A stretch of DNA of 64,000 bases from positions 3,410,001-3,474,000 of the forward strand of contig NZ_CP090207.1 of the NCBI RefSeq assembly GCF_021397715.1, in the 5' to 3' direction. The position numbers and the translations under genes are program-made. Position 1 is the first letter of the stretch. Each line of letters begins with the position of its first letter. The notes under the pieces were generated by a model. It had not been told where the DNA came from. It saw only the letters and a list, made by a program, of their open reading frames with translations, and did no database searches. Shown here one piece after another: positions 1 to 64,000 of the stretch. The stretch comes from Pantoea agglomerans. GTDB lineage: Bacteria; Pseudomonadota; Gammaproteobacteria; Enterobacterales; Enterobacteriaceae.

Positions 1-82
1 TGAAACCCGCGAGTTACGCCTCGACCATATCGCCAGCTTCAGTCACCCTGAACTGGGAACGGTCGTTGTCAGCGCAGAATAA
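1..82 (+). CDS. rof: Rof (YaeO) Rho-binding antiterminator, 3' end only
   Basis: This is the C-terminal 26 codons of Rof, a small protein that binds the Rho hexamer and inhibits Rho-dependent termination. The visible frame reads ETRELRLDHIASFSHPELGT and ends in TAA at 80-82, closely matching the C-terminus of E. coli Rof. The gene is cut by the left edge of the window. Its position next to and opposite tilS is the same as in E. coli, apart from the cytochrome gene lying between them here. A GC-rich hairpin follows the stop. Confidence 0.88.
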   Translation, partial: ETRELRLDHIASFSHPELGTVVVSAE

Positions 83-94
83 TCCACGTTTTCC

Positions 95-121
95 GGGCGG
101 GACTTTCCCGCCCTCTTCCGT
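95..121. terminator. Probable terminator between rof and the cytochrome gene
   Basis: A perfect 8-bp stem (GGGCGGGA / TCCCGCCC, loop CTT, 95-113) lies between two convergent genes. It is followed by a pyrimidine-rich run on the plus strand (TCTTCCGTTT) and by a GGAAAAC stretch on the minus strand. It most likely ends rof; termination of the minus-strand cytochrome gene is less certain. Confidence 0.5.
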
Positions 122-122
122 T

Positions 123-434
123 TCAGGGTTGTAACGACCCGTAGTAGGCCGCCAAATCTGCCATATCGGCATCACTTAATCCCGCGACGAACGCTTTCAT
201 CACTTCAGCCTGCCCCCCGTTACGCTCACCTTTCTTATAAGCCTGCAGGGCATGTTCAAGATATTCAGCGTGTTGCCCGGCCAGATTGGGATAGAGCGGC
301 ACCGTGGCTTTTCCTGCTGCACCGTGACAGGCCATGCAGCTGGCTGCCTTCTGCGCCCCACTCTGCGCATCACCCGCCGCCCAGGCCGGTAGCGCGGCGG
401 CCACTAAACACGCCGCGATCCACGTTTTCATCAT
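123..434 (-). CDS. Small periplasmic c-type cytochrome (class I)
   Basis: This 103-residue protein has an N-terminal signal peptide ([18 protein letters not shown], cleavage likely after AWA). A single heme-attachment motif CMACH follows at about residues 33-37. Downstream Met residues (for example in VMKAF) could supply the sixth axial heme ligand. It is a soluble one-heme electron carrier of the cytochrome c553/c4-like type, expected in the periplasm after heme ligation by the Ccm system. Two adjacent ATG codons are available; the GGAG before them is better spaced for the second (431). The gene lies between rof and tilS, where E. coli has none, so it is accessory relative to E. coli. Its redox partner is unknown. 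Confidence 0.85.
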
Positions 435-449
435 TGCTCTCCTGCGTTT

Positions 450-1748
450 CTATTTCGAATGCCAGACAACCTGCCAGCCATCCGAATCGATGGCCGCGCC
501 CTCACGGGTAATGAAAAGATCCGGCGCGCAGATCAGCGTCTGGTTGTAAAAAATTAATGGAATCCGTTCGCGTTGCCACGGCGGAATGTGCAACGCCTGC
601 CACAGCTTCTTCATTTCCCGTCCGCCGCTACGCCCTGCCAGATGAACCTGGCCCTGCGCATGGAACCGCACGCTGATCTGCTCATCCGGCTGGGGAAGAC
701 GTAACGGGCGCTGGGCCTGGCTGGCCTGCAGCAGGCCAAGATTGTCCGGCAACGCCAGCGGCTGGCTAATATCGGGCCACGCCAGCTGGATATCGCGTAG
801 TGAGCTGAGCCGCGGCAGCCAGTAGAGCTGCTGGCGATAGCGTCGCAGTTCAGCCTGACCAGACTGCAGCCGCGGCTGGGCATCTTCGCGACTCGCCATC
901 ACTTCATGACGGATACGGTTCAGCGCATCGCGTGACGGCATCGATCCACCCTGCCCGGCAATCCAGCGGCGCAGCAGCGCATTGGCGCGCGCCTCACTCA
1001 TCGTCAGTAAAGGTGGAAAGTGTAAGCTGCCGTCGGGCTGAGTCAGTGCGGCGAGCTGTTCGGCCAGCAGCTCATCCAGCAACTGCTCCTGCTCAGCACA
1101 GAGTGCCGCGCTGCGCGCCGTCGCCTCGGCAAAATGGGGCCAGCGCTGACTCAGTTCCGGCAGCAGACGCTGGCGCAGAAAGTTACGGTCGTAGCGCAAA
1201 TCCTGGTTGCTCTCATCCTCAACCCACACCAGTTGATGCGTTCGGGCATAGTGCTCCAGTGACTGGCGGGAATGATTAAGCAACGGACGTAGCAGGCGAT
1301 GCGCGCCCAACATGCGGGATGGCGGCATCGCGGCTAAGCCCGCCGGACCACTGCCGCGCTTCAGCGCCAGCAAAAAGGTTTCGCACTGATCGTCGAGATG
1401 CTGGGCAGTGAGTAACGTTTCGCCAGGCTGTAGCGCCGCGCTCAGTGCCTGATAGCGGGCAGTGCGGGCGGCGGCTTCAATGCCGCTGTCGCGGCTATCG
1501 ATCCTGACCCGCAGCACCTCGCAAGGTAGCTGCCATTGCTGGCAGAGCGCCAGACAGTGCGCCGCCCAGCGATCGGCATTAGGACTCAGGCCGTGATGAA
1601 CATGCAGCGCCCGCAGGCGGGATTGAGGAGAGTGCTGCTGCCAGCGCCATGCCTGATGCAGCAGGACGGTGGAATCGAGTCCGCCACTGAACGCCACCAC
1701 CAGCGCGGCATCCGGTTGCAGCAAAGAATCAAGAGCGGACAAAGACAT
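450..1748 (-). CDS. tilS: tRNA(Ile)-lysidine synthetase
   Basis: TilS ligates lysine to C34 of the minor tRNA-Ile (anticodon CAU) in an ATP-dependent reaction, switching its decoding from AUG to AUA; it is essential in enterobacteria. The PP-loop signature SGGLDS is at residues 21-26 (VVAFSGGLDSTVLLH), followed by the N-type ATP-pyrophosphatase fold and the C-terminal tRNA-binding domains. The chosen ATG at 1748 gives 432 residues, the same length as E. coli TilS. The in-frame start at 1844 would add 32 residues unlike the family and overlap the upstream gene, so it was not used. It is probably transcribed with the VOC-family gene 52 bp upstream. Confidence 0.96.
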   Translation of the reverse strand: MSLSALDSLLQPDAALVVAFSGGLDSTVLLHQAWRWQQHSPQSRLRALHVHHGLSPNADRWAAHCLALCQQWQLPCEVLRVRIDSRDSGIEAAARTARYQALSAALQPGETLLTAQHLDDQCETFLLALKRGSGPAGLAAMPPSRMLGAHRLLRPLLNHSRQSLEHYARTHQLVWVEDESNQDLRYDRNFLRQRLLPELSQRWPHFAEATARSAALCAEQEQLLDELLAEQLAALTQPDGSLHFPPLLTMSEARANALLRRWIAGQGGSMPSRDALNRIRHEVMASREDAQPRLQSGQAELRRYRQQLYWLPRLSSLRDIQLAWPDISQPLALPDNLGLLQASQAQRPLRLPQPDEQISVRFHAQGQVHLAGRSGGREMKKLWQALHIPPWQRERIPLIFYNQTLICAPDLFITREGAAIDSDGWQVVWHSK

Positions 1749-1800
1749 GGTGCAATCCAGACAATCGGGCCACCGGATGTGGCCCACTGAGCGCGCTATT

Positions 1801-2190
1801 TTACGCCTGATAAAGCTCCAGCGGCAAACCATCTGGATCGGCAAAGAAGGTGCACTGTTTACCGGTCAGCTCATCAATTCGGATCGGTTCGCACACCACG
1901 CCTTTCTCCGCCAGCGTTGCGGCGGCGGCGGCGACATCCGGCACGGTAAACGCGAGGTGACGCAATCCGCAGGCTTCAGGATGACTGACCCGTGCCGGCG
2001 GCTCAGGGAAAGAGAAGAGTTCGATGGTGTACTGGCCCTGTAACGCCAGGTCCCCTTTCCAGGAGTCGCGCGCTTCGCGGTAATATTCGCCCATCAGGCT
2101 GAAGCCCAGCACGTCACAATAGAACGCTTTGCTGCGCTGATAATCTGACGCGATGATCGCAATGTGGTGGATAGCCGTTAACTGCAGCAT
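1801..2190 (-). CDS. gloA2: VOC-family protein YaeR/GloA2 (glyoxalase I fold)
   Basis: This 129-residue protein has the vicinal-oxygen-chelate fold: two beta-alpha-beta-beta-beta modules, beginning LTAIHHIAIIASDYQRSKAF and containing PEACGLRHLAF and the C-terminal DPDGLPLELYQ. His and Glu residues in these segments (HHIAI, LRHLAF, LELY) are the usual metal ligands. The family includes glyoxalase I and other metal-dependent lyases or isomerases. YaeR has been called glyoxalase-I-like, but its physiological substrate is not firmly established. It sits between ldcC and tilS as in E. coli. Confidence 0.88.
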   Translation of the reverse strand: MLQLTAIHHIAIIASDYQRSKAFYCDVLGFSLMGEYYREARDSWKGDLALQGQYTIELFSFPEPPARVSHPEACGLRHLAFTVPDVAAAAATLAEKGVVCEPIRIDELTGKQCTFFADPDGLPLELYQA

Positions 2191-2260
2191 TTCAATTCCT
2201 TAATTTCAGACGAGCGCCTACCTTACGCAGGCACCCGATAGCTGACAATCTACAAAGTTC

Positions 2261-4411
2261 TTAACTGGCGTCGTTTTTCAGCACCCGAACGCGATATTCC
2301 CCTTCGTCGGTCAGCGTGGCACCATGGATATCGGTTTCAAAGCCCGGATAGTGGCGGCCAATGCTGCACAGCATTAACAGGAAATCGAGTACCGCACGGC
2401 TCTGTTCCGTGATCATCTCACCCGGCATCACCAGCGGCACGCCCGGCGGATAGGGTAAAATCATGTTGGCTGACACCCGCCCGACCAGCTCGCTGATATC
2501 GACGGTTTCAATATTGCCTTTCACCTGCTGCTGGAAAGCCTGATGCGGCGTCATTTTCATCTCCGGCAACACATCAAACGCCTGCAGCATCAGACGCGGC
2601 AGATCGTGATGGCGGATCAGCTGATGGATGCCCTGCGCCAGCGTCTGGATCCGCATATTGCGATAGAAGTCGGGATCTTCAGCGTAGAGATCCGGCAGCA
2701 TATTTTTCACCCGCAAATTGAGATCGTAAGCGCGCTTGAACTCAGTCAGTCCGCGCAGCACGCTCATCGCTTTGGTTTTGTCGATGCCAATACTGAACAG
2801 GAACAGCAGGTTGTAAGGGCCGGTTTTCTCTACCACGATGCCGCGTTCATCCAGAAACTTCGCCACCAGCGCAGCCGGGATCCCCTCTTCGGCCATCTCA
2901 CCCAGTTCGCTCATACCCGGCGTCAGGATGGTGACCTTGATCGGATCGAGATACATGTGATCGCGATCGGCCTGGGTAAAGCCGTGCCACGCCTCGTCGC
3001 CAGGCTGGATCGGCCAGCACTGCGCCTCATCGATCTGTTCCGGCTGCCAGATATCAAAGAACCAGCTGTCAGACTCTTCACGCAGACGCTGGATCTCGCG
3101 GCGGAAATGCAGCGCGCGCTCTACCGAACGGTTGATCAGCCGCTTGCCCGGATTACCGCGCAGCATCGCCGCCGCGGTTTCAATCGACGAGACAATGGCG
3201 TAGTTCGGCGAAGTGGTGGTATGCATCATGTAGGCTTCGTTAAAGGTCTGCTCGTCGTAGTCGCCTTTAATATGAATCATCGACGCCTGTGAAAAGGCCG
3301 CCAGCAGCTTGTGGGTCGACTGGGTTTCGTACACCACTTTGCCCGGAATACGTTCGCCGCTCATGCCGCTTTTACCGGCGTAAATCGGGTGAAAATTGGT
3401 ATAGGGCACCCAGGCGGAATCAAAGTGAATCGACGGCACATCCAGCGTCTCTTTAATGTACTGGGTGTTATAGAGCAGGCCGTCATAGGTCGAGTTAGTG
3501 ATCACCGCATGGACCGGCCAGCTGGCACGTTCCGTGGCCGCGACTTTCTGTGTGATGCTGGCGCGGGTAAATTCCTGTTTTGGAATCCCGCCAAGAATAC
3601 CCAGCGCGTTGCGGGTCGGCTTCAGCCAGATCGGGATCAGATCGCTCATCATCAGCAGATGCGTCAGAGACTTGTGGCAGTTACGGTCGATCAATACCGT
3701 GCTACCGGCCGGTGCCGCATACATGCCGACAATTTTATTTGAGGTCGAGGTGCCGTTGGTCACCATGTAACTTTGCTCCGCGCCAAAGGTGCGCGCCACA
3801 TACTCTTCCGCTTCCAGATGCGGACCGGTGTGATCGAGCAGCGAGCCCAGTTCAGTCACTGAGATCGAGATATCGGACTTCAGGGTATTCGCGCCGAAGA
3901 AATCGTAGAACAGGCAGCCGACCGGACTTTTCTGGAAGGCGGTCCCCGCCATGTGACCGGGCGTGCAGAAGGTATATTTCCCCTCTTTGACATAGGTGAA
4001 CAGCGCTTTGGTCAGCGGCGGCGTAATGTGGTCAATGTAGTCATCGGTGTACTGGCGGATATGCAGCGCGATATCGTCGGCGGCATTGAGCGCGTATTCA
4101 AAGAAGTGCAGCGGCATCCGCATCTCATTGATGCTGATATCCATCTGCGAATGGGTGTTGATGAAAGCATAGAGCGGCAGGTATTCGTTGAGCTGATTGA
4201 TCTCGCCACAGAGTTCCGGGCTGTTATGCGCGTCCCAGTCGAAGATCACGCCGCTGATACGCGGATTGTGTTCAATCAGTTTCAGAAGATCGTCGCTGTT
4301 TTTTGGGTAAAGTAGCTGAAAACCCTGCAGATTTAATGCCGCGTCGAGTTCACGCAACGGCTCATCTTTATAAAACACGCCGTGCGCGCCCATGATCGCC
4401 AGAATATTCAA
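2261..4411 (-). CDS. ldcC: Constitutive lysine decarboxylase LdcC
   Basis: LdcC is a cytosolic PLP enzyme that converts L-lysine to cadaverine and CO2. The 716-residue protein has the family layout: an N-terminal wing domain (MNILAIMGAHGVFYKDE), a PLP-binding core with the Schiff-base lysine in STHKLLAAFSQ (about residue 367), and a C-terminal domain. Position between accA and yaeR identifies it as the LdcC orthologue rather than CadA; no cadB antiporter is adjacent. The start codon is TTG at 4409-4411, preceded by a strong GGGAGGTG; no ATG fits the family N-terminus. The gap to accA holds a terminator, so ldcC is probably transcribed from its own promoter. Confidence 0.94.
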   Translation of the reverse strand: MNILAIMGAHGVFYKDEPLRELDAALNLQGFQLLYPKNSDDLLKLIEHNPRISGVIFDWDAHNSPELCGEINQLNEYLPLYAFINTHSQMDISINEMRMPLHFFEYALNAADDIALHIRQYTDDYIDHITPPLTKALFTYVKEGKYTFCTPGHMAGTAFQKSPVGCLFYDFFGANTLKSDISISVTELGSLLDHTGPHLEAEEYVARTFGAEQSYMVTNGTSTSNKIVGMYAAPAGSTVLIDRNCHKSLTHLLMMSDLIPIWLKPTRNALGILGGIPKQEFTRASITQKVAATERASWPVHAVITNSTYDGLLYNTQYIKETLDVPSIHFDSAWVPYTNFHPIYAGKSGMSGERIPGKVVYETQSTHKLLAAFSQASMIHIKGDYDEQTFNEAYMMHTTTSPNYAIVSSIETAAAMLRGNPGKRLINRSVERALHFRREIQRLREESDSWFFDIWQPEQIDEAQCWPIQPGDEAWHGFTQADRDHMYLDPIKVTILTPGMSELGEMAEEGIPAALVAKFLDERGIVVEKTGPYNLLFLFSIGIDKTKAMSVLRGLTEFKRAYDLNLRVKNMLPDLYAEDPDFYRNMRIQTLAQGIHQLIRHHDLPRLMLQAFDVLPEMKMTPHQAFQQQVKGNIETVDISELVGRVSANMILPYPPGVPLVMPGEMITEQSRAVLDFLLMLCSIGRHYPGFETDIHGATLTDEGEYRVRVLKNDAS

Positions 4412-4552
4412 TGCTCACCTCCCTTTGTCGTGGCATCGGATAAGCATATACGCTAACCGATTGAAGGTGTAGCCAGCCGGCAAGCCACCTGCCGGATGAA
4501 CAGCATGAAGGCGCAACGGTGGGCATTAAACAGACAGGAGAGGCTGGCGGCA

Positions 4553-4584
4553 TAAAAAAAGCGGACCGGAGTCCGCTTTTTTAG
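4553..4584. terminator. Rho-independent terminator downstream of accA
   Basis: A perfect stem AGCGGAC / GTCCGCT with a CGGA tetraloop (4560-4577) is flanked by A and T runs on both sides. On the minus strand it ends in a T run after accA and would close the accA end of the large cluster. The symmetry means it could also work in the other direction. Confidence 0.85.
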
Positions 4585-4602
4585 CTATCTACCTAATCAG
4601 AA

Positions 4603-5559
4603 TCAGGCGTAGCCGTAGCTCATCAGGCGCTGATAACGACGATCCAGCAGCTCTTCCGTGCTCAGGCCGTCGAGATCGGCCAGGTCGGCCAGCAGCTGCT
4701 GTTTCAGCGACTGCGCCATATCGACCGGATGACGGTGCGCTCCACCCAACGGCTCAGGAATTACCGAGTCGATCAGCTTCAGTTCTTTCAGACGGTGAGC
4801 GGTAATGCCCATCGCTTCCGCAGCCAGAGGCGCTTTATCGGCGCTCTTCCACAGAATCGAGGCGCAGCCTTCCGGTGAAATCACTGAATAGGTGCTGTAC
4901 TGCAGCATGTTAACTTTATCGCCCACGCCAATCGCCAGCGCACCACCAGAACCGCCTTCACCAATTACGGTACAGATGACCGGCACTTTCAGGCCAGACA
5001 TCTCACGCAGGTTGCGCGCAATAGCTTCTGACTGACCACGCTCTTCGGCACCCACGCCCGGATAGGCGCCAGGAGTATCGATGAAAGTGATGATGGGCAT
5101 TTTAAAGCGTTCAGCCATCTCCATCAGGCGCAGCGCTTTGCGGTAGCCTTCCGGTGCTGGCATGCCGAAGTTACGGCGAATTTTCTCTTTGGTTTCACGC
5201 CCTTTCTGGTGACCGATGATCATCACCGGACGGCCATCAAGACGCGCAATACCGCCGACAATCGCTTTGTCATCCGCATAAGCACGGTCGCCCGCCAGCT
5301 CATCGAAATCGTCGAACGCGTTACGGACGTAGTCAAAGGTATAAGGACGCAAAGGATGGCGCGCCAGTTGGGCGATTTGCCATGCGCCTAAGTCGGCGAA
5401 GATTTTACGGGTCAGCTCAACGCTTTTTTCGCGCAGGCGCTGAACTTCTTCGTCCAGATTAACGTGTTTATCATCCTGACGGCCAATCGAGGTCAGCGAA
5501 TCGATCTTCGCTTCCAGTTCTGCGATCGGCTGTTCAAAATCCAGGTAATTAAGACTCAT
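4603..5559 (-). CDS. accA: Acetyl-CoA carboxylase carboxyltransferase, alpha subunit
   Basis: AccA and AccD form the heterotetrameric carboxyltransferase that moves the carboxyl group from carboxybiotin-BCCP to acetyl-CoA, giving malonyl-CoA for fatty-acid synthesis. The 318-residue protein starts [19 protein letters not shown] and contains the crotonase-like core with conserved segments [20 protein letters not shown] and the Gly-rich [17 protein letters not shown]. It is almost the same length as E. coli AccA (319). It lies 12 bp downstream of dnaE and is the last gene of the cluster before the terminator. Confidence 0.97.
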
Positions 5560-5571
5560 AATGTTCCTGTT

Positions 5572-8500
5572 TTAGTCAAACTCCAGTTCCACCTGCTCCG
5601 ATCCAATCAACGAGCGCAGATCGTTAAGTAAACGATCGCTGGGCGAAATTCGCCACGCTGCACCAAAGCGCAGCTTCGCTCGCGCGTCGGCTCTCTGATA
5701 GTAGAGATGCACCGGAATGGTCCCTGAGCGATGAGGTTCCAGGGACTGACGGAGTCGGTTTAATAGCTGGTCATCAATTTGCCTGTCCGTCAGCGAGATA
5801 GCAAGTCCGCGCGCGTATTTTTCGCGCGCTTCGTCGATGTCCATGACTTCCCGGGCGGTCATTTTAAGGCCGCCGCTGAAGTCATCAAAGCTGACCTGTC
5901 CGCTGACGATCAGGATACGGTCTTTCTCCAGCAACTGCTGGTATTTGTCTAACGCATCGGTAAATAACATCACCTCAAGACGGCCGGAACGGTCGTCCAG
6001 AGTACAGATACCAATTCGGTTGCCGCGTTTGGTCACCATTACGCGTGCAGCGATCACCAGACCGGCCGCGACGGTAATTTTACCGCGATCGGTAGGATGC
6101 ATATCTTTCAGCCGTACCCCGCCGACATAACGCTCAATTTCTTTCAGATACTGATTGATCGGGTGGCCGGTCAGATATAACCCCAGCGTTTCCCGTTCGC
6201 CATCGAGCTGAACCTGTTCTGGCCACGGCGTCACGCTGGCGTAGGATTTCTCAACCTGCTCCGGCTCCTCGGCCAGCACGCCGAACATGTCAGCCTGACC
6301 AATCGCTTCCGCTTTGGCGTGCTGATCGGCGGCTTTCAGCGCGTCACTGAGTGAACTCATCAGCGCGGCGCGGTGCGGTCCGAGACGATCGAAGGCGCCA
6401 GACATGATCAATTTTTCCATCACCCGGCGGTTGATCTTTTTGGTGTCGGTTCGGGCGCAGAGATCAAACAGTTCGCGGAAGTAACCGCCTTCGTTACGGG
6501 CATCAATGATCGCTTCGATCGGGCCTTCGCCGACGCCTTTGATCGCGCCGATACCGTAGACGATCTCGCCCGCTTCATTGACGTGGAACTGATAGAGACC
6601 GGAGTTGATGTCTGGCGGCAGCACTTTCAGTCCCATGCGCCAGCATTCATCCACCAGACCCACCACCTTCTCGGTGTTGTCCATGTCAGCGGTCATGACC
6701 GCCGCCATAAATTCGGCCGGATAGTGCGCTTTCAGCCACAGCGTCTGATAAGAAACCAGCGCATAGGCGGCGGAGTGTGACTTGTTAAAGCCATAGCCTG
6801 CAAATTTTTCTACCAGATCGAAGATTTTCATCGACAGTTCGCCGTCGATGCCCATTCTTTCCGCACCGTCCCGGAATACCGAACGCTGCTTGGCCATCTC
6901 TTCCGGTTTCTTTTTACCCATCGCACGGCGCAACATATCCGCGCCGCCCAGGGTATAACCGGAGAGAACCTGGGCGATCTGCATCACCTGTTCCTGATAG
7001 AGGATGATGCCGTAGGTTGGTTCCAGTACCGGCTTCAGGCTTTCGTGCTGCCACTGAATATCCGGATAGGAGATCGCTTCACGACCATGTTTACGGTCGA
7101 TGAAGTTATCCACCATGCCGGACTGCAGCGGACCGGGACGGAACAGCGCCACCAGGGCGATCATATCTTCGAAGCAGTCAGGCTTCAGACGCTTGATCAG
7201 ATCCTTCATGCCGCGTGATTCCAGCTGGAACACCGCGGTGGTTTCCGAGCGCTGCAGCATGTCGAAGCTTTTCTTGTCATCCAGCGGGATGGCGGCGATA
7301 TCGATCGGCTCCAGGCCCTGCTTTTCCCGGCGCGGGTTGATCATCTTCAGCGCCCAGTCGATGATGGTCAGCGTACGCAGGCCGAGGAAGTCAAACTTCA
7401 CCAGCCCGGCATATTCCACATCATTCTTATCGAACTGGGTGACCGGAAACTGGCCGTGCTCATCGCAATATAGCGGTGCGAAATCGGTAATTTTGGTCGG
7501 CGCAATCACCACGCCACCGGCATGTTTACCGGCGTTACGCGTGACGCCTTCCAGCTTACGCGCCATATCAATCAGCGCTTTCACCTCTTCATCCGCGTCA
7601 TACATGGCCGGCAGCTGCGGCTCCGCGATAAAGGCTTTTTCCAGCGTCATGCCCGGATCGGGTGGGATCAGTTTTGAAATGCGATCGACGAAACCGTAAG
7701 GATGCCCCAGTACGCGGCCCACATCGCGGATCACCGCTTTCGCCGCCATAGTACCAAAGGTGATGATCTGGGAAACCGCTTCGCGTCCGTACATGTCAGC
7801 GACATGCTCAATCACCTGATCGCGCTTTTCCATACAGAAATCGACGTCGAAATCGGGCATCGACACACGTTCCGGGTTAAGGAAACGTTCGAACAGCAGG
7901 TCAAATTCCAGCGGATCGATATCCGTGATCTTCAGGGCGTACGCCACCAGCGAGCCGGCACCAGAGCCACGGCCCGGTCCGACCGGTACGCCGTTATCTT
8001 TCGACCACTGGATAAACTCCATCACGATCAGGAAGTAGCCTGGGAAACCCATCTGGTTGATAACGTTGAGTTCAATCTCCAGACGTTCATCATATTCCGG
8101 GCGTTTCTCTGCGCGTTCCGCTTCATCGGGGAACAGGAAAGCCAGACGATCTTCCAGTCCTTCACGCGACTTCACCACCAGATAATCTTCGGTGGTCATG
8201 TCGCCGGTCGGGAATTGTGGCAGGAAATACTCACCCAACCGGACGGTAACATTACAACGCTTAGCAATCTCTACGCTGTTTTCCAGCGCTTCGGGGATGT
8301 CCGAAAACAGCTCGCACATCTCCGCTTCGCTGCGCATATATTGCTGAGGACTGTAGTTGCGTGGACGTTTTGGATCGTCCAGCGTGTAGCCATCGTGGAT
8401 GGCAACGCGGATTTCATGGGCGTCGAAATCCTCTTCATTAATGAAGCAGACTTCGTTGGTGGCGACGACCGGTACGCCTTCTGCGATTGCCAGTTCAACC

Positions 8501-9054
8501 GCCGCATGCAGGTAGCTCTCTTCATCCTGACGACCGGTGCGCACCAGTTCCAGATAGTAGCGATCGGCAAAATGCTGCTGATAAAACGCCAGACACTGCG
8601 AAACCAGCGCCGTATTGCCACGCAGCAGGCTGCGTCCCACATCGCCGCGACGTCCGCCCGACAGCAGGATCAATCCCTCGTTTAACTCCACCAGCCAGTC
8701 ACGATCGATGATCGGTCCGGCCACGCCATAACCTCGCTGATAGGCGCGGGAAATCAATAGCGTCAGGTTCTGATAACCGGTGTTGTTAGCGGCCAGTACC
8801 GTCAGCTGGGTTAACTCATCCCCCATCAGTTCGCTGGCGACGTTGAAGTCGGCGCCAATGATCGGCTTGATCCCTGCGCCGTGCGCGCCACCGTAGAATT
8901 TCACCAATCCACACAGGTTAGTAAAATCGGTAATCGCCATCGCCGGCATACCCAGGGCAGCCGCCTTCTTGATCAGCGGCCCGGTTTTCGCCAGGCCATC
9001 AACCATCGAATAGTCACTGTGGACACGCAGATGTATAAAACGGGGTTCAGCCAT
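5572..9054 (-). CDS. dnaE: DNA polymerase III alpha subunit
   Basis: DnaE is the replicative polymerase subunit of the Pol III holoenzyme. The 1160-residue protein has an N-terminal PHP domain ([20 protein letters not shown]), then the C-family polymerase core. The catalytic Asp pair is in PDFDVDF (about residue 400) and the third Asp in the FDFLGLRTL region (about 555). A HhH segment, the internal clamp-binding motif QADMF (about residue 920), an OB fold ([20 protein letters not shown]) and a C-terminal tau-binding region follow. Length equals E. coli DnaE. It sits between rnhB and accA, as in other enterobacteria. Confidence 0.98.
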
Positions 9055-9082
9055 ATCAGTTTCCGGTTAAAACAGTGTCAGG

Positions 9083-9712
9083 CTATTTAAGCGTAAGGGG
9101 CTGGCGGGCTGCCAGTACGTCGGCATCAATCAGCGCGTTGCGTACCGGAGCAAAACTGCGACGGTGGTGCGGCGTGGCGCCATACTGCGTCAATTTTTCC
9201 ATGTGCAGCGCCGTCGGATAACCTTTGTGCTGCGCGAAACCATACTGCGGGAACAGCAGATCGAGTTCCGCCATCTCACGGTCACGCGTCACTTTGGCGA
9301 TGATGGAGGCGGCGCTAATCTCTGCGACCAGGCTATCCCCTTTCACCACCGCCTGCGACGGCATCGGCAGCGCCGGACAGCGGTTACCGTCAATCAGCAC
9401 GTAGTCCGGCAGAATGTGCAGACCGGCGACCGCGCGCTGCATTGCCAGCATGGTGGCGTGCAAAATGTTCAGCTGGTCAATTTCTTCCGGTTCCGCACGA
9501 CCCAGACTCCAGGCCAGCGCTTTTTCTTTAATTTCGTCATACAGCGCCAGCCGGCGTTTTTCTGACAATTTTTTCGAATCCGCCAGGCCAACGATCGGCT
9601 TCGCCGGATCGAGGATCACTGCGGCAGTGACGACCGCGCCGACCAGCGGCCCGCGCCCTACTTCGTCCACGCCGGCAATCAGCCCGGCAGCAGGATAGAT
9701 AAAATCAGGCAT
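9083..9712 (-). CDS. rnhB: Ribonuclease HII
   Basis: RNase HII cleaves the RNA strand of RNA-DNA hybrids and starts removal of single misincorporated ribonucleotides. The protein begins [20 protein letters not shown]; the catalytic motif DEVGRG is near residue 15, and further acidic residues lie in [10 protein letters not shown] and in the LIDGNRCP segment. The ATG at 9712 gives 209 residues and overlaps the end of lpxB by 8 nt, suggesting translational coupling. An upstream in-frame start would add 23 residues unlike the family and was rejected. dnaE follows after 28 bp. Confidence 0.95.
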
Positions 9713-10853
9713 TGGCCAGCTCCAGTACCGCATCCGCCGCTTGTTCATCGGCGTTCCAGCGGATCTGTTGATGTAATTCATGAAACGTCTGCAGCAGAGT
9801 GTCGCGCTCAGGCCCGGCGTGCAGCAGCGGATCTAAGGCGGCTGCCAGCGCATCCGGCTGACATTCATCCTGCAGCAACTCGGTCACCAGCTCGCGCCCG
9901 GCCAGCAGGTTGGGGAGCGAAACGTAGGGCGTTTTCACCAGCCGCTTCGCCAGCCAGAAGGTAGCAGGCTTCATCCGGTAACCGACCACCATCGGGCATT
10001 TTGCCAGCATGCATTCGAGTGCGGCAGTGCCGGACGCCAGTAATGCGGCGTCGCTCGCAATCATCGCTTCACGCCCGTGACCATCTAACAGATGCATCGG
10101 GAGTTCAGGTGCCACTTCGGCTTTGATTTTCTCAAACTGCTCGCGGCGTCGGGCGTTAACCAGCGGCACCACAATCTCCAGCGCCGGATAGTGCTGACGC
10201 AGTCGCTGGGCGGTTCTGAGAAAATCACCGCTGAGCATCTCCACTTCTGCACCGCGACTGCCAGGCAGCAGCGCCAGGCAGAGCGCATCATCGGCAATCG
10301 CCAGGTGACGGCGCGCGGCCAGCTTATCGGGTTGCAGCGGCATTGCATCCGCCATGGTATGGCCGATAAAGCGACAGGGGACGTTATAACGATCGTAGAA
10401 GGCTTTTTCAAACGGCAGAAACGCCAGCACCAGATCGGTGTTACGGCCAATCTTAAACACGCGCTTTTGCCGCCATGCCCAGACGGACGGGCTGACGTAG
10501 TGGATAGTGCGAATGCCCGCGCGCTTGAGGTTGCCTTCCAGCGTGATATTGAAATCGGGCGCATCGATACCGACGAACACATCCGGTTGCAGTTCGGTAA
10601 AGCGCTGAGTCAGATCGCGGCGGATGGTCAGCAGGCGTCGCAGCCGGCCCAGCACTTCAACAATGCCCATCACCGCCAGTTCTTCCATCTCGTACCAGGC
10701 TTCGCAGCCTTCCGCCTGCATCAGCGGACCGGCTACGCCGACAAAGCGAGCCTCAGGATGGCGCGCTTTTAACGCGCGGATCAGACCGGCACCAAGAATA
10801 TCGCCGGAGGTTTCTCCGGCGACCAGGGCAATCGTTAAGGGACGCGCTGACAT
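9705..10853 (-). CDS. lpxB: Lipid-A-disaccharide synthase
   Basis: LpxB is a peripheral inner-membrane glycosyltransferase (GT19) that condenses UDP-2,3-diacylglucosamine with 2,3-diacylglucosamine-1-phosphate (lipid X) to form the lipid A disaccharide. The 382 residues include the N-terminal [13 protein letters not shown], the segment GIDAPDFN and the C-terminal [16 protein letters not shown], all typical of the family. Length equals E. coli LpxB. It starts 3 bp after lpxA and overlaps rnhB, so these genes form one transcription unit. Confidence 0.97.
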
Positions 10854-10856
10854 GGA

Positions 10857-11645
10857 TTAACGAATTAATCCACGGGTTGAGCGGGCAAAGAAATCGTAGA
10901 AAGGCTGCACTTCGCTGTGCTGCTTCGCGATCGCTTCAATCTCCGGCTTCACTTCATCCAGCGTTCTGCCGCTGCGATAAAGCAATTTGTAGGCATTACG
11001 AATCGCGTGTAGTGACTCTTTGCTAAAGCCACGACGCTTCAGACCTTCAATGTTGATCCCGAACGGCGTGGCGTGGTTGCCCTGAGCAATCACGTAAGGC
11101 GGGACATCCTGCGCTACGCCGGAACAGCCGCCAACCATCACATGCGCACCAATTGTGCACCACTGATGTACCGCCGTCATGCCGCCAATAATGGCGAAAT
11201 CATCGACCGTGACGTGACCACCCAGGGTCGCGTTGTTGGCGAAGATGCAGCGGTTACCGATCACGCAGTCATGCGCAATGTGCGCATTCACCATCAGCAG
11301 ATTATCGCTGCCCACCTGGGTGACATGGCCGCCCTGCGTCGTGCCGCGATGAATCGTCACGCTTTCACGGATGCGGTTGCGATCGCCGATTTCAACCCGC
11401 GTCGGTTCACCGGCATATTTCAGATCCTGGTTCACTTCACCAATCGAGGCGAACTGATAGATCTGATTATCTTTGCCGATACGCGTATGGCCGTTAATCA
11501 CGACGTGTGATTTCAGGACCGTTCCCTCACCGATTTCAACGTTGGCCCCAACAAAGCAAAACGGACCAATGTGAACGTTAGCGCCAATAATGGCGCCTTC
11601 TTCGATGACAGAACTGGCATGGATAGTGGCGGTAGGATCAATCAC
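10857..11645 (-). CDS. lpxA: UDP-N-acetylglucosamine O-acyltransferase
   Basis: LpxA catalyses the first step of lipid A synthesis, transfer of R-3-hydroxyacyl from ACP to the 3-OH of UDP-GlcNAc. The 262-residue protein is a trimeric left-handed beta-helix with many hexapeptide repeats (for example [20 protein letters not shown]) and the catalytic His region [13 protein letters not shown] at about residues 120-130. The C-terminal helical domain starts near [12 protein letters not shown]. It lies 3 bp downstream of fabZ and 3 bp upstream of lpxB. Length equals E. coli LpxA. Confidence 0.97.
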
Positions 11646-11648
11646 GAA

Positions 11649-12104
11649 TTATGCCTCCCGGCTACGGGCACACATCATGGTCGCTTCACAAACGATTTTG
11701 CCATCGACGGTCGCCACGCCTTTAAAGCGGGTCAGACCACGGCGGGTTTTCTCGAAAGTGACTTCCATGATCATTTGATCGCCCGGCACGACCGGACGCT
11801 TGAAGCGGGCATCGTCGATACCGGCAAAGTAGTAGAGTTCACCCGGTTCCAGTTTACCCACGCTTTTGAACGCCAGAATACCGGTGGCCTGCGCCATCGC
11901 TTCCAGGATCAGAACGCCAGGAAAAATCGGTTTACCAGGGAAGTGCCCCTGGAAAAACGGTTCATTAACAGAAACGTTCTTTACTGCGCGCAGGTATTTG
12001 TGCTCTTCAAATTCCAGCACACGGTCTACCAGCAGAAACGGATAGCGGTGCGGCAGCAGCTCTAAAATCTCTTCAATTTTCAGAGTATGAGTTTCAGTAG
12101 TCAA
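11649..12104 (-). CDS. fabZ: 3-hydroxyacyl-ACP dehydratase FabZ
   Basis: FabZ dehydrates 3-hydroxyacyl-ACP to trans-2-enoyl-ACP in fatty-acid elongation and competes with LpxA and LpxD for the hydroxyacyl-ACP pool. The 151-residue hot-dog-fold protein contains the catalytic His in [13 protein letters not shown] and the catalytic Glu in the helix [15 protein letters not shown]. It lies between lpxD and lpxA, so synthesis of fatty acid and lipid A precursors shares a transcript. A 152-bp gap with a hairpin separates it from lpxD. Confidence 0.97.
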
Positions 12105-12145
12105 AATACTCTTCCCGTCCTAAAAATCTGATGACATCAATAACA

Positions 12146-12181
12146 CGGCCTGCACAGATCAATATGATCGTCCGCAGGCCG
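12146..12181. other. Intergenic hairpin between lpxD and fabZ
   Basis: An 8-bp perfect stem CGGCCTGC / GCAGGCCG encloses a second short stem GATC / GATC. It lacks a T run, so it is not a standard terminator. It may be an RNA-processing or stabilising element in the lpxD-fabZ transcript. The structure is visible, the role is a guess. Confidence 0.45.
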
Positions 12182-12256
12182 CAAATAGGTTCTGTGGCGC
12201 CTGGCTTCCCTGCTTAACACTTTTATTATGAAAGCCGGTCAGTTTTGGGATGGCGG

Positions 12257-13282
12257 TTAGTCGTCTTTACCGACCTTGCGCTCGATGGCTTTTAAGCGTT
12301 TGCTCATGTCATCGATGTTCATCACCAGCGCTGCAGTTTTGCGCCAGGTTTTGTTGGGTTGTAGCGGAATGCCCGACGAGTATACACCAGGCTCTGTGAT
12401 CGGACGCATGACCATGCCCATACCGGTCACCGTCACTTTGTCACAGATTTCCATATGACCGTTAATGACGCTGGCACCGCCAATCATACAATAACGACCA
12501 ATTTTTAAACTACCCGCCATGATCACACCGCCTGCAACCGCAGTATTGTCACCAATAACCACGTTGTGGGCGATCTGACACTGGTTGTCTATGATAACAC
12601 CATTGCCGATCAGAGTGTTATCCAGCGCACCGCGATCAATGGTGGTACAGGCACCTATTTCCACACGATCGCCGATAATGACAGCACCTAACTGGGGGAT
12701 TTTCACCCAGTTACCGCGATCGTTGGCATAACCAAAGCCATCAGAACCAATGACGGTACCGGACTGAATCAGACAATCCTGACCGATCTGAATTTCATGA
12801 TAAACCGAGACATTGGCCCACAAACGCGTGCCGCTGCCGATGCGGGTTTTTTTGCCAACAAAGCATCCCGCGCCGATCACCACATTGTCGCCCAGTTCAA
12901 CATCCGCTTCGATCACTGCATTCGCGCCAATGGCGACATTCGCGCCGAGTCGGGCGCTGGGATCGATAACGGCGCTGGGCGCAATATTGCTGGCCGGTTG
13001 AGGCGTAGTATCGAGTATTTGCGCCATACGCGCATACGTCAGGTAAGGGTTTTTCACTACCAGCGCTGCGGTGTGGCACCACTCCAGATCCGCTTCCGTC
13101 AGCACCACGGCTGAGGCCTTAATCAGGGCGAGTTGCTCGCGGTAACGGCTGTTTGCAAGAAAAGTGATTTGGCCAGTTGTGGCGGATTGCATAGAAGCAA
13201 TGCCGGAGATGACGATATCGCCATCTCCGTGCAATTCTGCATCCAACTGCTGGGCTAAATCAGCCAGTCGAATAGATGACAT
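12257..13282 (-). CDS. lpxD: UDP-3-O-(3-hydroxyacyl)glucosamine N-acyltransferase
   Basis: LpxD adds the N-linked 3-hydroxyacyl chain in the third step of lipid A synthesis. The N-terminal uridine-binding domain ([18 protein letters not shown]) is followed by a hexapeptide beta-helix (about residues 100-300) with the catalytic His in [11 protein letters not shown], and a C-terminal helix ([12 protein letters not shown]). The ATG at 13282 gives 341 residues, the E. coli length. A TTG one codon upstream is possible but unnecessary. The gap to the skp stop codon is 3 bp. Confidence 0.97.
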
Positions 13283-13285
13283 CAA

Positions 13286-13783
13286 TTATTTAACCTGTTT
13301 CAGCACGTCGGCAGTGATGTCTTTTGCGTTTGATGCATAAGCCACCGCGTTAGCGTCGATTACGACGTCGTAGCCATCGCTGTCAGCGACTTTCTTCACG
13401 GCATCCTGAATACGGCTCAGCAGCTTGTTACGCTCTTCCATCTGACGACGGCGATTATCCTGCTCGAAAGCCTGCGCTTTAGAGGAGAAGGCTTCACGCT
13501 GCGACATCACGTCTTTTTCCATACGGCTGCGTTCGCTGGCCTTCATGGTAGAACCGTCACGCTGCAGACGCTGCATTTTGGTTTGCAGATCGCGTTCCTG
13601 GCTCTGCAGTTCGGTGGCGCGGCCTTTGAACTCATTTTCCAGCTGTTTAGCAACAGTCGCACGTTGCGGTAACTGTTGGAAAATGCTGGACACGTTTACC
13701 ACTGCAATTTTGTCAGCAGCCTGAACACCAGCGGAAACCGCTAAAGCAAGACCCAGACCTGCGGCACACAACAACTTTTTCAC
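13286..13783 (-). CDS. skp: Periplasmic chaperone Skp (OmpH)
   Basis: Skp is a trimeric jellyfish-shaped chaperone that holds unfolded outer-membrane proteins in the periplasm and delivers them to the BAM complex. A signal peptide ([21 protein letters not shown], cut before ADKIAVVN) is followed by long coiled-coil helices rich in K, E, R and Q, and a C-terminal [10 protein letters not shown]. The start is GTG at 13783, supported by AGGAG six bases upstream and by the position of the signal peptide; it gives 165 residues. It sits directly downstream of bamA, matching function. Confidence 0.95.
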
Positions 13784-13893
13784 TATAAACTCCTTACCAT
13801 CAACGTTTGTGTCAGCGACACAGTGTTTGCCCCGGAACAGCAACATGAGCTGCCCGGTAGCAAGACTTCAGCTATGCATCCTTGCTCAGAACA

Positions 13894-16305
13894 TTACCAG
13901 GTTTTACCAATGTTAAACTGGAACTGCTCTGACTTGTCTCCATCAATTTTCTTGATCGGCTGGGCGTAAGAGAACACCAGTGGGCCGAGCGGCGACATCC
14001 ACTGCAGCGCAACACCGCTTGATACGCGGATATTGTTTGGATCGCTGTAGTCCGGAATACCCGCTGCACGCGTTTCCGCCGTATTTTCCCACTTGGTATC
14101 CCACGCCGTACCGGCATCGACAAACACCGAGGTACGGACCGAGTTAGCATACTTCTCGCTCAGGAACGGCGTTGGCGTAATCAGCTCCAGGCTGGCTATC
14201 GCCATGGCGTTACCGCCCACCGCATCATCCGACTTACAGACACCGTTTGGATCGGCGATCCGGCAGTTGGACGAGTTATTATTGTAGTACGCAGCCTTCG
14301 GACCAATGGTATTGGACTGGAAGCCACGAACGGTGCTGGAACCACCGGCATAGAAGTTCTCATAGAACGGCATCTCTTTGCCGTCGAGACCATCGCCATA
14401 ACCGACACGACCACGGCCTAACAGCACCCAGGTGCGATCCTGGTTAATCGGCACATATTGCTGAGTATCCAGCGTGGCCTTGTAGAAGCTGTTATCCGAG
14501 CCTGGAATGGTGACCTTACCGTTCAGGTTGGTCCGGTTACCGGAGGTCGGGAAGAAACCGCGATCCAGGGTGTTATAGGTCCAGCCGTAGTTGAAGGTGA
14601 AGTCATCTGCTGAGAAATCCCCTTCGTCATTGAGCTGCTGCGGCTTGCCGACCGAATTAAGATAACGCCACATCGCAACCTGCGGCTGCATGTTTGACAG
14701 GTCATTATGGACATAGCCCAGACCGACACGCAGGGTGTTGTTTTCATTAATCGGGAAGCCAAGCGTTCCGTCTACACCATAACTTTTGTTGGTATAGTCA
14801 GAAAGGTCAGCGTTGTCTGCTTTAAAGTCGTTATAGAACAGACGACCACCCAAACTGACACCGTCAACGGTGAAGTAAGGGTCAGTCAGCGAGAACTCGG
14901 CATAGGTCTGGTAGTCGTTTTTGGTACCGCTGATGCCAACGGTATTACCGGTGCCCAGCCAGTTGTCCTGCGTAACGCCGACCTGGAAGCTGACGCCACT
15001 TTCGGTGCCGTAACCGACGCCGAAGTTAAAGGTACCGGTGTTACGCTCTTTAACTTTGTAGACCACGTCAACCTGATCAGGCGAACCGGGCACACGCTGC
15101 GTATCGACATCGACGGTTTCGAAGTAGCCGGTACGGTTCAGACGCTCTTTGCCCTGCTCAACCAGATCGCTGCCCAGCCATGCCCCTTCCATCTGACGCA
15201 TTTCGCGACGCAGCACCGAATCTTTCGAGGTGTCGTTGCCTTCGAAACGGACGTTACGGACATAGTAGCGGTTGCCGGCATCCACGTTGATATGCAGTTT
15301 TACCGTCTTATCGGCATCGTTGATCTCTGGCTGAGAAACCACGCGCGGATAGGCGTAGCCATAGCGACCCAGCAGCTTCTTGATGTCATCTTCCATCTTC
15401 GTGACTTTCGCGCCGTTATACAGCTCGCCCGCCGGAATCTTGGTCAGATGTTCAATTTCTGCTGAATGGCCTGCCATGCTGCCATTGACGATCACGCCAG
15501 CGATTTTGTACTGATCGCCTTCGGTGATGTTGACCGTAATGTAGATGCCCTTCTTGTCCGGCGTCAGGCTGACCTGCGTGGAGTCGATGTTGAAGCGGGC
15601 ATAACCGCGATCGAGATAGAAGCTGCGCAGGGTTTCAAGGTCGCCCGCCAGTTTCTGTTTCTGGTATTTACGATCGCCGACCACGTTCCACCACGGCACT
15701 TCATCGCGCAGCTGGAAACGGGAGATCAGTTCATCGGAACTGAAGGCTTTGTTCCCGACGATGTTGATCTGCTGAATCTTGGCAGAGACACCTTCGGTGA
15801 ACACCAGTTTCAGATCGACACGGTTACGCGGCAGCGGCGTAACGACCGCTTTCACGCTGGCAGTATATTTACCGACGCTGTAGTAGAAATCTTCCAGTCC
15901 CTTCTCAATGGAAGAGAGCATGGTACGGTCCAGCGCTTCGCCGACGCGTACACCAGAGGCTTCCAGATTTTGTTTAAGCTGATCCTCTTTCACCGCTTTG
16001 TTACCGGTGAAGGTAATGCTGGCAATGGTAGGACGTTCTTTGACCTGGACAATCAGCGTTGTACCGTCTCGCAGGACCTGAACATCCTCAAAGTTGCCAG
16101 TAGCGAACAGCGAGCGAATGGTATTTCTGACATCATCGTCATTCACCGTATCGCCAACCCGTACTGGCATGCTCAGCAGAGCCGCGCCGACGGCGACTCG
16201 CTGCAGCCCTTCGAAATGAATATCCTTCACCACGAAATCGTCTGCACCGTAAACGGTGGCGCTGCTAAACAGCAGCGACGCTATGAGCAACTTTTTCATC
16301 GCCAT
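13894..16305 (-). CDS. bamA: Outer-membrane assembly factor BamA
   Basis: BamA is the Omp85 core of the BAM complex that folds beta-barrel proteins into the outer membrane. The 803-residue protein has a signal peptide ([20 protein letters not shown]), five POTRA domains (about residues 21-420, starting [17 protein letters not shown]) and a 16-strand barrel with the conserved VRGF loop motif (STVRGFQSN). It ends with an aromatic residue (QFNIGKTW), as expected for an OMP beta-signal. The start at MAMKK (16305) matches E. coli. It lies between rseP and skp. Confidence 0.97.
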
Positions 16306-16356
16306 CGTTATTATGCGTTTTCCTAACACATCCCTCGAATGTTCGCGTTTCCGCGA

Positions 16357-17706
16357 TTACAGACGGGAGAAATCATTGAAAAGTGCAAGCCCCATTAACA
16401 GCACCAGTAAAATCGAACCGATGCGATAACTAAAGTCCTGAACTCGCTCGGACACCGGTCCACCTTTGATCTTTTCGATCGCCAGGAAGAGCAAGTGCCC
16501 ACCATCTAAAACCGGCAGAGGAAACAGATTGATGATGCCCAGGTTGACGCTAATCAACGCCAGAAACATCAGGTAGTAAATCAACCCATACTCTGCTGAC
16601 AATCCTGCACCCTGCGCAATTGAAATTGGTCCGCTCAGGTTGTTCAGCTTTACATCACCGGTTATTAACTTGCCCAGCATAGAAACGGTGAGCTTCATCA
16701 GTTGCCAGGTTTTTACACTGGCTTCGCCGATTGCCGCAAACGCGCCATACTGTCTTACCGTTTTATACTCTTCTGGCAGTGGAACAATTCGGGGAATGAC
16801 GCCCGCAAACCCTTCCGCTTCGTTGCCAGGTTTCGCCTCTGGCGTCATCGTCAGCGTGATGTTGTCACCGCCGCGATCCACCTCAAGCGCCATGCTTTTG
16901 CCGGGATTATCCCGGACCTGAGCGACAAAAGCCTGCCACTGCGATAATGGCTGACCATCGACTTTAACGATCCTGTCGCCTGCTTGCAAACCGGCTTCAC
17001 TGGCTGGCGAGTTCGCCTGAACTTCGGCGAGGGTGGTTTCTATCTGCGGACCGCGCGGACGAATACCCAATGCCACCACCGGGTCCTGCTTATCAGGTTC
17101 AAACTGCCAGTTACGTAAATCCAGCGGCTTCTGTTGCGTGGCCTCTTCGCCGAAACGCGCCACGGTTAAGGTGGCAGTGCTGTCGCCGATTTTACCGACC
17201 AGCGCCATGCGTACAGCATCCCAGTCAGGCGTTTCGATACCGTCAACCGCCTTTAGTTCCATGCCAGGCTTAATTTGCGCTTCTGCAGCCACCGAACCGT
17301 TTAAAATTTCGCCAACGACCGGACGTACGCCAGGCACGCCGTGAATAAACACAACCCAGTAAGCAAAGATGGCGAAAAGGAAATTGGCGATGGGACCGGC
17401 CGCAATGATCGAGGCTCGTTGCCAGATAGCTTTGTTATTGAACGCCTGATGGCGCAGCTCAGCCGGTACGCTTTCAACGCGTTCGTCGAGCATTTTGACG
17501 TAGCCGCCGAGTGGGATCAGCGCGATAACAAATTCGGTGCCGTGACGGTCGCGGCGCTGCCAGAGTGACTTACCGAAACCGATGGAGAAGCGCTCGACTT
17601 TGACACCGCAGCGGCGAGCGACCCAGAAGTGGCCAAACTCATGTACGGTAATCAACACGCCCAGCGCGACGATAAAGGCGACAAAACTCCAGATTATACT
17701 CAACAT
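16357..17706 (-). CDS. rseP: Site-2 intramembrane zinc protease RseP
   Basis: RseP makes the second cut in the anti-sigma-E factor RseA after DegS and also removes signal-peptide remnants. The zinc-binding HEFGH motif is at residues 22-26 in the first membrane helix, and the third ligand motif is in LPVLDGGHL near residue 400. Two periplasmic PDZ domains lie between (the second with [18 protein letters not shown]). Length 449 against 450 in E. coli. It lies 12 bp after cdsA and is followed by bamA, linking sigma-E signalling with OMP assembly. Confidence 0.97.
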
Positions 17707-17718
17707 CGTTGCCTGTCC

Positions 17719-18576
17719 TTAAAGGGTGCGGAACACCAGCAGCAGTAAACAGGCAAACACCGGCACTGCCGCCGTCAGACTATCGATGCGATCCAGAATG
17801 CCGCCGTGACCGGGAATCAGGTTGCCACTGTCTTTAATCCCCGCTTCACGTTTGAACATGCTCTCGGTCAGGTCACCCAGCACCGAGGCCAGCGTGGCAA
17901 TAATCGCGCAGATCACCAGCGTGCCGGCTGATACCGTCAGCGGTGCCAGCGTGGCAAAAAGCAGTGCAATCAGCGCCGACGACACCAGACCGCCAAGAAA
18001 ACCTTCCCAGGTTTTACCTGGAGAGACTTTCGGTGCCAGCTTGTGCTTACCAAACATTTTGCCAAACATGTAGGCACCCGAATCGGCGCCCCACACCAGC
18101 AACATCACAAACAGCAGCCACCAGGCACCGGCGAAATGGTCGGTATCGTAATGATACTGACGCAGCGCCATCATGCCCCAGAAGAAAGGCACCAGCGTTA
18201 ACACGCCAAACAGTAAGCGGAGCGGACGCGAATGGCGCCAGAACGACGCCGAAGCAGGATAGGAGAGCACCAGCAACAGCGCAACAACCCACCACACCAG
18301 CGACGCCCAAAGCGAGGTCGCGACCTGCGGCAGATGCACATCATGTTGATAAGGTGGCAAGGTAAACAGCATCAGCGCCAGCAGCAGCCCACAGAGCACG
18401 GCCAGCCAGATGCGTTGTTGACGGGACGCCATGCCAGCCAGTTGCCCCCATTCCCAGGCAGCCAGCATGCAGATAACGATGGTGGTAATAGCAAAACCCA
18501 CCGGCGGTAACCAGAACAGAGCAGCAATTACCAGCGGAATTAATATCAACGCGGTAATCAGACGAGACTTCAGCAA
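17719..18576 (-). CDS. cdsA: Phosphatidate cytidylyltransferase (CDP-diglyceride synthase)
   Basis: CdsA makes CDP-diacylglycerol from phosphatidic acid and CTP, the branch point for all phospholipids. The 285-residue integral membrane protein has about eight hydrophobic helices and the C-terminal family signature (LTESMFKREAGIKDSGNLIP followed by GHGGILDRIDS). The start codon is TTG (18576), giving MLKSRLITALILIPLV, which aligns with E. coli CdsA of the same length. It follows uppS by 18 bp. Confidence 0.96.
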   Translation of the reverse strand: MLKSRLITALILIPLVIAALFWLPPVGFAITTIVICMLAAWEWGQLAGMASRQQRIWLAVLCGLLLALMLFTLPPYQHDVHLPQVATSLWASLVWWVVALLLVLSYPASASFWRHSRPLRLLFGVLTLVPFFWGMMALRQYHYDTDHFAGAWWLLFVMLLVWGADSGAYMFGKMFGKHKLAPKVSPGKTWEGFLGGLVSSALIALLFATLAPLTVSAGTLVICAIIATLASVLGDLTESMFKREAGIKDSGNLIPGHGGILDRIDSLTAAVPVFACLLLLVFRTL

Positions 18577-18594
18577 AGGTTACCCCCAGATTGC

Positions 18595-19347
18595 TCAGGC
18601 GCCGCCTGGTGCAGCGCCGCCAAAACGACGCTCCCGCAGAGAGAATGCATTCAGTGCACCTTCAAAAACGTGTTCATCGAAATCCGGCCAGAGCACATCG
18701 GTAAAATAGAATTCAGCATAGGCAATTTGCCACAGCAGGAAGTTGCTAATCCGATGCTCTCCCCCGGTCCTTATCACTAAATCCACTGGCGCCAGCTCAT
18801 GCATACAGAGCTGCGACGTCAGGCTCTCTTCGGTAATCTGGTCAGGACGCAGTAAACCTTCCTGTACCTGTTCTGCCAGTTTTTTCACGCCTTCGATAAT
18901 ATCCCAACGGCCGCCGTAGTTCGCAGCGATGTTGAGCGTCAGGCCATCATTATTTGCGGTCAGCGCCTCAGAACGACGAATCCGCTCCTGAATACGCGGG
19001 CTGAACCGGCTGGTATCGCCAATGATGCGTAAACGGACATTGTGCTTGTGCAGGCTCTTTACTTCACTGTCGAGCGCCCAGACAAACAGCTCCATTAATG
19101 CGGTGACTTCCTGCGCCGGACGGCTCCAGTTTTCACTACTGAAAGCATAGAGCGTCAGCGCCTCAAGGTTATTACTCACGGCAAAACTGACCGCGCGGCG
19201 AACCGATTTCACGCCCGCTTTGTGGCCGGAAATACGCAATTTTCCCTGATTTTTGGCCCAGCGACCATTGCCATCCATGATGATAGCGACGTGGCGCGGA
19301 CCGGTTTCCTGCTGGTCATCAGTGTTGTTGTGATTGTTAGACGACAT
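18595..19347 (-). CDS. uppS: Undecaprenyl diphosphate synthase
   Basis: UppS adds eight isopentenyl units in cis to farnesyl diphosphate to make the undecaprenyl carrier used for peptidoglycan, O-antigen and other glycans. The 250-residue cytosolic enzyme contains the signature MDGNGRWAK (catalytic Asp at residue 25) and the C-terminal [16 protein letters not shown] with RRFGG near the end. It lies downstream of dxr, which supplies isoprenoid precursors, and upstream of cdsA. Confidence 0.97.
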
Positions 19348-19524
19348 AACGCGTACTCTATTCCTTTCATCAGAAATGCTGTGGTTTCTGAATACATTGC
19401 GCCCGATCTAAATCCTGACACCTTATGTCAGGCTACACCGAATCCGGTGACAGACCGTGAAACGCGAGCCAGCGACTATACCATTTTCACCTGAAGCGAA
19501 CAAATGGCCTCATAACGATCGGCG

Positions 19525-20721
19525 TCACGACGTGAAGCGCGACAACATTTCTGTCGCCAGCGCGCGTGCGGTGCGATCGATTTCAAGGACAGCGTCCACC
19601 GAATCCGGTTCCGGACACGCCTGTGCCGCCAGCACAGCGCTGTTCAGCGCGGCGATGTCGGTAAAGCGAATCTGGTGATTCAGGAAAGCCGCAACGGCAA
19701 CCTCGTTGGCAGCATTGAGCGTGGTGGTCGCCGCCTGCCCTGCTTCACAAGCGTCAATCGCCAGCTTCAGACAGGGGTAGCGACCAAAATCAGGTTCTGC
19801 AAACGTCAGCGCCGACATGCGGGTGAAATCCAGCGGCGTGACGCCAGCGTGAATACGCGCAGGCCAGGCCATGCTGTGGGCAATCGGCGTACGCATATCG
19901 GGAGAACCCAACTGAGCCAGCACGCTGCCATCGCAGTATCGCACCATGGAGTGAATCACCGATTGTGGGTGCAGTATCACTTCCATCTGCGCTGCGCTGG
20001 CATTAAACAGCCAACGGGCTTCAATGTATTCAAGACCTTTATTCATCATGGTGGCCGAATCAACGGAGATTTTTCGCCCCATTGACCAGTTCGGATGTGC
20101 ACAGGCCTGATCCGGCGACATGGCGCTAAGATCCGCTAAATCTGTGTCACGAAAAGGACCACCTGATCCCGTAAGGATAATCGACTCAATGCCGTTATCC
20201 TGCAGGTCAGCGTAACCTAACTGATGCTGGATGGTAGCCGGTAAACTCTGAAAAATGGCGTTATGCTCGCTGTCGACCGGCAGTAATTGAGCATTATGAT
20301 GGCGCACCGCCTCCATAAACAAACGGCCGCAGGTGACAAGCGATTCTTTATTCGCCAGCAGCACGGTTTTGCCGGCGCGGATCGCTGCCAGCGTCGGCAG
20401 CAGACCGGATGCGCCGACAATTGCCGCCATCACCTGATCGACCTCATCCAGCGCTGCCAGCTCACAGGCTGCCTGAACGCCGGAGAGCACTTCAGTGTTT
20501 ACCTTGAGTGCTCTCAGTCGCTCACGCAACGCGGCTGCTGACGTTTCGTCGGCCATTGCGGCATAGCGCGGATGGAAAGTGGCACACTGTTCGGCCATCA
20601 GCGCTACGTTTTGGCCGGCAACCAGCGCCGTAATCTGGTAACGCTCCGGATTGGCGCGCACCACCGCCAGGGTACTGGTGCCGATCGACCCGGTTGAGCC
20701 CAGCAGAGTTAATCGCTTCAT
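19525..20721 (-). CDS. dxr: 1-deoxy-D-xylulose 5-phosphate reductoisomerase
   Basis: Dxr (IspC) converts DXP to MEP with NADPH, the committed step of the non-mevalonate isoprenoid pathway and the target of fosmidomycin. The NADPH-binding [11 protein letters not shown] is at residues 7-17, NKESLVTCG and the metal-binding DSEHNAIFQ are in the centre, and the substrate-loop segment [20 protein letters not shown] follows. The ATG at 20721 gives 398 residues as in E. coli; an upstream in-frame codon would add four residues not found in the family. The 177-bp gap to uppS has no other gene. Confidence 0.97.
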
Positions 20722-20767
20722 GATGCTATCCATGTGAAGTCAACAGACGTGCCCGCAGGCACAATGT

Positions 20768-20819
20768 AAAACGCCGCCAGATGTCGCATTCATACGAATA
20801 CCTCTCTGTACGGCGTTTT
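20768..20819 (-). terminator. Possible terminator downstream of frr
   Basis: AAAACGCCG (20768-20776) pairs with CGGCGTTTT (20811-20819), with a further short internal stem ATTC-ATAC-GAAT in the large loop. On the minus strand the stem ends in GCGTTTTACA between frr and dxr. The long loop makes it less certain than a compact terminator. Confidence 0.45.
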
Positions 20820-20836
20820 GTCCGGCAGTGATGGGA

Positions 20837-21394
20837 TTAGAAATCCATCAGCTCCGTCTCTTTTTCTGACAGTGCAGCATCAACTTTCTTGATGTGTGCA
20901 TCGGTCATTTTCTGAATTTCATCCTGCGCACGACGCTCGTCGTCTTCGCTGATCTCTTTATCTTTCAGCAGCGCTTTGATTTTATCGTTGGCATCGCGAC
21001 GGACGTTACGTACCGACACGCGGCCCTGCTCGGCTTCGCCGCGCACGATTTTGATCAGGTCTTTACGGCGCTCTTCCGTCAGTGCAGGCAGCGGAACACG
21101 AATATCCGTGCCGGCTGAACTTGGGTTCAGGCCCAGATCGGAGGTCATGATCGCCTTTTCGACTGCCGGACCGAGGGAGCGATCAAACACGTTGATTTTC
21201 AGCGTGCGTGAATCTTCCACGGTGACGGAGGCGAGCTGACGCAGCGGCGTTGGCGTACCGTAATATTCGACGACGATGCCGTCGAGCAGCGAAGGTGAAG
21301 CACGACCGGTGCGCACTTTGCTGATGGTGGTTTTGAATGCTTCGACGCATTTGTCCATGCGCGTATCAGCATCTTTTTTGATGTCGTTAATCAC
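20837..21394 (-). CDS. frr: Ribosome recycling factor
   Basis: RRF splits the post-termination ribosome together with EF-G. The 185-residue protein shows the family's conserved segments [20 protein letters not shown] and [20 protein letters not shown], and ends in a long helix. The start is GTG at 21394, supported by AAGGG seven bases upstream and exact agreement with the E. coli length. A longer in-frame start at 21496 would add 34 unrelated residues. It lies 143 bp downstream of pyrH. Confidence 0.97.
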
Positions 21395-21537
21395 GTTGAA
21401 ACCCTTGGATTCGGTTTGACCTGGCCAGTTCCGGCATAACCGGAAGCGGGATCGATAATCATCGATAATCCTGACTGGTGCGCGATGCGTTATCATCGCG
21501 CTGACAGAATATACCTTATTTTATCTCGCCTCGGGTA

Positions 21538-22263
21538 TTAATGCGTAATCAGGGTGCCTTCTTTTTCACCCATCACTACGCGACGCAGTGCGCCAGGTTT
21601 ATTCATGTTGAAGACGCGGATCGGCAATTTATGGTCACGCGCCAGAGTGAAGGCGGCAAGATCCATCACTTTCAGCTCCTGATCCAGCACTTCAGCGTAG
21701 GTGAGCTGTTCATACAGCGTCGCGTCCGGGGTTTTCACCGGGTCGGCAGAGTAAACGCCGTCAACCTTGGTTGCTTTCAGTACCACGTCGGCTTCAATCT
21801 CAATGCCGCGCAGACAGGCAGCAGAGTCAGTGGTGAAGAACGGGTTACCGGTACCGGCAGAGAAAATCACCACGCGGTTGTTGCGCAGCAGGCTAATCGC
21901 TTCCGCCCAGCTGTAGTTGTCACAGACGCCGTTCAGTGGAATTGCCGACATCAGGCGTGCGTTCACATAGGCGCGGTGCAGTGCATCACGCATTGCCAGG
22001 CCGTTCATCACGGTCGCCAGCATTCCCATGTGGTCGCCCACGACGCGGTTCATGCCCGCCTGTGCCAGGCCTGCGCCACGGAACAGGTTACCCCCGCCAA
22101 TCACAACGCCAACCTGGATGCCCAGTTCAACCAGTTCTTTTACCTCTTGTGCCATACGGTCAAGCACACTCGCGTCAATACCAAAACCTTCAGCGCCTTG
22201 CAGGGCTTCGCCGCTCAGTTTCAGCAGGATACGTTGATAAACAGGTTTTGCGTTGGTCGCCAT
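21538..22263 (-). CDS. pyrH: UMP kinase
   Basis: PyrH phosphorylates UMP to UDP, is activated by GTP and inhibited by UTP, and is essential. The 241-residue amino-acid-kinase-fold protein has [13 protein letters not shown] at the N-terminus, [10 protein letters not shown] (residues about 57-66) and [13 protein letters not shown] in the centre. Length equals E. coli PyrH. It lies between tsf and frr, the usual order. Confidence 0.97.
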
Positions 22264-22387
22264 GGTCAGTTCTTCCTGGAAGATAGGGTGATAAGGAGAA
22301 GTAAAATCTGATCGATCATCCGCTTACCGCAATCAAATTGCTATTGGGATGAAACTGAAAACGTGTCTGTTGCGGTTCACAGACAAA

Positions 22388-22413
22388 AAAGAACCGCCTT
22401 CTGGCGGTTCTTT
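22388..22413. terminator. Terminator downstream of tsf
   Basis: A perfect stem AAAGAACCGCC / GGCGGTTCTTT with a TTCT loop is flanked by A and T runs. On the minus strand it lies just after the tsf stop codon and would separate rpsB-tsf from pyrH transcription, at least in part. Confidence 0.85.
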
Positions 22414-22420
22414 CAGAGCA

Positions 22421-23272
22421 TTAAGACTGTTTGGACATGGCTGCAACTTCTGCAGCGAAGTCAGACTCAACTTTCTCGATGCCTTCACCCACTTCGAAGC
22501 GGATGAAATTGATGACGTCAGCGCCCTGCTCTTTCAGCGCCTGGCCAACGGTTTTGCTTGGGTCGATAACGAAAGCCTGACCGGTCAGAGAAACTTCGCC
22601 GGTGAATTTCTTCATACGGCCTTCAACCATCTTCTCTGCAATCTCTTTTGGCTTGCCAGACTGCATCGCGATGTCCAGCTGAACCTGGTACTCTTTCTCT
22701 ACCACGTCGGCAGAAACGTCTTCTGGCTTAACAAACTCAGGCTTGCTCGCCGCAACGTGCATCGCGATCTGCTTGATCAGATCTTCGTTTGCGCCAGTGG
22801 TTGAAACCAGTACGCCGATACGTGCGCCGTGCAGGTAGCTGCCCAGCTCTGCGCCTTCCAGGATTGCCACACGGCGGATGTTGATGTTCTCACCGATTTT
22901 AGCAACCAGCGCAACGCGCTCTTCTTCGAATTGCGCTTTCAGGACTTCAACGTCGGTAACGCGATCCGCTGCAGCCGCATCCAGAACTTTGTCTGCGAAT
23001 GCCTGGAAACCACCATCTTTCGCAACGAAGTCAGTCTGGCAGTTCACTTCCAGAATCACGCCGTAGTCACCAACGATTTTGGTTTTGATTACGCCATCAG
23101 CAGCAACGTTGCCTGCTTTTTTCGCTGCTTTGATTGCGCCAGACTTACGCATGTTCTCAATCGCCAGCTCAATGTCGCCGTTCGCTTCAGTCAGCGCTTT
23201 TTTGCAATCCATCATGCCCGCGCCAGTACGTTCGCGCAGTTCTTTTACCAATGCAGCGGTAATGTCAGCCAT
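22421..23272 (-). CDS. tsf: Elongation factor Ts
   Basis: EF-Ts is the nucleotide-exchange factor for EF-Tu. The 283-residue protein carries the UBA-like N-terminal domain ([20 protein letters not shown]), the core contact motif [10 protein letters not shown] at residues about 76-85, and the C-terminal module. Length matches E. coli EF-Ts. It is co-transcribed with rpsB across an attenuator-like hairpin. Confidence 0.98.
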
Positions 23273-23383
23273 TCCAGAATCCTCGGTTCGTGCCCCGGTA
23301 CGTTTGCACCCACAGACACTTATTTGCGGAAAATTTACTCTGTCCCGCTGTCCCGAAGGGAGCGTGACAGACTTAGATAAAAT

Positions 23384-23407
23384 AAAGGGGCCAGCATTGG
23401 CCCCTTA
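23384..23407 (-). terminator. Attenuator-like terminator between rpsB and tsf
   Basis: The stem AAGGGGCC / GGCCCCTT (23385-23406) is followed on the minus strand by TTATTTTATC. It lies in the 181-bp rpsB-tsf gap. A partial terminator here would set the S2 to EF-Ts ratio. Confidence 0.75.
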
Positions 23408-23453
23408 CAGATCACATCTGAATACTAAGGGCTCTTATGCAGAGCAAACCTTA

Positions 23454-24345
<892 letters not shown>

Positions 24346-24351
24346 GCGCGC

Positions 24352-24381
24352 TTTATACCATAACCGCGCCCTGGACGCCAA
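24352..24381 (-). promoter_or_regulatory. Predicted sigma-70 promoter of rpsB with GC-rich discriminator
   Basis: On the minus strand TTGGCG (24376-24381) and TATAAA (24352-24357) are separated by 18 bp and followed directly by GCGCGCC. A GC-rich discriminator after the -10 box is typical of stringently controlled ribosomal-protein promoters repressed by ppGpp and DksA. Confidence 0.6.
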
Positions 24382-24499
24382 TAAATGATCGCTGACGGAG
24401 GCCAGCGCGTTCTCTATTTGGCAGCCCATTTACTGGCTGCTAACATGACAGCACAGAACTTATTATTGTCGAAAATTTCGACAAATGCGGATTAATTTA

Positions 24500-25294
24500 A
24501 TGGCAATTTCAATTAAAACCCCTGAAGAAATCGAAAAAATGCGCGTTGCGGGCCGTCTGGCTGCCGAGGTGCTGGAGATGATCGAGCCACACGTTCAACC
24601 GGGTGTCACCACCGGTGAGCTGGACCGCATCTGCCACGACTACATCACGCAGCATCAGCAGGCAGTTTCTGCCTGCCTCGGCTACCACGGCTTTCCGAAG
24701 TCGGTCTGCATTTCGGTCAATGAGGTGGTCTGTCACGGTATCCCCAGCGATGACCGCCAGTTAAAAGATGGCGACATCATCAATATCGATGTCACCGTGA
24801 TTAAAGATGAATACCACGGTGATACCTCGAAGATGTTTATCGTGGGTAAGCCGACCATTCAGGGCGAGCGTCTGTGCCGCGTCACGCAGGAGAGCCTCTA
24901 TCTTTCATTGCGCCTGATTAAGCCAGGCATCCGTCTGCGTGAGCTGGGCCGCGCGATTCAGAAATATGTGGAGGCGAATGACTTCTCGGTGGTGCGTGAG
25001 TATTGCGGTCACGGCATCGGCAAGGGCTTCCATGAAGAGCCACAGGTGCTGCATTACGATGCGGACGATGGCGGCGTGGTGCTGCAGGCGGGCATGACCT
25101 TTACCGTAGAACCGATGGTCAATGCGGGCGATTACCGCATCCGCACCATGAAAGATGGCTGGACGGTAAAAACCAAAGATCGCAGCTTGTCCGCGCAGTA
25201 TGAGCATACTATTGTGGTGACGGAAAACGGCTGTGAGATCTTAACCCTGCGCAAAGATGACACCCTGCCTGCGGTGCTGGTTGCTGAAGGGTAA
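24500..25294 (+). CDS. map: Methionine aminopeptidase type I
   Basis: Map removes the N-terminal Met from nascent proteins when the second residue is small. The 264-residue pita-bread protein has its metal ligands in the expected segments: [19 protein letters not shown] (two Asp), [16 protein letters not shown] (His), [10 protein letters not shown] (Glu) and [11 protein letters not shown] (Glu). The ATG at 24500 gives [14 protein letters not shown] and the same length as E. coli; the upstream in-frame ATG would add five residues. It diverges from rpsB, as in E. coli. Confidence 0.97.
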
Positions 25295-25312
25295 TTCCCC
25301 CACTACAGAATC

Positions 25313-25339
25313 AAGCCGGCGCTATGCCGGCTTTTTTTT
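25313..25339 (+). terminator. Rho-independent terminator downstream of map
   Basis: The stem AAGCCGGC / GCCGGCTT with loop GCTAT is followed by six more T bases. It ends map and lies only about 23 bp before the glnD start, so glnD needs read-through or its own promoter. Confidence 0.88.
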
Positions 25340-25361
25340 GGCTGAAGAAGAGAAGAGCTGC

Positions 25362-28016
25362 ATGAGCGTGAGCCTGTCGGAAGAGGTACAAAACGGTCTG
25401 GTCGATTCCCCGGCCGAATGGGATGACGATCAGCTCACCCGCGACATCCTGAAACAGCGGCTGGAGCAGTTTCATCAGTACCTGTCCACCGCGTTCGACG
25501 CCGGTGAACCGGTCGAGCCGCTGATTGACGCCCGCACGCTGTTTATCGATCGCCTGCTGCGTCGCCTGTGGCGCTTCTTCGGCTTTGACCCGATGAGTGA
25601 TATCGCCCTGGTGGCCGTCGGCGGTTATGGCCGTGCCGAACTGCATCCGCTGTCGGACATCGACGTGCTGATCCTCAGCCGTCAGCCGCTGGATGACCAG
25701 GCGGCACAGCGCACCAGCGCGCTGCTGACCCTGATGTGGGATCTGAAGCTGGAAGTCGGCCACAGCGTGCGCACTCTGGAAGAGTGTCTGCTGGAAGGCT
25801 TATCGGATCTGACCGTTGCGACCAACCTGATTGAGTCACGGATGCTGACCGGTGATGTGGCGCTGTTTCTTGAACTGCAGAAAAACGTCTTCAGCGACGG
25901 ATTCTGGCCCTCGTCATCCTTTTTCGCCGCCAAAATCGAAGAGCAGCAGGAGCGCCATAAACGCTATCACGGCACCAGCTATAACCTTGAGCCAGACATC
26001 AAAAGCAGCCCTGGCGGTCTGCGCGATATCCACACTCTGCAATGGGTGGCGCGCCGCCATTTTGGAGCCACCACGCTGGATGAGATGGTCGGCTTCGGTT
26101 TCCTCACCGAAGTGGAGCGCAGCGAGCTGAACGAGTGCCAGGAGTTTCTCTGGCGCATCCGCTTCGCCCTGCACCTCTCCCTGCCCCGCTACGACAACCG
26201 TCTGCTGTTCGATCGTCAGCTCAGCGTGGCGCAACGCCTCAACTATCAGGGCGAAGGCAACGAGCCGGTCGAGCGGATGATGAAAGATTTTTACCGGGTC
26301 ACGCGGCGGATCGGTGAACTGAATCAGATGCTGCTGCAGCTGTTTGATGAAGCCATTCTGGCGCTGCCGACCAGTGAAAAGCCCTGCCCGATCGACGATG
26401 ACTTTCAGCTGCGCGGCGACCTGATTGACCTGCGCGATGCCACCCTGTTTGAGCGTGAGCCGCAGGCGATTCTGCGCATGTTCTACGTTATGGTGCGCAA
26501 CGACGCCATTAAAGGCATCTACTCCACCACGCTGCGTCATCTGCGCCATGCGCGCCGCCATCTGAAACAGCCGCTGTGTCAGATCCCGGAAGCGCGTCGC
26601 ACCTTTATGTCTATTCTGCGTCATCCTGGCGCCGTCAGCCGGGCGCTGGTGCCGATGCATCGTCACAGTGTGTTATGGGCTTACACGCCGCTGTGGGGTC
26701 ATATTGTCGGCCAGATGCAATTCGATCTGTTCCACGCCTATACCGTTGATGAGCACACCATTCGCGTCCTGCAGAAGCTGGAGAGTTTCGCCAGCGAAAC
26801 GACCCGATCGCAGCACCCGCTATGCGTTGAGCTCTGGCCGCGCCTGCCGCAGCAGGAGCTGTTGCTGATGGCTGCGCTGCTACATGACATCGCCAAAGGG
26901 CGCGGCGGCGATCACTCGATTCTCGGCGCCCAGGATGCGCTCGACTTCGCTGAAATGCACGGCCTGAACTCGCGTGAAACCCAGCTGGTCGCCTGGCTGG
27001 TGCGCCATCATCTGCTGATGTCAGTCACCGCGCAGCGCCGCGATATTCAGGACCCGACGGTGATCCAGCAGTTCGCCGAGGTGATGCAGAATGAAAACCG
27101 GCTGCGCTATCTGGTCTGCCTGACCGTGGCGGATATCTGCGCCACCAACGAAAGCCTGTGGAACAGCTGGAAGCAGAGCCTGTTGCGCGAACTGTTTTTC
27201 GCCACCGAGAAACAGCTGCGGCGCGGTATGGAGAATAGCCCGGACCTGCGCGAACGGGTGCGCCACCATCGTCTGCAGGCGCTGGCGCTGCTGCGGATGG
27301 ACAATATCGATGAAGAGCGGTTGCACCAAATCTGGAACCGCTGCCGCGCCGACTATTTCCTGCGGCATACGCCGAATCAGATCGCCTGGCATGCCCGGCA
27401 TCTGATGGGCCACGATCTGACAAAACCGCTGGTACTGGTCAGCCCGCAGGCGACGCGCGGCGGCACCGAGATTTTTATCTGGAGTCCGGATCGACCGCAC
27501 CTGTTTGCCGCCGTGGCGGGCGAGCTGGATCGCCGCAACCTCAGCGTGCACGATGCGCAAATCTTTACCAGCCGCGACGGCATGGCGATGGATACCTTTA
27601 TTGTGCTGGAGCCCGATGGCAGTCCGCTGTCACCCGACCGCCATCCGATGATTATTCAGGCGCTGGAACAGGCGATTACCCAGTCAGACTGGGTGCCGCC
27701 GCGAACCCGTCGTCCGTCGGCCAAACTGAAGCACTTCAGCGTGGATACCGAAGTCAATTTCCTGCCAACCCACACCGACCGCCGCAGCTACCTGGAACTG
27801 GTGGCGCTCGATCAGCCTGGCCTGCTGGCGCGGGTCGGTGAAGTGTTTGCCGATCTCGGCGTCTCGCTGCACGGCGCGCGCATCAGCACCATCGGCGAGC
27901 GGGTCGAAGATTTGTTTATTCTCGCCAACAGTGAGCGCCAGGCGCTGAGTGAAGAAATGCGTAAAGCGTTGCAACAACGGTTGACAGAAGCCCTTAATCC
28001 AAACGATAAAGTGTGA
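25362..28016 (+). CDS. glnD: Bifunctional uridylyltransferase/uridylyl-removing enzyme GlnD
   Basis: GlnD senses glutamine and adds or removes UMP on the PII proteins GlnB and GlnK, controlling glutamine synthetase and Ntr genes. The 884-residue protein shows the nucleotidyltransferase motif [20 protein letters not shown] (about residues 87-106), the PII-uridylyltransferase region, the HD hydrolase motif [14 protein letters not shown] (about residue 510) and two C-terminal ACT domains (starting near [16 protein letters not shown] and [20 protein letters not shown]). The ATG at 25362 follows AGAAGAG; an earlier in-frame start would run through the map terminator. Confidence 0.97.
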
Positions 28017-28099
28017 CCAAAGTCGATTTGTGAATCTTAAACTTTTTACTGGTGTCGGGGGATTGCCCGGCACTGCACATGACAGATCAGGAAAAAAAT

Positions 28100-28924
28100 A
28101 TGCAACAGTTACAGAGCGTTATTGAATCCGCCTTCGAACGTCGTGCTGATATCACCCCAGCCAGCGTCGACAACGAAACCCGTGATGCCATCAACCAGGT
28201 GATCTCTCTGCTGGACAGCGGTGCACTGCGCGTTTCCGAGAAGATCGACGGCGAGTGGGTAACGCATCAGTGGCTGAAGAAAGCGGTCCTGCTCTCTTTC
28301 CGCATCAACGACAACCAGGTAATGGAAGGCGCGGAAACCCGTTTCTACGACAAAGTACCCATGAAATTTGCTGGCTGGGATGAGACGCGTTTCAAAGAAG
28401 CGGGTTTCCGTGTCGTGCCACCTGCGGCGGTGCGTCAGGGTGCCTATATCGCCCGCAACACCGTGCTGATGCCTTCTTACGTCAACATTGGTGCCTTTGT
28501 GGATGAAGGCACCATGGTGGATACCTGGGCGACCGTGGGTTCCTGTGCGCAGATCGGTAAAAACGTTCATCTCTCTGGCGGCGTGGGTATCGGTGGCGTG
28601 CTGGAACCGCTGCAGGCAAACCCCACCATCATCGAAGATAACTGCTTCATTGGCGCGCGCTCTGAAATCGTTGAAGGCGTCATCGTTGAAGAAGGTTCGG
28701 TGATCTCGATGGGCGTTTACATCGGCCAGAGCACCAAAATTTATGACCGCGAAACCGGTGAAGTGCATTATGGCCGCGTGCCGGCGGGATCGGTGGTGGT
28801 TTCCGGTAACCTGCCCTCTAAAGATGGCAGCTACAGCCTCTACTGTGCCGTTATCGTCAAGAAAGTAGATGCGAAAACGCTTGGCAAAACAGGTATCAAC
28901 GAACTGCTGCGTACCATCGACTGA
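28100..28924 (+). CDS. dapD: Tetrahydrodipicolinate N-succinyltransferase
   Basis: DapD transfers succinyl from succinyl-CoA to tetrahydrodipicolinate in the lysine and meso-diaminopimelate pathway, feeding peptidoglycan. The 274-residue protein has an N-terminal helical domain ([20 protein letters not shown]) and a hexapeptide left-handed beta-helix from about residue 110 ([20 protein letters not shown]), then a short C-terminal beta domain. Length equals E. coli DapD. The start at 28100 follows GGAAAAAA. It comes 83 bp after glnD. Confidence 0.97.
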
Positions 28925-28930
28925 TGTCAC

Positions 28931-28966
28931 TGACGGGCTGGAAACCGGCCCGTCATCTTTTCTTTA
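28931..28966 (+). terminator. Terminator downstream of dapD
   Basis: TGACGGGC (28931-28938) pairs with GCCCGTCA (28948-28955), with an internal GG-AAA-CC extension, followed by TCTTTTCTTT. Confidence 0.8.
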
Positions 28967-29149
28967 CAGCCATTCCCAAATAACATGCTTCGCGCCGCGA
29001 ATTAACTGGTGCGTTTAGTTTTTATTCAGGTCATAATCCGCGCCAGTTAAATCCCGTCGCGCAATGTTCATCCAGCTTATTTATGTCTACAGTTGTTTAA
29101 CGTCATGAACACGACTGCGCGCTTCTCACTTTTTGATGGAAACAACGCT

Positions 29150-29542
29150 ATGTATGACAATCTGAAAAGCTTAGGTATCAGTAATCCGGACGATATTGAT
29201 CGCTACAGCCTGCGTCAGGAAGCCAATAACGATATTCTCAAGATCTACTTCCGCAAAGACAAAGGGGAGTTTTTCGCCAAAAGCGTAAAATTCAAATATC
29301 CGCGTCAGCGCAAAACCGTAGTAGCCGATCACGCCACGCAGGGCTACAAAGAAGTGCAGGAAATCAGTCCTAATCTGCGCTATGTGATCGACGAGCTGGA
29401 CCAGATTTGCCAGCGCGACCAGGTTGAAGTGGACCTGAAACGCAAAATCCTTGATGACCTGCGTCATCTGGAAAGCGTGGTATCACACAAGATTACCGAA
29501 ATTGAATCTGATCTGGAAAAGCTGACCCGCAGCGGTCGTTAA
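29150..29542 (+). CDS. yaeH: UPF0325 family protein YaeH
   Basis: This 130-residue conserved enterobacterial protein starts [20 protein letters not shown] and is rich in charged residues, with a helical C-terminal half ([20 protein letters not shown]). It has no signal peptide or membrane segment, so it is probably cytosolic. Its molecular function is unknown. The ATG at 29150 matches the family N-terminus; an upstream start would add 19 residues unlike it. It stands alone between dapD and the convergent cdaR. Confidence 0.9.
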
Positions 29543-29564
29543 TTCCCTGCCAGACCAGCGATGA

Positions 29565-29596
29565 AAAAGGCTAGCACTGCTGGCCTTTGCTTTTTC
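29565..29596. terminator. Bidirectional terminator between yaeH and cdaR
   Basis: AAAGGC / GCCTTT encloses an inner AGCA / TGCT stem (29566-29588), with A runs before and GCTTTTT after. It sits between convergent genes and can serve both. Confidence 0.7.
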
Positions 29597-29612
29597 TGCC
29601 GCGCCGTTTCTC

Positions 29613-30770
29613 TCAGCCCTGCTCATCCAGCTGCAGTGCCACGTAGAGCAGCAGCCGATCGTCAAAATGGCTGAGATTCAGCCCGGTTAACTCCGAAATC
29701 CGGTTCAGTCGATATTCCAGCGTATTGCGGTGGATAAACAGCGCACGTGCAGTCGCACTCGGCTGCACATTATGCGTAAACCACGCAATCAGCGTCCGTC
29801 GCAGCAAGCCGTTGTTATCCATGCTCTTGAGCTTCGCCAGCGGCCGCGCCAGTTCATTGGCCTGCCAGCCGCCGCGCAGGCTGTCGAGCAGCACCGGCAG
29901 CACCAGATCCTGATAAAAATAGCTGCGCACGTCCGGCATCCGCTGTTTACCAACCATCATGGTGGTGCGGGCAGTTCGGTAAGAACGTGCAATGCTGCCA
30001 GGGCCGGTGAAGAAGTTCCCCAGCGCAATCCGCATCCGCAGATGACCACTCTCTTTCATCCGCTGCAACAGCTGCTCTACCCGTCGGCGGTGATCCTCCT
30101 GATCGTAACGTCCATGCCCGTTCAGGGCCGGTTTCAGCACCACCATTTCGGTTAGCGAAACAATGGCGATCAGATTGTCACGCTCCGGCGTGGTCAGCAG
30201 CGTTTGAAGCTGTTGCAGTTCTGACATGGCGCTATCCACACCGAGCTGGCCGCTATCGACCTCAACCACAGCGACCACCCGCGGCTGGTTAAGATCGATG
30301 CCGAGCCGCTGCGCCCATTCGGTTAGCTGGGGCGACAGGGTATCGCTGCGAATCAGGTTCAGCACCAGCTCTTCACGCAGGCGGCTGTCCTGCGCCAGCA
30401 TATGCAGCAACCGCGCCTGCTCCAGCATCATCTCTGCCGTCATACAGACCAGTTCACCATAATGGCGCAGCGCCAGCGGCTCACCGGTCAGACCGATCAC
30501 CCCGACAATATCGCCATCAATCCGCAACGGCAGGTTAATGCCCGGCCGTACCCCGTGCAGATGTTTCGCCACCGCTTCATCAATATCGACCACCCGTCCC
30601 TGAGAGAGCACCAGCAGCGCGCCTTCGTGCAATTCCCCAATCCGCTCGCGATCGCCGCTGCCGATAATCCGGCCACGCGCGTCCATCACGTTGACATTGC
30701 TGTCAATAATTTTCATGGTGCGCGCCACGATATCCTGCGCCAGCCGGGCATCAAGATGATAGGTAGCCAT
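29613..30770 (-). CDS. cdaR: Carbohydrate diacid regulator CdaR
   Basis: CdaR (SdaR) activates genes for uptake and breakdown of glucarate, galactarate and glycerate in E. coli. The 385-residue protein has the N-terminal diacid-recognition domain (AQDIVARTMKIIDSNVNVMD, then GSGDRERIGELHEGA), a GGDEF-like central region, and a C-terminal PucR-type helix-turn-helix in FIHRNTLEYRLNRISELTG. Residues of the recognition domain are nearly the same as E. coli. The target genes are not in this window. Confidence 0.94.
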   Translation of the reverse strand: MATYHLDARLAQDIVARTMKIIDSNVNVMDARGRIIGSGDRERIGELHEGALLVLSQGRVVDIDEAVAKHLHGVRPGINLPLRIDGDIVGVIGLTGEPLALRHYGELVCMTAEMMLEQARLLHMLAQDSRLREELVLNLIRSDTLSPQLTEWAQRLGIDLNQPRVVAVVEVDSGQLGVDSAMSELQQLQTLLTTPERDNLIAIVSLTEMVVLKPALNGHGRYDQEDHRRRVEQLLQRMKESGHLRMRIALGNFFTGPGSIARSYRTARTTMMVGKQRMPDVRSYFYQDLVLPVLLDSLRGGWQANELARPLAKLKSMDNNGLLRRTLIAWFTHNVQPSATARALFIHRNTLEYRLNRISELTGLNLSHFDDRLLLYVALQLDEQG

Positions 30771-30911
30771 CCATTACTCCAGAAAAAGAGGGGGAGAGAT
30801 AGAATACGCATGGATGGCGGCCAGAACATTGTGCAACTGCACAGAGCCAGCCGTGCATTTAGCGAATTTGCGGTCAGCATCACATTCTGCCCGGTGACGG
30901 ACAGAGGAAAT

Positions 30912-30936
30912 AAAAAAGGCGGACCGAAGTCCGCCT
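30912..30936 (-). terminator. Terminator downstream of degP
   Basis: The stem AGGCGGAC / GTCCGCCT with a CGAA loop (30917-30936) is followed on the minus strand by a T run, 20 bp after the degP stop codon. Confidence 0.88.
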
Positions 30937-30955
30937 GATAGCCTTGCGTTATCGC

Positions 30956-32395
30956 TTACTGCATCAGCAGGTAGATGCTGCTGTCGCCGCGCTTGACGTT
31001 CAGCGCCAGTACCGACGGTTTAGAATCAAGGATCTTACGCAGTTCGCCCAGATTGGTCACCGGCTGCTGGTTCACGCCCTGAATCACATCGCCCTTTTTC
31101 AGGCCGATACGCGCAGCAGCGCTGCCCGCTTTGACGTTATCCACGCGAACCCCTTTATCGCCGACTTCGCTGTTGCTGAGGTCCGCGCCTTCAATACCGG
31201 TGTAGATGGTGGCGGATTGCACTTTCGCCTGGCTGCTCTGCTGCAACTGAACCGAAACATCCACTGGCTTACCGTCGCGCAGCAGGCCCAGCTTCAGGGT
31301 GGTGCCGATGGGCAGCGAACCCACTTCGGCACGCAGCGCCGCAAAGCTGGTCAGTGGTTTACCGTTCATTGACACCACCACATCGCCCGCTTTGATACCG
31401 GCTTTCGCCGCCGCCGAACCTGGCAGCACCTGACTGACAAAGGCACCGCGCTGCGCATCGACTTTCATCGCTTTCGCCAGCTCAGAGTTCAGCTCGGTAC
31501 CCAGCACACCCAGCTCACCGCGCTTAACCTGACCAAACTCCACCATCTGCGCAGTCAGGTTTTTCACCATATTACTCGGGATGGCAAAGCCGATACCGAT
31601 GTTGCCGCCATCCGGTGCCAGAATCGCCGTATTGATACCGATCAGCTCACCGTTAAGATTAACCAGCGCGCCGCCGGAGTTACCCCGGTTGATCGCCGCA
31701 TCGGTCTGGATAAAGTTCTCGTAATTTTCCACGTTCAGGCCGCTGCGGCCCAGCGCGGAGACGATGCCCGAGGTCACGGTTTCACCCAGGCCATACGGGT
31801 TACCGATCGCCACGGTGTAGTCACCGACCCGCAGATTGTCAGAGTCGGCCATTTTCACTGCGGTGAGGTTTTTCGCATCCTGCAACTGAATCAGGGCAAT
31901 GTCAGAGCTTGGATCTTTGCCGATCACTTTCGCGTCATAGCGACGGCCATCGCTCAGCTGAACCTGAATTTTGGTGGCGTTATTCACCACATGGTTGTTG
32001 GTGACCACATAGCCTTTTTCAGCGTTGATCACCACACCCGATCCCAGCGCACGGAATTTTTCCTGCTGCGTATTCGGGCCAGGCGCGCCGCCCTCAGCAC
32101 CGCCGCCGCTCTGGCACATCGGTGAACTCTGGAACGGTGAGCCATCCTGGCAGAAAGGCGAATTATCGCCAAAGAACTGCTGGAACTGCTGCGGCATACG
32201 CGGTGTTTTTACCGTGGTGGTGCCTTCTACACTAATACTGACCACTGAAGGCATCACCTTCTCCAGCATCGGTGCCAGACTTGGCAGTTGCTGACTATCA
32301 GAAGAGGCGGTTTGCGCAGCGGAAACGGTCACGGGCGCCAGTGCCATACTCAGGCTCAGGGCCAGCGCACTTAACATTAAGCTCTTTTTTTTCAT
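30956..32395 (-). CDS. degP: Periplasmic serine protease/chaperone DegP (HtrA)
   Basis: DegP degrades or holds misfolded envelope proteins and assembles into large cages. The 479-residue precursor has a signal peptide (MKKKSLMLSALALSLSMALA), a trypsin-like protease domain with catalytic His in TNNHVVNNA, Asp in SSDIALIQL and Ser in GNSGGALV, and two PDZ domains (the first near GELGVLGTELNSELAKAM). A Q-linker region contains a two-Cys loop (PFCQDGS, PMCQSGG) as in E. coli. The start at 32395 places the signal peptide correctly. A sigma-E-type promoter lies upstream. Confidence 0.97.
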   Translation of the reverse strand: MKKKSLMLSALALSLSMALAPVTVSAAQTASSDSQQLPSLAPMLEKVMPSVVSISVEGTTTVKTPRMPQQFQQFFGDNSPFCQDGSPFQSSPMCQSGGGAEGGAPGPNTQQEKFRALGSGVVINAEKGYVVTNNHVVNNATKIQVQLSDGRRYDAKVIGKDPSSDIALIQLQDAKNLTAVKMADSDNLRVGDYTVAIGNPYGLGETVTSGIVSALGRSGLNVENYENFIQTDAAINRGNSGGALVNLNGELIGINTAILAPDGGNIGIGFAIPSNMVKNLTAQMVEFGQVKRGELGVLGTELNSELAKAMKVDAQRGAFVSQVLPGSAAAKAGIKAGDVVVSMNGKPLTSFAALRAEVGSLPIGTTLKLGLLRDGKPVDVSVQLQQSSQAKVQSATIYTGIEGADLSNSEVGDKGVRVDNVKAGSAAARIGLKKGDVIQGVNQQPVTNLGELRKILDSKPSVLALNVKRGDSSIYLLMQ

Positions 32396-32447
32396 TTTTT
32401 GGTTTCTCTTGAGGATAACTGTCCAGACCATTGCTGTGGTCGATGAG

Positions 32448-32475
32448 TGAGATAATTGTTTTAGCGCGAAGTTCC
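32448..32475 (-). promoter_or_regulatory. Predicted sigma-E promoter of degP
   Basis: On the minus strand GGAACTT (32469-32475) is followed after 16 bp by TCTCA (32448-32452), close to the sigma-E consensus (GGAACTT, 15-16 bp, TCTGA/TCAAA). degP is a classical sigma-E target in E. coli, and the sigma-E pathway protease rseP lies in the same window. Confidence 0.72.
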
Positions 32476-32529
32476 TTTTAAAGTTTCAACCAAAGGTAAA
32501 AATTTATTCCCGACCTTTACAATTGACGA

Positions 32530-34020
32530 TTATTCGACGGCCATTAAACGCCGGTACTCATCCCAGGCGTAGAGATCGGTCATCCCGCTAATATAATCCT
32601 GAATCAGGCGAAAACGATAATAACGTTCCCACAACAGCCGCTCATATTTATGCTCTACCACCAGCGTACGCATTTTATGCAGATAGGCTTTACGGTGTTT
32701 GCCGGAGAGTTTATGAAACAGCCGGGTCTCTATCGGGTGCTGCCGCAAAAAGTCCTCGTTTATCAGGGTAGTAAAGGCTTCGTAATTGAGACGCATCAGC
32801 GGTTGATAAATTTCCAGCAATCCCTTGATCACCCGGTAGCCCTGTAATTCAAGCTGTTCTACTTCGGAATGATTAAATACCTGCTGGCGCGCTACCGTTT
32901 TGAATAACTGCAGCAGACGGCCCTCTTCGCCATCATCTTCCAGCAGCGCATGATTGAAGTGACCGTCGAATATCGCGGGCAGATTATCAACAAAACGCTT
33001 CACGGCATAGGTCACTAACACACTCTGAACATTTACGCGTAATGACATAAAAAATTGATCGCTGCGGCTGCGGCGTTTTTTACTGCAGGCTTCACGCCAG
33101 GCTTCGCCAATGGTGCGGCTGAATGCGTCATTATTTTTAACCGGACCCCAGGCTTTATTGAGAAATTCATACAAACTCTCAACATTAAATATATCTTTTT
33201 CTACAGCGTCGTCCAAATCGGCAATACAATAGGAGATGTCATCGGCCGCTTCCATTATATAGGTCAGCGGAAAACGGTGATGTTCGGCCATATTGGTCGC
33301 AGCGCGCAGGTCGCTAATATAGTCCTGCTCGGAAAGATAAAAGCCCGGCTTCTTCATTAATACGCTAAATTCAGCGGGCTTCTCGCCCTGCCACCAGGCT
33401 GGCGCGGTATATTTGAGAATGCAGGCCACCTGCGAATAGCTGAGGTTGAGTTGCAACAGGCTATGAACCATCCGTATCGCCTGTGCATTGCCTTCGAAAT
33501 GACACAAGTCCTGACGGATCATCGCATTTAACTGGTCGAAGGCGCGGCGTTGCGTGTCGCCTTCCACGCCCGCCACCAGCGGATCGACCAGCTCAGCGGG
33601 AAGATTATCTTCAAACCAGTCGTTGATTGCCGCCTCGCCGAAATGACCAAACGGCGGATTACCCACGTCATGCAGCAGGCACGCCATCTCGATCAGGCTT
33701 TCAAATGCGCCTTCCAGCTCGTCCAGCCCATACTGCGCCAGCCCGCCCTGCATTTTCAGGGTCTGCAGGATCTCCTTGGTGATGTAGCGACCGGTCTGCT
33801 GCACTTCCAGCGAGTGGGTCAGCCGTGAGCGCACCGCGGCGTTACGCTCCAGCGGAAAGACCTGGGTTTTCTGCTGCAACCGGCGGATGGCCGCGGAATT
33901 AATGATCCGTCCGCGGTCGCTCTCAAAGTGGCGGGTAATGTAATATTCCCCCTCCGGATCTTTTCGACTGGTATAAGGGCGTGAGAAGCTGATCTTCTTC
34001 CTGAAATTGATCGCTGACAT
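32530..34020 (-). CDS. dgt: Deoxyguanosinetriphosphate triphosphohydrolase
   Basis: Dgt hydrolyses dGTP to deoxyguanosine and triphosphate, affecting dNTP balance and mutation rate. The 496-residue protein has the HD phosphohydrolase motif [17 protein letters not shown] (about residue 115) and the segments [20 protein letters not shown] and [19 protein letters not shown]. It ends [13 protein letters not shown] like E. coli Dgt but is about nine residues shorter overall. It diverges from mtnN and lies upstream of degP. Confidence 0.95.
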
Positions 34021-34112
34021 TGATTACCCCTTATTTTTTCGTGAATTAATCCCCTGTTAGCCATGCTAGACTATGCCCTAAATTTCGACCTTTTACATTA
34101 GCGGGACTCACT

Positions 34113-34811
34113 ATGAAAGCAGGCATTATTGGTGCGATGGAGCAGGAAGTTACCCTGCTGCGCGACAAAATCGAAAACCGTCAAACTTTATCGCTGGCTG
34201 GCTGTGAAATTTATACCGGCATCCTGAACGGCGTTGAGGTTGCACTGCTGAAATCGGGCATTGGTAAAACCTCCGCCGCGCTGGGTACCACCCTGCTGCT
34301 GCAGCTGTGTAAGCCAGACGTGGTGATCAATACCGGTTCTGCCGGTGGCTTAGCCTCTTCGCTGAGCGTGGGCGATATCGTGGTATCGGAAGAAGTGCGT
34401 TATCACGATGCTGATGTCACCGCCTTTGGTTATGAGCCAGGCCAGATGGCCGGCTGCCCGGCAGCCTTTGTCGCCGACAGTGGTCTGATTGCCGCCGCCG
34501 AAGCCTGCATTCAGCAGCTCGATCTCAATGCGGTACGTGGCCTGGTGGTCAGCGGTGACGCCTTTATCAACGGTGCCGGGCCGCTGGAACGCATTCGTCA
34601 GCAGTTCCCGCAGGCGATCGCCGTAGAAATGGAAGCCGCGGCCATCGGTCACGTCTGTCACCAGTTCCAGGTGCCTTTTGTGGTGGTTCGCGCTATCTCT
34701 GACGTCGCTGACCAGGCTTCGCATCTGAGCTTTGATGAGTTCCTCAGCGTTGCGGCTAAGCAGTCGTCGCTGATGGTGGAGAACCTGCTGGCGCGCCTGG
34801 CGCGTGGCTAA
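34113..34811 (+). CDS. mtnN: 5'-methylthioadenosine/S-adenosylhomocysteine nucleosidase
   Basis: MtnN (Pfs) cleaves MTA, SAH and 5'-deoxyadenosine, removing inhibitors of SAM enzymes and feeding methionine salvage and the AI-2 precursor pathway. The 232-residue protein starts [20 protein letters not shown] (general-acid Glu near residue 12) and has [12 protein letters not shown] and the catalytic Asp in [12 protein letters not shown] (about 197). Length equals E. coli MtnN. It overlaps btuF by 8 nt. Confidence 0.97.
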
Positions 34812-35607
34812 ATCGCTACTGCTCTGCTGGCTGCTGCTGATCAGCGGCAGCCTGCTGGCTTCCCCACCGCGTGTTATCACCCTCGCTCCCCACCTGACTG
34901 AACTCGCCTTTGCCGCCGGGATTACCCCGATTGCGGTCAGCGCCTGGTCTGACTATCCGCCGCAGGCGAAACCGATTGAGCAGGTTGCCAACTGGCAGGG
35001 AATTAACCTCGAACGTATTCTGCAACTGAAGCCGGATCTGATTTTAGCCTGGCGTGGCGGCAACCCGCAGCGGCAGATCGATCAGCTACAGCAGCTCGGA
35101 ATGAAAATAGAATGGGTCGATCCGGTTACGCTGGATCAGATGATCGCCACGCTGGACAAGCTGGCGCAGTGGAGCCCGCATCCCGAACAGGCCGTGAAAG
35201 CCGCACAGCAATTGCGACAGCAGGAAGCCGGGCTGCGTCAGCGCTACGCTCACCTGCCGGTGGTGCCGCTGTTTTTACAGTTTGGTCAGCAGCCGCTGTT
35301 TACCGCCGCCAGATCGACCTTACAAAACGAGATCATTGAACTCTGCAGCGGTCGGAATATCTTTGCTGACAGCCGTGTCAGCTGGCCGCAGGTCAGCCGC
35401 GAACAGGTGCTGATGCGTCATCCGCAGGCGATTGTGATCGGCGGGACTGCCCGCCAGGCTGAGAACGTCCGGACATTCTGGCAGCCGCAGCTCAGCGTGC
35501 CGGTGATCGCGATTAATGATGACTGGCTCAGCCGTCCCGGCCCACGGCTGATACTGGCGGCCGGACAGCTGTGTGCCGCCCTGCATCCCGCACAAAAATC
35601 CAACTAA
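34804..35607 (+). CDS. btuF: Periplasmic vitamin B12-binding protein BtuF
   Basis: BtuF captures cobalamin in the periplasm and hands it to the BtuCD ABC importer. The 267-residue precursor has a signal peptide ([19 protein letters not shown], cut before SPPRVI) and the two-lobed class III binding-protein fold, with the conserved [20 protein letters not shown] and [20 protein letters not shown] segments. The start is GTG, overlapping the mtnN stop by 8 nt, so translation is probably coupled. btuC, btuD and btuB are not in the window. Confidence 0.95.
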
Positions 35608-35721
35608 TCGGTTAAAGAAACAGCCTTTTTTGCCGTTAATCAAGATATGAGACGCGCGCGCCACGTATGCTCGCCGTCCTTTTAGCGCTTAGCGCTTTTT
35701 GAACAACACCAGGAACCTTAC

Positions 35722-35973
35722 ATGACCAGAGCACTGCTACTGGCGATGGGGCTGCTGATCCCGGCGTACACGCTGGCGGGATCGGTGAGCGGCTCTATTG
35801 GCGTCAGGCTTGTCATCTTTTCACGCTGTGAAATTCAGCGTCCTGAAGCGCGGTCTGTGCCGCAGATCGACTGCGGCGGACAGGCAAGTGCGCAACCGCG
35901 GGTGACGCGCAGCGTCATTCAGTCAGAGGGGAGTGAAAGAAAAAACCATCAGCTGGTAACGATAGAGTGGTAA
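35722..35973 (+). CDS. Small predicted secreted protein, not recognised
   Basis: I do not recognise this 83-residue product. It has a clear signal peptide (MTRALLLAMGLLIPAYTLAG, cleavage near TLA), leaving about 64 mature residues with two Cys (SRCEI and IDCGG) that could form a disulphide. The segment GSVSGSIGVRLVIFSRCEI loosely resembles the start of spore-coat-protein-U-like secreted domains, but that is only an impression and the protein is much shorter. An AGGAACC Shine-Dalgarno precedes the ATG. Codon use is like neighbouring genes. It lies between btuF and erpA, where E. coli carries yadS. Confidence 0.7.
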   Translation: MTRALLLAMGLLIPAYTLAGSVSGSIGVRLVIFSRCEIQRPEARSVPQIDCGGQASAQPRVTRSVIQSEGSERKNHQLVTIEW

Positions 35974-35976
35974 GCG

Positions 35977-35997
35977 AGGCCGTCAGGAAGACGGCCT
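35977..35997. terminator. Hairpin between convergent genes upstream of the erpA stop
   Basis: A perfect 8-bp stem AGGCCGTC / GACGGCCT with an AGGAA loop lies between the small secreted-protein gene and erpA, which converge. It lacks a T run on either side, so it is only a weak terminator candidate. Confidence 0.4.
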
Positions 35998-36003
35998 GCA
36001 TCA

Positions 36004-36351
36004 TCAGATACTGAACGAAGAACCACAGCCACAGGTGGTTTTGGCGTTCGGGTTAGTGACGATAAAACGTGAGCCTTCCAGCCCTTCGGTGTAATCCACC
36101 GAACCGCCCACCAGATACTGCAGGCTCATCGGATCGACCACCAGCGAAACGCCCTGTTTCTCGATAGTCATATCGCCGTCGTTCATCTGGTCATCAAAAG
36201 TAAAACCGTACTGGAAGCCGCTGCAACCTCCGCCGGTGATATAAACGCGTAATTTCAGCGCCGGGTTCTCTTCGTCGGCAATCAGGTTCTTCACCTTGGT
36301 GGCTGCTGCGTCGGTAAACTGCAACGGCAGTGCTGCTACATCATCACTCAT
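36004..36351 (-). CDS. erpA: Iron-sulfur cluster insertion protein ErpA
   Basis: ErpA is an A-type carrier that delivers [4Fe-4S] clusters to target enzymes, including IspG and IspH of the isoprenoid pathway. The 115-residue protein has the three conserved Cys in [11 protein letters not shown] and [10 protein letters not shown]. It is one residue longer than E. coli ErpA. It diverges from hemL; clcA, which lies between erpA and hemL in E. coli, is absent here. Confidence 0.96.
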
Positions 36352-36555
36352 GTTTTACTCCGCTAAACGTCCAGGTCAGAAAACGACCTTAATACCGCTA
36401 TTATCTGCCAGCACCTCAGCGCAATCAAGCTCTGCCCTTCGCACTCTGTGCCGCTTTCACTAAGGTTAAGTATAGCGGCTGGTGAAACCGGCTTTCGTCT
36501 GCTGCGCCTCTTCCGTAGAATGGCGCGATATTTTTATGAACCGCTGGAGCCGAAA

Positions 36556-37836
36556 ATGAGTAAGTCCGAACAACTGTTTGCCGAGGCACAACGCCTGATT
36601 CCGGGTGGCGTAAACTCGCCGGTACGCGCATTTACCGGTGTGGGCGGCGTTCCGCTGTTTATCGAACACGCCAATGGCGCCTACCTGTATGACGCCGATG
36701 GCAAAGCCTACATTGATTATGTCGGATCATGGGGCCCGATGGTGCTGGGGCACAATAACGCCGGGATTCGCAACGCAGTGATTGAAGCCGCTGAGCGCGG
36801 CCTGAGCTTTGGCGCGCCAACCGAAATGGAAGTCACCATGGCACAGCTGGTGTGCGAACTGGTGCCGAGCATGGAGATGGTGCGCATGGTCAACTCCGGC
36901 ACCGAAGCCACCATGAGCGCCATTCGCCTGGCGCGAGGCTTTACCGGCCGCGATAAAATCATCAAGTTCGAAGGTTGCTATCACGGTCACGCCGATCATC
37001 TGCTGGTCAAAGCCGGCTCGGGCGCATTAACTCTCGGTCAGCCTAATTCACCAGGCGTGCCGGCCGATTTTGCGAAGCATACCCTGACCTGCACCTATAA
37101 CGATCTCGATTCAGTCCGCACCGCCTTTGAACAGTATCCCGCAGCGATCGCGGCGATCATCGTCGAGCCGGTCGCCGGCAATATGAACTGCATTCCGCCG
37201 CAGCCAGACTTCCTGCCCGGCCTGCGGGCGTTGTGTGATGAGTTCGGCGCGTTGTTGATCATTGATGAAGTGATGACCGGTTTCCGCGTGGCGCTGGGCG
37301 GCGCGCAGGAGTATTACAACGTCCGTCCGGACCTGACCTGCCTTGGAAAGATTATCGGTGGCGGGATGCCGGTTGGCGCGTTTGGCGGCCGTCGTGAAGT
37401 GATGGCGGCGCTGGCCCCGACCGGTCCGGTCTATCAGGCGGGTACGCTGTCGGGCAACCCGATCGCGATGGCGGCCGGTTACGCCTGTCTGACTCAGATT
37501 GCGCAGCCTGGTACCCATCAGACGCTGGATGCCCTGACCCGCAAACTGGCGACCGGCCTGCGTGACGCGGCGCAGCAGCAAAACATTCCGCTGGTGGTTA
37601 ACCACGTCGGCGGCATGTTTGGCCTTTTCTTCACCGATGCTGACAGCGTGACCTGTTACGCCGACGTCACCCGCTGCGATGTGGAGCGCTTTAAAACCTT
37701 CTTCCACCTGATGCTGGAAGAAGGCGTCTACTTTGCGCCGTCGGCCTTTGAAGCGGGCTTTATGTCGCTGGCCCATAGCGAAGAAGATATTCAGCGCACC
37801 ATCGACGCCGCGCGTCGTTGTTTCGCGAAGCTGTAA
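36556..37836 (+). CDS. hemL: Glutamate-1-semialdehyde 2,1-aminomutase
   Basis: HemL converts glutamate-1-semialdehyde to 5-aminolevulinate, the tetrapyrrole precursor, using PLP. The 426-residue protein begins [20 protein letters not shown]; the PLP Lys is in [18 protein letters not shown] (about residue 265) and the aspartate that binds the cofactor ring is in [12 protein letters not shown]. Length equals E. coli HemL. The in-frame ATG 36 codons upstream is not supported by the family N-terminus. Confidence 0.97.
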
Positions 37837-37856
37837 TCGCCAGTAATAGCAATCTC

Positions 37857-37883
37857 AGACCGGCAAGCGCCGGTCTTTTTTTT
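37857..37883 (+). terminator. Terminator downstream of hemL
   Basis: The stem AGACCGGC / GCCGGTCT with an AAGC loop is followed by seven T bases, running into the end of the convergent fhuB gene. Confidence 0.9.
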
Positions 37884-39861
37884 AGCCTGAACGCCGCAGC
37901 AGCCAGATAAAGTAAGGTGCGCCTAAAAAGGTCGCCATCAGCCCGGCCGGGATTTGATCCGGAAACGCCAGCATCCGCCCGCACCAGTCCGCCAGCACCA
38001 TCAATCCCGCCCCCAGCAAGCCTGACAGCAGCAACTGCGGTAAGGCCCGCCGGAAGCCCAGCATCCGGGCCATATGCGGTGCCATGAGTCCGACAAAGCT
38101 CAGCGGTCCGATAGTCAGCGTGGCGCTGGCAGTCAGCGCCGCAGCCAGCAGCAGCAGGCTGAGCCGGGCCGGGGTTAATGCCATGCCAGCCGAGCGTGCC
38201 GTTGCGCTACCGAGCGGCAGCAGCGTCAGCCAGCGGCTGGCCAGCGGGGCCAGCGCCACCAGCAGCAGCGCACAGATCGCGCTCTGTATCGCCTGACTGC
38301 CGCTGATGTTATAGGTGGAGCCGGAAATCCAGCTCAGCAGGCCGCCCATGCGCGGATCGCCACTGGCCAGCAGCAGCATCAGCAGCGTGACAAAGGCGCT
38401 GTTAAGCGCCATCCCCGCCAGCAGCATCCGCTCCGGCGAGAAGCCGCCGCGGCTGGCTACAGCCATGATCACCAGCAGGGTCAGCGCTGCGCCGATCGCG
38501 CCAGCGGGCAGCAGCCACATCAGCGCATCGTTCGGCACGAAGAACATCATCACCACCACACCACAGGCGGCACCGGAACTGATGCCGAGCACTTCCGGGC
38601 TGGCCATCGGATTACCGGTCAGACGCTGGATCAGACTGCCCGCCACGCCGAGCATCAGCCCGGTCACCAGCGCGGCCAGCACGCGCGGGGCGCGCCACGG
38701 CAGCAGCTGATGCAGCATCTCGCCCGCAGACCAGATCCAGCCCTGCGCATTGCGGCCAAACGCCAGGCCGCCCCACGCCAGCAGTGCCAGCACCAGCAGG
38801 CCAGCCAGCGCCCAGCGCAGCAGATGCTGTCGCTCAGCCGGAACCTTATCGCCCTGGTTCAGCGCCGGTGCCACCGAGCCGGTCCGCAGTCGTGGCAGCA
38901 GCCACAGCAGAATCGGCACGCCCAGCAGCGCGGTGGCGGTGCCGGTCGGGATATCGCGCCAGTGGACGCTCAACCACTGCACGCAGCCATCCGCCAGCCA
39001 CAGCAGCAGCGCGCCGATCAGCGGTGCCAGCATCATCCGGCTGATTAACCGGCGTCCACCCAGCAACTTCGCCAGCAACGGCGCAAACAGCCCGATAAAA
39101 CCGATAATCCCGGCGACATTGACCAGTTGCGCGCTGAGCAGGATCGCCAGCGCCAGCGCGCCGATACGCGCCAGCGACAGCGCCAGCCCCAGATTCTTCG
39201 CCACGCCATCATCCAGCCCCATTAGCGTCAGCGGACGCAGCAGCGCCAGCGCCAGCAGCAGTGCCAGCAGCAGACGCGGCCAGAGTTGCAGCACGTTTTC
39301 CCAGCTCATCTGATTCAGCGCGCCGGTGCTCCACAGGAACATGTTCTGCAACTGATCGTGATTGAAGATGGCAAAAATCTGGTTCACCGCGCCGCTGTAG
39401 AGACTCAGCACCAGGCCAGCCAGAATCAGGGTGACCGGTGACAGACGCTTGCGCCACGCCACGCCAAACACCAGCACGCCAACCCCGACGGCCCCGATCA
39501 GGGCAGCGAACTGCTGAGTGATCGCGCCGCCGGGCAACTGCCACAAGGTCGCCACGGTGATGCCGAGCTGTGCGCCAGAGGAGACACCCAGCGTGGTCGG
39601 TTCGGCCAGCGGATTACGCAGCACCTGCTGGAACAGCAAACCGGCTAAGCCCAGCCCGGCCCCAACCAGCAGCGCCAGCGCCAGACGCGGCAGCAGGCTG
39701 TAGTGAAACACCATCTGCGCCACGTTATCGGTGACAGGCGACCACAGCGCCTGCGACCACTGCGCCGGCGGTAACGCCTGCTGCAGGTTAACCAGCGTCA
39801 GGCCCGCCGCCAGCAGAAACAGCAGGCTGAGCAGCGCCGTGGGAAACAGAGCATGGCGCAT
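37882..39861 (-). CDS. fhuB: Ferric hydroxamate ABC transporter permease FhuB
   Basis: FhuB is the double-length inner-membrane permease for ferric hydroxamates, working with FhuC and FhuD. The 659 residues consist of two homologous halves, each like a BtuC-type permease of about ten helices, with repeated motifs such as FQQVLRNPLAEPTTLGVSSG in the first half and QRLTGNPMASPEVLGISSGA in the second. The ATG at 39861 shares one base with the fhuD stop (TGATG). A further in-frame start 42 codons upstream lies inside fhuD and is unlikely. Length equals E. coli within one residue. Confidence 0.96.
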   Translation of the reverse strand: MRHALFPTALLSLLFLLAAGLTLVNLQQALPPAQWSQALWSPVTDNVAQMVFHYSLLPRLALALLVGAGLGLAGLLFQQVLRNPLAEPTTLGVSSGAQLGITVATLWQLPGGAITQQFAALIGAVGVGVLVFGVAWRKRLSPVTLILAGLVLSLYSGAVNQIFAIFNHDQLQNMFLWSTGALNQMSWENVLQLWPRLLLALLLALALLRPLTLMGLDDGVAKNLGLALSLARIGALALAILLSAQLVNVAGIIGFIGLFAPLLAKLLGGRRLISRMMLAPLIGALLLWLADGCVQWLSVHWRDIPTGTATALLGVPILLWLLPRLRTGSVAPALNQGDKVPAERQHLLRWALAGLLVLALLAWGGLAFGRNAQGWIWSAGEMLHQLLPWRAPRVLAALVTGLMLGVAGSLIQRLTGNPMASPEVLGISSGAACGVVVMMFFVPNDALMWLLPAGAIGAALTLLVIMAVASRGGFSPERMLLAGMALNSAFVTLLMLLLASGDPRMGGLLSWISGSTYNISGSQAIQSAICALLLVALAPLASRWLTLLPLGSATARSAGMALTPARLSLLLLAAALTASATLTIGPLSFVGLMAPHMARMLGFRRALPQLLLSGLLGAGLMVLADWCGRMLAFPDQIPAGLMATFLGAPYFIWLLRRSG

Positions 39862-40739
39862 CAGTACGTCTCCAGCGCGCGTTCCAGCACGCGCACAAAG
39901 TGCAGCGCCGACAGCGTCGCGCCGTAATACCAGACCGCCGGTACGCGCTGAAAGCGCCCGGCCCGTACAAACGGCATTGACTGCCACAGCGGGCTACGCA
40001 TCAGTTGCTGCATATCCGCCTCGTTATCATGATCAAAGCAGATGACATCCACCTCGCCCAGCGAGGCCAGCTGTTCGATACCCACCACCGCGCTGCCCCA
40101 GAAGTTGGTTTCGCCCTGCCAGCCATTTTTCAGGCCCAGCAAGGTCATGACTTCAAGAAACAGGCTGTTTTTGCCGAAGGTAATAGCGTGGCGACTGTCG
40201 AGCAGCGACATCAGCAACAGCGTCCGTCCGGCATAAGGTGCCAGACGCTGGCGCGCCGCAGCCAGTTCATTGTCGACCTCGCGCAGATGCTGCCCGGCCA
40301 CAGCGCTTAATCCAAGGCGTGATGCCAGCTGACGTAGCGAGGCGCGCGCGGTGCTAAAAGGTTTACCGTCACCGCTGTTCAGATCGAAACCCATAATGGG
40401 CGCAATACGCGTCAGCTTCTCTTTCGACGGACCGTAGCCGTTAGAACAGAGGATCAGCGACGGCTGCATCTGCGCCATCAGTTCCAGATTCGGTTCAGTG
40501 CGCAGGCCCACATCCACCACCGCGTCGGGCAGTGACGGCTCGCCGACCCAGATGTTGTAATTGTGCAGATCCGCTACCCCATAGGGCGTGACGCCAAGCG
40601 CCAGCAGCAGTTCGGTGGGTAGCCATTCCAGGGCAATAATGCGCGACAGATCTGGCGTGGCAGCGCCCAGCGGCAGGCTGCGGAGCAAGGGTGCAGCCGC
40701 CAGCGCCAGCATCAACCTGCGGCGTAACAGATCGGGCAT
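39861..40739 (-). CDS. fhuD: Ferric hydroxamate periplasmic binding protein FhuD
   Basis: FhuD binds ferrichrome and other hydroxamates in the periplasm and docks on FhuB. The 292-residue precursor has an arginine-rich signal (LLRRRLMLALAAAPLL), possibly Tat-type as in E. coli. Conserved segments include RIIALEWLPTELLLALGVTP, VDVGLRTEPNLELM, QGETNFWGSAVVGIEQLASL and RAGRFQRVPAVWYYGATLSA. I chose ATG 40739, with AAGGA seven bases upstream, over a TTG at 40760 that overlaps fhuC. Confidence 0.95.
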   Translation of the reverse strand: MPDLLRRRLMLALAAAPLLRSLPLGAATPDLSRIIALEWLPTELLLALGVTPYGVADLHNYNIWVGEPSLPDAVVDVGLRTEPNLELMAQMQPSLILCSNGYGPSKEKLTRIAPIMGFDLNSGDGKPFSTARASLRQLASRLGLSAVAGQHLREVDNELAAARQRLAPYAGRTLLLMSLLDSRHAITFGKNSLFLEVMTLLGLKNGWQGETNFWGSAVVGIEQLASLGEVDVICFDHDNEADMQQLMRSPLWQSMPFVRAGRFQRVPAVWYYGATLSALHFVRVLERALETY

Positions 40740-40749
40740 GAGGCCATCC

Positions 40750-41544
40750 TTAGTAGACAAAACTGACCGGGGCGCCGCCCTGCGGATGCGGTAAAATGCC
40801 CATCGGGATGCCGTAAATCTCGCCGAGCACCTCAGCCTGCATGATCGTCTCCGGCCCGCCCTGGGCGATTAACGCACCCTGACGTAGCGCCACCAGATGA
40901 TCACAGTAGCGTGCCGCCATATTGATATCGTGCAGCACCGCAATCACGGTCAGCCCGCGCTCACGGCTCAGGGTCTGAATCAGCGCCAGGACCTCGACCT
41001 GATGGGCGATATCCAGCGCCGAGGTCGGCTCATCCAGCAACAGACAGCGGCTGTTCTGCGCCACCATCATCGCCAGCCAGGCGCGCTGACGTTCACCGCC
41101 CGACAGGCTATCAACTAACCGTCCGGCGAAGGCGTTCAGCCCGACGCGCGCAATCGCATCCTCGACCCGGTCGCGATCGTCCTGACCAAAACGCCCCAGC
41201 GCACCGTGCCACGGATAGCGACCAATCGCCACCAGCTCGCGCACCGTCATGCCTTCCGCGGCCGGTAACTGCTGCGGCAGATAGGCCACCTCACGGGCAA
41301 AAGCCTTGCTGTTCCAGCGTTCAACCGGCTGCTGGTTGAGCAGCACCTGGCCGGTGCTGGCGCTCTGATGACGACCCAGCATTTTCAGCAGCGTCGATTT
41401 ACCCGAGCCGTTGTGACCAATCAGCGCGGTGACTTTGCCAGGCGGAAAGGTCAGCGACAGCGGCTGAAGGAGAGTACGACCCGGTACCTGAAAACTGGCG
41501 TTATCCAGTGTAAAGGTCGCGTCTTCTGCGTGCGGATGCGGCAT
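40750..41544 (-). CDS. fhuC: Ferric hydroxamate ABC transporter ATPase FhuC
   Basis: FhuC powers ferric hydroxamate import. The 264-residue ATPase has Walker A GHNGSGKST, the signature LSGGERQRAWLAM, Walker B CLLLDEPTSALD and the switch His in AVLHDINMAARYCD. It ends GAPVSFVY like E. coli FhuC, nearly the same length (265). It lies 39 bp after fhuA and 10 bp before fhuD, so polar effects of the fhuA stop codon are possible. Confidence 0.97.
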   Translation of the reverse strand: MPHPHAEDATFTLDNASFQVPGRTLLQPLSLTFPPGKVTALIGHNGSGKSTLLKMLGRHQSASTGQVLLNQQPVERWNSKAFAREVAYLPQQLPAAEGMTVRELVAIGRYPWHGALGRFGQDDRDRVEDAIARVGLNAFAGRLVDSLSGGERQRAWLAMMVAQNSRCLLLDEPTSALDIAHQVEVLALIQTLSRERGLTVIAVLHDINMAARYCDHLVALRQGALIAQGGPETIMQAEVLGEIYGIPMGILPHPQGGAPVSFVY

Positions 41545-41583
41545 GGTTATCCCTGTGAACGGGCGCCGCAGCGCCCGGATAAA

Positions 41584-43803
41584 TCAAAATCTGAAAGTGG
41601 CAGTACCCACAATCTGGCGTTCCGCGCCCCAGTAGCAGGCGTAGTCACGGTAGCAGCTGGCGACATATTCACGGTCAAACAGGTTGTTGACGTTGACGCC
41701 CACTGTCGAGCCCGGCAAACCGAAACGCGCGAGATCGTATTTCAGCGCGGCATCGACCGTGGTGTAACCGGCCACCTTAAAGTTCTGGTTCGAGAGTCCA
41801 GCAGCGCTATTATCTGTGGTTTCAGCATACAGCCCCTGACTTTCACCCACGTAGCGAACCCCAGCGCCGATCGTTACCCCTGACAAAGCGGTCTCGTGGA
41901 AGGTGTAATCACTCCACAAGGAGGCCATGTGCTTCGGCACCTGTACCGGCGTTTTGCCTTTCAGCAGCGTATCTTCGGTATATTCCGCATCGGTATAGGT
42001 CTAGGACGCGGTCAGGTTGACGTTGGCATTGAGCGCCGCTTTGGCTTCCAGTTCCACACCGCGCGACCGGATTTCACCGCCCTGCACGCTGAAATTGAGA
42101 TTACCGGGTTCAGCCGTCAGGTTTTTGGTTTTGGTCAGCTGGTAAACGGCGGCGGTAAGCACCACTGGACGATCTTTGGGAACATATTTCACGCCAGCTT
42201 CATATTGCTTTGCGCGTGAGGGATCAAAGGGTTGACCGCCGGACGTAGTGCCGGTGTTGGGAATGAATGATTCGCTGTAGCTAAAGTAGGGAGCCACACC
42301 ATTATCAAACACATAGTTCAGACCACCGCGCCAGGTGAATGCCTGGTCGTGATTTTTCACTTCGGTACTGCTGCTGCGGTTAAGCGCAGAGGTCGTGGCG
42401 TAATCGTAACGGCTGCCTAACGTCAGTACCCAGCGATTCCACTCCATCTGATCCTGTGCATAAAGGCCGGTTTGTTCTTGTTTATTGAGATAGTGATAAG
42501 GGTATGGCGTACCGATTGCAGTGTCATTGCCATATTGGGGGTTGATCGCATTAAGTGGCGTAACAGTGCCGAAGGCAGCATCAATATCGTTACGGGTCCG
42601 TTGATAATCGACGCCCAGCAGCAGCGTGTGATCCAGCTGGCCGGTGGCAAATTTCGCCTGCGCCTGAGTATCGACCGCAAACTGATTGAGCTTCTCTTCA
42701 GAAATGGCGGAGCCGCGATTAATCTCCTGGGTTTGCGGATTAAAACCGCTGCCATAAATACTGCGGTAATCGGTGCGCAGGTCGGCATAACGCAGGTTCT
42801 GGCGCACCGTCCAGGTGTCATTAAAGCTGTGCTCGGCGTTATAACCAACCATTTTGGTGTTACGCGAAATCTTGTTGCTCTGCTCGCCTTCATCAAAATT
42901 GGTTGGCAGTTTGTACTCGCTGCCATCAGGACGGGTAATCGGCACCACTGTGCCCTGGCGCGGCAGCCAGCCGTAATAGCCGGTTTCCGGCTCGTTCTGG
43001 AAATAGGTCAGCAGATCAATGCGGGTACGGTCATCCGGACGCCAGCTGAATGCCGGCGCGAGGGTGTAACGCTTCTCTTTGTTCATCGCCTGCTGCGCAT
43101 CCTGACTGCGCGCCTGACCGGTCAGACGATAGCTGTAGACGCCATCATCATCCAGCGCGCCACCAAAGTCGAAGCCGGTTGAGAACAGGTTATCGTTGCC
43201 CATCTGGAACTGCACTTCACGCAGGGTTTCCTGAGTCGGACGCTTACTCACCAGCGAGACCACACCGCCGGGATTGCTCTTGCCGTACAGCACCGACACC
43301 GGACCACGCAGCAGTTCAGCGCGCTCCAGGAAGTAAGGATCGATGGCGAACTCAGAGTAGTTATCCCCCTGCAGTTTCAGGCCATCCAGGTACTGGTTGG
43401 TATTGGTTTCGCTGAAGCCGCGAATCGACAGGGCATCAATCACGTCTGAACTGCCGCGGTTGCCGGTCAGCACGCCAGGCGTGTAGTTAAACGCCCCTTT
43501 GACGCTGGTGACGTTACGCATTTCCATCTCTTCGCGTGTCACCACGGAAACAGACTGCGGATTTTTTTCGATCGGCGTATCGGTTTTGGTCCCGGTGGCG
43601 CTCTGTTTCGCCGCGATAGTCGCCGCTGGTCCCCACGCGCTTTCGGCTGGCGCGCTGGCACCGCCGTCTGCTGACACCACCAGGGTCTCCTCCGCCAGCA
43701 GGTTACTGCTCAGGCTGGTCAAAGCCAGCGCAATCATGATTCCCAAAGGCTGGCGGTAAAACTGTTTTTTTACAGAACAAGGAAAAGTCGTTCGCGCATT
43801 CAT
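41584..43803 (-). pseudogene. fhuA: Ferrichrome outer-membrane receptor FhuA, interrupted by an in-frame TAG
   Basis: FhuA is the TonB-dependent ferrichrome receptor (also a phage and albomycin receptor in E. coli). A 739-codon frame runs from 43803 to 41584 but carries TAG at 42001-42003 (codon 601). Before it are the signal peptide, a TonB box (EETLVVSA), the plug (ESAWGPAATIAAKQSATGTK) and most of the barrel. After it the same frame resumes at once with TYTDAEYTEDTL and continues to the proper C-terminal GTATFRF without another stop. In E. coli the aligned position is Tyr, so one substitution (TAC or TAT to TAG) explains it. The product would lack the last 138 residues, including the final strands and terminal Phe, and should not assemble. 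Confidence 0.9.
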
Positions 43804-43847
43804 AAAGGTGTCTCTTAACTATGAGGGATCGGCAGGCGAATCGAAAC

Positions 43848-43866
43848 GATAATGATTATTATAACG
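43848..43866 (-). promoter_or_regulatory. Fur box upstream of fhuA
   Basis: GATAATGATTATTATAACG matches 14 of 19 positions of the Fur consensus, including nine in a row at the left. It lies about 45 bp upstream of the fhuA ATG, where it would overlap the promoter, consistent with iron repression of the fhuACDB operon. Confidence 0.75.
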
Positions 43867-43958
43867 GTCGGATAATATGCGAAACGCCGCCGGGACTGCA
43901 AGGATAAATCCCAGGCGTGACGCCGTTTGTAGCGCGATTAACCGGTATTGATCAGGCA

Positions 43959-43987
43959 CAAAAAAAGGGCGCCGAAGCGCCCTTTTT
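43959..43987 (-). terminator. Terminator downstream of mrcB
   Basis: The stem AAAGGGCGC / GCGCCCTTT with a CGAA loop (43964-43985) is flanked by an A run and a T run. On the minus strand it follows the mrcB stop by about 18 bp and separates mrcB from fhuA. Confidence 0.88.
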
Positions 43988-44003
43988 AACCAGTCTGGTG
44001 AAA

Positions 44004-46541
44004 TTATTTACCAAACATATCTTTTATCCATCCCGCTACGCCGTCGCTGTCTTTCTGCTCCTGCGGTTGCTGAGCCGGTTGTTGCTGTTGCTGCTGCTGT
44101 TGTTGCTGTTGCTGATCAAACAGCTGTTGCTGCTGCTGGACCTGTTGCTGCTGCTGCTGACACAGCGCATTCGGGTCCAGCGCCCAGACCGGCAGTGAAC
44201 GCCAGGTGCTGCTGCCACTGCCGCAGACAAAGTTGCCGGCCGAGTCGATGTTCATCAGTGATACATCTTCCGGTGGCGTCAGCTGCAACGGCATCGGTGC
44301 CTGGTTGTCAAGGTAGCGGCGATAGAGCTGCATCGCCCCGCTGGCGCCATAGAGTTTGGTCGGCTGGTTGTTGTCACGACCGACCCAGGTAATTGCCACT
44401 TCTTTACCATCGATACCGGCAAACCAGCTGTCGACCAGATCGTTGGTGGTTCCGGTCTTGCCCGCCAGGTGGGCATTCGGGAAACGCGCCCCCAGCGCAC
44501 GCGCCGTACCGTGATCCGCCACCTGCTGCATGGTGTAGAGCGTCAGATAGGCCGCCTGAGCCGGCTCAACGCGCTGCGCCTGCGGATAGCTCTGATAGAG
44601 CACGCTGCCATCTTCCGCGATCACCGAGCGCACCGCCGACAGCGAAGCGCGGTTGCCGCCGCTGGCGATCGACTGGAACGCCTGCGCCACTTCAACCGGC
44701 GTCAGGTTCAACGCGCCCAGTAACATCGCGGGCACCGGATGCAGCTGATCTTTCGGCACGCCCAGCTTGTTCCAGGTATCAACCACCGCATCCAGACCCA
44801 GCGTCATCCCCAGATTCACCGTAGGCACGTTCATCGAGTTGGTCAGCGCATCCACCAGCATCACTTTGCCGCTGAAGCGACGGTCGTCGTTCATCGGTTT
44901 CCAGACGCTGCCGTTGGGCTGCTTCAGCGCAATCGGCTCATCGGCGATCCAGCTGTTCAGGCGATAGCTGTTCGGCTGACTCAGCGCGGTGAGATAGGTC
45001 GCCGGTTTGGCCAGTGAACCGATCGAGCGGCGCGCCTGCAGCGCACGGTTGTAACCGGCATACTGCGGATCGGCACCGCCGACCATGGCGCGCACTTCAC
45101 CGCTGAAGCGGTCAACCACCACCATCGCGGTTTCCAGATCTTTCAGGCCACGCTGTTTTTTCAGCGTGGGAATGCCGTCGATCACCGCTTTTTCCGCCGC
45201 ATCCTGCGAGACCGGATCGAGGGTGGTGAAGATCTTCACGCCGGAGAGATCTTTCACCTTGTCGCCGAGCTTCGCCTGCAGTTCATTACGCACCATCTGC
45301 ATAAAGGCTGGCTGCGGCGTAATCACCCCGCCTTTCGGCTGCACGCCCAGCGGACGCGCCGACAGCATGTCATACAGCTCCTGGTCGATCACTTTCTGCT
45401 GCTGCAACAGGCGCAGCACCAGATTGCGGCGTTCCAGCGCCAGTTTCGGGTTACGCCACGGGTTATAGAGTGACGCGCCTTTCACCATGCCGACCAGCAT
45501 CGCCTGTTGATCCAGACTCAGCTCATCAACCGGGCGACCAAAGTAGTAGAGACTGGCCAGCGGGAAGCCGCGAATCTGATCGCTGCCAGCCTGACCGAGA
45601 TACACCTCGTTCAGGTAGAGTTCCAGAATGCGGTCTTTGCTGTAGCGCGCATCCATGATCACCGCCATGTAGGCTTCACGCGCTTTACGCCACAGCGAAC
45701 GCTCGTTGGTGAGGAACAGGTTTTTTACCAGCTGCTGGGTCAGCGTACTGCCGCCCTGCACCGCTTTCCCGGCCGTGATGTTGGCGAGGAAGGCGCGACC
45801 AATCGAATAGGGGCTGATGCCGTCATGTTCGTAGAAGTGGCGATCCTCGGTGGCAATCAGCGTATCGACCAGCAGATCCGGGAAACCGGCGCGCGGTACG
45901 AACAGACGCTGTTCACCGTTCGGCGATTGCAGCATGGTGATCAGTCGCGGATCGAGGCGGAAAAAGCCAAAATCGCGGCCAGTATCGAGGTTTTTAATCT
46001 CGCTCAGCTCATCTTTGCTGAAGCTCATCCGTGCGTGGATCTGCCCCTCTTTACTGTCGGGGAAATCGAACGGACGACGCAGCAGATCAATGGTGTTGCC
46101 TTTGACCGAAAACTCGCCAGGCCGGGTGATGCGTGACACCTCGCGGTATTGCGTCCCTTCCAGCAGCGCGACCATTTCACTTTTGTTGTAGGCCATCCCC
46201 GGTTCAAGGCTGACCATACGGCCATAAACGGTGGCGGGCAGTTGCCACACTTTACCGTCTATCCGGCTGCGAATTTCCGAGTCGAGGTAGACGCCCCACG
46301 CGGCCATGACCACCACAAACACCAGGAACAGCTTAATTAACCATCCCAGCCAACGGCGTTTGCCGCGCGGCGGTTTTCCACCTTTACCTTTACGTGGCAC
46401 CGGCGCTTCCTCCTCGTCATCATTAAAATCGTCCTGATCGATATCCTGTTCGATATCCCTGCGGCGTCCCCGGCGCGCGCTGCTGCGCGGCGGCAACGGT
46501 TTACCTTTGCGCCCAATAGGTTCGCGATCGTTCCCAGACAT
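44004..46541 (-). CDS. mrcB: Bifunctional penicillin-binding protein 1b
   Basis: PBP1b is an inner-membrane class A PBP that polymerises and cross-links peptidoglycan with its activator LpoB. The 845 residues show a basic and acidic cytoplasmic tail, one membrane helix ([19 protein letters not shown], about 66-84), the UB2H domain, the GT51 transglycosylase with catalytic Glu in [12 protein letters not shown], and the transpeptidase with Ser in [13 protein letters not shown] and KTGTT motifs. The C-terminal tail is unusually glutamine-rich (runs of 6, 5 and 12 Gln) before the conserved [17 protein letters not shown]. coli has a shorter Q-rich tail at the same place. Confidence 0.97.
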
Positions 46542-46639
46542 TGCTTTTATTCTCCAGGCATAGCTTACGGCTGCGCCGCTACTCTAACTGCTTTCTGGCG
46601 TTCCGCATGGCAGAACCCTCTGAATTCGATCCAGCGGTC

Positions 46640-49084
46640 TCAACCCTGCGGGGACATTTTTTTGGTGCGCCTTGTTGGCAAGGCGGTGGCCGGATCGTCT
46701 GGCCAGGGATGTTTAGGATAGCGTCCTTTCATCTCTTTGCGGACCTCCGGGTACGCGCCGCGCCAGAACGCCGCCAGGTCACGGGTAATCTGTAACGGGC
46801 GCTGCGCCGGTGATAACAGCTCCAGCACCAGCGGCACCTGACCTTCCGCAACGGCAGGATTGGTGGCTTCGCCAAACATCTCCTGAATCCGCACCGCCAG
46901 CGCCGGTGGCTTGTCTGCATCATAGCGGATCGGCAGCCGGCTTCCGGTCGGCACAGTGTAATGAGTTGGCAGCGCACTATCCAGCCGCTGACGTTGTGAC
47001 CATGTGAGTAAATGTAATAGCGCGTTGACAAGGTCTACCGATTGCAGCGTTTTCAGATCGCGCACGGCGGACATCTGCGGCAATAGCCACTGCGAGAGGC
47101 TGTCGAGCAGCGCGGCGTCATCCACCGCCGGCCACGACTCTTCCGGCAACCACTGTGCGGCACACTGGATGCGCAGCCGCAGCTGCTCCGCCTGCGGCGT
47201 CCAGCCCAATACCGCCAGACCTTTTTCGGCGATCCAGCGCAGCATCGCTGCGTGCAGCACCGCCGGTTCCGGGCGGGCCAGCGGCTGGGTTTTCAGCACC
47301 AGCGCGCCAATCTGCTCACGCCGGAAAGCGCGCAGCGTGCCTTTCTCCTCATCCCATTCCACTTCGGTCCGGCGTTCAATCAGCGCTGGCTGCTGCTGAC
47401 ACAGCGCCTCAATATCGACCGGCAGCGCCAGTAGCATTCGTGCGTCCGGCGTGGCGCTGACCTGCAACAGCGCCGGGGCGATCAGCCACGCGTTGCGGGT
47501 CAGGCCATCCTGCTGATCCAGCCGGGCGCCCAGTCCATTGGCCAGCTGATAACGGCCGCTCTCGTCTCGCCGTCGCGCCAGTCGATCGCCAAATCCTGCC
47601 GCCAGCAAGCTGGCGAAGCGATCCTCATCCACCCGACCGCCGCTGACCTTGATCCGTCGCTGCCACTGCTGCGCCCGACGCAGCCACTGCGGTTGCGGCC
47701 GGTGCAGCGCATCACGCAGATCGGCACCGCCGCTGCGCGGCGGATCTTCCAGAATCGCCACCAGCAGCGCCGCGCTGGCGACCGCATCAGCATCCTGCCC
47801 GGCGGCGCACAGCATCGCCGCCAGCCGGGGATCGCAGCCCAGCGCGGCCATCCGCCGTCCCTGCGGATTGAGCAGTCCATGATTGTCCAGCGCGCCGAGG
47901 CGGGTTAACTGTTGCTGCGCCGCTGCCAGATGTCTGGCCGGCGGCAGATCAAGCCACTGCAGCTGTTGCGGCTGGGTACAGCCCCACTGCAGCAGATCGA
48001 GCCACAGTGAGGAGAGATCGCTGTGCAGGATTTCCGCTTCGCTCTGTGCCGCCGCGCGTGACGCCTGCTCCTGCGGCAGCAGATGCAGGCAGATGCCCGG
48101 CATTAAACGTCCGGCACGTCCGGCGCGCTGGGTCATCGAGGCCTGACTGATGCGCTGAGTCTGCAGACGCGTCACGCCGCTGCGGGCATCAAACAGCGCA
48201 CTGCGTTCCAGCGCACTGTCAACCACCAGCCGAATCCCCTCAATGGTCAGGCTGGTCTCGGCGATATTGGTGGCGAGCACCACTTTGCGTCTTCCCTGTT
48301 CGGCGGGCAGAATCGCCCGACGCTGTGCCGCCAGCGGCAGTGCGCCATACAGCGGCGTCAGGTCGACGTCGTCACTGATGCGTGATTCCAGCTCGCGCTT
48401 AACCCGTTCGATTTCCGCCACGCCAGGCAAAAACAGCAGCAACGAGCCCTGCTCCTCGCGCAGCAGCTGCGCCACTTCACGCGCCACCGCCTCTTCAAAA
48501 CGTACGTTAGCGTTCAGTGAGGCGTAGCGCCGTTCAACCGGGTAGCTGCGCCCTTCTGAGACGATCAGTGGCGCATCCGGCAGCAGCGCCGCCAGCCGGG
48601 CGTTGTCCAGCGTGGCGGACATCAGCATAATCTTCAGGTCATCGCGCAGTCCCTGCTGGACATCCAGCAGCAGCGCCAGTGCCAGATCGGCCTGCAGGCT
48701 GCGCTCGTGGAACTCATCGAGGATCACCAGCGCAACCCCGTCCAGCATCGGATCGTGCTGTAACATCCGGGTCAGCATTCCTTCGGTCACCACTTCCAGC
48801 CGGGTCTGTGGCCCGACGCAGCTTTCGCCGCGCATCCGGAACCCGACCGTGACACCCGGCTGTTCGCCCAGCTGCTCCGCCAGCCGCTGCGCCACGTTGC
48901 GCGCCGCCAGCCGTCGCGGCTCCAGCATAATGATCCGGCCTGGCAACTCCGCCTGCTGCAACAGCTGTAGCGGCAGCCAGGTTGATTTGCCTGCGCCGGT
49001 CGGTGCCGCCAGCAGGATTTGTGAGGCGCGGCTCAGCGCTGCCAGAATGTCAGGCAGCACCGCGCTGACCGGTAAATCGCTCAC
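46640..49084 (-). CDS. hrpB: ATP-dependent RNA helicase HrpB
   Basis: HrpB is a DEAH-box helicase of uncertain cellular role. The 814-residue protein has Walker A APTGAGKST (about residues 24-32), DEFHERS as motif II, SATLD as motif III and the QRAGRAGR motif VI, then winged-helix, ratchet and HrpB-specific C-terminal domains (RYPKHPWPDDPATALPTRRT). The start is GTG at 49084, giving MSDLPVSAVLP like E. coli, with GGAG six bases upstream. Upstream in-frame ATGs would add residues unlike the family and overlap the divergent thpR promoter. Confidence 0.94.
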   Translation of the reverse strand: MSDLPVSAVLPDILAALSRASQILLAAPTGAGKSTWLPLQLLQQAELPGRIIMLEPRRLAARNVAQRLAEQLGEQPGVTVGFRMRGESCVGPQTRLEVVTEGMLTRMLQHDPMLDGVALVILDEFHERSLQADLALALLLDVQQGLRDDLKIMLMSATLDNARLAALLPDAPLIVSEGRSYPVERRYASLNANVRFEEAVAREVAQLLREEQGSLLLFLPGVAEIERVKRELESRISDDVDLTPLYGALPLAAQRRAILPAEQGRRKVVLATNIAETSLTIEGIRLVVDSALERSALFDARSGVTRLQTQRISQASMTQRAGRAGRLMPGICLHLLPQEQASRAAAQSEAEILHSDLSSLWLDLLQWGCTQPQQLQWLDLPPARHLAAAQQQLTRLGALDNHGLLNPQGRRMAALGCDPRLAAMLCAAGQDADAVASAALLVAILEDPPRSGGADLRDALHRPQPQWLRRAQQWQRRIKVSGGRVDEDRFASLLAAGFGDRLARRRDESGRYQLANGLGARLDQQDGLTRNAWLIAPALLQVSATPDARMLLALPVDIEALCQQQPALIERRTEVEWDEEKGTLRAFRREQIGALVLKTQPLARPEPAVLHAAMLRWIAEKGLAVLGWTPQAEQLRLRIQCAAQWLPEESWPAVDDAALLDSLSQWLLPQMSAVRDLKTLQSVDLVNALLHLLTWSQRQRLDSALPTHYTVPTGSRLPIRYDADKPPALAVRIQEMFGEATNPAVAEGQVPLVLELLSPAQRPLQITRDLAAFWRGAYPEVRKEMKGRYPKHPWPDDPATALPTRRTKKMSPQG

Positions 49085-49159
49085 AGCAAACTCCGCTTCT
49101 GCCTGTGCTAAGATGGCGCGCATTGTAGCATTCATCCGTGATATTTGCCGGAGAGCGCC

Positions 49160-49687
49160 ATGGCGACACAACGCTTATTTTTTGCCCTCAGCCTGCCTGA
49201 CGCGATGCAGCAACAGCTGGTGCGCTGGCGGGCCGAAACCTTTCCCGCCGAGGCGGGCCGACCGGTCGCCGCCGCCAATCTGCACCTGACGCTGGCGTTT
49301 CTCGGTGAGGTGACGCCAGAGACCGCGCAGCGGCTGCAAACCCTGGCATCGCGCATTGTGCAGCCGGCGTTTGATCTCGATCTGGATGATGCCGGTCACT
49401 GGCCGCGTCCCGGCGTGGTGTGGCTCGGCTGCCAGCGCGCGCCGCGCGGTCTGTTGCAACTGGCCAGCCTGTTGCGGGCGCAGGCCGCCCGGCACGGCTG
49501 TCACCAGAGTCCGCAGCCGTTTCATCCGCACATTACCCTGTTGCGCCATGCAACCCAGCCGGTGGCCCTGCCGCCACGCGGCTTTCACTGGCGCTTTCGC
49601 GTCAGCCAGTTTTCTCTGTTCGCCTCCGACTACGTGCAGGGCCGGACCCGCTATCGCGCGCTGGCCAGCTGGCCGTTACAGCCTTAA
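49160..49687 (+). CDS. thpR: RNA 2',3'-cyclic phosphodiesterase ThpR (LigT)
   Basis: ThpR is a 2H phosphoesterase that hydrolyses 2',3'-cyclic phosphate RNA ends to 2'-phosphate in vitro, and ligates some tRNA halves through a 2'-5' bond. The two catalytic HxTx motifs are present: HLTL (in NLHLTLAFLG, near residue 39) and HITL (in HPHITLLRH). The 175-residue protein begins MATQRLFFALSLPD, close to the family length. GGAGAG precedes the ATG at 49160. sfsA follows 12 bp later. Confidence 0.94.
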   Translation: MATQRLFFALSLPDAMQQQLVRWRAETFPAEAGRPVAAANLHLTLAFLGEVTPETAQRLQTLASRIVQPAFDLDLDDAGHWPRPGVVWLGCQRAPRGLLQLASLLRAQAARHGCHQSPQPFHPHITLLRHATQPVALPPRGFHWRFRVSQFSLFASDYVQGRTRYRALASWPLQP

Positions 49688-49699
49688 TCCAGGAACCTT

Positions 49700-50404
49700 A
49701 TGCACTTCTCTCCCCCCCTCAAACCTGCCCGTTTGATCGCCCGTTACAAACGCTTTCTGGCCGATGTTGAGACGCCGGAGGGTGAAATCCTCACCATCCA
49801 CTGCGCCAATACCGGCGCCATGACCGGTTGTGCCACGCCTGGCGATCGGGTCTGGTACTCCACCTCAGACAGTCTGACGCGAAAATACCCGCACAGCTGG
49901 GAGCTGACCGAAACGCAACAGGGCCACTGGATCTGCGTCAATACGCTGCGCGCCAATCAACTGGTGGCTGAAGCGCTCGATCAGCAACGGCTGCCCGAAC
50001 TGGCCGGTTATTCGCAGCGACAGGCCGAAGTGAGATATGGCAGTGAAAAAAGCAGAATTGATTTTCTGCTCAAGGCGCAGGACCGACGCAACTGCTATAT
50101 TGAGGTGAAATCCGTAACCCTTTTACATGAAGGAAAAGGTTATTTTCCGGATGCGGTGACGGTTCGGGGACAGAAACATCTGCGCGAGCTGGCTATGGTC
50201 GCGGCAGAAGGTCATCGGGCCGTTTTGTTGTTTGCCGTTCTGCACTCGGGGATTGAGGACGTTTCCCCGGCGCGTCACATTGACGTGGCTTACGCAGAGC
50301 AACTGGTCCAGGCGCAGCGGGAAGGCGTGGAGGTTTTAGCGTATCGGGCGGACTTATCCGCAGCGGGCATGTTTCTTAAAACGCCGCTGAACGTAACCTT
50401 GTAA
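49700..50404 (+). CDS. sfsA: SfsA, sugar fermentation stimulation protein
   Basis: SfsA was found as a multicopy stimulator of maltose genes in E. coli; it contains an N-terminal OB fold and a C-terminal nuclease-like domain, but its function is not settled. The 234-residue protein has [20 protein letters not shown] at the start, [17 protein letters not shown], and the PD-(D/E)XK-like region [21 protein letters not shown]. Length equals E. coli SfsA. It is probably co-transcribed with thpR. Confidence 0.94.
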
Positions 50405-50496
50405 TATCTTTTGCAATTTTATGTGGTAAGAATGTTCTGAGCTAAGGCCCAATTACGCTGTTCCTCACAGGCTTGTCAAGGTGTGTTCACGAATAA

Positions 50497-50525
50497 TTGC
50501 CAACCCTGACTGCTTCTGTTATTTA
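50497..50525 (+). promoter_or_regulatory. Possible dksA promoter
   Basis: TTGCCA (50497-50502) and TATTTA (50520-50525) are 17 bp apart, about 130 bp upstream of the dksA ATG. The -10 match is moderate. The rest of the 248-bp sfsA-dksA gap shows no ORF or strong hairpin. Confidence 0.35.
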
Positions 50526-50652
50526 TAGCGGCCTGTTTTTTTCCCCAATGGGGGATCGATGTACCCCGTAGATGTCAAACAGCAGGCTAGCAGCAACGCA
50601 CCTGCAAGACGAAAGTCGAAGGGTATAGTGCGTGTTATCCAGGAGAAACAAC

Positions 50653-51108
50653 ATGCAAGAAGGGCAAAACCGTAAAACATCGTCCCTGAGTATTCTCGCC
50701 ATCGCTGGGGTGGAGCCTTATCAGGAGAAGCCGGGCGAAGAGTATATGAACGACGCGCAGCTGACCCATTTTCGCAAGATTCTGGAAGCCTGGCGTAATC
50801 AATTGCGGGACGAGGTCGATCGCACCGTATCGCACATGCAGGATGAAGCTGCTAACTTCCCCGACCCGGTTGACCGTGCCGCGCAGGAAGAGGAGTTCAG
50901 CCTGGAGCTGCGTAACCGCGATCGCGAACGTAAACTGATTAAAAAGATCGAGAAAACACTGAAGAAAGTTGAAGATGACGACTTCGGTTATTGCGATTCC
51001 TGTGGCGTTGAGATTGGTATTCGCCGTCTCGAAGCACGTCCTACTGCCGATCTTTGCATCGACTGTAAGACGTTAGCAGAAATTCGTGAGAAACAAATGG
51101 CCGGCTAA
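50653..51108 (+). CDS. dksA: RNA polymerase-binding transcription factor DksA
   Basis: DksA binds in the RNA polymerase secondary channel and works with ppGpp to repress rRNA and ribosomal-protein promoters and activate amino-acid promoters. The 151-residue protein has a coiled coil with the tip motif [11 protein letters not shown] (key Asp residues about 71 and 74) and a four-Cys zinc finger (CDSCG and CIDC). It is almost the same as E. coli DksA over its whole length. AGGAG precedes the ATG. Confidence 0.98.
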
Positions 51109-51121
51109 TGCCGCGTCCAGC

Positions 51122-51172
51122 ACGTTGCCACGCAGTGGAACAACAACCGTTTTTTCCGCTGCGTGGTCACGT
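51122..51172 (+). terminator. Long hairpin between dksA and gluQ (terminator or attenuator)
   Basis: CCACGCAGTGGA (51128-51139) pairs with TCCGCTGCGTGG (51155-51166), 12 bp with one G-U, extended by an outer ACGT / ACGT pair. The loop contains a T run instead of the 3' flank, so it is not a standard terminator. It ends about 10 bp before the gluQ start codon. Confidence 0.5.
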
Positions 51173-51181
51173 TTACTGCCT

Positions 51182-52108
51182 ATGACCACCTCCTGTATTG
51201 GCCGCTTCGCCCCTTCCCCGTCTGGTGAACTTCACTTTGGCTCGCTGATTGCTGCATTAGGCAGCTACCTGAGTGCGCGTGCGCAGCAGGGTCTCTGGCG
51301 AGTGCGAATTGAAGATATCGATCCGCCGCGTGAAGTCCCGGGCGCAGCAACCCGCATCCTGCATCAGCTGGAGCACTACGGTTTAACCTGGGATGGTGAG
51401 GTTCTGTGGCAGTCACAGCGCCACGATGCCTACCGCGAGGCGCTGGCCTGGCTACAGCAGCATCGACAGAGTTACTTCTGTACCTGCACCCGTCGCCGCA
51501 TTCAGCAGATTGGCGGCTTTTATGATGGCTACTGCCGCGATCGGCAGCGCGGGCCGGAGAATGCGGCGCTGCGCCTGCGGCAGCACAACCCGGTACTGGC
51601 GTTTGACGATCGGTTACGCGGCAACGTGCAGGTGGACCCACGACTGGCGCAGGAAGATTTTATCATTCACCGCCGCGATGGGCTGTTTGCCTATAACCTG
51701 GCGGTGGTGGTTGACGATCATTTCCAGGGCATTACAGAAGTAGTGCGCGGCGCGGACCTGATTGAGCCCACGGTACGGCAGATTGCGCTCTATCAGCAGT
51801 TTGGCTGGCCGCAGCCCGATTATCTGCATCTGCCACTGGCGCTGAATCACGATGGCAATAAGTTATCGAAGCAGAACCATGCGCCGTCCTTGCCCGATGG
51901 CGATGCGCGACCGCTGTTGGTTGCGGCGTTACGCTTCCTCGGCCAACCTGTTTCCAGCGGCTGGCAGGACTTAACGCAGGACAAACTGCTGTCTGAGGCG
52001 GTGTCGCAGTGGAATATCGCTTTGATGCCCCATGACAACGCCCTGAAACCGGATGCAGAGACAACAGCATTCTCAAATCGTTCTCAACAGGCTATGATTA
52101 GCCGCTGA
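51182..52108 (+). CDS. gluQ: Glutamyl-Q tRNA(Asp) synthetase
   Basis: GluQ (YadB) is a truncated glutamyl-tRNA synthetase that attaches glutamate to the queuine base at the wobble position of tRNA-Asp. The 308-residue protein has the Rossmann domain with the HIGH-like motif in [15 protein letters not shown], a zinc-binding segment (CTCTRRRI and YDGYCR), and the KLSKQN motif in place of KMSKS; it lacks the anticodon-binding domain. The ATG at 51182 matches the family. It follows dksA as in E. coli. Confidence 0.95.
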
Positions 52109-52147
52109 TTTTACCTACACCCTTTTACGCCACTGTCGAGGTGTCCC

Positions 52148-53566
52148 ATTTTTACCCGAGTAGCTAATTTTTGCCGGAAAGTCCTGAAGCGTGATGAAGA
52201 GGAAGCCCCTGCAGAGGTTGAACCAGAGCGTCTTATGACCATCATTCCTCGTGAAAGCCACACCATCTCACGCAAAGACATCAGCGAAAATGCCCTCAAA
52301 GTGCTCTATCGCCTGAATAAAGCCGGTTATGAAGCCTATCTGGTAGGCGGTGGCGTGCGCGATTTGCTGCTGGGGCAAAAACCCAAGGATTTCGATGTCA
52401 CGACCAACGCCACGCCAGAGCAGATGCGCAAGCTGTTCCGCAACTGTCGCCTGGTGGGTCGCCGTTTTCGTCTGGCGCACGTGATGTTTGGTCCGGAAGT
52501 GATCGAAGTTGCGACCTTCCGCGGTCATCATCAGGTGGAAGAGAGCGAGGACGATCGCAACAATTCGCAGCGCGCCCAGAGCGGTATGCTGCTGCGCGAT
52601 AACATCTTCGGTACTATCGAAGATGATGCCCAGCGCCGCGATCTCACCATCAACAGTCTTTACTACAGCGTCGCCGATTTCAGCGTGCGCGACTATGTCG
52701 GCGGCCTGAACGACCTGCAACAGGGCATCATTCGCCTGATTGGCGATCCGGAAACCCGCTATCGCGAAGATCCGGTGCGGATGCTGCGCGTAGCGCGCTT
52801 TGCCGCCAAGCTCAATATGAGCATTGCGCCGGAAACGGCCGAGCCGATCCCGCGTCTGGCGTCGCTGCTGCGTGATATTCCGCCTGCGCGCCTGTTCGAA
52901 GAGTCGCTGAAGCTGCTGCAGGCGGGTTACGGTTACAGTACCTACCTCAAGCTGTGTGAATATCAGCTGTTCCAGCCGCTGTTCCCGACGCTGGCGCGCA
53001 ACTTCACCGAGCAGAGTGACAGCCTGATGGAGAAGATGCTGGCACAGGTGCTGAAAAACACCGATAACCGCATCCATAACGACATGCGCGTTAATCCGGC
53101 CTTCCTGTTCGCCGCCATGTTCTGGTATCCGCAGCTCGAAACCGCGGAGCGCATTGCGCAGGAGAGCGGCCTGACCTATTTCGAAGCCTTTGCGATGGCG
53201 ATGAACGATACGCTGGATGAAGCCTGCCGCGCGCTGGCGATCCCGAAACGGATTACCTCGCTGATTCGTGATATCTGGCTGCTGCAGTTACGCATGTCGC
53301 GTCGCCACGGTAAACGCGCCTGGAAGCTGATGGAGCATCCTAAGTTCCGTGCCGCCTATGACCTGCTGGCCCTGCGCGCGGAAGTAGAGAACAACCCGGA
53401 ACTGCTGCGCCTGAGCCAGTGGTGGGGAGAGTTTCAGGTGGCGGCTCCGCCCCATCAGAAAAACATGCTGAACAACCTGGGTGACGATCCGGCACCGCGT
53501 CATAAATCGCGCCGTCCACGCCGTCGTCCATCAGCTCCGCGTCGCGACAATCAAAACGCCTCATGA
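52148..53566 (+). CDS. pcnB: Poly(A) polymerase I, AUU start
   Basis: PcnB adds poly(A) tails to RNA 3' ends, promoting decay, and controls ColE1-type plasmid copy number through RNA I. The nucleotidyltransferase core is in [20 protein letters not shown], followed by RNA-binding domains and a basic tail ([14 protein letters not shown]). Translation from the first ATG (52235) would miss an N-terminal segment that is clearly conserved: in frame upstream lies [18 protein letters not shown], preceded by ATT at 52148 and GAGGTG just before it. E. coli pcnB is known to start at AUU in the same context. With AUU the protein has 472 residues (E. coli 465). Confidence 0.9.
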
Positions 53567-54048
53567 CCCGGGTTTACCTGGCATTAGGCAGTAATCTTGC
53601 CGATCCGCTGCATCAGGTTGATGCAGCGCTGACCGCACTGGATGCGTTGCCGCACACGCAACGCATTGCCACCTCCCCGTTCTACCGCACGCCACCTTAT
53701 GGCCCACCCGATCAGCCTGATTTCCTCAACGCCGCCGTGGCGCTGGAGACCTCACTGAGTGCGGACGCGTTGCTGGATCATACCCAGCAGATTGAACGCG
53801 AACATGGCCGGGTCCGCAAGGCGGAACGCTGGGGCCCGCGCACGCTGGATATTGATGTGATGCTGTTTGGCGAAGCGGTGATTAACAGCGATCGGCTGAT
53901 CGTCCCGCATTATGACCTGCTGAACCGCGCCTTTATGCTGGTGCCGCTGCTGGCGATTGCCCCTGACGCCACGCTGCCGGATGGCCGGGCGCTGAGCGCT
54001 ATTCTGGCGACGCTCGATAGCCGCGATATCCGTCTCTGGCACGCCTGA
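53563..54048 (+). CDS. folK: 6-hydroxymethyl-7,8-dihydropterin pyrophosphokinase
   Basis: FolK transfers diphosphate from ATP to 6-hydroxymethyl-dihydropterin in folate synthesis. The 161-residue protein shows [32 protein letters not shown] and the metal-binding [16 protein letters not shown] (Asp pair about 96 and 98). It overlaps the pcnB stop by four bases (ATGA), indicating coupled translation. Confidence 0.97.
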
Positions 54049-54131
54049 GCACACAATCTCACTTCTTCGATTCCGCTCCTGAACGCTATCCAGTAAACTG
54101 CGCCCATCAGAATTTCTGAGTAGAGAGCGCC

Positions 54132-54926
54132 ATGAAACCCACCACAATGTCACATCTGCGTCAGTGGAAAGCCGACGGCAAAAAATTTGCCACGCTGACC
54201 GCCTACGATTTCAGTTTTGCCCGCCTGTTTGCCGATGAAGGCATTCAGGTGATGCTGGTTGGTGATTCCCTTGGCATGACGGTACAGGGTCACGATTCCA
54301 CCCTGCCGGTCACGGTCAGCGATATCGCCTATCACACTGCCGCCGTACGGCGCGGCGCGCCTCAGGCGCTGCTGCTCGCCGATTTGCCGTTTATGAGTTA
54401 CGCCACGCCACAGCAGACCTTCGACAACGCCGCTCAGCTGATGCGTGCCGGAGCCAACATGGTGAAGCTGGAAGGCGGAAGCTGGCTGGCAGAGACGGTG
54501 CGGATGCTGACCGAGCGTGCCGTGCCGGTTTGCGGTCACCTCGGGCTGACGCCGCAGTCGGTCAATATCTTTGGCGGTTATAAGGTGCAGGGCCGCGATG
54601 AAGCGGGCGCAGAGCAGCTGGTGAAAGATGCGCTGGCGCTGGAAGCGGCAGGTGCGCAGCTGATGGTGCTGGAGTGCGTACCGGTTTCGCTGGCTCAGCG
54701 CGTGACCGCTGCGCTCTCTATTCCGGTGATCGGCATTGGTGCCGGTAACGTCACCGATGGACAGATCCTGGTGATGCACGATGCGCTGGGCGTGACCGGT
54801 GGCCATATTCCCAAATTTGCCAAAAACTTTCTGGCCGCGACCGGTGATATCCGCGCCGCGATTCGCCACTATATCGCCGACGTCGAAGCCGGAACCTATC
54901 CGGCGGCAGAGCACAGTTTCCAGTAA
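54132..54926 (+). CDS. panB: 3-methyl-2-oxobutanoate hydroxymethyltransferase
   Basis: PanB makes ketopantoate from alpha-ketoisovalerate and methylene-tetrahydrofolate, the first committed step to pantothenate. The 264-residue TIM barrel has metal-binding Asp in VGDSLGMT and the segments [16 protein letters not shown] and [21 protein letters not shown]. It lies 83 bp after folK and 15 bp before panC; folate and pantothenate genes are neighbours here as in E. coli. Confidence 0.97.
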
Positions 54927-54941
54927 TTCAGGAGAGTCACC

Positions 54942-55796
54942 GTGTTGATCATTGAAACGCTGCCCATGCTGCGCCGGGAAGTGCGTCGCTGGCGGCAGCA
55001 AGCTAAGCGCATTGCGCTGGTACCGACGATGGGCAACCTGCATGAAGGCCATTTAACGCTGGTGGATGAAGCGCGTGCGCGCGGCGATATCGTGATTGTT
55101 TCGATCTTCGTCAACCCGATGCAGTTTGATCGTCCTGACGATCTGGCGCGCTATCCGCGTACTCTGCAGGAAGATTGCGAGAAGCTGAACCGTCATCAGG
55201 TTGATGTGGTGTTTGCCCCGTCGCCGGCTGAAGTCTACCCGCACGGCCTGAAGAATCAGACCTTTGTTGAAGTCCCGGTGCTCTCTTCGCTGCTGGAGGG
55301 CGAGACGCGTCCCGGCCATTTTCGCGGCGTGGCGACCATTGTCAGCAAGCTGTTTAACCTGGTGCAGCCGGACATTGCCTGTTTCGGTGAAAAGGATTTT
55401 CAGCAGTTGGCTATCATTCGCAAGATGGTGGCGGATATGGGCTTCGACATTGAGATTGTCGGCGTGCCAACGGTGCGCGCCAAAGATGGCCTGGCGCTGA
55501 GTTCGCGCAATGGCTACTTAACCGCTGACGAACGTAAGCTGGCACCTGCGCTGAGTCAGGTTATGAATCAGATGGCGGCGCGGCTGGCTGACGGCGAACG
55601 CCACATTGAAGAGATTATTGAACAGGCGAATCAGACGCTGCTGGAGCGGGGATTGCGCCCGGATGGTTTGGCCATCTGCGACGCGGAAACGCTGCAACCC
55701 CTGACGGTTGATAGCCAGCGCGCCGTGGTGCTGATGGCGGCCTGGCTGGGTAATGCCCGTTTAATCGATAATCAAACTGTGGACCTGACGCAGTAA
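54942..55796 (+). CDS. panC: Pantothenate synthetase
   Basis: PanC joins pantoate and beta-alanine using ATP. The 284-residue protein has the nucleotidyltransferase motif [10 protein letters not shown] (HxGH type, residues about 27-36), [29 protein letters not shown] and the KMSKS-like [10 protein letters not shown]. The start is GTG at 54942, with AGGAG upstream. panD follows after 42 bp. Confidence 0.96.
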
Positions 55797-55838
55797 GCTG
55801 CAGGTCATTTTATTCCTCGTCTGACAAGGTTTCTGGCT

Positions 55839-56219
55839 ATGATCCGTACCGTTCTACAAGGCAAATTGCATCGCGTGAAGGTGACACAGGCGGACCTCAA
55901 CTATGAAGGTTCCTGTGCCATCGATCAGGACTTTCTCGATGCGTCCGGCATTCTGCAATATGAAGCGATTGATATTTATAACGTCACCAACGGCCAGCGC
56001 TTTTCCACCTACGCCATTGCCGCTGAACGGGGTTCAAAAATCATCTCGGTCAACGGGGCAGCAGCGCGTTGCGCCTGTGAAGGCGACATTCTGATCATCT
56101 GTTCTTACGTGCAGGTCGAGGATGCAGAAGCGCGCCAGTGGCAGCCTAAAGTGGCCTATTTTGAAGGCGATAACCAGATGAAGCGGCTGGCTAAAGCTGT
56201 CCCCGTCCAGGTTGCCTGA
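55839..56219 (+). CDS. panD: Aspartate 1-decarboxylase proenzyme
   Basis: PanD makes beta-alanine from aspartate using a pyruvoyl cofactor. The self-cleavage site Gly24-Ser25 is present ([12 protein letters not shown]), with [13 protein letters not shown] and [14 protein letters not shown] following. The 126-residue length equals E. coli PanD. It lies directly after panC; the E. coli gene yadD (rpnC) that separates them there is absent. Maturation in enterobacteria needs PanZ, not in this window. Confidence 0.97.
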
Positions 56220-56227
56220 CCTAAAAA

Positions 56228-56259
56228 GGGCGCCGATCGACCATCGGTGCCCCTCTTTT
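56228..56259 (+). terminator. Terminator downstream of panD
   Basis: GGGCGCCGAT / ATCGGTGCCC (one G-U pair, loop CGACC) is followed by CTCTTTTC. It closes the panBCD unit before the convergent acyltransferase gene. Confidence 0.8.
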
Positions 56260-56275
56260 CACCTCACCCGCCGTG

Positions 56276-57289
56276 TTACACCGGTTTAGTGGCAAGCGTT
56301 TTAGACGGTTTTTTCATGGTAAACAGGAAGTTGAACCAGCCACGTTTCCTGAGCAGACACAGCGTCCACGGCAGCGCCAGCGCCACCAGAAAGGCCGATA
56401 TAAATTTCAGATCGTTGACCCAGGCTGACGGGCTTTCAAACTTCACCATCTTGCTGAAGAACTGAATCGCCAGATAGTGCGACAGGTAAAAGACGATAGA
56501 ATTGACCCCGATATAGTAGACCAGCCCCGACTTTAACTTCAGCGCAATCCAGACAAAAAACGGTACTGACAACAGCGCCAGCGGCGACAGTAACGCCGGG
56601 GAGTGGGTTTCCAGCATAAAGATATTTAAGCAGGAGAGCAGCACAAAGCTCAGCAGTGAAAGAATGAGCGTCGGCCCATGCTGCACCTTATCAGCGATAT
56701 CAACCTGTTTTCTGACGATGTAATCACCCAGGTAGAAGAAGACGAACAGATAGAACGCCTTATTGACGTGGGTATTATCAAAGCTGGCAAAGACGCTGTC
56801 AGGATCGATCGCCGGTAATCCCCAGCTCAGCCCCATGCAGACCGCGAATACCAGCAGGAACGGCAGGTGACGGGCAAAAATAATCACCACGAAGAAAATA
56901 AACAGCGACTGCAGGAACCAGGTCATATCTCCCCCGCCCGTCAGGTGGGAAAGAATAATATTCAGCGGTGATTGCGGGGTATTGGCCATTGAGCTGAAGA
57001 CGATCTTTAACCCGCCATAAATAATCACCCAGACCACGAACGGATAGAGAATACTGCGGATCTTATTATTAAAAAAAGGACCCAGCCCTTTTCTGAGGCC
57101 CGCATCAACAAATAAGCCTGAAACGAAAAACATCAGTCCTAGTCGAACGGGTGCAAGCATTTCATTTAACAGGTTACTGAAGACGGTAAAGTGTCCGGCA
57201 TTATTATGTACGGCGATGGTGCTATGCAAAAAAATGATGGCGAGAATACTTAATCCCCGCAGATTATCGATCCACGTAATACGATTCAT
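56276..57289 (-). CDS. Membrane acyltransferase, acyltransferase-3 family
   Basis: This 337-residue integral membrane protein starts RITWIDNLRGLSILAIIFLH, the typical first helix of acyltransferase-3 proteins, in which a conserved Arg and His contribute to the active site. About ten hydrophobic helices follow (for example FFVVIIFARHLPFLLVFAVC), and the C-terminus is basic. The family O-acetylates or succinylates polysaccharides, LPS, peptidoglycan or small molecules; the substrate here cannot be told. It has no glycan gene neighbours and sits between panD and yadH, where E. coli has other genes. An AT-rich 418-bp region lies upstream, so horizontal acquisition is plausible. Confidence 0.85.
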   Translation of the reverse strand: MNRITWIDNLRGLSILAIIFLHSTIAVHNNAGHFTVFSNLLNEMLAPVRLGLMFFVSGLFVDAGLRKGLGPFFNNKIRSILYPFVVWVIIYGGLKIVFSSMANTPQSPLNIILSHLTGGGDMTWFLQSLFIFFVVIIFARHLPFLLVFAVCMGLSWGLPAIDPDSVFASFDNTHVNKAFYLFVFFYLGDYIVRKQVDIADKVQHGPTLILSLLSFVLLSCLNIFMLETHSPALLSPLALLSVPFFVWIALKLKSGLVYYIGVNSIVFYLSHYLAIQFFSKMVKFESPSAWVNDLKFISAFLVALALPWTLCLLRKRGWFNFLFTMKKPSKTLATKPV

Positions 57290-57653
57290 CTTTTCCTGCC
57301 TTGTATTTAATAGTGGCCCTGATTGCAGACCATTTTCTTATTGAATACTCAACATTCCCACTTTCTGTCCGTGAGCAGAGGAACAACGTTAATCTGGCGA
57401 TATCCTGATCACTATTGTACAAATAAACAACAGTCAGCATTTAATCCAATTCCTAAAAAAATTTAAGATTTTTAAAATCATGATGATATAAATTAAAAAG
57501 AAATTATTATCAGATAATACTCAAGGTTATCAGCCAGTAGCCGGAATCAGTTCTGCCGCAGCGGAAAGCTAATAATGAAGGGGGAATTTATGATGTCACT
57601 AAAACGTTAAAATTAATACTATCAACCAGATTAAGGCGGATGATTTCCAGGCG
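57290..57653. other. AT-rich intergenic region between the acyltransferase gene and yadH
   Basis: This stretch is far more AT-rich than the rest of the window, especially 57450-57535. I see no gene. It must contain the acyltransferase promoter (minus strand); I could not pick one confidently. A six-codon frame (ATG at 57590, TAA at 57608, product MMSLKR) follows an AAGGGGGAA Shine-Dalgarno on the plus strand and may be a leftover gene start. Confidence 0.6.
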
Positions 57654-57691
57654 GACAAAAAAAAGCCACGCTGTTATCACCGCGTGGCTTT
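57654..57691 (-). terminator. Terminator downstream of yadH
   Basis: The stem AAAGCCACGC / GCGTGGCTTT (57662-57691, ten-base loop) is followed on the minus strand by a run of seven or more T bases, 17 bp after the yadH stop codon. Confidence 0.88.
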
Positions 57692-57707
57692 AATTTTATT
57701 TTATTGA

Positions 57708-58478
57708 TCAGGTACGTAATCCGCGCCCGCGCTGAATCAGGGTATAGACCAGCCCGTAGAACACCACGATAAAGGCGATCAATACCGACAGCGTAAATAC
57801 CAGCGGCACGTCGTTAATGCCGAGGAAGCCGAAACGGAAGCCGCTGATCATATAAACAATCGGATTCAGTTTTGAAACGGCCTGCCAGAATGGAGGCAGC
57901 AGCGTCAGGGAATAGAACACCCCACCGAGGTAGGTTAACGGCGTCAGCACAAACGTCGGGATCAGGCTGATATCATCAAAGGTTCGGGCAAACACCGCAT
58001 TCAGCAGACCGGCCAGCGAAAACAGCACGGCGGTCAGCAGCAGCGTCACCGCCACCATCGTCCAGGAGTGGACATGGAACGGCACAAAGAACAGCGAAAT
58101 GGCGGTGACCAGAATGCCGACGCAGACGCCACGAGCCACGCCGCCGCCCACGTAACCGGCAATGATAATGTGGGTTGGCACCGGCGCCACCAGCAGCTCT
58201 TCAATATTGCGCTGAAACTTGGCGCTGAAGAACGATGAGGCCACGTTCGCGTAGGCATTGGTGATCACCGCCATCATGATCAGACCCGGCACGATAAACT
58301 GCATATAGCTGAAACCGTGCATCTCACCAATCCGGGAGCCGATCAGGTTACCGAAGATGATGAAGTAAAGCGTCATGGTGATCACCGGCGGCACCAGCGT
58401 CTGGATCCAGATGCGGGCGAAACGGTTAATCTCTTTGGCCCAGATGCTCTTCAGCGCCACCCAGTACAAATGTGTCAT
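57708..58478 (-). CDS. yadH: ABC-2 type transporter permease YadH
   Basis: This 256-residue inner-membrane permease has six predicted helices and an ABC-2 fold (VTMTLYFIIFGNLIGSRIGE, then FMQ-type FSYMQFIVPGLIMMAVITNA). It pairs with the ATPase encoded by the overlapping upstream gene (4-nt overlap). The pair resembles NodIJ-like and drug or polysaccharide exporters; its substrate is not established. Confidence 0.93.
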   Translation of the reverse strand: MTHLYWVALKSIWAKEINRFARIWIQTLVPPVITMTLYFIIFGNLIGSRIGEMHGFSYMQFIVPGLIMMAVITNAYANVASSFFSAKFQRNIEELLVAPVPTHIIIAGYVGGGVARGVCVGILVTAISLFFVPFHVHSWTMVAVTLLLTAVLFSLAGLLNAVFARTFDDISLIPTFVLTPLTYLGGVFYSLTLLPPFWQAVSKLNPIVYMISGFRFGFLGINDVPLVFTLSVLIAFIVVFYGLVYTLIQRGRGLRT

Positions 58479-59401
58479 GCTTTTGCTCCTGTTTTTCCCT
58501 GCGTCAGGCCGACGAACAACTCTTCCAGACGGTTGGCTTTGTTACGCATACTCAGCACCTGCACGCCCTGCGCACTGAGCTGGCTGAACACGCTGTTCAG
58601 ACCCTGCTCGCGCAACACTTCCACTTCCAGCGTCGAGGTATCCACCAGACGGTACTGAAACCCTTCCAGCGTCGGTAATGGGCTGCGCGGTGCCAGATCG
58701 AGAATAAAAGTTTCCGATTTGAGTTTGGAAAGCAGTTCTTTCATCGAGGTGTTCTCGACCAGTTCCCCGCTCTGGATAATGCCGATATTGCGGCACAGCA
58801 TCTCGGCCTCTTCCAGATAGTGAGTGGTGAGAATAATGGTGGTGCCTTTGGCATTGAGATCTTTCAGGAACACCCACATTGAGCGGCGCAGTTCAATATC
58901 AACGCCAGCAGTCGGCTCATCGAGGATCAGCAGCTTAGGTTCGTGCATCAGCGCCCGGGCGATCATCAGACGGCGCTTCATGCCACCGGAGAGCATCCGC
59001 GCGCGTTCGCTGCGTTTGCCCCACAGATCGAGCTGTTTCAGGTACTTTTCTGCCCGTTCATTGGCTTCGCGGCGTTCAACGCCGTAGTAACCCGCCTGGT
59101 TGACGACGATTTGCATCACCGTCTCAAACGGGTTGAAGTTAAATTCCTGCGGCACCAGGCCGAGCTGACGTTTGGCGTTGACCACATCTTTTTCCAGATC
59201 GTAGCCAAACACCCGGACGCTGCCGTCAGATTTGTTCACCAGCGAGCTGATAATGCCGATGGTGGTCGATTTACCGGCGCCGTTCGGTCCCAGCAGTGCA
59301 TAAAAATCACCGGCTTCAACATTAAGATCGATACCCTTCAGCGCCTGCACGCCGCCGGGATAGGTCTTGGTCAGCCGGGAAAGTTCCAGTGCATATGTCA
59401 T
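58475..59401 (-). CDS. yadG: ABC transporter ATPase YadG
   Basis: This 308-residue ATPase has Walker [11 protein letters not shown] (about residues 40-49), the signature [15 protein letters not shown], Walker [13 protein letters not shown] and the switch-His segment [11 protein letters not shown]. The C-terminal extension of about 80 residues is typical of ABC-2 exporters of the DrrA/NodI type. It overlaps yadH by 4 nt and diverges from can. Confidence 0.94.
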
Positions 59402-59509
59402 TCCGAATCCATACCCTGTATTGATGGCAATCTGATGCCGTTTAAATTTGTGAAGCCTTCGCCTATAGTACGCCCACGCACTCTGCGCAGTAACCGGTCG
59501 CTCAACGCC

Positions 59510-60163
59510 ATGACAGATATCGATACCCTGATCAGTAATAACCGTGAATGGTCTAAATTACTGGTCGAAGAAGATCCCGGCTTTTTTGAGCGGCTCGCCC
59601 AGGCACAAAAACCGCGCTTCCTGTGGATTGGCTGTTCTGACAGCCGCGTCCCCGCCGAACGTCTGACCGGACTGGAACCGGGTGAACTCTTTGTCCACCG
59701 CAACGTTGCCAATCTGGTGATTCACACCGATCTCAACTGTCTTTCCGTGGTGCAGTACGCCATCGAAGTGCTGGAAGTTGAACACGTCATCGTGTGCGGT
59801 CACTACGGCTGCGGCGGCGTGCAGGCGGCGATGGATAACCCGGAACTGGGGTTGATCGACAACTGGCTGCTGCACATCCGCGACCTCTGGTACAAGCATA
59901 GCGTGTTGCTGGGGGAACTCCCGCCGGATAAACGTCTGGATAAACTGTGCGAAATCAACGTTGTTGAACAAGTCTATAACCTGGGACACTCAACCGTGCT
60001 GCAATCTGCCTGGAAACGCGGGCAAAATGTCTCACTGCATGGCTGGGTTTACGGCATTCATGACGGCTGTCTGCGTAACCTTGACGTTACGGCAAACAGC
60101 CGCGAAATCCTTGAACAACGTTACCGTCACGGCATCGCTAATCTGCTGTATAGCGAGAAATAA
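59510..60163 (+). CDS. can: Beta-class carbonic anhydrase
   Basis: Can interconverts CO2 and bicarbonate, supplying bicarbonate to acetyl-CoA carboxylase and other carboxylases. The zinc ligands are in [11 protein letters not shown] (Cys about 42, Asp 44) and HYGCGG (His about 98, Cys 101). The ATG at 59510 gives [19 protein letters not shown] and 217 residues, like E. coli Can. The frame is open for another 189 codons upstream, but that lies inside the opposite-strand yadG and has no family similarity. No clear Shine-Dalgarno precedes the ATG. Confidence 0.96.
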
Positions 60164-60241
60164 GCGGCATCAGGCGCGACACAGCCTACACGAAGCCGGC
60201 GCGGCTGGCCTTGGAAGAATGTGCGGTGCGGTGTGCGCGAC

Positions 60242-60778
60242 TCAGGATTCGGTCGGCACCACTTTGCCGATATAGGGCAGATGACGATAGTGCTGCGCAT
60301 AATCGATCCCGAACCCGACCACGAACTCGTCCGGAATCGCAAAGCCGACGTACTCCACGTTGACCTCCACTTCCCGGCGTTCCGGCTTGTCCAGCAGGGT
60401 ACAGATGGCGAGTGACTTCGGCTGACGCAGCTGCAGAATTTCACGCACCTTGCTCAGGGTGTTACCGGAGTCGATGATATCTTCGACGATCAGCACATCT
60501 TTGCCACGAATATCTTCATCCAGATCTTTCAGGATTTTCACATCGCGGCTGCTGGACATGCCGCTGCCGTAACTGGACGCGGTCATAAAATCGACTTCGT
60601 GCGGGACGTCAATGGCACGGCACAGATCGGCCATAAACATAAAAGAGCCGCGCAGCAGCCCCACCAGCACCATGTCACTGCCGCTGTCACGGTAGTGGTC
60701 ATTAATCTCTTTGCCCAGTTCAGCGATGCGCGCGGCGATTGCCTGTTCAGGGATCATCACTTCAACAGTGTGTTTCAT
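60242..60778 (-). CDS. hpt: Hypoxanthine phosphoribosyltransferase
   Basis: Hpt salvages hypoxanthine (and guanine less well) to IMP or GMP with PRPP. The PRPP-binding motif is [16 protein letters not shown] (about residues 98-113) and [14 protein letters not shown] and [11 protein letters not shown] are also present. The ATG at 60778 gives 178 residues, as in E. coli; a longer in-frame start adds 27 residues unlike the family. It converges with can. Confidence 0.96.
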
Positions 60779-61013
60779 TGCTTTCAGCCCGGTTACGTCA
60801 GAAAAGCCACGAAGTCTATCATAGTCATCAGCGTGGCGGCTGCGATCGGCGCGAAGCAAACGATACCGTAGCGAAATTTATTGCCGCCCGCCGCGGGGTC
60901 GTTGCAATGCGCATTACCTTAGAACTTTCTGGCATTTACCAGCATGATTCGCTGCATGGTAGCCTTTATCCAACATATCATTACTCCACTCGCGCCGCAG
61001 GCCGGAGATCTCA

Positions 61014-62294
61014 ATGACGTCATCAAGCAAGAAAACTCACATCGGCGATCGCCCGCTGCATCCTGAAACTCAGATGCTCAATTACGGCTACGATCCCCGT
61101 CTCTCTGAAGGTGCGGTCAAGCCACCGGTGTTCCTGACCTCAACCTTTGTCTTTGACAGCGCCGAAGAGGGACGGGATTTCTTCGATTACGTCTCAGGCC
61201 GGCGTGAACCGCCCGAAGGGAAAACGGGCGGGCTGGTCTATTCGCGCTTTAACCATCCCAACAGTGAAATCGTTGAGGATCGGCTGGCGGTCTATGAGCA
61301 GGCGGAGAGCTGTTCACTGTTCTCTTCCGGCATGGCGGCGATCGCCACGGCGCTGCTGACCTTTGCCCGACCAGGCGAGGTGATCCTGCATTCGCAGCCG
61401 CTGTATGGCGGCACCGAAACCCTGCTCAGCAAGACGATGCACAATCTGGAGATTAAGGCGGTCGGCTTTAGCGACGGGAATGACGAGAACCGGGTGCGTG
61501 AAGCGGCGCAGCAGGCGATGACGCTGGGCCGGGTCGCGATGATCCTGATCGAGACGCCAGCCAATCCGACTAACAGCCTGGTGAACATCCGCCTGATGGC
61601 GCGCATCGCCGATGAGATTGACCAGCAGCAGGGCTCTCGCCCGATTATCGCCTGCGACAATACGCTGCTCGGCCCGTTGTTTCAACAGCCGCTGACGCTG
61701 GGTGCCGATCTGTCGCTCTACTCCCTGACCAAATATGTAGGCGGTCACTCCGACCTGATTGCCGGGGCAGCGATGGGCAGTAAAAAGTTAATGGCGCAGG
61801 TCCGCGCGCTGCGCAGCGCTATCGGCACACAACTCGATCCGCACTCCAGCTGGATGCTCAGCCGCTCGCTGGAGACGCTGTCGCTGCGCATGGAGAAAGC
61901 GTTTCACAATGCCGAGGCGGTGGCCGCCTTCCTGCGCGATCATCCGAAGGTGGCCAAGCTGCACTGGCTGCCCTATCTGGATGCAGAGAGTGCCGAAGGC
62001 AAAACCTACCACGAGCAGTGCAGCGGCGCCGGTTCGACCTTCTCGTTTGATATTGTCGGAGGTCAGCCCGCTGCATTTCGTTTTCTCAATGCGCTGGCGC
62101 TGTTCAAGCAGGCGGTGAGCCTCGGCGGTACCGAGTCGCTGGCCAGCCATCCCGGCAGCACCACCCACTCTGGCGTGCCGCAGGCAGTGCGTCAGCGTAT
62201 CGGGATCACTGATGCCACGGTGCGGCTGTCGATCGGCATCGAGAACGCGGGCGACCTGATTGAAGATATCCGGCTGGCGCTGGATCAGGCCTGA
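61014..62294 (+). CDS. Cystathionine gamma-synthase family PLP enzyme
   Basis: This 426-residue protein belongs to the Cys/Met-metabolism PLP family (fold type I: cystathionine gamma-synthases and lyases, methionine gamma-lyases, O-acylhomoserine sulfhydrylases). The PLP Lys is in [18 protein letters not shown] (about residue 240), the phosphate-binding loop in [14 protein letters not shown], and IETPANPTN and the cofactor-ring Asp ([12 protein letters not shown]) are conserved. The C-terminus has the substrate-carboxylate segment [20 protein letters not shown]. Sequence alone does not tell the reaction. GGAGAT precedes the ATG. It lies between hpt and cueO, where E. coli has gcd, and converges on cueO with only 2 bp between stops. 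Confidence 0.88.
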
Positions 62295-62296
62295 TT

Positions 62297-63892
62297 TCAG
62301 CTGACGGTGAACCCGAGCATCATGCCGGTATCTTCATGCTCCAGCAGATGACAGTGGGCCATGTAAGCATGTTCGGCGGCGGCGACGTAATTGAAGCGCA
62401 CCAGGACTTCGCTGCGCCAGCCGTCGACATTCACCATATCTTTCCAGCCCTGACGATGCGGTGCCGGTGGCTTGCCGTTCTCTGACAGAATACGGAACTG
62501 GGTGCCGTGAATGTGGAACGGATGCAGCATCGCGTCGCCCTCGCCGGAAATCGTCCATTTCTCAAACTCGCCCAGCTTCACCGCAAAGGACGGTTTCGTC
62601 ATGTTGAACGCCTGGCCGTTGATCTTATTGCCGTTTCGGAAATCATAACCGGCCGGTTGTGCCATGCCGTGCATACTGTGATCCATACCTTCCATCGGCG
62701 GCATCGGCTCTGCCGTCTTTTTCTCCTGCATCTGCGGCATCGCGTGGTGGCCGCCCTTGCCCATCGCCTTGTCACCGTAGCGCTGCATCAGCGCCTGCAT
62801 ACCCCGTTGATCCAGTTGCGGGTCCATCATCAGTTGCAGCCAGCGCGTGTTCAGCCCCTCGGTTTTCGGCACTGGCGGCAGCGTTGCCAGCTGATCCGGC
62901 AGCGTGGCGCTGGCCATCACCCGCAGCGGCAAAATCTGCACCAGCGGCAGCGGCTGGTCGAACGGTGCCAGCGTCATGCCCATCTGCCCGACCGGCAGCG
63001 TCACCAGATCAAAGGCTTTCCCATCCGAGGTATCGATCATCACTTCAAAACGTTCGCCCGGCAGCATCGGCAGTGACGCCAGCTTCACCGGCTCGGTCAG
63101 CAGCCCGCCGTCGCTGGCGATGACATAGAGCGGACGCTGGTCACTGGCGGCAACCTGTAGCGAACGGGCATTGCAGCCATTCAGCAACCGCAACCGCAGC
63201 CAGCCGCGCGGCACCGCATGTTGCGGGTACTGCACGCCATTGGTCAGCATCATGTCGCCAAACCAGCCAACCGCTGCGCGCATCACATCCAGCTGGTAAT
63301 CAATCTGACTGCCATCTTTGGTCAGCTGTTTATCCTGAAAGATCAGCGGCACGTCATCCACGCCCCATTGGGTCGGCAGCCGCAATTTACCCATTTCATC
63401 ATCTTCCAGCAGGATCAGCCCGGCCAATCCCTGCGCCACCTGATGCCCGGTTTTCCCATGCAGATGCGGATGATACCAGCAGGTCGCAGCCGGTTGATCG
63501 GGAGTAAAAGAGACCTGTCGCGAGCCGCCAGCCGCGATGCTGGCCTGTGGACCGCCATCGACGGCGCCAGGGATCTCCAGCCCATGCCAGTGCAGCGTAG
63601 TGGCTTCGCTGAGCCGGTTATGAATGTTCACCGTGGCGGGCTTGCCACTTTGCAGCTTTATCGCCGGCCCGAGTAAGCTGCCGTTATAACCCCAGGTCGG
63701 CACCGCCTTACCGTTCCACTCCGTAGTGCCCTGCATAGCGGTCAGCGTGTACTGGCCTCTGGCATCCGGCAACAGCAGTGACGGAATCGGTAACAGCGGC
63801 CGGCTGGCAGCCATCAGCGAGCGGCTCCAGAGCGGCAGCGCCCCGGCCGCACTCAGGGCGGCCGTGAGTTTCAGGAATTGGCGACGTTGCAT
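62297..63892 (-). CDS. cueO: Multicopper oxidase CueO
   Basis: CueO oxidises toxic Cu(I) to Cu(II) in the periplasm. The 531-residue precursor has a Tat signal ([20 protein letters not shown]), three cupredoxin domains and all four copper-binding motifs: [25 protein letters not shown] and [14 protein letters not shown] Met- and His-containing insertion lies at about residues 375-410 ([20 protein letters not shown]), though less Met-rich than in E. coli and with a Lys/Glu/Pro stretch in the middle. I chose the ATG at 63892 (AAGGAT seven bases upstream) over one three codons earlier. Confidence 0.96.
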
Positions 63893-63922
63893 GGTAATCA
63901 TCCTTGTAGCATGAGAGCAGAC

Positions 63923-63953
63923 AGCCTAAACCCTGACCTTATGGGAAGGTCAA
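63923..63953 (-). promoter_or_regulatory. CueR-type copper-responsive promoter of cueO
   Basis: On the minus strand TTGACC (63948-63953) and TAGGCT (63923-63928) are separated by 19 bp, the long spacer typical of MerR-family promoters. The dyad ACCTT-CCCAT-AAGGT (63936-63950) lies between them, as in known CueR sites. CueR is not encoded in the window. Confidence 0.75.
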
Positions 63954-64000
63954 GCGTTACGCACCGGAATCAGCCGAAAAAAGGCGGAGAGCCGCACGGT

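Follow-up and report, generated by a model that had tools for sequence, protein, structure and literature searches.

An apparently recent amber codon in the ferrichrome receptor gene fhuA of a Pantoea agglomerans genome

Results

The fhu locus and the interrupted reading frame

The window analyzed here – a stretch of 64,000 nucleotides – comprises positions 3410001–3474000 of the chromosomal contig C1 in a 4.99 Mb genome of five contigs (G000). It contains an fhuACDB operon, on the minus strand, adjoining a penicillin-binding protein gene (44004..46541, minus strand) that lies intact on the 5′ side of fhuA, served as control gene and, from its sequence and position, is presumably mrcB-like; such a neighbor is expected of a true fhuA. 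The frames of fhuC (ATPase, 40750..41544), fhuD (periplasmic binding protein, 39861..40760) and fhuB (permease, 37882..39876), all on the minus strand, are uninterrupted, and each matches the Pfam family expected for it; the start codons of fhuD and fhuB are left unfixed. All three genes are intact, as a preliminary description of this DNA had stated. Upstream of fhuA, at 43848..43866 (minus strand), is a Fur-box-like operator that agrees at 15 of 19 positions with a Fur-box consensus and is the best such site in the window. A nearness search for plasmids sharing the fhu region returned 12 records, covered to at most 18%, with fhuC-type matches.

The frame of fhuA runs from 43803 to 41584. The preliminary description read it as FhuA with a single TAG at codon 601 (42001..42003, minus strand), and both the coordinates and the codon number hold. 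Codons 1–600 (42004..43803, minus strand) specify the signal, the plug and most of the barrel (NF007465; Plug PF07715; barrel PF00593). Beyond the TAG (41584..42000, minus strand) there follow 138 in-frame codons and the native stop; this tail encodes the C-terminal barrel strands and stays in frame to its end, TATFRF, again as first described. The 600-residue part alone scores 1000 bits against the NCBIfam model for the ferrichrome porin FhuA (NF007465; cut-off 803) across profile positions 9–599, and the 138-residue tail scores 234 bits across positions 601–726, so that just one profile position (600) is absent. In the solved E. coli FhuA (8a8c numbering) residue 599 of the query corresponds to residue 586 and the tail begins at residue 589; codon 601 is therefore mature residue 588 of the E. 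coli protein.

The in-frame stop is confirmed. It is beyond chance, because a 744-codon stretch contains one internal stop and both flanks match one protein. The FhuA barrel has 22 strands; a complete barrel with its C-terminal Phe is not encoded upstream of the stop, the Phe codon lying after the TAG. In the 22 codons 3′ of the TAG we found no start codon accompanied by a ribosome-binding-like site.

Codon 601 among relatives and the age of the stop

The preliminary description held that codon 601 is a Tyr position in E. coli FhuA and pointed to sister strains for comparison. Tyr (TAC or TAT) is found in 80 of 80 relatives' loci, these being the top 80 among 369 matches. In the genus, where the 30 best loci from 61 genomes were compared, 29 have Tyr and the sole exception is the window itself; the two sets partly share genomes, and each species is represented by one genome. 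Among the loci checked the stop is thus unique to the window, and it apparently arose by a single-base transversion in a conserved Tyr codon. The nearest relative found is P. conspicua LMG 24534 (G010), with 95.1% identity over 10.2 kb; the other relatives also belong to Pantoea.

Codon changes in fhuA were polarized with P. brenneri, which defines a window lineage extending back to the split from P. conspicua; codons that differ in all three sequences (6 non-synonymous and 17 synonymous) and one gap codon were left out. On this lineage the codon changes in fhuA number 38 synonymous and 4 non-synonymous, the stop being one of the four. Codons 1–600 account for 29 synonymous and 3 non-synonymous changes, and the tail beyond the stop for 9 synonymous and a single non-synonymous one, namely the stop. 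The pattern is that of purifying selection acting on fhuA right up to the lesion. Assuming that a neutral sequence gains 2–3 non-synonymous changes per synonymous one, the age of the stop is at most ∼7–10% of the time since the split from P. conspicua (one-sided 95% Poisson bound). The substitutions say that the stop is very recent; the preliminary description had read the undamaged tail as a sign of either a recent change or a base-calling error.

Interior stops elsewhere in the genome

A change of one base could also be an error of assembly or base-calling, with the fhuA of the living strain intact, and the surroundings of the gene and the rest of the genome bear on this point. Searching 1,635,545 bases of the genome, we obtained 57 stops flanked by coding sequence as candidates, of which three were accepted as interior: the stop in fhuA, one in a TonB-dependent siderophore receptor (C2:98079) and one in a VWA-domain gene (C2:165857). 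This choice was made by visual inspection of the residues, and most candidates look like junctions, in which a start codon follows shortly 3′ of the stop; C2:165857 and the junction C1:756612 alone were examined in more detail, and low coding scores led us to discard a few weak candidates (e.g., window 51614 on the minus strand, C1:99743 and C1:374041). Because the two receptors lie there, the window and C2 were included, so that only the remainder of the scan is unbiased. An earlier and looser scan had spanned 864 kb.

The second receptor occupies an open stretch at C2:97086–99344, on a 548-kb plasmid-like contig, with coding sequence on both sides of a single TAA; a substrate-binding-protein-like gene comes after it. 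At the affected codon 18 of 19 relatives' loci have Lys and one has Arg (best loci, a match being present in 46 of the 61 genomes). The G035 copy among these 19 is itself broken upstream, and no match to the gene was found in P. conspicua at the threshold used. The gene occurs in 34 plasmid records, and 30 of the 30 listed are annotated as TonB-dependent siderophore receptor. The VWA-domain gene likewise has a single in-frame TAA, with Lys at this codon in an intact P. agglomerans plasmid relative.

An error in the sequence finds some favor in the fact that the change concerns a single base, that all three accepted interior stops look like transversions – slightly odd for spontaneous mutation, albeit with n = 3 – and that artefacts do occur in other assemblies of the genus. 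In G020, for instance, the frames of hrpB, mrcB, fhuA, fhuB and a clcA-like gene are broken within one 14-kb stretch, and we count its fhuA frameshift as an assembly error because the other four genes are split too. Against this, the G000 assembly is 100% complete and 0.17% contaminated in 5 contigs, the genes neighboring fhuA in the window are intact, the 1.636 Mb scanned gave just the three accepted interior stops, and 115 MFS matches contain no clear single interior stop. (Three MFS rows list 2–5 stops and are taken to be matches that overrun the gene end or lie in a wrong frame.) An error at codon 601 is accordingly unlikely.

With fhuA and the C2 receptor, 2 of the 10 TonB-dependent receptors in the genome carry a single in-frame stop. 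Set against MFS genes, approximated as 0 of 100 given that the 115 matches fall in fewer genes, this yields p = 0.0075. Since fhuA was known beforehand, however, it has to be excluded for a fair contrast, which then stands at 1 of 9 receptors versus 0 of 100 (the same approximation; Fisher p = 0.08).

Suppression, read-through and other receptors

The preliminary description raised the prospect that an amber-suppressing tRNA rescues the gene; this finds no support. Rfam gave 83 tRNA matches, and ARAGORN, run on those regions, placed 83 genes at these 83 positions, none of them with an anticodon reading a stop codon (cta, tta or tca); a strongly diverged tRNA could escape this survey, since Rfam scored 150 of 174 candidates. 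On these grounds amber suppression was rejected. An anticodon pattern scan, never relied on alone, gave 125 matches (among the matches listed) versus 234 in a reversed control. The survey also recorded a tRNA-Thr (tgt) on the 548-kb contig (C2:362635–362706), in addition to the chromosomal tRNA-Thr (tgt).

More generally, read-through or suppression could yield some full-length FhuA, and the tail past the stop does show no decay. However, an undecayed tail is already accounted for by the recency of the stop, no tRNA gene found bears a cta or tta anticodon, and P. conspicua, the closest relative compared, lacks the TAG and carries a different lesion. We regard production of full-length receptor as very improbable.

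Seven places in the genome match the 600 residues of FhuA. The preliminary description advised a search for a second ferrichrome receptor; no second FhuA-like receptor was found above 36% identity, the value of the best match after fhuA itself. This paralogue fits FoxA best among NCBIfam models, at 682 bits, far under the model cut-off of 1300. Of the ten TonB-dependent receptor matches, equivalog or FepA-family models name FhuE, PqqU, BtuB and two FepA-family proteins above cut-off. FhuE is intact (1117 bits; cut-off 666). It acts via FhuCDB, which is reason enough for the retention of fhuCDB: the intact transporter probably serves the intact FhuE.

Recurrence of fhuA loss

Within the genus sample of 61 genomes, searched with the 600-residue part of FhuA, 50 have a fhuA that is full-length and open by the listed frames, five carry a lesion (G000, G010, G020, G029 and G045), and in six (G026, G041, G043, G044, G047 and G052) this query found no orthologue. 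In P. conspicua one base is deleted from a G run at codons 145–146, and in Erwinia sp. S63 (G045) one base is deleted near codon 129; these two lesions differ from each other and are independent of the TAG in the window. In G026, G047 and G052 there is no fhuA between mrcB and an intact fhuC, and fhuCDB is intact. In Erwinia aphidicola a second FhuA-like C-terminal part (56% identity; locus positions 5388–5768) lies directly upstream of fhuA and is possibly a tandem receptor gene.

We considered whether fhuA is especially prone to mutation in this genus. Point lesions alone do not support this, as fhuB and mrcB are broken as well: fhuB in G020, G029, G032 and G035, and mrcB in G020, G043 (one TAG) and G060, after splits at contig ends had been set aside (fhuB of G010, G016 and G054; mrcB of G036). 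Little weight is given here to G020, whose assembly is poor. G035 shows the opposite of the usual pattern, its fhuB being split by a frameshift and its fhuA intact.

At the level of the family (GTDB; 129 genomes, one per genus) fhuB was found in 61 genera (E up to 1e-150), and 17 of the loci were read. Of these 61 genera, 45 keep an intact fhuA and five (G000, G102, G128, G132 and G173, the last with a stop in fhuB too) have a lesioned gene or a remnant; in the other 11 the fhu locus lacks fhuA, and nine of these show mrcB adjacent to fhuC. Absence was counted only after the fhuB locus had been read and refers to that locus, so that a copy elsewhere could be missed; the search scored 8 candidates per genome and overlooked an intact fhuA in G122, which was recovered on reading the locus. 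Loss of fhuA with fhuB intact was seen in 15 of the 61 genera, versus one instance of the reverse (sign test p = 0.0005); the latter is G074, in which fhuA but not fhuB was matched, where only the fhuA locus was read and a broken or diverged fhuB could fall under the threshold. Counting lesions and remnants only, the contrast is 5 of 50 for fhuA versus 1 of 61 for fhuB (Fisher p = 0.09), and is thus strong only when whole-gene loss is counted. These counts show a tendency to lose fhuA while fhuB stays and should not be read as a rate, since genera that are related do not count as independent cases, some absences may go back to an ancestor and the search misses some genes. The stop in the window, the independent lesions in P. 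conspicua, Erwinia sp. S63 and two genera of the wider family (G102 and G128) and the clean deletions elsewhere suggest an fhu operon with a volatile receptor and a stable transporter, which bears on resistance to phage and to siderophore-antibiotics.

Discussion

Taken together, these data are best explained by an ordinary and recent null allele of fhuA, a reading to which we give a probability of roughly 0.8. A single-base transversion appears to have converted the conserved Tyr codon to TAG; translation would end after residue 600, and the product would be missing ∼138 C-terminal barrel residues along with the terminal Phe. The preliminary description anticipated a truncated barrel, and this is borne out by a stop at codon 601 that cuts off the C-terminal strands. 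The terminal Phe is used in outer-membrane assembly. What is known of outer-membrane biogenesis suggests that the truncated FhuA should fail to assemble: missing both C-terminal strands and terminal Phe, it should be degraded, leaving no receptor displayed. Judged from sequence, fhuA has almost certainly lost its function. The predicted phenotype is loss of ferrichrome and albomycin uptake combined with resistance to FhuA-dependent phages and to colicin M. FhuCDB would be retained because it is fed by other hydroxamate receptors – here the intact FhuE and the FoxA-like protein. The TAG may also reduce fhuCDB expression through polarity.

What established the allele in this lineage is a separate matter. 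Selection by phage or bacteriocin, which the preliminary description proposed, is possible; drift, or iron or oxidative stress, fits equally. A more specific version of the null allele, whose probability overlaps with that of the general case, is that one agent using siderophore receptors (a phage, a ColM-type bacteriocin or a siderophore-antibiotic) selected the loss of both fhuA and the receptor at C2:98079. The excess of stopped receptors over MFS genes described above points in this direction, as does the range of agents that use FhuA. Colicin M has FhuA as its receptor. So do the phages T1, T5 and phi80 (PMC10373560). ColM-type bacteriocins are present in Pantoea and Erwinia, with the receptor unnamed in the passages at hand (PMC5821083). 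A literature search for TonB-type phage receptors in Pantoea found none. The argument is, however, post hoc and based on small numbers, the third stop hits an unrelated VWA-domain gene, and drift also decays accessory receptors. We therefore consider selection by a single agent rather unlikely, and it is with similar reserve that we mention a sweep of the lineage by such an agent, with near-simultaneous loss of the chromosomal FhuA and a plasmid-borne receptor while the inner-membrane transporter was kept. Were such a sweep real, FhuA across the Enterobacteriaceae would be a repeatedly discarded entry point, its transporter being kept by the remaining hydroxamate receptors.

The null allele belongs to an ordinary, repeatedly seen kind of gene loss, already in print for Salmonella and E. 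coli. Resistance of the T5 type offers one parallel: T5 favors disruption of fhuA, and cells without FhuA no longer offer such phages their receptor (PMC7553319), whereas this Pantoea strain is tied to no phage. Salmonella Typhi and Paratyphi A offer another, having acquired independent inactivating mutations in hydroxamate receptor genes, fhuA and fhuE both being pseudogenes; the authors were unable to separate selection from shared tolerance or drift (PMC2658671). Both are pathogens restricted to the human host, each with over 100 pseudogenes, in contrast to the few interior stops in the scanned third of the Pantoea genome.

Laboratory evolution of E. coli provides point lesions in fhuA of much the same kind. 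Null alleles, including a new amber, arose in macrophage passages and were of benefit under ferrichrome plus peroxide; phage is not mentioned in the extracts of that paper available to us (PMC4709186). A 1-bp deletion in fhuA arose in long culture under simulated microgravity (PMC5460176). Those lesions, one an amber and one a 1-bp deletion, come from macrophage passage and microgravity culture; that described here comes from a natural genome and, although ordinary as a single case, is a clean and dateable null allele of fhuA from a genus whose members live mostly in association with plants.
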